In this document: piece after piece, positions 1 to 36,960 of the stretch | How positions within the stretch are numbered: position 1 is the stretch's first letter | Layout: every line of letters begins with the position of its first letter | Source: Prochloraceae cyanobacterium | GTDB taxonomy: Bacteria; Cyanobacteriota; Cyanobacteriia; Cyanobacteriales; JASJDA01 | Direction of reading: 5' to 3' | Length of the DNA: 36,960 nt | Assembly (NCBI GenBank): GCA_030065755.1 | Contig: JASJDA010000037.1 | Coordinates: 1 to 36,960, forward strand | Program-made: the position numbers and the translations under genes | Notes under the pieces: generated by a model | What the model was told of the DNA's origin: nothing | Database searches by the model: none | Seen by the model: the letters and a program-made list of their open reading frames with translations, nothing else

Positions 1-238
1 TGGTAACTGCCCGCTTCTGATGCTGCTATCTCTAGTCCTTGCTAAGAGATAGGACATACCTAAAATAAAGAACATCGTATCTTTATCTTAAAGGTTAGGT
101 GCGCTCCCAGCAATAAGAAGTAAAGTTTTAGGAGTTGGAAATATCTTAAAGCTCAATCCTGTAAGCAGGATGTAGATGACTACAGTGGTGGTTACTGAAT
201 CACCTCCCTCACCGGAGGAATCCTTCTCTCTTTTTTTT
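1..238 (+). ncRNA. tracrRNA of type V-K CAST (5' end cut by window)
   Basis: As recalled from the ShCAST tracrRNA, the conserved blocks are GGTARCTG, TGATGCTGCT, the invariant AGGTGCGCTCCCAGCAATAA (here 99-118) and GTGG-TACTGAATCACC (here 187-204), and all occur in the right order. A stem CCTCC/GGAGG (203-207 with 214-218) is followed by the anti-repeat AATCCTTCT (219-227) and a run of eight T (231-238) that probably marks the 3' end. The RNA would pair with crRNA repeats and hold Cas12k. The 5' part, roughly 80 nt in ShCAST, is left of the window. Open reading frames on both strands across this segment have no support. Confidence 0.88.
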
Positions 239-426
239 GGCGCAGCGAAGCGGGGGCAAAATCCCCAGAGTCCCGTCAAAATGCTCAAACCATTGCCAGT
301 TCGTAAATTAGCTTGTAAGTTAAGCATCGCGATCTCGTCTTCAAAAGTAGATTTATATCTGGTTTTAAGAGACTTGACTTTCATCAGTTATAAAAGTCAA
401 ATGTAGCAAGGTTTGAGACGGGCGGA

Positions 427-537
427 GTTTCAATAACCCTCCCGATCGGGGGTGGGTTGAAAGAAGATCCAATTACCGCGAATATAAGTTCTCTCACCTG
501 GTTTCAATAACCCTCCCGATTGAGAATGGGTTGAAAA
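427..537 (+). CRISPR. Two-repeat CRISPR array of V-K CAST type
   Basis: Repeat 1 is 427-463 (37 nt) and repeat 2 is 501-537. Both begin GTTTCAATAACCCTCCCGAT and end GGGTTGAAA. Repeat 1 has CGGGGG where repeat 2 has TGAGAA, and repeat 2 ends in A instead of G. Spacer 1 is 464-500 (37 nt); spacer 2 is 538-573 (36 nt) and leads into a third, degenerate repeat listed separately. The repeat resembles the V-K CAST repeats I recall (GTTTCAA-AACC-TCCCG...GGGTTGAAAG). No adaptation genes are visible, as is normal for CAST arrays. The direction follows the GTTTCAA...GAAAG convention and the co-directional tracrRNA. Confidence 0.9.
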
Positions 538-573
538 TATTAGGACACGAGCAAAAAAATTGTGGCGATCCTA

Positions 574-638
574 GTTTCAAAAATCTTCCCGAAACGATCG
601 ACAGAAAAGAAGGATTGAAAGGAGCACACTCTTGGTAA
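574..638 (+). ncRNA. Delocalised homing crRNA: degenerate repeat plus tRNA-Thr spacer
   Basis: The degenerate repeat runs from GTTTCAA (574-580) to GGATTGAAAG (612-621). It is 48 nt instead of 37 because the middle is expanded. The next bases, 622-638, read GAGCACACTCTTGGTAA. The tRNA-Thr(GGT) fragment at 815-861 reads CACCCTTGGTAA on its own strand, which matches the last 12 bases with one difference (C to U, still able to wobble-pair with G). The preceding GAGCA is what a D-stem GAGC plus base 26 would supply. A 17-nt match behind a degenerate repeat is the known form of the delocalised guides that V-K CASTs use to home to tRNA genes. The usual D-loop GGTA would give the GTN PAM. Confidence 0.85.
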
Positions 639-698
639 TTTACGGAAATTCTAAGTTTGATTGATATCTTAGCAGTATATAGCTTCGTTTTGGAAATG

Positions 699-809
699 CG
701 ACACTTAATTTGTGAACGATAGCTTTAACTAATTTACGACAGCAATTTGTTAAACAGCGACAATAATTTGTGAACAACGACACTTAATTTGTGAATGTTG
801 TACTGTACA
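699..809 (-). repeat. Transposon end with four TnsB-type binding repeats
   Basis: Four copies of one motif lie in the same direction: CGACACTTAATTTGTGAA at 699-716, CGACAGCAATTTGTTAA at 737-753, CGACAATAATTTGTGAA at 758-774 and CGACACTTAATTTGTGAA again at 778-795. The first and last are identical. Starts are spaced 38, 21 and 20 bp. The outermost copy is followed by TGTTGTAC and the palindromic TGTACA terminus (804-809), read inwards as TGTACAGTAC on the minus strand. Known V-K CAST ends share the TGTACA tip and this kind of repeat. Assigning TnsB as the binding protein rests on the family. Confidence 0.88.
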
Positions 810-814
810 TAAAA

Positions 815-861
815 AGCCCGTGACGAGGATTGAACTCGTGACCTCACCCTTACCAAGGGTG
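815..861 (-). pseudogene. 3' half of tRNA-Thr(GGT), attachment-site remnant
   Basis: On the minus strand the segment reads an anticodon arm CACCC-TTGGTAA-GGGTG with anticodon GGT (852-854), variable bases AGGTC, a T arm ACGAG-TTCAATC-CTCGT, and the 3' acceptor strand CACGGGC with discriminator T at 815. No D arm or 5' acceptor strand (expected GCCCGTG) follows at 862 and beyond, where the sequence becomes AT-rich and unrelated. It cannot fold as a complete tRNA. The break at the 5' edge of the anticodon stem, next to a tyrosine recombinase gene, is the usual scar of tRNA-targeted integration. The CAST inserted 5 bp beyond the 3' end. Confidence 0.88.
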
Positions 862-904
862 AAAGCTTTATTGATATATGTTGATTTGAGAGATTGGCAA
901 AAGT

Positions 905-926
905 TTTTAGGTCAGTTTTAGGTCAG
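905..926. repeat. Perfect tandem 11-bp repeat between att remnant and integrase
   Basis: TTTTAGGTCAG occurs twice without a gap at 905-915 and 916-926. It is 44 bp from the tRNA fragment and 71 bp upstream of the integrase start. Its place suggests arm-type recombinase or excisionase sites, or an operator for the integrase. That role is inferred from position only. Confidence 0.55.
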
Positions 927-996
927 TTGTGGTAAATGTATTAGGTAAGAATTTGCTTAAACATTTCTGCTTACGCTGAACTATCTTTACTCAAAA

Positions 997-2130
997 ATGA
1001 CCGCACCAAAAAAAGTCTTGAATAATAACGGCTCTATTCGGATACGTTTTTCTCACAATGGTGTAAGATTCAATCTGAGCAATCTGGGTGATTATTACAA
1101 TCCGCTAGCTAGAAAACACGCACAGACTATATGCGATCGAATAGGTCTAGATATAGCCAGTGGAAACTTTAGCTGTACAGATAACACTGAACTAAAATTC
1201 AAATACCTTCCTAATGAAAGTCCGACATCTCTTAATTTTGTTTCTCAAGAAGTTGAAGATTCTGTCGAAGAGATAGCTGCAAGAGAAAAAACACTGCTAA
1301 TTGATAAGCTTAAAAAACGTTTAGAAACTCAGTATCATTGTTCAGATCGAGCATTAATATCTCTTTTACAAAACTACAATAAATCTTTAGAGAGTATTGA
1401 AGATGCAGAAAATTTTATTGAATGGATTAGAAAAACTCGAAAAGTTAAGAACTCTACATTACAAAGATATCTAAATACTCTGAAAGTTATTTCATCTCTG
1501 TTCAAGACAATCAAAATTAAATCTGAACCTAAACCATTACCTAAACCTTTTTCTGTTGAAGAAGTTAGAGCTATAATCAATTGGTTTGAGAATCACAAAT
1601 ATTACTCCTTTTATGCAGATTATGTAAAATTTCTATTTCTAACTGGTTCTAGAACTAGTGAAGCAATTGGCCTTCAATGGAAACATATTGATTTCGATCG
1701 GAATCTAATGTTTATTTATGAATCTTTAGGGCGCGATCGCGATCGTTCGGCTAAAAGAATTCGGAAACCTACCAAAAATAAACAATTAAGAGAATTTCCT
1801 TTATCAAATAGCTTACTTGAATTATTGAAATCTCGGTATTCTGGAAGTAAGAAAAGTACTAAATCTTTAGTTTTCCCCAGCCCTAACGGGAAAGCAATTG
1901 ACGATCGCAATTTCTCTCAACGTATTTGGAAAAAATGTCTGAAAGAACTAGAAATTGAGCATAGACCCAGTTACAATACTCGCCATACTTTTATTTCTCA
2001 CTTTCTGGAAAAAACTAAAGATGTGGTTAAGTGTGCCAGTCTTACTCATGGCTCAAAATCTGGAATTCAAACAATTTATAAGAATTATGCAGGAATTATT
2101 TCGCGTTTGGAAGTACCTGAGCTATTTTGA
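997..2130 (+). CDS. Tyrosine recombinase / phage-type integrase
   Basis: The 377-residue protein has the three parts of a tRNA-targeting integrase. Residues about 12-60 (GSIRIRFSHNG...LDIASGNF) look like an arm DNA-binding domain of the DUF3596 type. Residues about 95-180 form the SAM-like core-binding domain. Residues about 185-370 are the catalytic domain. Visible catalytic residues are R219 (LTGSRTSEAIGL), R329-H330 (YNTRHTF), H351 and probable nucleophile Y361 (TIYKNY). The first histidine of the usual HxxRH box is replaced by Y326, which also occurs in active relatives. The gene reads away from the tRNA-Thr remnant, so its element extends to the right, and an intact tRNA-Thr(GGT) is expected at its far end. 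The ATG at 997 has no clear Shine-Dalgarno. The reading frame is complete, so activity is plausible. Confidence 0.9.
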   Translation: MTAPKKVLNNNGSIRIRFSHNGVRFNLSNLGDYYNPLARKHAQTICDRIGLDIASGNFSCTDNTELKFKYLPNESPTSLNFVSQEVEDSVEEIAAREKTLLIDKLKKRLETQYHCSDRALISLLQNYNKSLESIEDAENFIEWIRKTRKVKNSTLQRYLNTLKVISSLFKTIKIKSEPKPLPKPFSVEEVRAIINWFENHKYYSFYADYVKFLFLTGSRTSEAIGLQWKHIDFDRNLMFIYESLGRDRDRSAKRIRKPTKNKQLREFPLSNSLLELLKSRYSGSKKSTKSLVFPSPNGKAIDDRNFSQRIWKKCLKELEIEHRPSYNTRHTFISHFLEKTKDVVKCASLTHGSKSGIQTIYKNYAGIISRLEVPELF

Positions 2131-2221
2131 ATGATTTGTGTATGCAGATAATTTATAATTATTAAAATTATTGAAACAAAATGATTCGTGAAGATTCAAA
2201 GATTTGAAAGGTAATCGTAGG

Positions 2222-2320
2222 GCAGGGTCAGACTGCTCGCTCAGAGAGCTTCGGAAATCTAAATAATTCTCTTTATAGAAAAGTTATCGCCGAAGTTCTC
2301 TGGCAGCACTCTGACCCTGC
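2222..2320. repeat. MITE-like inverted-repeat element, about 99 bp
   Basis: GCAGGGTCAGA at 2222-2232 returns as its exact complement at 2310-2320. The homology continues inward imperfectly (TGCT, CAGAGA, CTTCGG) for about 30 bp per arm, leaving an AT-rich centre. It could be a small non-autonomous transposon or an intergenic palindromic repeat. There is no coding capacity. Confidence 0.65.
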
Positions 2321-2385
2321 TACTCGAAATGTTATAAAACCATTATTGAAAGGATATTTTTTATTTACGTCTCATTTGGAAACGC

Positions 2386-2569
2386 TATATCGCTCTTTTG
2401 GGACTCTAGGCGATCGCGATCACTAAAACCTATAATAGAAAACGGTTTTAGAGATTTGGCTACGTTTTTTCATTTCTGTCAGTAATTGAACACTCAAATC
2501 TTTATTACAAAAAGTTTTCAGAATTCCTCTCCTAGCTTAGCTTTCCAAGAGTCCCAAAAGAGCGATATA
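2386..2569. repeat. MITE-like element, about 184 bp, with perfect 22-bp terminal repeats
   Basis: The arms 2386-2407 and 2548-2569 are perfect inverted repeats of 22 bp, starting TATATCGCTCTTTTGGG. A TA dinucleotide at each edge would suit a TA-targeting (IS630/mariner-like) transposase. The interior has no reading frame. The truncated transposase 120 bp away is IS4-like, so it is probably not the partner. Confidence 0.7.
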
Positions 2570-2685
2570 AATAAATAGACATTAAAATTAACAAGCTTGC
2601 TACTATAAAGTAGCAATCTCAAGTAAATAAAACATAAGAATTTAATGTTTTTAGTTTTATTGAGTTTTTCCAGTTTTTTTATAAG

Positions 2686-3171
2686 TTACACTTTTAGAGA
2701 CTGTTTATAAAGGTCGAAAACTGTACCGTCAATACCCATCCACCGTAACCCATTCAGAAAAGCTCCTGGTGTTTGAGGAGTTGCCAGAGGTCTTGCTAGC
2801 TTCTCAAAGAGGCGAGTCATGACCCTTGGTCCTACTCGTTGACGAGCTTCACTGATGGAAGATTTACTTGGAGTCCGCCAACGATATTTTTGAGGAATCC
2901 ATTGAGCAGCCAGTCCCGCAATTAAATTCTTGAAGACATCTGCAATACTCTCAGTTGACCAGAAATTGAAGGCAATGACCAAGCCCATGATAACGTGAGT
3001 GGGTAAAATCCGCTCTCGTTTTTCTCGGCTGTTTGTTTCATCGGAGCGCAAGCGCTGCTGCAAGCAGTTCGCACTCTCAATCGTTTCTTGAGAAAGTACT
3101 GTTTCCAGAGCTGGCAATAAGTCACCTGGTTCAATATCTGGGGGAATCAGAGTAAATTTGGAGATTTGCAT
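2686..3171 (-). pseudogene. Truncated IS4-family transposase, N-terminal part
   Basis: The 161-residue frame matches the N-terminal domain of IS4-type transposases: a polar start, a helical segment with THVIMGLVIAFNFWS, then SSISEARQRVG and LRWMGIDGTVFDLYKQ. The aspartate in MGIDGT is the expected first DDE residue. The frame stops 11 residues later, whereas full-length members have about 350-450 residues and further D and E motifs, which are absent. The ATG at 3171 fits a normal start. The product cannot be catalytic, so this is a remnant. It lies between the 184-bp MITE and a small gene remnant, suggesting that its arrival and partial loss removed the 5' part of the neighbour. Confidence 0.8.
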
Positions 3172-3227
3172 AGTTTATTGACGTACAAACCTCTATTTAC
3201 TCATATTTTTAGCTTAACCGAACAGTA

Positions 3228-3587
3228 TTGAAACCTGCTCTTACTTTCGATCTACCTTTGAAGGTGTGGAACGAGTATTTGAACAATGGCAATGTTAGGT
3301 TAATAGAAACGGTATTAGATAATCCTGGGTTTATTTATCAGCAAACTTATTTACAAGCTTTAATTGATTCTGGAAAACTAATTCCTCTGTTGCTTGAAAG
3401 ACAAAATCAGCTAGAAATAGTAAGCGCTGGACAACCCTGGTCGATTGGCGATCGCATTATTTGTTTGCTACAAAATCCTCAACCCAAACTCCTCAAGCAA
3501 CTCTCTGGTGTCAGCACTACTCGTCTTAGTCTAGAGAAACTACCCAAGGTGCAAGAAATTGCCATGCCAGCACTTAGCAGTATATGA
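3228..3587 (+). CDS. Hypothetical protein, probably the 3' remnant of a larger gene
   Basis: The frame gives up to 119 residues from a TTG codon, with an in-frame stop at 3210-3212 and no ATG or ribosome-binding site at a suitable place. The sequence looks like genuine soluble protein (WNEYLNNGNVRLIETVLDNPG, WSIGDRIICLL, then KLLKQLSG and LEKLPKVQEI). I do not recognise the family with confidence. The missing start and the broken transposase just upstream suggest a C-terminal remnant of a longer gene. It ends 7 bp before corA, so the ancestral gene was probably its operon partner. Confidence 0.5.
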   Translation: MKPALTFDLPLKVWNEYLNNGNVRLIETVLDNPGFIYQQTYLQALIDSGKLIPLLLERQNQLEIVSAGQPWSIGDRIICLLQNPQPKLLKQLSGVSTTRLSLEKLPKVQEIAMPALSSI

Positions 3588-3594
3588 ATAAAGA

Positions 3595-4689
3595 ATGAAT
3601 AAAGAAAAAGAAGAAGATTTATTTGATTACTTCTACGATCGACCTGGTAGCATACCAGGAGAGCTTTGCATAGATAAAGACGCTCCCTTACCAAAAATTA
3701 TTGTAATTGACTACAATTTCGACAAAGCCGTTCGCCTAACTAATCTTACGCCAGAAGCTTGCGCTTCTTACCTAGATACAGAGTCAGTTTCTTGGATAGA
3801 CGTACTCGGTTTAGGTAGTAAGGATATTTTACAAAGGCTAGGTACAGTTTTTCACCTACATCCCCTTGTCCTCGAAGATGTTGTTAACGTCCCTCAGAGA
3901 CCGAAAATAGAAGATTATCGAGACCAACTGGTAATTGTTACCCAGATGGTGATACCTAAAAATAGAGGGGAAGGATTTTGGATAGAGCAAGTTAGTTTTA
4001 TTTTAGGAAAACATTATTTGCTCTCGGTGCAGGAAGAACCAGAAAGAGATTGTTTTCAAGCAGTACGAGAACGCATTCGCCGCCATAAAGGAATTATGCG
4101 TCAAAGGGGAACTGATTATTTAGTTTATGCACTTTGGGATGCAATTATTGACGGCTTTTTTCCCGTCTTAGAAGTTTATGGAGAACTAATTGAGGAACTA
4201 GAAGATGAAGTGGTACAAAAATCCACCGACCGAACTTTAGCTAAAATATACAAAGTTAAGCGAGAATTACTTGCTTTGCGCCGCGCTATTTGGCCCCAAA
4301 GAGATGCTATTAATATTCTAATTAGAGATGGGAGTCCTTTAATTAGTGCTGAAGTATTTCCCTATTTACGAGATTGTTACGAGCGCGCCGTTCAAATTAT
4401 TGATATTATCGAAACTTACAGAGAATTAAGCTCTGGTTTAATGGATGTTTATCTATCGGCTGTCAGTAACAAGATGAATGAAATTATGAAAATACTGACA
4501 GTTATTTCTACTATTTTTATACCTTTAACTTTTGTGGCTGGCATATATGGAATGAATTTTAATCCCGAAGCTTCTCCTTTGAATATGCCAGAACTTAACT
4601 TGTATTGGGGGTATCCATTTTGTTTGCTAGTAATGGGCTCGATCGCTAAGTGGTCGGACAGAATTAATTGGACATTCTTGTTGCGGTAG
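3595..4689 (+). CDS. corA: CorA-family Mg2+/divalent cation transporter with altered C-terminus
   Basis: The 364-residue protein has a long cytoplasmic domain (about 1-295, including HPLVLEDVVNVPQRPKIEDY), a membrane-spanning ILTVISTIFIPLTFVAGIYG and the selectivity motif G319-M320-N321. CorA forms a pentamer that carries Mg2+, Co2+ or Ni2+ across the inner membrane. The second membrane helix should run about 20 hydrophobic residues and end in a basic tail. Here it breaks off after YPFCLLVMGSIA and continues KWSDRIN to the stop. The codons from about residue 355 lie in the left arm of an inverted-repeat element (4657-4743), which apparently replaced the native 3' end. Function may be lost or changed. 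The start at 3595 lies 7 bp after the preceding frame. Confidence 0.9.
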   Translation: MNKEKEEDLFDYFYDRPGSIPGELCIDKDAPLPKIIVIDYNFDKAVRLTNLTPEACASYLDTESVSWIDVLGLGSKDILQRLGTVFHLHPLVLEDVVNVPQRPKIEDYRDQLVIVTQMVIPKNRGEGFWIEQVSFILGKHYLLSVQEEPERDCFQAVRERIRRHKGIMRQRGTDYLVYALWDAIIDGFFPVLEVYGELIEELEDEVVQKSTDRTLAKIYKVKRELLALRRAIWPQRDAINILIRDGSPLISAEVFPYLRDCYERAVQIIDIIETYRELSSGLMDVYLSAVSNKMNEIMKILTVISTIFIPLTFVAGIYGMNFNPEASPLNMPELNLYWGYPFCLLVMGSIAKWSDRINWTFLLR

Positions 4690-4743
4690 GTTATCGACGG
4701 AGCAAGGGTTTTCGGGTCTGAAGAATGTCCAATTAATTTTGTC
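4657..4743. repeat. 87-bp inverted-repeat element at the corA 3' end
   Basis: The arms 4657-4679 and 4721-4743 are complementary over 23 bp with one mismatch, sharing AATTAATTGGACATTCTT. A 41-bp centre separates them. The left arm encodes the last residues of corA and the centre supplies the stop at 4687-4689. It could be a short MITE or an unusually long terminator hairpin. The lack of a T-run and the abnormal CorA tail favour insertion. Confidence 0.7.
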
Positions 4744-4894
4744 TAGGTACTTAACAATATTTTTAGTCCACTGAATCTAAGAACGTCCTCGATCGCCCCA
4801 GTCAAATTCCTTCGTAATATTTTTTAGTATTAAGTATTTTAATTTTTTCTCTATTGTATCTTGGGAAAGTAGAGCAATTGGCAAACAAGAACTA

Positions 4895-5548
4895 ATGAAC
4901 GAGGTTAAACCCAATTTTGGCGATCGAGACTACACTTTTAACATGGATAGTTACTTCGATCGAGGTTGGAATATTTTCCGCCAGTATATGTGGGGATTTA
5001 TAGGGTTTTTAGTACTCGATAATCTGATAATCTCAACTGTTTTATCTAGGCTTCCTTTTCCCCTCGGAAACAACGAAGAAGGACAGGGAGGACTTCTCTA
5101 CTTGATTCTTTCTTGTGCCTTAACAGCAGGTTATTATATTGTTGCTGTCAGAATTGCAAAAAAACAATCCAAAAGTTTTGGCAATTTCTTTGATGGGTTT
5201 AAAATGTTTTTACCCATTTTTCTAGTCAACCTAGTTGCTGGATTATTAATTTGTCTCGGTTTATTATTTTTAATTATTCCTGGTATTTATTTGGCTGTTT
5301 CTTATTTTTTTGCACTTCTTTTTGTAATCGAACACCGTTTGAATTTTTGGTCGGCTTTAGAGGCTAGCCGCAAGGTAGTAAGTAAAAAGTGGTTTTCTTT
5401 TTTCGGTTTCGGTTTTTTGTTAGGCTTAATAAACATAGCTGGTGCGTTAGCTTTGCTTGTAGGTCTTCTCGTTACTATTCCTTTTACTTTTTGTGCAACT
5501 GTTGCTGCATTTGAGGATATCGTTGGTTTGAAAACAGCAGAATTATAG
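4895..5548 (+). CDS. Multi-pass membrane protein of unknown function
   Basis: The 217-residue protein starts with a polar 30-residue head (ending FDRGWNIFRQYMW) followed by about five hydrophobic segments: GFIGFLVLDNLIIST, GLLYLILSCALTAGYYIV, IFLVNLVAGLLICLGLLFLI, GIYLAVSYFFALLFVI and a late pair around FGFGFLLGLINIAGALALL. A charged loop EHRLNFWSALEASRKVV lies between the last helices. The layout resembles the membrane domains of glycerophosphodiester phosphodiesterase-type or DUF975-like proteins, without any catalytic motif. I cannot name a substrate or partner. It is not in an obvious operon. Confidence 0.75.
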   Translation: MNEVKPNFGDRDYTFNMDSYFDRGWNIFRQYMWGFIGFLVLDNLIISTVLSRLPFPLGNNEEGQGGLLYLILSCALTAGYYIVAVRIAKKQSKSFGNFFDGFKMFLPIFLVNLVAGLLICLGLLFLIIPGIYLAVSYFFALLFVIEHRLNFWSALEASRKVVSKKWFSFFGFGFLLGLINIAGALALLVGLLVTIPFTFCATVAAFEDIVGLKTAEL

Positions 5549-5594
5549 GAGTGAACCACCCACATTAAATTTCTTCACGCAGAGGTGCAGAGCC

Positions 5595-5629
5595 TTGACT
5601 CTCCCCGCTCTAGAAGGACGGGGATTTAC
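5595..5629. repeat. Solo IS200/IS605-type right-end hairpin
   Basis: TTGACTCTCCCCGCTCTAG, then AAGGACGGGGATTT, has the layout seen at the tnpB-linked ends at 6301-6336 and 36826-36860: TTGAC-CTCC-stem-CTA-AAG-stem-GGATT. The stem is TCCCCG/CGGGGA. No tnpB adjoins it, so it is a relic of an excised or decayed element. It abuts the broken end of the dehydrogenase pseudogene. Confidence 0.65.
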
Positions 5630-5871
5630 GAGAACATTGATATTGCCGTAGGTGTCTAGGGTTTTTTCCACCAGTGCTTTGACCTGCTCGAAGTCTGCGA
5701 GATCTTTGGGAACTACCAGAGCATTTCCACCGCTGTTTCTAATGTCTTTCTTTGCCCTAAAGCCTCCAGGAGGTCTGGTTGGCGTGCGGCAAGGACAACA
5801 TTATAATTGTTTTGAGAAAGTAAAATAGCAGTAGCTTTGCCAATTCCTTGGGAAGCCCCTGTGACGGTCAT
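5628..5871 (-). pseudogene. Decayed short-chain dehydrogenase/reductase (SDR)
   Basis: Read from 5871 on the minus strand, the product begins MTVTGASQGIGKATAILL with the SDR cofactor motif TGxxxGIG, then NYNVVLAARQ. After DLLEALG the frame is lost. Another frame continues KDIRNSGGNALVVPKDLADF, then TLDTYGNINVLVN, which is the next part of the Rossmann fold. A frameshift with loss of some codons near 5755-5765 and loss of everything after the first 80 or so residues make it non-functional. The break falls at the solo IS605-type hairpin. This fragment also shows that an upstream in-frame extension of the next plus-strand gene is not real coding sequence. Confidence 0.8.
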
Positions 5872-5887
5872 AGTAGAAATATTAAAT

Positions 5888-6304
5888 ATGGATAGTTTGG
5901 AGCAACAAAAACTACTACTAAAAATAGTTATAGGTGCTGCTTGGGTCGATCGACATCTAGAACCAGAAGAAATTGACTATTTTAAGCAACTGTTAACCCA
6001 ATATGACTTCCACCTCGACTCGGAGCTTCAAGAGTTGTTGCAACGTCCTGTCCCCGTAGAAGTTACATCTTTGGAGATTGTTCAATACCTAAAGAATAGT
6101 ACTGATACCGAAAGATTAAAATTATTAAGCGCGATCGCCAATATGTTTATGGCTGATGAAAATGTTTCGGAAATTGAACACGAAGTGCTAGATGAATACT
6201 ATGAGTTAATGGCTAACATTCCTCCAATTCCCGAAGCTAGCCCAACTCTAGTGGAAACAGTAGGTCGTTTTGTTAAAAAGTTAATAGGTTCTATACAAGT
6301 TTGA
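5888..6304 (+). CDS. TerB-like domain protein
   Basis: From the ATG at 5888 the protein has 138 residues and begins MDSLEQQKLLLKIVIGAAWVD. It has the all-helical, acid-rich pattern of TerB-like domains: ...AAWVDRHLEPEEIDYFKQLL and, in the second half, LLSAIANMFMADENVSEIEHEVL. These two E/D-rich turns occupy the metal-site positions of the TerB fold. The exact role in cyanobacteria is unknown. An earlier in-frame ATG at 5837 is rejected because 5837-5871 encodes the SDR remnant on the other strand. The TGA stop overlaps the first bases of the IS605-type element, so that element inserted exactly at the end of this gene. Confidence 0.75.
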   Translation: MDSLEQQKLLLKIVIGAAWVDRHLEPEEIDYFKQLLTQYDFHLDSELQELLQRPVPVEVTSLEIVQYLKNSTDTERLKLLSAIANMFMADENVSEIEHEVLDEYYELMANIPPIPEASPTLVETVGRFVKKLIGSIQV

Positions 6305-6336
6305 CACTCCAACGGCTAAAAGCACGTTGGATTCTT
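6301..6336 (-). ncRNA. Right-end hairpin / putative omega-RNA 3' scaffold
   Basis: On the minus strand the end has a stem CCAACG/CGTTGG (6325-6330 with 6309-6314) and finishes GAGTGTCAA at the border. In TnpB systems the RNA downstream of tnpB carries such a hairpin, and the guide is the DNA directly beyond the element. Here that guide would be the 3' end of the TerB-like gene. The RNA itself is inferred from family knowledge. Confidence 0.6.
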
Positions 6337-7579
6337 AAGAGATAAAAATCCTTAAAGGGTTAGCCAAAAACCCGCTAGACACTCGTTCAAAACTGAATCT
6401 GTGGTTACTTTTAACTAATATATTTGCCGAGCCATTAATATCTGAATTACACAAATGCTTATCTTTAGTTCTATACAATCCACGCTTTATTCTCCTTCCA
6501 GAGAATTTATGCTTGGCTGGATTATCGGCATTGTAGACAGGTATCTCGTCTCGGTCGTAGAAACTTCCTTTAGAAGAATAACTTTCCTCTTGCTCCAAAT
6601 ATTCAATCCCATATCTAGAACAAAGCCCTTCAAGCTTAAGTCTCAACTGCCAAAAAGGTATCTCAACGAAATTCTGATTATTGGTACGTCCAATATTAAT
6701 CTGTTGTTTGATACCAGGGTTATATCCGACTATCAGTTTGCCTATTTGATGTTCAAGGCAATGAGCAATTATTACCTTAACTGCCTTATTCAAATAGTCC
6801 CTAACGCAGTTATGACGCCATTGATAAAGTTTTGCTTGTTTATGGGTAAACGATTTTATTCCTTGCTTGTCTTTTTTGGATTGAAGGATGCCATTGCGTT
6901 TGTTGTACCACTGATTAATGCTTTTGAGTCGTTGGCCATCAATCAAGAATTGATGCCCATCAGTGTCGATACAAGCAGCAAGATTATCAACCCCCAAATC
7001 CAAAGCGATAGCCTTACTGGAGTCAACAGATGTTTTTACTTTTTCCTCCTGATAGATGTACTCAATCTCAAACCAACGAGCCGAGTATTTTGGATGTATT
7101 CGTACCTCCTTAATCTTTTTATTATGAAGTCTTTCTGGCAGTTGAATTTTAACTTTTCCATATTCGTTTTTAAACTCGCGAGACATTGGAACTGTAAAGT
7201 AACCGTCTTTAAGTTTAATTCTGGGAATAATCAAAGGGAAATATCCTTCTTTGGGCAAGTATCTAGGCAATTGTGGTCTTTGGTCACACTTGCCAATACT
7301 AATAGCTTGAAGCAATCCCACGAAAGACTTCATGCTTCTGTCTACTACTTTCATAGTCTGTTGAGCAATATCGGTATTCAACAGCCGATAATTATCGTTC
7401 GACTTGCAGAGATGGTAGTTAGATTCGTAGCTCAGGCGTTTTCTTTCTCTAAAGAAATACTGCCTAGCCTCGTACAATGCCACGTTAAAAAGATTTTTGC
7501 TCAAGCGAGTCAAAGCTACAAGAGCGTTGAACTCTTGCTTGCTAAGTCGTCTGAGTTGATTTTTTTGGGTGGCGTACAT
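6335..7579 (-). CDS. tnpB: TnpB RNA-guided nuclease, variant RuvC-II and no zinc finger
   Basis: The 414-residue protein has the TnpB order: a helical N-terminal domain, a beta-rich wedge segment (about 110-180) and a RuvC-like core. RuvC-I is IALDLGVDNLAA with D194 and RuvC-III is NSDINGSANIL with D380. At the usual RuvC-II position the sequence is LIVGYNPGIKQ, without the canonical glutamate. A later EQEESYSSKGSF segment offers E331/E332, as in TnpB groups reported to have a relocated catalytic glutamate. The C-terminal zinc-binding CxxC pairs are absent (FSGRRIKRGLYRTKDKHLCNSD). The open frame is complete and overlaps the RNA scaffold region. Such proteins cut DNA next to the element's target motif, which keeps the element in place. 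Confidence 0.9.
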   Translation of the reverse strand: MYATQKNQLRRLSKQEFNALVALTRLSKNLFNVALYEARQYFFRERKRLSYESNYHLCKSNDNYRLLNTDIAQQTMKVVDRSMKSFVGLLQAISIGKCDQRPQLPRYLPKEGYFPLIIPRIKLKDGYFTVPMSREFKNEYGKVKIQLPERLHNKKIKEVRIHPKYSARWFEIEYIYQEEKVKTSVDSSKAIALDLGVDNLAACIDTDGHQFLIDGQRLKSINQWYNKRNGILQSKKDKQGIKSFTHKQAKLYQWRHNCVRDYLNKAVKVIIAHCLEHQIGKLIVGYNPGIKQQINIGRTNNQNFVEIPFWQLRLKLEGLCSRYGIEYLEQEESYSSKGSFYDRDEIPVYNADNPAKHKFSGRRIKRGLYRTKDKHLCNSDINGSANILVKSNHRFSFERVSSGFLANPLRIFIS

Positions 7580-7719
7580 CTCAATTATTTTCGCTACAGA
7601 ATTAATTATATAGCGAAAAAAATTGTTTGTATATACTCACGGGCAGTAAACTACCCGTGTCGTGTTTCCTCCCATGCCTAAAGGCGATGGGTTTCCACAC
7701 TTCCCGTACTAACTTAACT

Positions 7720-8325
7720 ATGAAATTTAACAATTTGCTTTTACCTATAGCAATTTTAGGTTTAGCTGCTTTAGGGTTTGGCGTTGCTTACAGTGCTGCT
7801 TCTGCACCCTTACCAGAAGGATTTCCACCACCAACCCCAGATGGACAAATAAAAGTCAAACAATATCCAGCATATCGTGCGGCTACATTTCGCTATCAAG
7901 GAGAGCTATCTCAAGCAGCTAATCGAGCTTTTTCTCCCCTCTTCAACCACATTAGCTCTAATGATATATCTATGACCGCACCAGTGGAAACTCGCTATCC
8001 CACTAGCACTAATGGCTCTCTGGAGGAACAAGGGACAGCCCAAGTCTCTTTTTTGTATCGCAGCACTGATATTTATCCCGATGAAATTGCCTCAAATATT
8101 GAGATCGAAGATATTGCTCCAATGACTGTGGTCAGTTTGGGACTTAAGGGAAGTTATACCTATCAAAGCTATATAGAGAGTTTGCAAAAGTTAAAGGACT
8201 GGCTCGATCGACATGAAGAATATCGCGCGGTTGGATCGCCTCGCCGTTTTTTCTATGATGGCCCATATATTCCAGATAGTCTTAAACGCAGTGAAATTCA
8301 AATTCCCATTGAGCCAGTTGAATAG
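7720..8325 (+). CDS. SOUL-family heme-binding protein, secreted or membrane-anchored
   Basis: The ATG at 7720 gives 201 residues starting MKFNNLLLPIAILGLAALGF, a clear signal or anchor segment ending near AYSAASA. The mature part has the SOUL/HBP pattern: IKVKQYPAYRAATFRYQG, FSPLFNHISSNDISMTAPVE, a strand ending VSFLYRS, and the C-terminal FFYDGPYIPDSLKRSEIQIP. SOUL proteins bind heme or tetrapyrroles; the exact bacterial role is not settled. Longer in-frame starts reach into the left end of the tnpB element and are rejected. It converges on the TPR gene through a shared hairpin. Confidence 0.88.
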   Translation: MKFNNLLLPIAILGLAALGFGVAYSAASAPLPEGFPPPTPDGQIKVKQYPAYRAATFRYQGELSQAANRAFSPLFNHISSNDISMTAPVETRYPTSTNGSLEEQGTAQVSFLYRSTDIYPDEIASNIEIEDIAPMTVVSLGLKGSYTYQSYIESLQKLKDWLDRHEEYRAVGSPRRFFYDGPYIPDSLKRSEIQIPIEPVE

Positions 8326-8341
8326 CTGTTGAAAATATTTA

Positions 8342-8369
8342 TTATTTGTTTGTTGATACAAACAAATAA
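8342..8369. terminator. Bidirectional hairpin between convergent genes
   Basis: TTATTTGTTTG (8342-8352) pairs perfectly with CAAACAAATAA (8359-8369) around a TTGATA loop. It lies in the 52-bp gap between the SOUL and TPR stops. The 11-bp stem is AT-rich and lacks a long T-run, so termination is likely but not certain. Confidence 0.55.
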
Positions 8370-8377
8370 ACTAACCT

Positions 8378-9091
8378 CTATTCTAGATTTTCTAACATAT
8401 CTGTTATTTGTTGATGAGCGATCTTATTGTTTTGTTTCTTGAATAGTTTAGCTGCTGTTTGTAAGTCTTTAGTTGCTCCTGAAATATCTCCTAACTTGTG
8501 ACGAGCAACACCTCGATAGCTGTAGGCAAATGCAGCTTGAGGCTTAATTTTAATCGCCTCTGTATAATCTTCAATCGCTCCACTATAATCTTCTAGATGG
8601 AAGCGAGCCACACCTCTATTTTTATACGCGAATGCGCTATCAAAATTAATTTGAATAGCTTGGGTGTAATCTTCGATCGCTTCTGTGTAATCTCCTAATT
8701 TTTCCCTAGCTATCCCTCGATGGTTGTAGGCAAATTCATTTTTTGGATTAATTTGAATCACCTGAGTGTAATCTTCGATCGCTTCTGTATAATCCCCTAA
8801 TTTTTCCCTTGCTATCCCTCGATGTTTGTAGGCAAATTCATTTGCTGGATTAATTTGAATAGCTTGGGTGTAATCTTCGATTGCTTCTGTGTAATCCCCT
8901 GATTTTTCTCGCTTCAGACCTCGATCGAGAAGCATAGATACTTTTTCTGTCTCGCTTTTTATTGCAGATGTGTAATTTGATTTTTCTATTTTGTCGGTGC
9001 GGATAACAATTAATTGTTTTTGCTTAGTAATTATAGCTATAGTTGCTACTGATAAACTTAATGCAGTAATTACGATCGAAATTTTTTTCAT
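8378..9091 (-). CDS. TPR-repeat protein with N-terminal anchor
   Basis: The 237-residue protein starts with a hydrophobic segment (residues about 4-22, ISIVITALSLSVATIAII) that should place the rest outside the cytoplasmic membrane. From about residue 50 come five 34-residue TPR units of the form GDYTEAIEDYTQAIQINP followed by FAYKHRGIAREKL. The units are so alike that the DNA shows 102-bp near-identical tandem repeats, which suggests recent internal duplication. TPRs bind other proteins; the partner is unknown. It converges with the SOUL gene and has its own upstream region. Confidence 0.85.
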   Translation of the reverse strand: MKKISIVITALSLSVATIAIITKQKQLIVIRTDKIEKSNYTSAIKSETEKVSMLLDRGLKREKSGDYTEAIEDYTQAIQINPANEFAYKHRGIAREKLGDYTEAIEDYTQVIQINPKNEFAYNHRGIAREKLGDYTEAIEDYTQAIQINFDSAFAYKNRGVARFHLEDYSGAIEDYTEAIKIKPQAAFAYSYRGVARHKLGDISGATKDLQTAAKLFKKQNNKIAHQQITDMLENLE

Positions 9092-9182
9092 CGTCTAAGT
9101 CAATATTTTGGCGAACTATTTTAAGTTATTTCTGTAAATTGCTTTCAACACTTTAAATACTTTTTTAAGTCTTTATAACGAC

Positions 9183-9209
9183 AATCTTATTCACAATAAG
9201 ATTTTTTTT
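9183..9209 (+). terminator. Rho-independent terminator without an obvious gene
   Basis: AATCTTATT (9183-9191) and AATAAGATT (9195-9203) form a perfect 9-bp stem with a CAC loop, followed by six T (9204-9209). It works in the plus direction only. The nearest plus-strand gene ends at 8325, and everything between is antisense to the TPR gene. Confidence 0.6.
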
Positions 9210-9631
9210 GCAATCTAATTACTAAAACTTTAAAATAGTCGCTATTTTCTTTATTGTCTTTATGCAAAATACATATATATTCGAGCGTTATATTACTTTT
9301 AATAGCATAATTGACAAAGATTTTAGTGCGATCGGGATCGATATTTTTTACTGATAAAAATCAGTCTTAAATGAAATTGGTATAACCTATCTCTCTTCTG
9401 TCACTCTGGGTTGAAAGCCTAATTTTTCGTGGGCTACAAGGTTTTGGTAATTAAAAATCAAAATCGAGAAAATGTCCTAACGCGCTTTGGTAGTGCTATA
9501 GTTTTTTCAGTCAGTGGTTTGAGTCCTCGAGTGACATACTCCTACACTGATACTGGCGTATACAGTGTAGGCTTCTCACCAACTCCAGCTAAAAAATTTA
9601 ATGTACGACTTTTAATTCTGCAATATTTTTA
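9210..9631. other. Gene-free stretch with one strong hairpin
   Basis: I find no supportable gene. A GTG-started frame at 9429-9650 runs into the tRNA and has no recognisable content. CCTACACTG (9541-9549) pairs perfectly with CAGTGTAGG (9563-9571) around a 13-nt loop and is followed by CTTCTCACC. It resembles the subterminal hairpins of IS605-type left ends and may be a remnant of one. Confidence 0.4.
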
Positions 9632-9705
9632 TGGCTCGAGGGAGATTTGAACTCCCGACACGAGGCTTATGAGTCCCCTGCTCTAACCTACTGAGCTACC
9701 GAGCC
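9632..9705 (-). tRNA. tRNA-Met(CAT), elongator type
   Basis: On the minus strand the gene reads GGCTCGG, D arm GCTC-AGTAGGTTA-GAGC, anticodon loop CTCATAA with CAT at 9669-9671, T arm GGGAG-TTCAAAT-CTCCC and acceptor TCGAGCC plus A. The acceptor pairs fully, with one G-T. No CCA is encoded. The start GGCTCGG and ordinary D arm fit elongator methionine tRNA. A lysidine-type tRNA-Ile2 with the same anticodon cannot be excluded from sequence alone. Confidence 0.9.
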
Positions 9706-9844
9706 TAACTCTATACATCTAGATATTATAGAACAAAAATTTTAAATTTTTCAATTTAAAAAAAAAATCAAGGGGAATAGCAAATAGAATTAGCTTTCCC
9801 CCTAGTGTTGTCCTTTTGACCTATGGCAAACCAACTTTCTTGAG

Positions 9845-11722
9845 TTAACGTCGGTTTCTTGGTAAATGAGCGCTGGGATTAACTGCACCCCTTCCTCTTG
9901 GATGTATTTCAAAGTGTAAGTGAGGCCCTGTGCTGAATCCTGTGCTGCCCATTTTAGCAATTTGTTGACCTTGACTGACCATTTCACCTCTGCGGACTAA
10001 AATACGACTGTTATGAGCGTATATAGTTACACTACCGTCAGAGTGTTTGACTTTGACCAGATTGCCGTAGCCACCTGAATTCCAGCCTGCATGAATAACT
10101 TCACCTGGGGCTGCAGCCATAATTGGAGTACCAACTGGACCTGCAATATCGATTCCTTTGTGCATTCTGCCCCAACGCCAGCCATAACCAGAAGTTAAAA
10201 CTCCTTTAGCTGGCCAAATATAACCGTTGAATCTTCCTGGAGTAATTTGATGGGTATCTGGTAAATACTGCTCTGGTGAAGATAAGGGGGGTAATTGAGG
10301 GGATATGGTGTTTCCTATCCTTCTGCTGAATCTTCGATTGTAATTTTGTGCGTCTGTAGAGGAAGAACCTACCATATCAGGCTTAGGTTTAGATTCGCCA
10401 GAGACAGGATTTCTGAGAGGATTCAATACTGGCAAGCGTAGAACCCTTCTAGTTTGGGGATTGAACCTTGAATTTTCAGATCGAGGGCGATCGCTTTGTC
10501 TTTGCAAGCGGTCTTGTAGCCACTCAGGACGATTAGATTGTAATTCGTTAGAAGTGGGAGCTAGATTACTTGTTGTATTATTGACGATCGCTGGTTTTTT
10601 GTTTGCTCTTTCCCGTTGATATTCCTCTCGCAGCCTTTCGATATCTGCCCTCAGTTTTCGTATATAGGTGTCGTTGTCGGGTCTAATTGGCTCTTGGGTG
10701 TTCTTAGCAATCTTATTTGAGTCAGCAGCCTCCACCTTTGGCTCGGATGTTGTTTCGGGAGCATTATAGGTATAAGAACGATTGTTAGTGGAACGTTCTG
10801 AGGAGGTAGTAGAGCTTTGAGATTGACCAACAGAAAACTGAGACCGAGGAATTTGCAACTTTGTGTTGACTTCGATCTCGTTAGGATTTCTGATCTTATT
10901 TAGCCTTACTATGTCTGCCATAGACACCCCATGCATCCTAGCTATTCGATCGAGGGTGTCTCCTGGCTTAACTACATAAGAGGCATTTGCCTCAGTCAAT
11001 AAGATCGGTTTTTGGATTTGTTGTTTTTGGCTTTGAGACTGCTGGGTCTTCAATTGAGCCAAACTTTGTTTTAAGCTTTGTTGCCGGTCTTTTAAATTCT
11101 TGAGAGCATAGTTTTGGCGCTGCTGCAGTAAAGAATCTATCTTGCTGGACGATTGAGCTACATCTGGTGTTTCTTGTTCGACGATGCTGGTTACTGTGGG
11201 AATTCTCAGTCTTTGTCCTATTAAGAGATTGGCTTCAGGTAGTAGGTTATTGTAGGACGCGATCGCTTTACTTGCTACTTTATATTTTTGAGAGATGCTC
11301 GAAATTGTTTCTCCTGAGCTGACTGTGTGAACGATCGCCGGTGCAGCTATTTTTATTTTTTCTGGCGACTTTCTTTGAGTCAATGCTCCCTTCGAGACCC
11401 CCTCAGAAATATATCTTGTTGCTAATTTTTGAGGGAGATTACTAGCAACAATCTTGTTGGAGGAAAATCTTGTCATAGTTTGCTGAGATTTGATTGCGTC
11501 AGCAGCCACAGCTTTATCCTCTCCAGGTAGCAATACTCCTGTTGTTCCTACGGAAATTGCCAGCCCAATCATAGCGGCAGACCTGCTTACTTTACGGTAT
11601 GCTTCGCTTGATTCTGTATCGCTTTCAGATTCTTTAGCTACCTGTGACCCTGTCTCCTCTAAGGATTCAGCATTACAGAATTTAAGTACTTTGACCTCAT
11701 TTGTAAAGATATCTTTCAACAA
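9845..11722 (-). CDS. LysM and M23 peptidase domain protein (murein hydrolase type)
   Basis: The 625-residue protein has a cytoplasmic head, a hydrophobic segment at about 48-70 (SAAMIGLAISVGTTGVLL), LysM domain 1 (HTVSSGETISSISQKYKV...), LysM domain 2 (YVVKPGDTLDRIARMHGV...), a long Q/S/N/P-rich linker with a short coiled coil (IERLREEYQRERA), and a C-terminal M23 domain. The M23 metal ligands are visible in HKGIDIAG and HLHFEIH. M23 enzymes cut peptidoglycan peptides or activate amidases at division; LysM binds the glycan. All motifs are intact, so enzyme activity is likely. It is a single transcription unit with a 220-bp gene-free gap upstream. Confidence 0.93.
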   Translation of the reverse strand: MLKDIFTNEVKVLKFCNAESLEETGSQVAKESESDTESSEAYRKVSRSAAMIGLAISVGTTGVLLPGEDKAVAADAIKSQQTMTRFSSNKIVASNLPQKLATRYISEGVSKGALTQRKSPEKIKIAAPAIVHTVSSGETISSISQKYKVASKAIASYNNLLPEANLLIGQRLRIPTVTSIVEQETPDVAQSSSKIDSLLQQRQNYALKNLKDRQQSLKQSLAQLKTQQSQSQKQQIQKPILLTEANASYVVKPGDTLDRIARMHGVSMADIVRLNKIRNPNEIEVNTKLQIPRSQFSVGQSQSSTTSSERSTNNRSYTYNAPETTSEPKVEAADSNKIAKNTQEPIRPDNDTYIRKLRADIERLREEYQRERANKKPAIVNNTTSNLAPTSNELQSNRPEWLQDRLQRQSDRPRSENSRFNPQTRRVLRLPVLNPLRNPVSGESKPKPDMVGSSSTDAQNYNRRFSRRIGNTISPQLPPLSSPEQYLPDTHQITPGRFNGYIWPAKGVLTSGYGWRWGRMHKGIDIAGPVGTPIMAAAPGEVIHAGWNSGGYGNLVKVKHSDGSVTIYAHNSRILVRRGEMVSQGQQIAKMGSTGFSTGPHLHFEIHPRGRGAVNPSAHLPRNRR

Positions 11723-11946
11723 CTCCTCACCTCTCCACTTATTAGACTTATTTTTATCTGAATCGGAACGATTGCTAACTTTATAATCTATGCGAATCTG
11801 ACTAGGGAAGGTTACATTATTTCCTTTTTTTTGTCAAAGGCGCATTTATTGAAATTTGGAGCTTTATTTGCTCCAGTTTCCCCAGTATTGGCAATTTGCT
11901 TCAAAATAAGCCTGTTAACTACTAACATTCTTATTTGATGCTTAAG

Positions 11947-13164
11947 TTATGGTAGATTATAGTAAACGCCTTTGACTTGACTATTTACACCACTTCGCCA
12001 ATTAGAATCGTCGATCGATCGCCAAGTAAAGTTTCTTGCTGGTATGGAGCGGGGAGAGAGAGCGCCAGCAAAACTTGCCTTGGCTCCATTGACTTTTAGG
12101 GGGATCGCCTGTATTTGGCGAATTTTAAGTGTTTCTAGATCTAACAAAACTCTGCCAATCATATCCTGGCGCTTAGCTGCTAGATTGGGATGAATGAAAT
12201 TACCCAAACTTTCAAACATTACCCCTTTCTTTCCAGAGTTTGACTGAACGATAGTTACGGGTTTCCAGACATGAGGTCCGTGTCCGAAAACAATATCTCC
12301 TTTATAATTTCTAATAAATTCTCGACCCGTATTGACCAATTGTTGTTGAGTTGCACTATTCCAACTGTGGATCGATAAAATTCTGATGTCAGCATTAGAA
12401 TCTCGCAGCGATCGCAACAGGGCATTTTTATCGCTGACACAGCTAATGTAACTGCAAGCTCCTCCCATGTAGAGGCTGGCAAAAGCTACTTTAATCGGTT
12501 TGCCTTTAATCGTCATCGTTTTGACGGCGGCGCTGGCTTTTTGGTTGGGCTGACCCACACCGTGCCAAAGCCAGTTAGCTCCTTGCTTACTCAAATCATT
12601 CATGTGGAAAGAGGAAACAAGAGCGCCGTGTTTTCCATTTTCTCCTACCGGACAATCCCAGCTGTGGTTATTGGCAAGACCAATTAAATTAAAACCTTTA
12701 TTGTATGCCTTTTTTAAATTAGCTGGATGAGAAACAAAGGCATAGGAGCTGCGACTGGGTCTACCTCTAAAACTGTTACAACGTTGTCCTACTACGGTTT
12801 CCCAATTAATAAAAGATAGATCGCCACGATAGGATTTTTCACTGGGATCTAAAGCATCCAAACGTTTACCGAAGTCAGCGAATCCTCCTTCTGGCAATGT
12901 TTGAGTTAGTTGTAAAGGTTGTTTGTAGGTCAGTGCCATTCCCGAATCACCTACTCCCCGAATATCTAGAAATTGAGTAGCACGGGTGTAATCTAGAGGT
13001 ACGGGTTTATGGGAAACTTTATTTTGTTTGACTTGTTTGAGTTGGGTTTGGGACTCTCTTGCTAAAGTCGTTTTAGATTGGTATAAATTTCCCGTTCCCA
13101 CACCAACGGCACATAAAAAAGTAGTAGCTCCCAGTAAGATCGAAAATAGATGGTTTTTTTTCAT
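11947..13164 (-). CDS. CapA-family metallophosphatase-like protein, secreted (paralogue 1)
   Basis: The 405-residue protein begins with a signal segment MKKNHLFSILLGATTFLCAV. The CapA/PgsA (PGA_cap) fold follows, with DIRGVGDSGMALTY, DLSFINWETVVG, GFNLIGLANNHSWDC, ILSIHSWN, DIVFGHGPHVWKP and FESLGNFIHP. The N-, H- and D-containing motifs are the usual metal site of this calcineurin-like superfamily. CapA proteins act in poly-gamma-glutamate export in bacilli; no other capsule genes are nearby, so the cyanobacterial substrate is unknown. It lies 29 bp downstream of a paralogue that shares these motifs, so the pair is a tandem duplication, probably in one operon with trmL. Confidence 0.85.
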   Translation of the reverse strand: MKKNHLFSILLGATTFLCAVGVGTGNLYQSKTTLARESQTQLKQVKQNKVSHKPVPLDYTRATQFLDIRGVGDSGMALTYKQPLQLTQTLPEGGFADFGKRLDALDPSEKSYRGDLSFINWETVVGQRCNSFRGRPSRSSYAFVSHPANLKKAYNKGFNLIGLANNHSWDCPVGENGKHGALVSSFHMNDLSKQGANWLWHGVGQPNQKASAAVKTMTIKGKPIKVAFASLYMGGACSYISCVSDKNALLRSLRDSNADIRILSIHSWNSATQQQLVNTGREFIRNYKGDIVFGHGPHVWKPVTIVQSNSGKKGVMFESLGNFIHPNLAAKRQDMIGRVLLDLETLKIRQIQAIPLKVNGAKASFAGALSPRSIPARNFTWRSIDDSNWRSGVNSQVKGVYYNLP

Positions 13165-13193
13165 TAAGCTCCTCGCTCCTCATCGGAATAAAA

Positions 13194-14552
13194 TTATTGT
13201 TTAAAGCTTTTAATGTTGGAGTAGGCTCCTTTAACAGAAGAGCTTACACCACTTTGCCAAGTAGAGTTATTAACAAATTTCCAGTTTAGATTAGCTGGAA
13301 ACTTAGTCGGGTTTGGGGTGCCGCTAAAACTAACGTGGGCTCGATTAACAGAGATGGGAATAATTTGTACTTGTCGCAGTTGTAAGCTATCGAGATCTAA
13401 AAGAACGCGTCCTATTATATGTTGGGAACTGGGGATCAATGAAGGATGAATAAAATTTCCTAAGCTTTCAAATAATACCCCTCGTTTACCTGTAGGCGAT
13501 TCTACAATGCGTACTGGTGAAGAGCGATGAGGGCCGTGACCGAATACTATATCTCCGTTATAGTAGCTGATAAAGTTTACCCCCATATTTACCAGTTGTT
13601 TTTGCGTCGAAGCCGTCCAACTGTGGAGAGAAAGAATGCGAATATCTGCATCCGCATCTCTGAGCGATCGCAACACTGTTAACTCATCTTTAAGACAGCT
13701 TACATAAGTACAATCTCCTTCAGCCAAATACAAACTAGCAAAAGCTACTTTTATCGGTTTTCCTTCGATCGTCATTGTTTTAACTTTTGCCTTTTTGTCG
13801 GTGCCAACACCGTGCCACAACCAATTTGCCTCCCTAAGATTGCTCAATCGCTCTAGGTGACGTGCTGAGGCATAAGCGCCGTCAACTCCTTCTTCGGCGC
13901 TGGGACAATCTCTAGTGTGGTTATTGGCTAAACCAATCAGATTAAAACCCCTTTTGTAGATTTCACTCATATTATCTGGGTGAGAAACAAAAGCGAAAGA
14001 ACGAGGCCCTCTTGTTGACCAAAAGCGATTGCAAAAAGTTCCCACCGTGCTTTCCCAATTTATAAAAGATAAATCTCCACGGTAAGATTTTCCACTGCGA
14101 TCGAAAGCATCGAGGCGTTGGCCAAAATGAGCGGCTACTCCTTGTGGCAATCTTTGGGTTAAACTTAGAGGCTGTTGGTGGGTTAGTGCCATAGCTGAAT
14201 CCCCAACTCCCCGAATATCGACAAATTTAGTCGCTTTTTGACGATCTAGGGGAATTGCTTGTAGAGAATCCTCTGTACTGCTCTGATTCGGTTCTCGATC
14301 GAGGTTAGCGGCAATAACTGGAGTTTTCGGTTCGGCAATTAATGGCCGCTGGACTTGTTTGTTTAAATTATTACTCGATCCATCGGTTGCTTTCTCGCTT
14401 CGATCTTCCATGTCTTGAGATGTTTTTTCTTCCTGGGGTAATTGAAGCTCGGAAAATTTTGGTTTATTTTCAACCGAAGAACATGCCGACAATACCAAAA
14501 GCCAATATAGACTAATAATGAGTGTTTGCGATCGCTGATTTTTTTGTTTCAT
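13194..14552 (-). CDS. CapA-family metallophosphatase-like lipoprotein (paralogue 2)
   Basis: The 452-residue protein starts with a lipoprotein signal ending LVLSACSS (lipid-bearing Cys near residue 24), then a polar linker of about 90 residues, then the same CapA-like fold as its downstream neighbour: DIRGVGDSAMALTH, DLSFINWESTVG, GFNLIGLANNHTRDC, ILSLHSWT, DIVFGHGPH and FESLGNFIHP. The lipid anchor and linker are its main differences from paralogue 1. Its ATG overlaps the trmL stop (ATGA), so translation is coupled. The substrate is unknown. Confidence 0.85.
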   Translation of the reverse strand: MKQKNQRSQTLIISLYWLLVLSACSSVENKPKFSELQLPQEEKTSQDMEDRSEKATDGSSNNLNKQVQRPLIAEPKTPVIAANLDREPNQSSTEDSLQAIPLDRQKATKFVDIRGVGDSAMALTHQQPLSLTQRLPQGVAAHFGQRLDAFDRSGKSYRGDLSFINWESTVGTFCNRFWSTRGPRSFAFVSHPDNMSEIYKRGFNLIGLANNHTRDCPSAEEGVDGAYASARHLERLSNLREANWLWHGVGTDKKAKVKTMTIEGKPIKVAFASLYLAEGDCTYVSCLKDELTVLRSLRDADADIRILSLHSWTASTQKQLVNMGVNFISYYNGDIVFGHGPHRSSPVRIVESPTGKRGVLFESLGNFIHPSLIPSSQHIIGRVLLDLDSLQLRQVQIIPISVNRAHVSFSGTPNPTKFPANLNWKFVNNSTWQSGVSSSVKGAYSNIKSFKQ

Positions 14553-15034
14553 TTTTCCTGCCTGTCTTCTGCTTGAATTAAATATCCTAGTTGACGGCGT
14601 GCTTCAAATAAACCAATAGCAACACTAACAGAAAGATTTAAACTTCGGACTTGGGGCTGACTTATGGGGATGTAAACCGTTGCGTCGCAACTTTCTAAAA
14701 CTGTAGATGGTAATCCTTTCGTTTCGCAACCAAATAGTAACCAGTCATCAGCTAAAAATTGACATTCGAGGTAATTAGATTTTCCACGGACGCTGAAGCC
14801 GATTAATCTGCCTCCTCTTTGCTGATGAATTGTTTGAAAATCTTTTAAGCTATTGTGATAGTGCAAATCTACATATGGCCAGTAGTCTAAACCAGCTCGT
14901 TTTAGATAGCGATCGCTAATCTCAAAGCCTAACGGGCCAACTAAATGCAACTCTGTTTGTGTTGCTGCACAAGTCCGAGATATATTTCCAGTATTTGGCG
15001 GAATTTCTGGGTTAACTAAAACGACCCTAGGCAT
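14549..15034 (-). CDS. trmL: tRNA (cytidine/uridine-2'-O-)-methyltransferase TrmL
   Basis: The 161-residue protein is a minimal SPOUT methyltransferase that 2'-O-methylates the wobble base (position 34) of certain tRNA-Leu species. Visible family motifs are VLVNPEIPPNTGNISRTCAA at the start, LLFGCETKGLP, and the knot IPISQPQVRSLNLSVSVAIG with the SAM-binding loop. Length and motifs are as usual for the family. It is the first gene of a three-gene minus-strand run with two CapA-like genes; the link looks like shared transcription rather than shared function. Confidence 0.93.
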   Translation of the reverse strand: MPRVVLVNPEIPPNTGNISRTCAATQTELHLVGPLGFEISDRYLKRAGLDYWPYVDLHYHNSLKDFQTIHQQRGGRLIGFSVRGKSNYLECQFLADDWLLFGCETKGLPSTVLESCDATVYIPISQPQVRSLNLSVSVAIGLFEARRQLGYLIQAEDRQEK

Positions 15035-15398
15035 TGAGATCCCAAATTAATGTGTGATTATATTTTTGTCAGCCTATTTCTCAAGGGCTAATATCCAAAG
15101 TTTTTTTTAAGATTTATCTTCAAACTCTCTTACACTCATCACACTTCCGATATTTCGACACAAATATCTTTTTATTGTTTCGAGATCTGGTAATATTTAA
15201 GTTACTTTATCTTTTAAGTACCTGCAGGAGTAGGGCATCAACAGCCGCAATTTAAAAGACAGACAAAAACTGCTTGCGGCCTGGCGTGTTAAAAATTGGA
15301 AAAAGTGAAGCCTCGCTCCATTCAACTTCGCTAGCATTTTTGTGAGTACTTTATCACTAGTTTGTTAGTAATAAATCATAATTGAACCATAACTAAAA
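15035..15398. other. Divergent intergenic region between trmL and ppk2
   Basis: It must contain promoters for both divergent units, but I cannot name a convincing -35/-10 pair. It is AT-rich, with a GC-richer patch near 15220-15330. I see no coding frame and no recognised RNA gene. Confidence 0.4.
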
Positions 15399-16265
15399 AT
15401 GAAAAACGATTTATTCATTGTTAAACCAGGTTTGAAAATTTCATTGAAAAAAGATTACGATCCTGCTTATAAAGGTGAGTACATTAATAAAGCTGGTGCT
15501 TCTGTCCAATTGTCGCAAAGTATCGAGCGACTAGCTAAATATCAAGATATGCTCTACGCTCAAAACACTTATGCTTTATTAATTATCCTTCAAGCTATGG
15601 ATGCTGCTGGTAAAGACGGCACGATTAAGCACGTTATGTCTGGGGTAAATCCTCAAGGATGTCAGGTGTTCAGCTTTAAAAGTCCGTCTGCTGAAGAACT
15701 CGATCATGACTACCTCTGGCGCTCTTTCAAAGCTTTACCAGAAAGGGGTAATATTGGAATCTTCAATCGTTCCTACTATGAAGAAGCTCTAGTAGTGCGC
15801 GTCCATCAAGAAATTTTAGACAAGCAGCAGTTGCCTCCAGAAGCTAAAACGAAAGATATTTGGAAACGCCGCTTTGAGGAAATCAATAATTTTGAAAAAT
15901 ACTTGGTTAGCAATGGTATTATTCTTCTTAAATTTTTTCTGAACGTTTCTAAATCAGAACAGAAAAAACGTTTTTTAGACCGTATTAATCGACCCGAAAA
16001 AAATTGGAAATTCTCAGTTAATGATGCCAAGGAACGCGCCTTTTGGAATGACTATCAAAAGGCTTATGAGGATATGTTTAACAATACCAGTACCAAGTGG
16101 GCTCCTTGGTATATTATTCCCGCAGATACCAAATGGTTTACGCGCCTTACAGTTGCTAATATTATTTGCGATAAATTGAAGTCACTAAATTTAGCCTATC
16201 CTACTGTCAGTGAGGAGCATAAAAACCAACTCCTAAAGGCAAAAGAAATGTTGGAAAATGAGTAA
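15399..16265 (+). CDS. Polyphosphate kinase 2 family protein
   Basis: The 288-residue protein matches PPK2-type polyphosphate:nucleotide phosphotransferases, which move phosphate between polyphosphate and nucleotides in the cytoplasm. The Walker A motif is in LQAMDAAGKDGT. GIFNRSYYEEALVVRVH carries the Walker B region. The lid is ERAFWNDYQKAYEDM, preceded by FFLNVSKSEQKKRFLDR. Length is typical of a one-domain PPK2. Whether it prefers AMP, ADP or GDP cannot be told from sequence by eye. It is monocistronic. Confidence 0.92.
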   Translation: MKNDLFIVKPGLKISLKKDYDPAYKGEYINKAGASVQLSQSIERLAKYQDMLYAQNTYALLIILQAMDAAGKDGTIKHVMSGVNPQGCQVFSFKSPSAEELDHDYLWRSFKALPERGNIGIFNRSYYEEALVVRVHQEILDKQQLPPEAKTKDIWKRRFEEINNFEKYLVSNGIILLKFFLNVSKSEQKKRFLDRINRPEKNWKFSVNDAKERAFWNDYQKAYEDMFNNTSTKWAPWYIIPADTKWFTRLTVANIICDKLKSLNLAYPTVSEEHKNQLLKAKEMLENE

Positions 16266-16605
16266 TCAAAGCAATTTTTCTGCTAGCAAATCTATGTCTT
16301 GACATTTTGGTCGCCATTTCCCCTTGGGGAATCCCTTCTTAATACTCTTGACAAAATGCCACTTTTATGAATTTAATTCTCTTCGATCGCGAGCCTCACC
16401 GTCAAGGGCGATCTCGAAGAGATCCGCGTAGCGGCGCGAGGGGTTTTGTTGTGGCTGTGTTTGTTTGAGTAGCAGTCCCCTCAGTCTTCATAGTTACTGT
16501 TCCGATCGCATCATCAAGTAAACTGAAGATCGGTTTAAATAATAATAATGGAGCCCTTGTTACTAGAATAAAGAAGCGCCAGGGCAAGAGAAAATAGGAT
16601 AAATT
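16266..16605. other. Gene-free stretch upstream of the Get3/ArsA gene
   Basis: It contains a perfect palindrome TTCCCCTTGGGGAA (around 16317-16330), a copy of a short palindromic repeat (16409-16425, listed separately), and a possible Shine-Dalgarno AGGA about 7 bp before the next ATG. I see no coding sequence. Confidence 0.45.
16409..16425. repeat. Short palindromic interspersed repeat, intergenic copy
   Basis: CGATCTCGAAGAGATCC here recurs as its complement at 25619-25635 inside the WD40 gene. The core GATCTC-GAA-GAGATC is a palindrome, and both copies are followed by a GTAG/CTACGG-type GC-rich tail. This type of small palindrome is scattered in many cyanobacterial genomes. Confidence 0.6.
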
Positions 16606-17706
16606 ATGGCCAAAATTCTGACATTTTTGGGCAAAGGCGGAAGTGGCCGCACAACAGTGGCGATCGCGGCGGCTAAAAAATTCGCCAGCCTAGGATCTAA
16701 AGTCCTTCTTGCTGGATCTGACCCCAGCCCTACCTTTGGCTTATTGTTAGGAGCATCCCCTGGATTTGACCCAGTAGAAATAGCCCCTAACCTATCTGCA
16801 CTGCAGTTAAAATCTACATTAATGCTAGAGCGGAGTTGGGAACAAGTAAAGGATCTAGAGGCGCAATACCTACGATCGCCAACCCTCAAAGATGTCTACG
16901 GTCAAGAATTAGGCATCTTACCAGGGATGGATTGTGCTCTAGATCTTAATGCTATTCGGGAGTTCGACCAAAGCGGGAAATACGATGTTATCATTTACGA
17001 TGGCGCTGGCGGTTTAGCTAGTTTGAGGATGCTGGGAATGCCAGAAATAATGAGTTGGTATATCCGTCGATTTCGCCGAGTATTCACCGAATCAGATGTG
17101 GGTAAAGCTCTGTCTCCTTTCATTCAACCCATTACCAGCGCTATCTTAAACGTAAGCTGGACTGCTGAAGATTTAACTAGTGGGGAACCGACTCAAAAAA
17201 CTAACCAAATCCTCGACGAAGGTAAAGCAGCTTTGGCAGATCCTAACCGCGTCGCTGCTTATCTGGTGACAACTGAGGACCCCGCTGCGATCGCTACTGC
17301 TAAATATCTCTGGGGTAGCGCGCAACAAATTGGCTTGACTGTAGGTGGCGTTATTCTTAACTTTGGTGAGGTGACAGAGGCGATCGCTACTGACTTTTCA
17401 CCCCTCGGTGTTACCTCTTTACCCCGTCGCGTCGGCGATGACTGGCAACCCCTTGTCGATGCTTTGCCCAACTTACGAGACGCAACTCAAGCTCCTAAGC
17501 CTTTTACCATAGATACTTCAAATCGTCAAGTAAAAGTATTTTTGCCAGGTTTTGACAAAAAACAGGTAAAACTAACGCAATACGGGCCAGAAATCACCAT
17601 TGAAGCCGGAGATCAACGGAGAAATCTTTTCCTACCTCCTTCCTTAGAAGGAAGACCCGTCAAAGGAGCAAAATTTCAAGAGGGATATTTAATCATTTCA
17701 CTGTAA
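16606..17706 (+). CDS. Get3/ArsA-fold ATPase, putative tail-anchored protein targeting factor
   Basis: The 366-residue protein starts with a deviant Walker A GKGGSGRTT (9-17). The usual second lysine is Arg15, while the first lysine, Lys10, is kept. YDVIIYDGAGG gives the Walker B region. Residues about 90-200 cover the client-binding helical part, and the last 80 residues (KVFLPGFDKKQVKLTQYGPEITI...) look like an HSP20/alpha-crystallin-type domain, an architecture known for cyanobacterial and chloroplast Get3-like proteins. Such proteins may target membrane proteins; the client here is unknown. chlG begins 4 bp after the stop, so the two are co-transcribed. AGGA lies about 7 bp before the ATG. 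Confidence 0.85.
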   Translation: MAKILTFLGKGGSGRTTVAIAAAKKFASLGSKVLLAGSDPSPTFGLLLGASPGFDPVEIAPNLSALQLKSTLMLERSWEQVKDLEAQYLRSPTLKDVYGQELGILPGMDCALDLNAIREFDQSGKYDVIIYDGAGGLASLRMLGMPEIMSWYIRRFRRVFTESDVGKALSPFIQPITSAILNVSWTAEDLTSGEPTQKTNQILDEGKAALADPNRVAAYLVTTEDPAAIATAKYLWGSAQQIGLTVGGVILNFGEVTEAIATDFSPLGVTSLPRRVGDDWQPLVDALPNLRDATQAPKPFTIDTSNRQVKVFLPGFDKKQVKLTQYGPEITIEAGDQRRNLFLPPSLEGRPVKGAKFQEGYLIISL

Positions 17707-17710
17707 GCTT

Positions 17711-18715
17711 ATGTCTAATCCTTCCAGTTCCGAACCAAGTAAAGTGCAAATCGAAGAACAAGACGCTCGAGCGTCTAAAGCCAGACAACTCTTAGGAATG
17801 AAAGGGGCTGCCTCTGGAGAAACTTCGATTTGGAAAATACGCCTGCAACTGATGAAGCCAATTACCTGGATACCTCTGATGTGGGGGGTAATTTGCGGTG
17901 CCGCTTCTTCAGGGGGCTATACTTGGACGATCGAAGATATTATTAAAGCAGCAGCCTGTATGTTACTAGCAGGGCCGTTGATGGCAGGATATACTCAAAC
18001 TCTAAACGATTTCTGCGATCGCGAAATTGATGCTATTAACGAACCTTACCGTCCCATTCCTTCTGGTGCCATATCAGTGCCGCAAGTAATAACTCAAGTT
18101 CTGGTGCTGTTATTTGCAGGTTTTGGTCTTGCCTACTTTTTAGATGTTTGGGCAGGTCACGACTTTCCCAGCGTAACTTGCATTGCCCTCGGAGGAGCAT
18201 TTCTAGCTTATATCTATTCTGCCGAACCCTTTAAGTTGAAAAAGAATGGCTGGCTTGGTAACTACGCCCTCGGTGCTAGTTATATTGCCATACCTTGGTG
18301 GGCAGGTCACGCTTTATTTGGGGAACTAAACTGGACGATCGTTATTTTAACCCTATTCTACAGTTTGGCAGGATTGGGGATCGCAGTGGTCAACGACTTC
18401 AAAAGTGTAGAGGGCGACAGTACATTAGGTTTGAAATCTTTGCCTGTTATGTTTGGCATTACTACCGCAGCCTGGATTTGCGTAATAATGATAGATGTTT
18501 TTCAAGCAGGGATAGCACTTTATCTGATCGCGATCGAACAACAACTCTACGCTACCATCGTCTTGTTGCTGGTTATTCCTCAAATTACTTTTCAGGATAT
18601 GTATTTCCTGCGCGATCCCCTCAAAAATGACGTTAAATATCAAGCTAGCGCTCAACCCTTTTTAGTTATCGGGATGCTCGTAACAGGTCTGGCTTTAGGT
18701 CATGCTGGAGTTTAA
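17711..18715 (+). CDS. chlG: Chlorophyll a synthase ChlG
   Basis: ChlG attaches the phytyl or geranylgeranyl tail to chlorophyllide, the last step of chlorophyll a synthesis, in thylakoid or plasma membrane. The 334-residue protein is a UbiA-type prenyltransferase with about nine hydrophobic helices. The first Asp-rich motif is NDFCDREIDAINEPYRPIPS and the second is DFKSVEGDSTLGLKSLPVMFG. The N-terminal 40 residues are polar, as is normal. Close coupling to the Get3/ArsA-like gene suggests co-expression with a membrane-targeting factor. All expected motifs are present. Confidence 0.96.
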   Translation: MSNPSSSEPSKVQIEEQDARASKARQLLGMKGAASGETSIWKIRLQLMKPITWIPLMWGVICGAASSGGYTWTIEDIIKAAACMLLAGPLMAGYTQTLNDFCDREIDAINEPYRPIPSGAISVPQVITQVLVLLFAGFGLAYFLDVWAGHDFPSVTCIALGGAFLAYIYSAEPFKLKKNGWLGNYALGASYIAIPWWAGHALFGELNWTIVILTLFYSLAGLGIAVVNDFKSVEGDSTLGLKSLPVMFGITTAAWICVIMIDVFQAGIALYLIAIEQQLYATIVLLLVIPQITFQDMYFLRDPLKNDVKYQASAQPFLVIGMLVTGLALGHAGV

Positions 18716-18744
18716 AACTAGGGGTCGATCTGTACAATAGCCAA

Positions 18745-18906
18745 ACCGATTCAGTAATCAAGAGCAATCATCAATTGAGAGGGAGAGGGAAGTGTGGGGA
18801 GAATGAAGTAATGAAGCTTTTTGCCCTCTCTTTTTTCCCTCTCTTCCCACACTCCCCCCTCTCCCCCATCTCACCTAACCAGGGATTTTGGCATTACTGA
18901 ATCGGT
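18745..18906. repeat. MITE-like element, about 162 bp, with 14-bp terminal inverted repeats
   Basis: ACCGATTCAGTAAT (18745-18758) returns as its exact complement at 18893-18906. Inside is a purine-rich arm (about 18777-18805) and a complementary pyrimidine-rich arm (about 18825-18870) that could fold into a long hairpin. It lies between the convergent chlG and carB genes. A similar CT-rich motif (TCCCCACACTCCCC) recurs at 35255-35270. Confidence 0.65.
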
Positions 18907-18943
18907 GTTCTAGGGCGGAGGGAGAGAAGGTCGAGCAACAAGT

Positions 18944-21900
18944 CTATTGATGATAATCTTGTAAAGCCTTTACTTCTAAAGGCACAGACTGCAAAGAGCG
19001 AATTGCTGCTACTGTTGCTTTAGCACCGGCGATCGTCGTAATAATGGGCAATTTGTAATCTAAAGCGGTGCGACGGATCGAGCGAGCATCTGTTTGGGAT
19101 TCTTCCCCCGTGGGAGTATTAATAATAAACTGGATGTCCTTATTTTTAATCCAGTCGATAACGTGGGGACGACCTTCGTGGAGTTTTAAGACCAACTCTA
19201 CGTCAGATATGCCTTGTTCTTGTAAAACGCGACGAGTACCGGAAGTAGCAACGATGTTAAAGCCCAACTCGATCAATTCCTTAACCACTGGTACGGCTGC
19301 TTCTTTGTCGCGATCGCTCAAGGAAACAAATACTGTGCCCGACAAAGACAACTGTACTCCGGCAGCCAATTCAGCTTTAGCAAATGCCCTGCCAAAATCC
19401 GTATCTATGCCCATTACTTCGCCTGTAGAGCGCATTTCTGGTCCCAATAGAGTATCGCTACCTTGAAACTTATCAAAGGGCAATACAGCCTCTTTAACCG
19501 CCATATGCTGGGGAATTATTTCGTTGCTAATTCCGAGAAACTCTAGGGTTTGACCTGCCATAATGCGAGAGGCTATTTTTGCCAAAGGCAGACCAATGGC
19601 TTTAGATACGTAGGGAATAGTACGAGAAGCGCGGGGATTAGCTTCTAAAATATATACGGTATCGCCTTGGACTGCATATTGAATATTCATTAGCCCCTCT
19701 ACTTTCAAAGCATTGGCTAGTTTTACCGTCCAGTTGCGAATTGTCTCTAAAGCTGTTGGGGACAGAGAAGTATGGGGAATAGAACAAGCAGAGTCGCCAG
19801 AGTGAACCCCTGCTTGTTCTATATGTTCCATAATGCCGCCGATAACTACATTTCCGGCGCGATCGGATAAAGCATCTACATCCACTTCAATGGCATTTTC
19901 TAGGAACTTGTCAATTAAGATTGGGTGTTCTGGTTCTACCTGTACGGCAAAATTCATATACCGTTCCAGATCTGCATCAGAATAGACAATTTCCATTGCC
20001 CGTCCTCCCAAAACATAAGAAGGACGAACTACCACAGGATAGCCGATACGACTCGAAATTTGCAAAGATTCTTCATAACTGCGGGAAATCCCATTAGCAG
20101 GCTGTTTAATATCCAATTCCCGCAGAATTTTCTCAAACCTTTCCCTATCTTCAGCAGTGTCGATCGAGTCGGGAGAAGTTCCCCAAATGCGAGTATTTAC
20201 ACCCTCTCCCTCGGCGCGAGATTCTAAATACTCTTGTAAAGGTACGGCCAACTTAAGAGGAGTTTGACCGCCAAACTGAACGATAATACCTTCAGGATTT
20301 TCAACTTCGATGATGTTGAGAACGTCTTCTTTGGTTAGGGGTTCAAAATAGAGGCGATCGCTCGTATCGTAGTCAGTAGAAACTGTCTCGGGGTTAGAGT
20401 TGACCATAATTGTCTCGAACCCGTCTTCTATCAGTGAAAAAGAAGCACAACAGCAACAATAATCGAATTCTATTCCCTGTCCGATCCGGTTGGGACCTCC
20501 TCCTAAAATAGCGACTTTACGCTTAGTAGACGGTATAACTTCTGATTCTCCTTCTTCATAGGTGGAATAGTAGTAAGGAGTAAAGGCTTCAAATTCAGCA
20601 GCACAGGTATCGACCAACTTATAAACTGGAACTATCCCTAACTGTTTTCTGTAGGCGCGTACTTCGTCTTCAGTAGTTTTAGTAGCAAAAGCAATTTGAC
20701 GATCGCTGAACCCTTGCTGTTTGACAAAGCGCATTTGTTCTTGGTTTATATCCTCTAAGGAAGTGCGCTTGAGAAACTTCTCAGTTTCTAGCAACTCCTG
20801 CATTTTGTCTAAAAACCAGATATCGATCGCGGTCAGTTCGTGAATTTCTTCTACACTCATCCCCAGTTTCAAAGCATTATAGAGAGAAAAAGCTCTTTCT
20901 GGATTGGGGGTGCGCAAACTCGAACGAACTTGTGCTAGAGATGGGAGAGTTTCTGGTCGATCGCAGCCAAAACCATAGCGTCCTATTTCCAGACTGCGCA
21001 AGGCTTTTTGAAAAGATTCGCAAAAAGTACGACCGATCGCCATTGCTTCCCCTACCGATTTCATCTGGGTAGAAAGGATCGCTTTGCTACCTGGAAATTT
21101 CTCGAAAGCGAAGCGAGGTACTTTCGTAACCACGTAATCAATAGTAGGTTCAAAAGAAGCAGGAGTTTGTTTAGTGATGTCGTTGGGAATTTCATCGAGA
21201 GTATAACCTACCGCCAATTTAGCGGCAAATTTAGCGATGGGGAAACCCGTTGCTTTCGATGCCAAAGCAGACGATCGAGATACTCTGGGGTTCATCTCAA
21301 TTACGACCACTTCCCCGTTAAGAGGATTTACGGCAAACTGAATATTAGATCCTCCCGTTTCTACTCCAATTTCGCGAATTATTTTCTGAGAGTAATCTCG
21401 CAGGCGTTGATATTCTTTATCTGTGAGGGTTTGGGCTGGGGCTACCGTAATAGAATCTCCCGTGTGAACCCCCATGGGATCGATGTTTTCGATACTGCAG
21501 ATAATCACTACATTATCTGCTAAATCCCGCATCACCTCTAGTTCGTATTCTTTCCATCCCAACAGAGATTTTTCGACCAAGATTTGGGAGACTGGAGAAG
21601 TATCGATACCGTATTTAGCTATTTCTTCGTATTCTTCCTGGTTGTAGGCAATACCTCCTCCACTTCCACCGAGGGTGAAAGCAGGGCGAATAATGAGAGG
21701 ATAGGAACCAATTTCAGTGGCGATCGCTTTAGCTTCGTCTAGATTGTTGGCAATTCCAGAAGGACACACGGGAATGTCAATCTTCTTCATTGCTTCCTTA
21801 AACAATAAGCGATCCTCGGCCTTTTCTATTGCTGGAAGTTTCGCACCAATTAGTTCGACTCCGTATTTATCTAGTACGCCATTTTTTGCCAGCGTTACAG

Positions 21901-22225
21901 CCACATTTAGGGCAGTTTGACCCCCCATAGTAGGCAAAAGGGCATGGGGTTTTTCTTTGGCTATTACCTTTTCCACCATTTCTGGTGTCAGTGGTTCGAT
22001 GTAAGTGCGATCGGCCATTTCTGGATCGGTCATAATTGAAGCGGGATTGGAATTGACCAAAACCACGTAATAGCCTTCTTCCCGCAGTGCCTTACAAGCC
22101 TGCGTACCAGAATAATCAAATTCGCAGGCTTGCCCAATTACAATTGGGCCAGAACCAAGAAGCAATATTTTATGAAGATCGTCGCGGCGTGGCATAGCTT
22201 TTAAGGTCACAGATGGAAGTGCCAA
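18944..22225 (-). CDS. carB: Carbamoyl-phosphate synthase large subunit
   Basis: The 1093-residue protein is full length. CarB makes carbamoyl phosphate from ammonia, bicarbonate and two ATP for arginine and pyrimidine synthesis, with CarA supplying ammonia from glutamine. Two homologous ATP-grasp halves are visible. The first has [20 protein letters not shown] near the start, [17 protein letters not shown] and [20 protein letters not shown]. The second has [39 protein letters not shown] and [18 protein letters not shown]. The C-terminal regulatory domain follows ([19 protein letters not shown]). carA is not in the window. A small XRE regulator lies 73 bp or more upstream on the same strand. 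Confidence 0.97.
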
Positions 22226-22298
22226 TTATTTTATAGGCACTTACCCCTCTCCCTAACCACTGTTTTATTTAGGTTTAAGGAGTTGGAGTTTTTGCCAG

Positions 22299-22571
22299 TT
22301 ATTCTTTAGACTCTTTTTTCTGTGATGCTAACTCAGGTGGCAATAATGAGTCTGGCAACTCGTCTAAACTTCTATTTACCGCTTTGCAAAAAGCTTTCAT
22401 CTGATACACGGTCATGGTCGGTTCGGCTTCTCCCCGTTCCCATCGACTGATGCTGGAAACAGAGACCCCCATCAATCTCACTAGGTCTTCTTGAGATAGT
22501 CCAGCAGCTAGACGAAGTTGTTTGAAAGGAGAATCTGTGTTTTGTGGTTGACCTTTCTTTGGTCTTGGCAT
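22299..22571 (-). CDS. Small XRE-family helix-turn-helix regulator
   Basis: From the ATG at 22571 the protein has 90 residues beginning MPRPKKGQPQ. The helix-turn-helix is FKQLRLAAGLSQEDLVRLMG and VSVSSISRWERGEAEPT, followed by a polar C-terminal tail. It should bind DNA as a dimer; the target is unknown. An in-frame ATG at 22616 would add 15 residues (MFFSNKLVNQLSLKN). Neither start has a clear Shine-Dalgarno, and I prefer the one that begins just before the basic segment. It reads towards carB and could be co-transcribed with it. Confidence 0.8.
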   Translation of the reverse strand: MPRPKKGQPQNTDSPFKQLRLAAGLSQEDLVRLMGVSVSSISRWERGEAEPTMTVYQMKAFCKAVNRSLDELPDSLLPPELASQKKESKE

Positions 22572-22616
22572 ATTTTTTAAACTTAATTGATTAACTAGTT
22601 TATTTGAGAAAAACAT

Positions 22617-23139
22617 GGGGAATAATTAAACATCCCTAACTTTATGCATACATAAACTCAAGGTAATATGACAACTTGTTGATGCGGGGACAATAAGGGA
22701 AGCTATCAGAGTAGTCCTGAAAATCCCACAATAGTCGCTATATGACATTTAACTTTGAACATATTCTAGAGATTGTCTGTAATTGCGATCGCAGCACAAA
22801 ATCCCTCGATCGCTTAGGGTTGCGAAAGTGGATTAATAAAGTTGTTAATTTTATAAAAAATTGAAAGCATTGGTAACACATATAACAGTTTTTTCGAAAA
22901 AACCAAGAAAATTGAAAAAAGAGACAAGAATAATTTTAAATGGTTATTATTTGTTTTTATATCAAATCTACAGGTGATGTAGCTAACTTGAAAACTTGGG
23001 AACAAATAATCTTTGACATCGTCTATTCTGCACAGACGCATTAGCTATATCTTGCTCATAGGGTCGATCTCGGACTATTTTATCTTTATTTTTTATAAAA
23101 AGTTGCGCACAGGTAAAACTCAATCCCAAAATCGTGCGG
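22617..23139. other. AT-rich gene-free stretch
   Basis: Nothing is supportable here apart from the promoter that must serve the XRE gene and the 3' end of the ParB-like gene. A 75-codon minus-strand frame at 22814-23041 has low-complexity hydrophobic content and no start signal. No hairpin with a T-run was seen. Confidence 0.4.
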
Positions 23140-23871
23140 TCAATTCCATCGATCGATAATATCGAGCATTTTTTCTTTAGAAAGAGTACCTTTGGGTAGG
23201 CATTCTTGTACTTCCTTAAAGGTCTTAAATTTTTTTGTCTGGTTTTTCTCTTTCTCCTCTCGAAGTCGATCGGCTATTTTGGTCGCTTTTTTATTCCCTA
23301 GAAAAGCTAATTTTTTAATAACCATTTGGTAAAATGTTGGCTCTAAAATGCGATCGAATGCTTCTAATGGTGGTAGAGGCTTGGGTATTTTAGAATCAAT
23401 ATTTTTTATAATTTCAAGCTTAGATTGTTCGATATTGGTGCTAATTTTTTCGCCTAAGTCAGTCTGTAATTTGCCGAGCATAGAGGTAATATTATTCAAT
23501 TGCAGCTCAGTTGTATTGGGTTGTTTGGAGTTAGAATCAATCGTATTTGATACCTTCTGAATTGCTTCAAGCTGTTCGAGAGCAATCTCAATAGCATCCC
23601 GATCGAAAATAAAAACTCGAAGACGATCGGGTAATTTTGGCTCTAATTCTATAGCTTTTAAAGTTGCATAATATTCTAAATATCCAGAGATTAGTTGATA
23701 AGACTCTACTCCAGTTCTTTTGACTATAGGAATTGTTAATAATCCTTGTAGCTTAACAATAGAATGTGCTAAATGTTCGATTTCTAATTTTTTAGTTTCC
23801 GGATTAAAATTAGAGTCTTCTGGTTTAAGTTCAATACTATCTAAATCTACTAATGACGTTGATAAATCCAT
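23140..23871 (-). CDS. ParB-like N-terminal domain protein with non-canonical motif
   Basis: The 243-residue protein starts with a ParB/Sulfiredoxin-like fold (DLDSIELKPEDSNFNPETK, then LAHSIVKLQGLLTIPIVKR and YQLISGYLEYYATLKA). In ParB the last segment normally reads GERR, whose arginines bind CTP. Here it is GYLE, so CTP-dependent clamp behaviour is doubtful. A central polar segment is followed by a C-terminal basic helical part (KKATKIADRLREEKEKNQTKKFK, then LPKGTLSKEKMLDIIDRW) with no standard ParB helix-turn-helix that I can see. It starts 12 bp after the nuclease-ParA gene stops, so the two form an operon. It may be an adaptor for that ATPase rather than a centromere-binding partition protein. 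Confidence 0.75.
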   Translation of the reverse strand: MDLSTSLVDLDSIELKPEDSNFNPETKKLEIEHLAHSIVKLQGLLTIPIVKRTGVESYQLISGYLEYYATLKAIELEPKLPDRLRVFIFDRDAIEIALEQLEAIQKVSNTIDSNSKQPNTTELQLNNITSMLGKLQTDLGEKISTNIEQSKLEIIKNIDSKIPKPLPPLEAFDRILEPTFYQMVIKKLAFLGNKKATKIADRLREEKEKNQTKKFKTFKEVQECLPKGTLSKEKMLDIIDRWN

Positions 23872-23883
23872 ATTTCTTTAATT

Positions 23884-25335
23884 CTATTTAATGCCAACTA
23901 ATTCCATTACTTCTGTAGCTAGGTTTTCAAACTCTTCAGCAGCTATTGAATTTGGTTTATAATCTAAAATTGATTTGGGATCTGGTACATCTAGATCTCC
24001 TATTTCAAGACTATTTTCGATCGCTGCTGATACGTCACGACGTTCAAAAATTCTAGATTTCATTAGTTGGAAACCATAACGTTCTTTAACAGTCTTTTCC
24101 ATATTAGGTAAAATATATTTAACAAACCGCTGATGAGTACCAATTTTAGAAGGTAGTACACCCAATATTTCGATCGGTTCTTTTCCAATTACTCCTTTAA
24201 ACTCGTTAATTTCTTCAATAAATTTCTTGACGTTAACAAGTCCTTCATTAGCGAAAGGTTTTAGGTCTGAAGGGATAATTAAATAATCTGCGGCAATTAT
24301 AGCGACTTTAGCATATAGATTCAGTGATGGCGGTGTATCGAGCAAGACAACATCATATTTATCTTTACTCTTTTGCAGTTTAGCTAATATTCTGGTACGA
24401 GTTGCATCTATTTCAGCTAGTTCTTTTTCGTGATGCATTAAATTTATGTGACTGGGAATAACGTCAAATTCTGGTGTAGTAAATTTAGAACGACGCACCA
24501 CATCTGAGATAAAGTATTTATTTTTTTCTCGCAAGACGTGATAGATGTAATTATCTTTAATATTATCCTGCATTTCATCTTGAAATTTTATTAATCCAGC
24601 CGCATAAGTAGTATTAGCTTGACTGTCGAGATCGATGACTAAAACTTTTTGACCTTTTTTACTTAAAGCTGCTGCTAAATTAACAACTGTCGTGGTTTTA
24701 CCTACACCACCTTTATTGTGATAAACTGCAATTACTTTCATTTCTTTACCTCTTGGAGAAACCTTAGATTCTCTCTGATTATTGGTCTGAATTGAGATTG
24801 AATTGACAATTTCTTCTTTGCCAATTATTTTTTTTATTTCTGATATTTTATTTTCAGTATCTCTACCTTGTATTGTGAGAATAAGGCTGGTTTGTTCGTG
24901 TTTGTGTTCGTAAATTCTAACTACTTTGCCATTAGTTATTAAGCCAAAGTCTGCTTTGATACTTACTAAATACCTTGTAAATTTTCTCAGGTGATTGTCA
25001 AGATTTTGTTGAGGGTGCTTTGCTTCTACGATTAGTTTGGCATATTTTTTAGATTGCAGTCTAATTGGAGAAACTACTAAAAAATCGAACCGATGATTAG
25101 ATATTGTGACTTCTTGATACCAGTTATTAGGGGTATATCCTAATTGTGGAAGTAAATAGTGGACAATAAATTTACTTTCAACTTCAGATTCATTGCGACA
25201 ATTTTCAGGATTAAAAAAATGTTTGCTAATAATATAATCCTCCTCGTATAGTCTTATACTAATTTCTCTTGTGTTTGCTACAAATAATTTCGAGTGGGAG
25301 AGGGGGGGAGGGGGAAGAGGATATGTAGCAATCAT
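23884..25335 (-). CDS. Fusion of a restriction-type PD-(D/E)XK nuclease domain and a ParA ATPase
   Basis: The 483-residue protein has two parts. Residues about 45-160 match the N-terminal nuclease domain of type I restriction R subunits: ESKFIVHYLLPQLGY, HRFDFLVVSP with D84, and KLIVEAKHP with E104 and K106, then FGLITNGKVVRIYE. All three PD-(D/E)XK residues are present. Residues about 199-480 are a complete ParA/MinD ATPase: NKGGVGKTTT (208-216), VLVIDLDSQANTTYAAGL and YDVVLLDTPPSLNLYAK. A polar linker joins them. ParA proteins form ATP-dependent dimers on DNA for partition or positioning. A nuclease on such an ATPase is unusual and suggests DNA defence, plasmid-type maintenance or DNA positioning; which one is not shown by sequence. 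An internal start may also give ParA alone. Confidence 0.85.
   Translation of the reverse strand: MIATYPLPPPPLSHSKLFVANTREISIRLYEEDYIISKHFFNPENCRNESEVESKFIVHYLLPQLGYTPNNWYQEVTISNHRFDFLVVSPIRLQSKKYAKLIVEAKHPQQNLDNHLRKFTRYLVSIKADFGLITNGKVVRIYEHKHEQTSLILTIQGRDTENKISEIKKIIGKEEIVNSISIQTNNQRESKVSPRGKEMKVIAVYHNKGGVGKTTTVVNLAAALSKKGQKVLVIDLDSQANTTYAAGLIKFQDEMQDNIKDNYIYHVLREKNKYFISDVVRRSKFTTPEFDVIPSHINLMHHEKELAEIDATRTRILAKLQKSKDKYDVVLLDTPPSLNLYAKVAIIAADYLIIPSDLKPFANEGLVNVKKFIEEINEFKGVIGKEPIEILGVLPSKIGTHQRFVKYILPNMEKTVKERYGFQLMKSRIFERRDVSAAIENSLEIGDLDVPDPKSILDYKPNSIAAEEFENLATEVMELVGIK
24739..24753 (-). promoter_or_regulatory. Internal Shine-Dalgarno and start codon for stand-alone ParA
   Basis: On the minus strand AGAGG (24749-24753) is followed after 7 bases by an in-frame ATG (24739-24741), codon 199, which begins MKVIAVYHNKGGVGKTT exactly where an independent ParA would begin. 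The gene's first ATG at 25335 has no such site. A second product lacking the nuclease is plausible. Confidence 0.5.
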
Positions 25336-25445
25336 TTAGGAATTTGGTATTAAGGTATGATGTTGCTTTTTTAAGGTTTATTAAAGAATTCCTAAAAAAA
25401 TAGGTCTAATTAACATAGGAATTTAAAAAGTGTCTCCAAGATAAT

Positions 25446-28400
25446 TCAGTCGCACAAGTGCCGATCGCTCTCTTCTAACTGCTTATTGTTTTGTAGATAA
25501 TCTTTGACCCAATTGCAAGCATAAGCTAGTTCGTCGAGATTGAGAACTTTATCCAAATTCCAAAGAATGACGGTGCGATCGCTACTAGCAGAAGCGAGAA
25601 TGTTTCGCCCCCCGTAGGGGATCTCTTCGAGATCGGGGCTAAAAGCAACCCCTCTAACCCCACCAGAGTGTGCGGTCAGAGTTTTTAATAAAGTCCCGTC
25701 AGTTTTCCAGAGTTTGACTGTTTTGTCTAAAGAAGCAGAAGCAAGAATCTTTCCGTCGGGACTAAAGTCTACTCCCCAAACGGAAGCATTATGTCCACTA
25801 AGGGTTTTCAATAAGCTACCATCGGGCTGCCAGAGTTTAATCTTACTATCCGCTCCACCAGAAGCAATAAGGGCACCGTCGGGACTAAAATCTATTCCTC
25901 TAACTGGGGCTGTATGTCCACTTAGAGTTCTCAATAATTTCCCGTCCACTCCTCGCCAAAGTTTAATCGTATTATCAACAGAAGTAGAGGCAATTATCTC
26001 GCCGTCAGGATTCCAAGTAACTTCTCTTACTTGACCAATATGTCCGGTCAGAGTGCGTAGTAAATTGCCATTGGAATGCCTTAGTTTAACCTTATTGTTT
26101 GCCAAACCAGAGGCTATTTTCTCCCCGTCCGGACTAAAAGCAACACCCCAAACAATAACATTTTCCTCAAAGGTTCTCAGCAATTTGCCATTGGGTTCCC
26201 AGATTTTAACGGTAGTGTCTGCTGATGCGGATGCGAGTAAATTATTCGGGCTAAAATCTACATCAAAAACTGCACCCTTGTGTCCTTCAAAACTTCTCAG
26301 GAATTTGCCGTCGTTGCTCCAGAGTTTAACACTGCTGTCTGCTGATGTAGATGCCAATAAATTCCCGTCAAAGCTCCAGGCGACTCTCCTTACCCAACCT
26401 TCGTGCCCAGTAAGGATTGTATACAAACTGTTGTCAAGTTTCCAGAGTTTCACAGTTTCATCTTCACTAGCAGAGGCGATCGTCTGACCGTCAGGACTAA
26501 AAGCAATGGCTCTAACAAGAGCACTATGTCCTTTCAAAGTTCTCTGCAATCTCCCGTCTCGATGCCAGATTTTAACTGTAGCGTCCATAGAAGCAGAGGC
26601 CAGCATTTGTCCGTTATAACTCCAAGCAAGACCCAAAATCGTACCATTATGACCGGTTAGAGTTTTTAACAACTCGCCGTTAATGCTCCAGAGTTTGACT
26701 GTTCGATCTTCACCAGCAGAGGCAATTATCTCTCCGTCGGAACTAATTGCAACTGCTCTGACTCCACCATTATGACCGGAGAGAGTTTTCAATAACTTGC
26801 CGTTTTTACTCCAGAGTTTGACTGTTCCGTCGTCACTAGCAGAGGCAATTATCTCTCCGTCGGAACTAATTGCAACATCAACAACTGTACTGCTGTGTCC
26901 TTTTAATGTTCTCAACAACTTGCCCTTAATGCTCCAGAGTTTGACTGTTTTATCTGCACTAGCAGAGGCAATAAGGGCACCGTCGGAACTCAAAGTGACT
27001 GCTAAAACCCCTCCAATGTGTGCTTTTAATGTTTTCAATAACTTACCGCTCTTATGCCAAAGCAAGATATTTCCATCTGCACTAGCCGAGGCAATTATCT
27101 CGCCGTTTGGACTAAAAGTAACGGCCAAAACTCGTAAATTGTGACCAGTTAAAGTTCTCAAAAATTCGCCGTTTTTATTCCAGAGTTTGACTGTTTTATC
27201 TTCACTAGCAGAGGCAATTATCTCGCCGTCGGGACTAATGGCAACTCCCCAAAGCCCCGCATTATGACCTATTAGGCGATTGTACTCCTCTACCCCATAG
27301 ACGGCTTTAGTAAGTACAAATTTAGCTTTGCTTTTGAGCTTTGAGTCTACTTCTCCTAATTTTTGTAGTTTTTTATTTGCCTCGATCGCGGATAAAAGTG
27401 CTTCCAACCTTTGATTTGAGTCATATTTTCCAGTGGAAGAAGAAACTAATGCTTTAATTTCGCTAATTCTTGCTTCTCTTTCACTCTCAAGTGCTTTGAG
27501 CATATTATTTTCTGCTCTTTGATATTGCCTAAAAGTTATTATCACCAATCCAGAAACTACTAATAATGCTGAGCTGGCTGCACCCAGAAATATTCTTTGT
27601 AGCTTAGCGGTTTTTTGCTCTTGCAGTAGTCTTTTCTGTTCTTCTTCTAGTTGGGCTTCAATTGCTTTAGCCTTTTCTGCTTCTAATGCTTTTTGTATTT
27701 CATATTTGTCCAATTCTACCGACGCTGCTAGAAATTCATAATCTATATCGCTTAAACTTTTCCCCCGCGACCACATTTGAGCATCTTTCAATGCTTGTCC
27801 CCGCAACAAACGAGATCGATCTGTTTTCTTTGATGCTATCCAAGCTTCTAATACTTGAGAATACGGACGTAAGGAATTTAATTGTTTTTCTACCCATTCC
27901 GCGTTAAATATTTCTGTATAAATCCGGTTTTTTACCTTCAATACACCATTTTTTTTCACTACCAAACCTGACAAAATTAGTTCTATTTGTTCTCTACTGT
28001 CATCTATTTTTATTTTTTCTCCTTGTAAAATTAGCTGATATATTTCTAATAATTTAGCGGCACGTTTTTCATTTCTTTCGATCCTGTCTCTAATCGTTCT
28101 TAAATGCTCTGGTTTGTCATAAAATTCCCACTTGTACAATATCTTGTTTCTCACTATACTTTCTACCCTAAATTGTTCTTGACCTCGGGGAATAGTGAGT
28201 TGTCCACTTATTGTATCTTGACTAGCTTCTATTACTAATTTACATAATTTTTGCGTCAGAAATGGCTGCCCATTTGTCCAGGATAATATATGTTTGATAA
28301 TTTCTAAACTATTTTCTTGTTTGAGTTTTAATCCTGCTGCTAAAGGTTTGACTTGCTCTAGTGTAAAACCATCTAATTCGATCGCTCGACCAATATTAAA

Positions 28401-28982
28401 AGGCGTTCTGGTTTTATCTTTTATCAAGTCTGATGGCGCTGCTACCCCAAAAACACCAAATGTTATTCGCTTGTATTCTGGATCGATCGCTCGTTGATTG
28501 TAACAGAATCTGATCAGGGCAAAAAAGTCATCTACAGAAAAATCTAGACTGAGAATACTATCAATTTCATCGACAAATATGACGAGATTTCGATCGGGAA
28601 ATTCTGGAAGCAGAATATCTCTAATAAACCGACTCAATCTTTGCAGTAAAGAAATTTCTTCTTCTTGTTTCCACCATTTTTTTAGATTAACTTTTCCTAG
28701 AAGTTTAAAGCCCCGCCATAACTCACCCACTACTCCTTTATACCACTGTGTCGGAGTAATATTTTTACTGCCAATATTAGTTAAATCTACGGTGGTGCAT
28801 TCGATCCCTTCTTGTTGCAATTTATATCTGGTTCTCACCAACAGGGAGGACTTTCCCATTTGACGAGAATTGAGCACGTAGCAAAACTCTCCTCGTTTTA
28901 ATGCTTCATATAGTTGAGTGTCAGCCAGTCTTTCCACGTAAGTAGGAGAATCATTTTGCAGGCTACCACCGATCTGATACAT
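25446..28982 (-). CDS. AAA-like ATPase with transmembrane segment and 14 WD40 repeats
   Basis: The 1178-residue protein begins with an AAA-like (AAA_35 type) domain: Walker A SRQMGKSSLL with GKSS at 43-46, Walker B NLVIFVDEIDSI, and a winged-helix-like stretch up to about 400. A charged coiled coil (about 430-460) leads to one membrane helix at about 462-485 (FLGAASSALLVVSGLVIITF). From about 570 to 1150 I count 14 WD40 repeats of the form TGHN-GGVRAVAISSDGEIIASAS, enough for two seven-bladed propellers, presumably outside the membrane. The last repeat has an in-frame insertion from a palindromic repeat. STAND-like proteins of this type act as signal sensors. The ligand is unknown. It starts 27 bp after the GGDEF gene ends. 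Confidence 0.88.
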   Translation of the reverse strand: MYQIGGSLQNDSPTYVERLADTQLYEALKRGEFCYVLNSRQMGKSSLLVRTRYKLQQEGIECTTVDLTNIGSKNITPTQWYKGVVGELWRGFKLLGKVNLKKWWKQEEEISLLQRLSRFIRDILLPEFPDRNLVIFVDEIDSILSLDFSVDDFFALIRFCYNQRAIDPEYKRITFGVFGVAAPSDLIKDKTRTPFNIGRAIELDGFTLEQVKPLAAGLKLKQENSLEIIKHILSWTNGQPFLTQKLCKLVIEASQDTISGQLTIPRGQEQFRVESIVRNKILYKWEFYDKPEHLRTIRDRIERNEKRAAKLLEIYQLILQGEKIKIDDSREQIELILSGLVVKKNGVLKVKNRIYTEIFNAEWVEKQLNSLRPYSQVLEAWIASKKTDRSRLLRGQALKDAQMWSRGKSLSDIDYEFLAASVELDKYEIQKALEAEKAKAIEAQLEEEQKRLLQEQKTAKLQRIFLGAASSALLVVSGLVIITFRQYQRAENNMLKALESEREARISEIKALVSSSTGKYDSNQRLEALLSAIEANKKLQKLGEVDSKLKSKAKFVLTKAVYGVEEYNRLIGHNAGLWGVAISPDGEIIASASEDKTVKLWNKNGEFLRTLTGHNLRVLAVTFSPNGEIIASASADGNILLWHKSGKLLKTLKAHIGGVLAVTLSSDGALIASASADKTVKLWSIKGKLLRTLKGHSSTVVDVAISSDGEIIASASDDGTVKLWSKNGKLLKTLSGHNGGVRAVAISSDGEIIASAGEDRTVKLWSINGELLKTLTGHNGTILGLAWSYNGQMLASASMDATVKIWHRDGRLQRTLKGHSALVRAIAFSPDGQTIASASEDETVKLWKLDNSLYTILTGHEGWVRRVAWSFDGNLLASTSADSSVKLWSNDGKFLRSFEGHKGAVFDVDFSPNNLLASASADTTVKIWEPNGKLLRTFEENVIVWGVAFSPDGEKIASGLANNKVKLRHSNGNLLRTLTGHIGQVREVTWNPDGEIIASTSVDNTIKLWRGVDGKLLRTLSGHTAPVRGIDFSPDGALIASGGADSKIKLWQPDGSLLKTLSGHNASVWGVDFSPDGKILASASLDKTVKLWKTDGTLLKTLTAHSGGVRGVAFSPDLEEIPYGGRNILASASSDRTVILWNLDKVLNLDELAYACNWVKDYLQNNKQLEESDRHLCD
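25605..25638. repeat. Palindromic repeat inserted in frame in WD40 repeat 14
   Basis: The core GGATCTCTTCGAGATCG (25619-25635) is the complement of the intergenic copy at 16409-16425. In the protein the usual FSPDG-ILASAS becomes FSPD-LEEIPYGGRN-ILASAS, so about ten residues come from the repeat and the frame is kept. Confidence 0.65.
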
Positions 28983-29009
28983 CAGTATATTTAGTTATCT
29001 TAGTTGACT

Positions 29010-30641
29010 CTAATGAATATTCCCTATCTTGCCTATATTTATTCGATCGCGTCCGAGTTTTTTCGATCGATAAAGTGCTTCATCTGTCGCACGCAATAGT
29101 ATAGTTGGGTCGGTTTCGGGATGAGGAATTATGCTGGTAAGACCTATACTAGCAGTTACAATTTTTAACTCAACTTTAGATTTAATATGCTCGATCGCTT
29201 TTGCTTTAATGCTGTTTTGGATTTCTCCAGCAATACAAACAGCACCTTGTAGATTGGTTTGGGGTAAAATAACGGCAAATTCTTCACCCCCATAACGGGC
29301 TGCTAAATCCCCACCACGTTTGAGACAAGAATGAATAGCACTAGCCACTTGCTGCAAGCACTTATCTCCTGCTTGATGTCCGTAAGTATCGTTATAAAGT
29401 TTAAAACAGTCAATATCTAATAATATTAAAGATATGCTCTTTCGCTCGCGAGCCATACGTCGCCATTCTCGTTCTAAATGCTCGTCAAAGAGTCGTCTAT
29501 TGGAAATTTTAGTAAGAGCGTCTATATAAACTAAATTTCTTAATTCTTGGTTTTCTTTTTTTAAATTTTCTAGGGAAATTTGTTTTATTTCTTGTTGGTA
29601 TTGACCTGCAAAATAAAGACGATACATTTGACAAGAAGGATAAACGAGATCGCCATCTAATTTGACAAGTCCCAGACTCTCTAATTTATAACTAACAATT
29701 GGTTCTAAATTTACGCTCTCACTCTCACTATCCATTACTATCTGTTTGAGTGCTGCTGATAGTTTTGGTTGTTTTTGTATTATTTCCCAGCGATCGCGTA
29801 AAATACTGCCATAAATTCCTCCCTGAGTAGGAGCAACTTTTAATAATTCTTCTAATGTTATTTGTTCTAGAGCCAAATGGTAGAGAGCAACGCGCACTAA
29901 ATAAGGATGTCCTCCTACCATTGCCATCAATTGCTGAGCTTCATTTGCTCCCGTCCAGTTTAGTCCGTGTCTGCCAGCTAAATCTCGAACTTGCTCTAAA
30001 TTAAATTCTGATAACTTTATTGGCAATCCTATATTAAATGGAGATTGATTAATATCTAAGGATAGGTAAACTTCTGTGGAGTGAACTACAACGAAACGCA
30101 GTTTTTGAAATTGTATGCTTTGCCTTGCTTGTTCGTGCCAAAATCTCAACATAGGCAAGAATTCTTCAGCTATATGCTGATGTTCGAAAACTAAATTTAC
30201 TTCGTTTAATGCCAAGACGATGGGCGTGTCTATTTCCTCTAATAAATATCCTTCCAAATAGATTCCGCAGCTTACTTTACTCCCCATTTCCTCGTCCCAA
30301 TATTCGTCTAGGAGAGGCTTTAGTTTTAGCTGGCGAGCTATATTGGCACAAAACCAACGCAAAAATTTATTTAAGTTGGCATAAACTGCTGTATCTGCTT
30401 CCTGAAAGTCTATTTTTACTACTTTGTAGCTCTGTTTTCGAGCAAAATCGATAATTCTGAGGAGTAGGGAACTTTTTCCCATTTTCTGAGGTGCTTGAAT
30501 GCGAGTTACACTTCCTGGTTTGAGAATTTCATCGCAACTCAACTGCTCGCTAGGGGTCCGATCGACGTAAAAAGGAGACTCTAGGGGTACAGCACGATCG
30601 GGATATTCTAAAGACACTGCTTCAAGATTGTTTAAGAACAT
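29010..30641 (-). CDS. AAA-like ATPase fused to a GGDEF diguanylate cyclase
   Basis: The 543-residue protein has an N-terminal AAA-like domain related to the neighbour's: Walker A APQKMGKSSLL (GKSS at 55-58) and a Walker B-like IVLALNEVNLVF in which the usual Asp is Asn. Residues up to about 350 form the rest of that domain. A short coiled coil (LENLKKENQELRNLVYIDALT) leads to a GGDEF domain: NRRLFDEHLE, LILLDIDCFKLYNDTYGHQAGD and the active-site loop RYGGEEF (GGEEF at 451-455). An RxxD inhibition site (R442-G-G-D445) lies exactly five residues before it. The enzyme should make cyclic di-GMP from GTP under control of the N-terminal domain. It is the first gene of the four-gene minus-strand run. 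Confidence 0.9.
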   Translation of the reverse strand: MFLNNLEAVSLEYPDRAVPLESPFYVDRTPSEQLSCDEILKPGSVTRIQAPQKMGKSSLLLRIIDFARKQSYKVVKIDFQEADTAVYANLNKFLRWFCANIARQLKLKPLLDEYWDEEMGSKVSCGIYLEGYLLEEIDTPIVLALNEVNLVFEHQHIAEEFLPMLRFWHEQARQSIQFQKLRFVVVHSTEVYLSLDINQSPFNIGLPIKLSEFNLEQVRDLAGRHGLNWTGANEAQQLMAMVGGHPYLVRVALYHLALEQITLEELLKVAPTQGGIYGSILRDRWEIIQKQPKLSAALKQIVMDSESESVNLEPIVSYKLESLGLVKLDGDLVYPSCQMYRLYFAGQYQQEIKQISLENLKKENQELRNLVYIDALTKISNRRLFDEHLEREWRRMARERKSISLILLDIDCFKLYNDTYGHQAGDKCLQQVASAIHSCLKRGGDLAARYGGEEFAVILPQTNLQGAVCIAGEIQNSIKAKAIEHIKSKVELKIVTASIGLTSIIPHPETDPTILLRATDEALYRSKKLGRDRINIGKIGNIH

Positions 30642-30810
30642 TGCTGTTGTCTCAAAAACAAAGGAGGTAAAAATAATTGTTAGAGCATTCTCAGTTGTAT
30701 TTTACTTCATGAAAGGCAATTGGAGTTTTGGATTTAAACCACGGCACAACTGTTTTTTAATTATCCCAAAATTATTATTAAAATTGACCTTTCTCAAAGC
30801 GATCGCCTAG

Positions 30811-32025
30811 TTATCCTCTAATCAAACGAAATAGCAAAAACTGAGTTACTTGCGCCTCTCTAAAATTATCGTCGCTCGCTAACAATAACAGTTGACTGCC
30901 ATCGCTCAAGGGAGGACCTAGGGTCATTGCTTCTAGATTATCTAAATCGATATCTAATTGATTTAAATCTAGTAGTAACTTTTTCTTCAGCGGTACAACG
31001 CGGCTGATATTTCCTTTGAGAGTCGCAATACGAGAAGTATCTGTAGCGTTACCAACTACCACTTGAAAAATTTTTGCTCCAAAACCAGACAAACCAAAAG
31101 TTCGTTCTAAACTGAGAAAATGACCTGCTTGATTTAAGGCGGTTAACTCTGATAAACCGTTATTAAGAGCATCGCTAGGGGCAAGGTCGAGCAGATAAAG
31201 ATGTTCTGCTACTAGGACAGGAGACCCAACAGGATTGATAAGGTAGTGTAATAAACGAATTCTAGTTGGTTCCGGTTTTGTTTCTTGTTCTGGGTTTTGC
31301 GGGACAATATCTTGTTTTAGTGCTGACTCGGTAGCGGCAAATAGACGAAAAGGATCGTCTGGGAGATAGCCGTTAGATTTAAGGGTTAAGGCTTCAAAAC
31401 CTAAGTTGTTTTGTATTCCGCGCTCGCCTTTTTTGCTTGCATCTTCTTCGGGTAAATATCTTTGCGGTATCCGCAAGCTTTCTTGTTTTTTTCCAGTTTT
31501 TAGGTCAAATTCCCCAATAAACGGGGCAATATTTTGACTGATAATTCCTTCTGTGGAAATATATAAGGTTTTTCGCGGAGAAAAGGCTATCCCTTCTGGA
31601 TCTATACTTCCAGAAGCATAAGTTTTTCCCTCTTCGTCTTTAAGAAAGGTAACATCTTCTAGGTCTACCTTTTTTAAAGTCAGTTTATCCTCATCGGTTC
31701 GATCGAATTTTACATTTAGGGTATAAAATCTTGCTGGAGCTTTATTGCTGCGATCGTCTGAAAGAGCGTAAAATCGAGAACGATCTCGATCGTAGGTTAT
31801 GGCTGATATTCCTCCTACTGGCGTATCTTTAAACGTTGTCTTCGGTAGCTCGTACTCGCCGAGATATTCTAGAGAGAAGTCGAGAAACAGTCGTTTTTGC
31901 GCTCTCACTTGTGGGGATGTCCCGCAGGCGGTTAGTAAAATGCAAAAACTCAGACACAAAATTAACTTGAATGCTCTAGATAATTTCAATATGCGATCGC
32001 TCACTGGTTCGATCCTGATACACAC
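30811..32025 (-). CDS. Phytase-like esterase-domain lipoprotein
   Basis: The 404-residue protein has a lipoprotein signal: hydrophobic FKLILCLSFCILL followed by the lipobox LTAC-G near residue 34. The mature part fits the phytase-like domain (PF13449 type) with SLEYLGEYELP, GGISAITYDRDRSRFYALSDDR, IDPEGIAFSPRKTLYISTEG and, at the end, LDNLEAMTLGPPLSDGSQLLLLASDDNF. This predicts a beta-propeller-like fold with acidic metal sites. The enzyme activity and substrate of this family in cyanobacteria are not established. The first 15 residues before the hydrophobic part may not belong, and a later start is possible. Confidence 0.85.
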   Translation of the reverse strand: MCIRIEPVSDRILKLSRAFKLILCLSFCILLTACGTSPQVRAQKRLFLDFSLEYLGEYELPKTTFKDTPVGGISAITYDRDRSRFYALSDDRSNKAPARFYTLNVKFDRTDEDKLTLKKVDLEDVTFLKDEEGKTYASGSIDPEGIAFSPRKTLYISTEGIISQNIAPFIGEFDLKTGKKQESLRIPQRYLPEEDASKKGERGIQNNLGFEALTLKSNGYLPDDPFRLFAATESALKQDIVPQNPEQETKPEPTRIRLLHYLINPVGSPVLVAEHLYLLDLAPSDALNNGLSELTALNQAGHFLSLERTFGLSGFGAKIFQVVVGNATDTSRIATLKGNISRVVPLKKKLLLDLNQLDIDLDNLEAMTLGPPLSDGSQLLLLASDDNFREAQVTQFLLFRLIRG

Positions 32026-32180
32026 TACTCTTTCTCGATCTATTGTCTTCTATTTAATGTCCACTTTACTCAAAAAAAAATACCGCTCGGTTAGTTCTGC
32101 CGATTCGGTACCCAATTTCCTTGGTTTAATTTTCTGTTTTTTCTCTCTATTAGCCAAGTATCATTTTAAATTTCTTAACT

Positions 32181-33386
32181 ATGATATATGCTCGAACAAA
32201 TTACTTAACAATACTTAATCTTTTCCTGGGGATCGCCTTCCTAGGTCTGACACTGCAATTGAATATATCTGCGGTATCGGCACAATTGGATAATACCACT
32301 CCAGACCCCCTACTACCAAACAGACCTATAAAGCGTCCCTTAAATCCCTCGGAACGCTCTAAACTAAAACAAGAGTTAAAACAGCTAAACGATCGAGCTG
32401 CTGCTGAACTTGAAGCTGGTAATGAGCAAGAAGCTTTCACTATTTGGTATCGAGTATTAAGATTGGAGCGAGAACTTGGTAAAGTAGAAGAGGTGTTAGC
32501 CCTGGGAAAAGTAGGGGAAATCGCTTGGAATAGACAGCGTCAAGCTGATGTAGAAATAATTAGCGATCGTTTGGAAGTAATTGAGCAGCAAGCATCCCTA
32601 GAAGGAGCGATAAACCCAGAATTATTGAGTGCTTTAGGTCAAGCTTATCAGCAAATAAGAGAGATTAATAGAGCTATAGCTATTTATCAACAAATTTTAG
32701 CTGACGATCGCCAAAATAAAGATCAAAAAGCTACTTTAGCTTCTTTAGATAGTCTCGGACAACTTTACCTGGCTAAATTTGATTATCTCAAAGCAGCAGA
32801 AATTTATGAGGAATTGTTAAAGTTTGCGCAGCAGGACAAGAATTATTTTAAGCAAGGGATATATCTTCGCCAACTATCAGAAATTTATACTAAGGCATCT
32901 GAGCCAGAAAACGCTTTGCGGATCCAAGAGCAACTGCTTGAAACTTATCTTAATAGTCAAGAAGTTCAGCGCATAGCAAACCTTAAAATTGCTATGGCTT
33001 CTAATTATGAAGCTCTCGATCTTCCCCAACAAGCCAGCCAAACTTATCAGGAAGCTTTTAAAATGGCTTGGTCTTTAAAGCAGTTTGGCGCTGCAAGTGA
33101 AGCTTTGCAAAAATTAGGAGATCTCTACCGCACTCGCGACCAAAAAAGTGCCGCGCTGCAAATATACCAACAATTGATTGAGGTAGAGCAGCAATCTTAT
33201 AATTTATACGGTTTAATGACAGCCTACGATCGCATAGGACAAGTTTATTTCGCGCAAAATAATTATTCTGCCGCAATAAATTCATTTAGAGAGGGAATGG
33301 AGATCGCCAATTCTTTAAAATACCAGTACCAAAAGGATTACTTTCGCGATCGCATTCAACAGATTGAGCAACAACTCGATCGATAA
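32181..33386 (+). CDS. Secreted TPR-repeat protein
   Basis: The 401-residue protein starts with a signal segment (YLTILNLFLGIAFLGLTLQL) with a likely cleavage after AVSAQ. A proline-rich stretch is followed by a helical block (LNPSERSKLKQELKQLNDRAAAELEAGNEQEAFTIW split across two helices) and then TPR units from about residue 145 to the end, such as LSALGQAYQQIREINRAIAIY, LASLDSLGQLYLAKFDYLKA and LMTAYDRIGQVYFAQNNYSAA. It should bind proteins in the periplasm; the partner is unknown. The divergent lipoprotein gene lies 155 bp away. Confidence 0.85.
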   Translation: MIYARTNYLTILNLFLGIAFLGLTLQLNISAVSAQLDNTTPDPLLPNRPIKRPLNPSERSKLKQELKQLNDRAAAELEAGNEQEAFTIWYRVLRLERELGKVEEVLALGKVGEIAWNRQRQADVEIISDRLEVIEQQASLEGAINPELLSALGQAYQQIREINRAIAIYQQILADDRQNKDQKATLASLDSLGQLYLAKFDYLKAAEIYEELLKFAQQDKNYFKQGIYLRQLSEIYTKASEPENALRIQEQLLETYLNSQEVQRIANLKIAMASNYEALDLPQQASQTYQEAFKMAWSLKQFGAASEALQKLGDLYRTRDQKSAALQIYQQLIEVEQQSYNLYGLMTAYDRIGQVYFAQNNYSAAINSFREGMEIANSLKYQYQKDYFRDRIQQIEQQLDR

Positions 33387-33465
33387 AGCAATCGTATCTT
33401 TTGCTGCTTTAAGTCAATGAGATTTACTCGTTACTCCTTAAGAGGGCAGACAGCTGCTGCGAAGC

Positions 33466-34002
33466 CTAATGTTGTACGATTAAAACCGAACACTCAGCGT
33501 GATGAACCACGTAGTTACTCACGCTTCCTAAAAACATTTCCGATATACCTGTCCGACCCCTGCGACCAATTACAATTAGATCTGCTTCCCACATTTTAGC
33601 TAAAGAACAAATTTGCTTGCCTGGATCTCCTATTTTATGGTCGAATTCTGTGGCAATACCCTTTTCCATTGCTCTTTGGCAAAAACCATTCAACCATCCT
33701 TTAACTTCTTCTGTTGCTTCTTTGAGCAGTTTTTCTTTCAATTCAATGGTTTCTTCGGTGTAAACTCCCCCATAAGGCCCCATACTTGTCAAAGCTACCA
33801 TTTCTGGTACCCCTGCTATTTCTTCTTTCATGCAGTGAAATATCATCAGGTTGCTGTTATTAGTTTTTGCTAGCTGTATGGCTTTGGCGAATACTTCTTC
33901 TGTCTGAGCTTGGTAATCAACAGCTACGAGAATTTTTTTGAACCTACCTGCTAATTGTTCTTGTTTAATATCTACTTTCTCATTTTGCGATCTTTCGTTC
34001 AT
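33466..34002 (-). CDS. Universal stress protein, UspA family
   Basis: The 178-residue protein has the Usp fold: FKKILVAVDYQAQTEEVFAKA at the start and the ATP-binding pattern GRRGRTGISEMFLGSVS (GxxG-9x-GS) near the end, followed by SVLIVQH. An insertion at about 65-100 (EEIAGVPEMVALTSMGPYGG) is common in cyanobacterial members. It should bind ATP and act in stress adaptation; details are unknown. It is monocistronic. Confidence 0.93.
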   Translation of the reverse strand: MNERSQNEKVDIKQEQLAGRFKKILVAVDYQAQTEEVFAKAIQLAKTNNSNLMIFHCMKEEIAGVPEMVALTSMGPYGGVYTEETIELKEKLLKEATEEVKGWLNGFCQRAMEKGIATEFDHKIGDPGKQICSLAKMWEADLIVIGRRGRTGISEMFLGSVSNYVVHHAECSVLIVQH

Positions 34003-34171
34003 TATTATCCCCCATGACGAGAATTTGCCTTAGGAATCTTTCTACTTTTAATTTGACACTAATTTAAACTTATGTATTGAATTTGATATTATTTTTAATA
34101 AAAATATAATTTTTTTCAATTATCAAAACAAACAATAGTTTACCTAAACAAAAAACATAGAAAACAATTAT

Positions 34172-34672
34172 TCATTCTGGCAAACGAATTTTAGGAGGGC
34201 CTGTTTCTGGTGAAATTCGCTCGATTTCAAAATTCTCTATATTGCCTTCAAAGCGATTAAAAATAACTCGGATTTCGTTATATTGAATAGCGGTAGAAGT
34301 TCCTTTTGGTTGGTTGCACTTAACCTGCATCAAACTTTGCGCTCCGCCAAACTGTTCGTTAACATAAAATCTTCTATTACAACCAAATCCTATAAATCCC
34401 TCTAGAGCTAGTTGATTGAGAGCTGCTATCCCCATAGAACTGTCAATTAAAGATTCTATTTCTTTTGCTTTTTCTGCATTGGTCATCGATCGCCATTGCT
34501 GTCGAGATTGAGCTAGCAGAATTACCGAACGCTCGTTGTTTTCTGCTGCTATCGTCGATTTAGAGCTATTTTTTGCGGTGTAATTTGGAGAATTAAATAT
34601 TAAACTCGTTACCAAAATAGTAATTATTAATTTTAAATAATATAACTTATTTTTCACGGGATATACTGACAT
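34172..34672 (-). CDS. Small secreted protein of unknown function
   Basis: The 166-residue protein has an N-terminal hydrophobic segment (LKLIITILVTSLIFNSP) followed by a low-complexity Ser/Asn stretch, so export is likely. The mature part holds the tract RQQWRSMTNAEKAKEIESLI, two cysteines (FGCNRR and VKCNQP) that could form a disulfide, and a beta-rich C-terminal half. I do not recognise a family. The receiver gene lies 37 bp upstream on the same strand, so the two may be co-transcribed. Confidence 0.65.
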   Translation of the reverse strand: MSVYPVKNKLYYLKLIITILVTSLIFNSPNYTAKNSSKSTIAAENNERSVILLAQSRQQWRSMTNAEKAKEIESLIDSSMGIAALNQLALEGFIGFGCNRRFYVNEQFGGAQSLMQVKCNQPKGTSTAIQYNEIRVIFNRFEGNIENFEIERISPETGPPKIRLPE

Positions 34673-34709
34673 TTTTATCCTCCCAAGATTTGAATTTTTA
34701 AGTAGTTAT

Positions 34710-35111
34710 TCATTTCCAATCAAAAGAGACTCCATCTGTCTCAATTTTGTTCCTTAAATACTTAAAATGCTGGTTAGATTTTACCATTTTTGCAACAGGA
34801 TAAATAATGCCATCAGGAAGAATTAACGCTATTTTTTTTACCCCTTTTGGATTTAAGGAATGAATAATTAGGCGAGCATTTTTGTTGCGCGATTTGCTAA
34901 TTATTTCAGCAATATCTGCGCCGTTAAGTCCTCCTGGTAAATTATAGTCGAGGGAAATAAGATCGAAATCGTAGGCATTAATTAGTTTAATGGCGCGCTG
35001 TCCGGTTTTAACTAATATCCAAGCATGGGAACGATACAAAGAAGTCAAAATTTTCTGGCGTTCTTCTGTATCCTCAATAATTAGTACCCGAAGGCATATA
35101 ACCATAAGCAC
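34710..35111 (-). CDS. Receiver-like protein of cyclic-phosphate-processing type
   Basis: The 133-residue protein has a CheY-like fold: LRVLIIEDTEERQKIL, FDLISLDYNLPGGLNGADIAE with the central Asp, and RLIIHSLNPKGVKKIALIL. The pairs SLD-x-x-L and HSxNPxG in these positions are marks of the receivers proposed to bind or process cyclic phosphates rather than to be phosphorylated by a histidine kinase. The usual Lys near the C-terminus is present (VAKMVKSN). There is no output domain. The start is probably a few codons after the first ATG, near LRVLIIED. Confidence 0.7.
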   Translation of the reverse strand: MLMVICLRVLIIEDTEERQKILTSLYRSHAWILVKTGQRAIKLINAYDFDLISLDYNLPGGLNGADIAEIISKSRNKNARLIIHSLNPKGVKKIALILPDGIIYPVAKMVKSNQHFKYLRNKIETDGVSFDWK

Positions 35112-35113
35112 TT

Positions 35114-35216
35114 TGTTAGTGGTTAGTGGTTAGTTGTTGGCTGTTAGCTGTTAGCTGTTGGCTGTTAGCTGTTGGCTGTTAGCTGTTGGCTGTTAGCTGT
35201 TGGCTGTTAGCTATTT
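35114..35216. repeat. Tandem 7/14-bp repeat array
   Basis: The unit CTGTTGGCTGTTAG and its halves GTTAGCT and GTTGGCT repeat without gaps from about 35136 to 35210, after degenerate GTTAGTG copies. It is the short tandemly repeated heptamer type common in cyanobacteria. A CT-rich tract (35230-35280, with repeated CTCCCC) follows. Both lie between the receiver start and the ndk promoter region. Confidence 0.85.
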
Positions 35217-35333
35217 GTTATTGGTTATTCTCCCCATCTCCCCCTCTCCCCCTCTCCCCACACTCCCCAATCTCCCTTCTCAGTAAAGTACCAATCTGAG
35301 TTAATCTGGGTTTTGTGTTTATTTGTAAATATA

Positions 35334-35348
35334 AAGGAGACAAACTTG
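35334..35348 (+). promoter_or_regulatory. Strong Shine-Dalgarno that fixes the TTG start of ndk
   Basis: AAGGAGA (35334-35340) is followed after CAAAC by TTG at 35346. This spacing is near ideal and sets the start at the usual ndk N-terminus. An in-frame ATG at 35313 lies before the site and is rejected. Confidence 0.8.
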
Positions 35349-35795
35349 GAAAGGACATTTTTAATGATCAAACCAGATGGGGTGCAGCGCAATCTGGTAG
35401 GAGAAATAATTCGGCGTTTTGAGAGTAAAGGCTATACTTTGGTAGGATTGAAAATGATGAGTGTTTCTCGCGAACTAGCAGAAAAACACTACGACGTCCA
35501 TAAAGAAAGACCCTTTTTCGGCGGTTTAGTTGAATTTATTATTTCTGCTCCTGTCGTGGCTATGGTCTGGGAGGGAGAGGGGGTGGTTAGCACCGCCAGA
35601 AAAATTATTGGTGCCACCAACCCTATCAATGCCGAATTAGGAACAATTCGCGGGGACTATGGCATTAGCATCGGTCGCAACCTCATTCACGGTTCTGATG
35701 CTATTGAGACAGCACAGCGAGAAATTAGTCTGTGGTTTTCTGAAGAGGAATTGATTGCCTGGGAACCAACCCTTAAACCCTGGCTTGAGGAATAA
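35346..35795 (+). CDS. ndk: Nucleoside diphosphate kinase
   Basis: From the TTG at 35346 the protein has 149 residues beginning [20 protein letters not shown], the standard Ndk start. Ndk transfers the gamma phosphate of ATP to other NDPs through a phosphohistidine. The active histidine is in [33 protein letters not shown] is the nucleotide-binding segment. Length and motifs are normal. The TTG start has a strong ribosome-binding site. Confidence 0.96.
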
Positions 35796-35837
35796 TAAAC
35801 AAAAATGGGGGAAAGTAAAAAAGCAGCAAATGAGCAT

Positions 35838-36584
35838 TTAATTTTGCTTTTGCTTTTCCCTAGTTTCGATCGCCTTTACTGGCATCGGACTAATCTCCCT
35901 AGAAGATTCAGGCTCATTTCGCTTGGAAAATCCCCAGATAAAAGTACATACAATAGCGGTAATCATTAACCATTCTGGCGGTGCTAAATCGGGGTATACT
36001 ACTCTTAACAGCAGTCGCAAGCCTACAAATCCAACGGTGATAAAACCTGCATCCTCTAAGTGGGTGTATATATCCAGCCAGCGCAGAAACAGTCCAGCTA
36101 GAAAGCGCAAGGTAATAACTCCGATAGTACCGCCAGCGATAATTAGCCAGGTTCGATCGGATACGGCGATCGCCGTGGTCACGCTGTCTAGAGAAAAAGC
36201 TAGATCGGTCACTGCAATCATGGGGATTGCTTGCCACATAGACGCGAAATGAAAACCGCGATCGTGGCTTTCGTCTTGTTCTTGTGAGGTAAAATAATTG
36301 AACACTAGCCACAGTAAATAGGCTGCTCCTAGTAGTTCAAATTGCCAAAATTTAACCACCCAAGTAGCAGTTAAAATTAAAATTATCCGCAGTACATAAG
36401 CTAAAAACATTCCTACATTCAAGGCATTTCGCTGGCGATCGCTTCCTTGTATGCCTTGAGCTATTGCTGCTAATGCTACTGCGTTATCTGCTGATAATAC
36501 AGCTTCTAAACCGATGAGGATCAGCAGTAAAAAAGGAGTTTGAAGTTGGGGCGTTAAGGAGAAGTTCAGAACTTGGTCTAACAT
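35838..36584 (-). CDS. TerC-family integral membrane protein
   Basis: The 248-residue protein has about seven hydrophobic helices and the two acidic motifs of TerC/Alx proteins: LEAVLSADNAVALAAIAQG in the first helix pair and DLAFSLDSVTTAIAVS in the middle. The C-terminal 30 residues are polar. Members are linked to metal ion (for example Mn2+) handling or to thylakoid protein insertion; which applies cannot be told from sequence. It converges on ndk with 42 bp between stops. Confidence 0.9.
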   Translation of the reverse strand: MLDQVLNFSLTPQLQTPFLLLILIGLEAVLSADNAVALAAIAQGIQGSDRQRNALNVGMFLAYVLRIILILTATWVVKFWQFELLGAAYLLWLVFNYFTSQEQDESHDRGFHFASMWQAIPMIAVTDLAFSLDSVTTAIAVSDRTWLIIAGGTIGVITLRFLAGLFLRWLDIYTHLEDAGFITVGFVGLRLLLRVVYPDLAPPEWLMITAIVCTFIWGFSKRNEPESSREISPMPVKAIETREKQKQN

Positions 36585-36785
36585 TAACTACGTTTTTAAC
36601 AGAAATTTCAAAATATTTCTTATTGTCATATTCCACTTTAACTCTTAGTTATATAACCTTGTCTGAAGAGAAATTTATTTTTATACAGATTTCCTTCAGG
36701 GATAATATAAAAAACTTATAAATGTTATAGTGCGAAATTTGAGGTATTATTTGCCGAGTGACAGGCAAATCTCTTTTGGTTTTGC

Positions 36786-36960
36786 TTAACTTTTTCCCTC
36801 GTGCCTGCTACCAGGTGCAACTAGGTTGACGCTCCCCGCCCTAGAAGTGCGGGGATTCTTGGGCTGAACACTACCCGTTCGAGTCGCCTCTACTGCTGGT
36901 CTTACACGTTCATGACTAAGCTTTTCAACTTACTCCTCAAGCGTGGATTCCCGTGCGCCC
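36786..36960 (-). pseudogene. 3' end of an IS605-type tnpB with right-end hairpin, cut by window edge
   Basis: On the minus strand from 36959 one frame reads GARESTLEE, a TAA stop (36930-36932), then VEKLSHERVRPAVEATRTG, then SVQPKNPRTSRAGSVN up to the hairpin CCCCGC/GCGGGG at 36833-36854 with TTGAC at 36826-36830. As I recall, this run is the common C-terminal tail of cyanobacterial TnpB, so the TAA may be a nonsense mutation or a genuine earlier stop. Only the last codons are visible. The hairpin matches those at 5595-5629 and 6301-6336. Confidence 0.6.

Follow-up and report, generated by a model that had tools for sequence, protein, structure and literature searches.

A putative type V-K CRISPR-associated transposon end beside a split tRNA-Thr and an integrase gene in a cyanobacterial genome

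Introduction

The present analysis concerns a cyanobacterial contig that opens within a tracrRNA and runs from there through a short CRISPR array to a transposon end, and the question it raises is what kind of element ends here, where that element had inserted, and what has become of the landing site since. The published plan of type V-K CRISPR-associated transposons (CASTs) places the left end beside a tRNA, with a short repeat, a 17-nt anchor spacer and a GTN PAM, and the hallmarks of such a left end are a tracrRNA, 37-nt repeats, a repeat with its 17-nt anchor spacer, the end itself and a tRNA that points toward it (PMC9938897). The homing repeat is usually truncated to about 12 nt and separate from the array (PMC9938897), and a 2024 review called the origin of the homing unit unclear (PMC11656645). 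The window, i.e. the whole stretch of DNA analyzed, is the complete contig C295 of 36,960 bp, with base 1 falling inside the tracrRNA; its source is a cyanobacterial assembly of 8.46 Mb in 455 contigs, with an estimated contamination of 2.09%.

Results

Positions 1-809 of the window are very probably the left end, on the target-proximal side, of a type V-K CAST whose homing target was tRNA-Thr(GGT) (Table 1). All of the non-protein hallmarks of a V-K left end are present, that is, the tracrRNA, the 37-nt repeats, the anchor spacer, the left end and a tRNA that points at it, though now only with its 3′ part. No cas12k or tns gene is visible on C295, which begins inside the tracrRNA, and no other contig of the assembly joins to its base 1. 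An earlier note, made from the letters of the window, had read this stretch as the target-proximal end of a V-K CAST and had proposed a covariance search of the tracrRNA. The model used here (R1) was built, with the source genome excluded, by aligning the tracrRNAs that follow cas12k in 17 other genomes. When R1 was run on 50 loci lying downstream of cas12k outside the source genome, it recovered a tracrRNA in 48; 17 of these loci had gone into the model. The match of R1 to the window, together with the hallmarks, supports the earlier reading; the same search also matched contig C260 (E 1.1e-23) and two sites on contig C288 (1.2e-29 and 6.6e-28). Because an independently built tracrRNA model matched, and because the whole transposon-end stretch recurs on C260 at 91% identity, the signature is more than chance. 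The sole match of the whole stretch in a plasmid search was 100 nt of the tracrRNA region on a Calothrix plasmid, where no cas12k was annotated within the 30 kb examined around the match.

Table 1. Features of the transposon end and of the adjoining tRNA fragment and integrase module (window coordinates).
Feature	Position	Strand	Basis or remark
tracrRNA, 5′ part lost at contig end	1..230	+	covariance model R1, 85.3 bits, E 5.7e-21
tracrRNA anti-repeat AATCCTTCT	219..227	+	9-bp perfect complement of homing repeat end AGAAGGATT
CRISPR repeat 1, 37 nt	427..463	+	Rfam CRISPR-DR15 (reported on - strand), 41.6 bits
Spacer 1	464..500	+	unlike C260 copy
CRISPR repeat 2, 37 nt	501..537	+	
Spacer 2	538..573	+	shared with C260 copy in diverged form
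Enlarged homing (anchor) repeat, 48 nt	574..621	+	in array register
Anchor spacer GAGCACACTCTTGGTAA, 17 nt	622..638	+	16/17 match to tRNA-Thr(GGT) behind GGTA
Four TnsB-type end repeats	699-716, 737-753, 758-774, 778-795	+	TnsB assigned by comparison with V-K CAST ends
Left-end terminus TGTACA	804..809	.	same terminus on C260, C288 and other CASTs
tRNA-Thr(GGT) 3′ fragment, anticodon arm to 3′ end, 5′ half gone	815..861	-	C260 comparison
Two direct TTTTAGGTCA repeats	905-914, 916-925	+	putative arm-type integrase sites
Tyrosine recombinase, 377 aa, outside CAST	997..2130	+	Pfam PF00589 E 1.6e-21, PF12167 E 5.6e-5

All single features named in the earlier note were recovered, including both array repeats, the four repeats of the form CGACA...AATTTGTKAA and the TGTACA terminus; the tracrRNA block AGGTGCGCTCCCAGCAATAA is present at 97-116 rather than at 99-118 as first given. 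The 37-nt repeat with the ending GTTGAAAG is exact in the first unit, and the second ends in GTTGAAAA. The earlier note did not contain the homing repeat with its anchor spacer, a third repeat in line with the array, nor the split tRNA-Thr and the integrase module beyond the end. Array units start at 427, 501 and 574, a spacing of 74 and 73. In its 5′ half the homing repeat agrees with the array repeat at 15 of 18 positions, and it ends in AGAAGGATTGAAAG. The protospacer matched by the anchor spacer lies in the intact tRNA-Thr(GGT) of C260, and its GGTA PAM is positioned 55 nt from the left end, within the published range of 46–82 nt (PMC9938897). About 40 V-K CASTs were surveyed; 37 others have a repeat with a 17-nt spacer against the adjacent tRNA, with at most two mismatches, and a long homing repeat close to the array form also occurred at L074, L075, L118 and L119. 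A plasmid search returned nothing for either array spacer of the window or for the first spacer of C260. By analogy with the family, a complex of Cas12k, tracrRNA and homing crRNA would bind the protospacer of tRNA-Thr next to its GGTA, and insertion by TniQ, TnsC and TnsB would follow at a distance of about 55 nt, a little beyond the 3′ end of the tRNA. The sequence TAAAA at 810-814 is a candidate 5-bp target duplication, one transposon end only lying in the window.

The tracrRNA anti-repeat fits the homing repeat better than it fits the array repeats, with a duplex energy of -9.4 kcal/mol for the homing repeat, whereas the duplexes with the array repeats reach -6.1 and -4.5. The homing repeat was the strictly stronger partner in 21 of 33 CASTs and equal or weaker in 12, and since these 33 loci are related, a preferential pairing of the anti-repeat with the homing repeat is suggestive only. 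The loop of one tracrRNA hairpin (159-168) is inverted between the two copies, reading CTGTAAGCAG in the window and CTGCTTACAG on C260.

The main rival to a full V-K CAST is a solo end, in which tracrRNA, array and left end have remained after loss of the cas12k and tns genes, with the CAST on C288 possibly acting in trans. The only complete cas12k and the only complete V-K tnsB in the assembly are both on C288, and CAST debris occurs elsewhere in the genome (C361 and C418), as a solo end might lead one to expect. The repeats and left-end sites of C288 are, however, unlike those of the window, and C295 and C260 start within 3 nt of each other, inside a stretch that is identical for at least 133 nt, as expected for a collapsed repeat. 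This shared break suggests that the assembly collapsed a longer identical repeat upstream and omits the contig that held it, and we regard the solo end as rather unlikely, if well worth keeping in mind.

The tRNA fragment beside this CAST end agrees base for base with the intact tRNA-Thr on C260 as far as 861 and diverges beyond that base; ARAGORN reported no tRNA at 815-861 and no tRNA-Thr anywhere in the window. A tRNA 3′ half next to an integrase is characteristic of elements that integrate within a tRNA anticodon arm, and the landing site of the CAST was probably cut in two later by such a second mobile element. A tyrosine-recombinase element, represented by the integrase module at 862-2130, would have split tRNA-Thr, the 3′ half staying next to the CAST. 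Integrative elements of this type rebuild an intact tRNA at their other end, and intact tRNA-Thr should accordingly have been restored at the far end of this one. An intact tRNA-Thr is present on C260, a contig unlinked to C295, and the other end of this element lies outside the window. Comparable arrangements were found in other genomes. In Limnofasciculus baicalensis (L040) an integrase with 63% identity lies beside the 3′ half of a tRNA-Val cut at the same place, and the TTTTAGGTCA repeat region is conserved there (88% over 904-936), while in the MAG MO_188.B32 (L039) an integrase remnant with 86% identity lies directly beyond tRNA-Tyr, in the normal place of tRNA-Thr. The integrase matched nothing among plasmids, and among phages only one from Planktothrix and one from Leptolyngbya at about 32–34% identity. 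A split tRNA beside the left end was seen at none of 15 other V-K loci checked, nearly all of them CASTs for which an intact tRNA had not been found. A search of relatives for the breakpoint to the right of the integrase returned just insertion-sequence debris and unrelated contexts. A 30-base sequence at 3043-3072 has dozens of copies in the genome and is present in two relatives too. Farther along the window, a row of genes on the - strand (23140-30641) encodes, judged from the translations, a ParB-like protein, a ParA-like protein that has an additional N-terminal domain, a large protein combining an ATPase-like part with WD40-type repeats, and an ATPase-GGDEF-like protein.

The CAST end on C260 adjoins an intact tRNA-Thr, followed by tRNA-Tyr, and shares with the window the anchor spacer and spacer 2, while the first spacers differ. 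The left end is separated from the first G of the tRNA sequence (GCCC) by 6 nt in the window and by 4 nt on C260, which places the C260 insertion 2 nt closer to the tRNA, and because these distances differ the two insertions are separate events. C295 and C260 thus represent two insertions by related elements, and the position of the C260 end beside an intact tRNA-Thr, at a different insertion base, argues that the same att site was used twice. In a genome of the same genus (G001) an intact tRNA-Thr also occurs 2 nt from a TGTACA end. An order of events can be proposed in which a first CAST homed to tRNA-Thr before the integrase element arrived, the integrase element then split and rebuilt the tRNA, and the second CAST, that of C260, was inserted later at the rebuilt tRNA-Thr, which its position would fit. 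The contigs are not linked, and we would give this order roughly an even chance.

Two other accounts of the paired ends were considered. C295 and C260 could come from two strains mixed in the assembly, with no double use of the att site in one cell, and the fragmentation into 455 contigs and the 2.09% estimated contamination would be compatible with such a mixture. Against this, the 9% divergence and the different first spacers exceed what is expected for close strains and the tRNA contexts differ, intact on C260 vs. split on C295, such that a mixture of strains seems unlikely. Alternatively, the CAST may have jumped beside a tRNA 3′ fragment that was already serving as the attachment site of an integrative element and may hitchhike with the integrase element. 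It would then be of interest that C361 again joins a CRISPR repeat, a C-terminal fragment of cas12k and a piece of the same integrase, but the fragment in the window lacks the PAM and the first bases of the protospacer, its seed part, and the expected target is an intact tRNA-Thr; we consider hitchhiking improbable. That the end belongs instead to another Tn7-like element, e.g. a type I-D CAST or a TnsD-guided element, lying beside an ordinary CRISPR array is barely credible, as further Tn7-like transposases are indeed present in the genome but the V-K-type tracrRNA, the Cas12k-specific layout and the anchor spacer all speak against it. Homing of a V-K CAST to an intact tRNA-Thr remains our reading of the end in the window.

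The CAST on C288 is complete, of a different kind, and inserted at tRNA-Ser(TGA) (L010 3027-6079, L011 4941-8529). Its genes are tnsB, tnsC, tniQ, which scores just below the Pfam cut-off, and cas12k with a MerR-type gene beside it; its cargo resembles an insecticidal Tc-type (Tc-toxin-like) complex, and GCTTCC borders both of its TGTACA ends. There are two tracrRNA copies, the second of which continues through a hairpin directly into a short repeat end with the anchor spacer behind it (L011, about 7459-8310). The same fusion of tracrRNA to homing guide was found at L084 (G013), L115 (G082) and L113 (G014), and at L113 the fused copy is the sole tracrRNA and there is no array. The fused form in these four V-K CASTs looks like a natural single-guide-like homing RNA, as predicted from sequence. 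A literature search returned no natural single-guide RNA in V-K CASTs, bioRxiv and most subscription papers being outside its scope.

Discussion

The end in the window is ordinary in kind, belonging to a known class, and it is the context and the state of the homing repeat that make it notable. It resembles left ends of the ShCAST, AcCAST and AnCAST kind in its tracrRNA, 37-nt repeats and GTN PAM, and other V-K CASTs in that a homing repeat with a 17-nt anchor spacer matches the adjacent tRNA directed at the left end (PMC9938897). It departs from them in that its homing repeat, at 48 nt, has the full length or more and closes the array as its last unit, instead of forming a short separate R* (PMC9938897), and in that the neighboring tRNA is reduced to its 3′ half. 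In C295 and a few other CASTs the homing repeat is still full-length and in register, and the homing unit of C295 can be seen as intermediate in form, with the ordinary array repeat on one side and the usual short, separate homing repeat on the other. It is possible, if on balance doubtful, that the homing guide began as the last array unit and that rebuilding of the tRNA by integrases reopens an occupied att site, so that CASTs stack at one tRNA. The pattern suggests how two mobile elements could take turns at one tRNA, the integrase element breaking and rebuilding the site and the CAST then being able to reuse it. C295 adds one more CAST to a lineage with several copies, and the fusion of tracrRNA to homing guide, should it hold at the RNA level, would amount to a natural single-guide RNA that serves transposition.

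The integrase module also has counterparts outside V-K CASTs. As in L. baicalensis, the integrase points away from a tRNA 3′ half that was broken within the anticodon arm, and the TTTTAGGTCA repeats are positioned between the two, whereas the L. baicalensis locus has a tRNA-Val and no CAST beside it. A tyrosine recombinase near a Tn7-like transposon is likewise a feature of the TnsF and Tsy target selectors (PMC10293859), but the recombinase of C295 is located beyond the transposon end, and its neighbor is a tRNA rather than comM.

Several fragments elsewhere in the assembly are recorded here in their own right. On C361 (L013 3354-4004) there is a short match to the C-terminus of cas12k and a CRISPR repeat, with a broken copy of the window integrase adjoining, and on C418 (L012 3795-3929) an N-terminal fragment of cas12k ends after about 46 codons. 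A different Tn7-like element on C8 (L014) combines a TnsA-like domain and a TnsB-like transposase in one protein and also carries a likely TnsC and a TniQ fragment.
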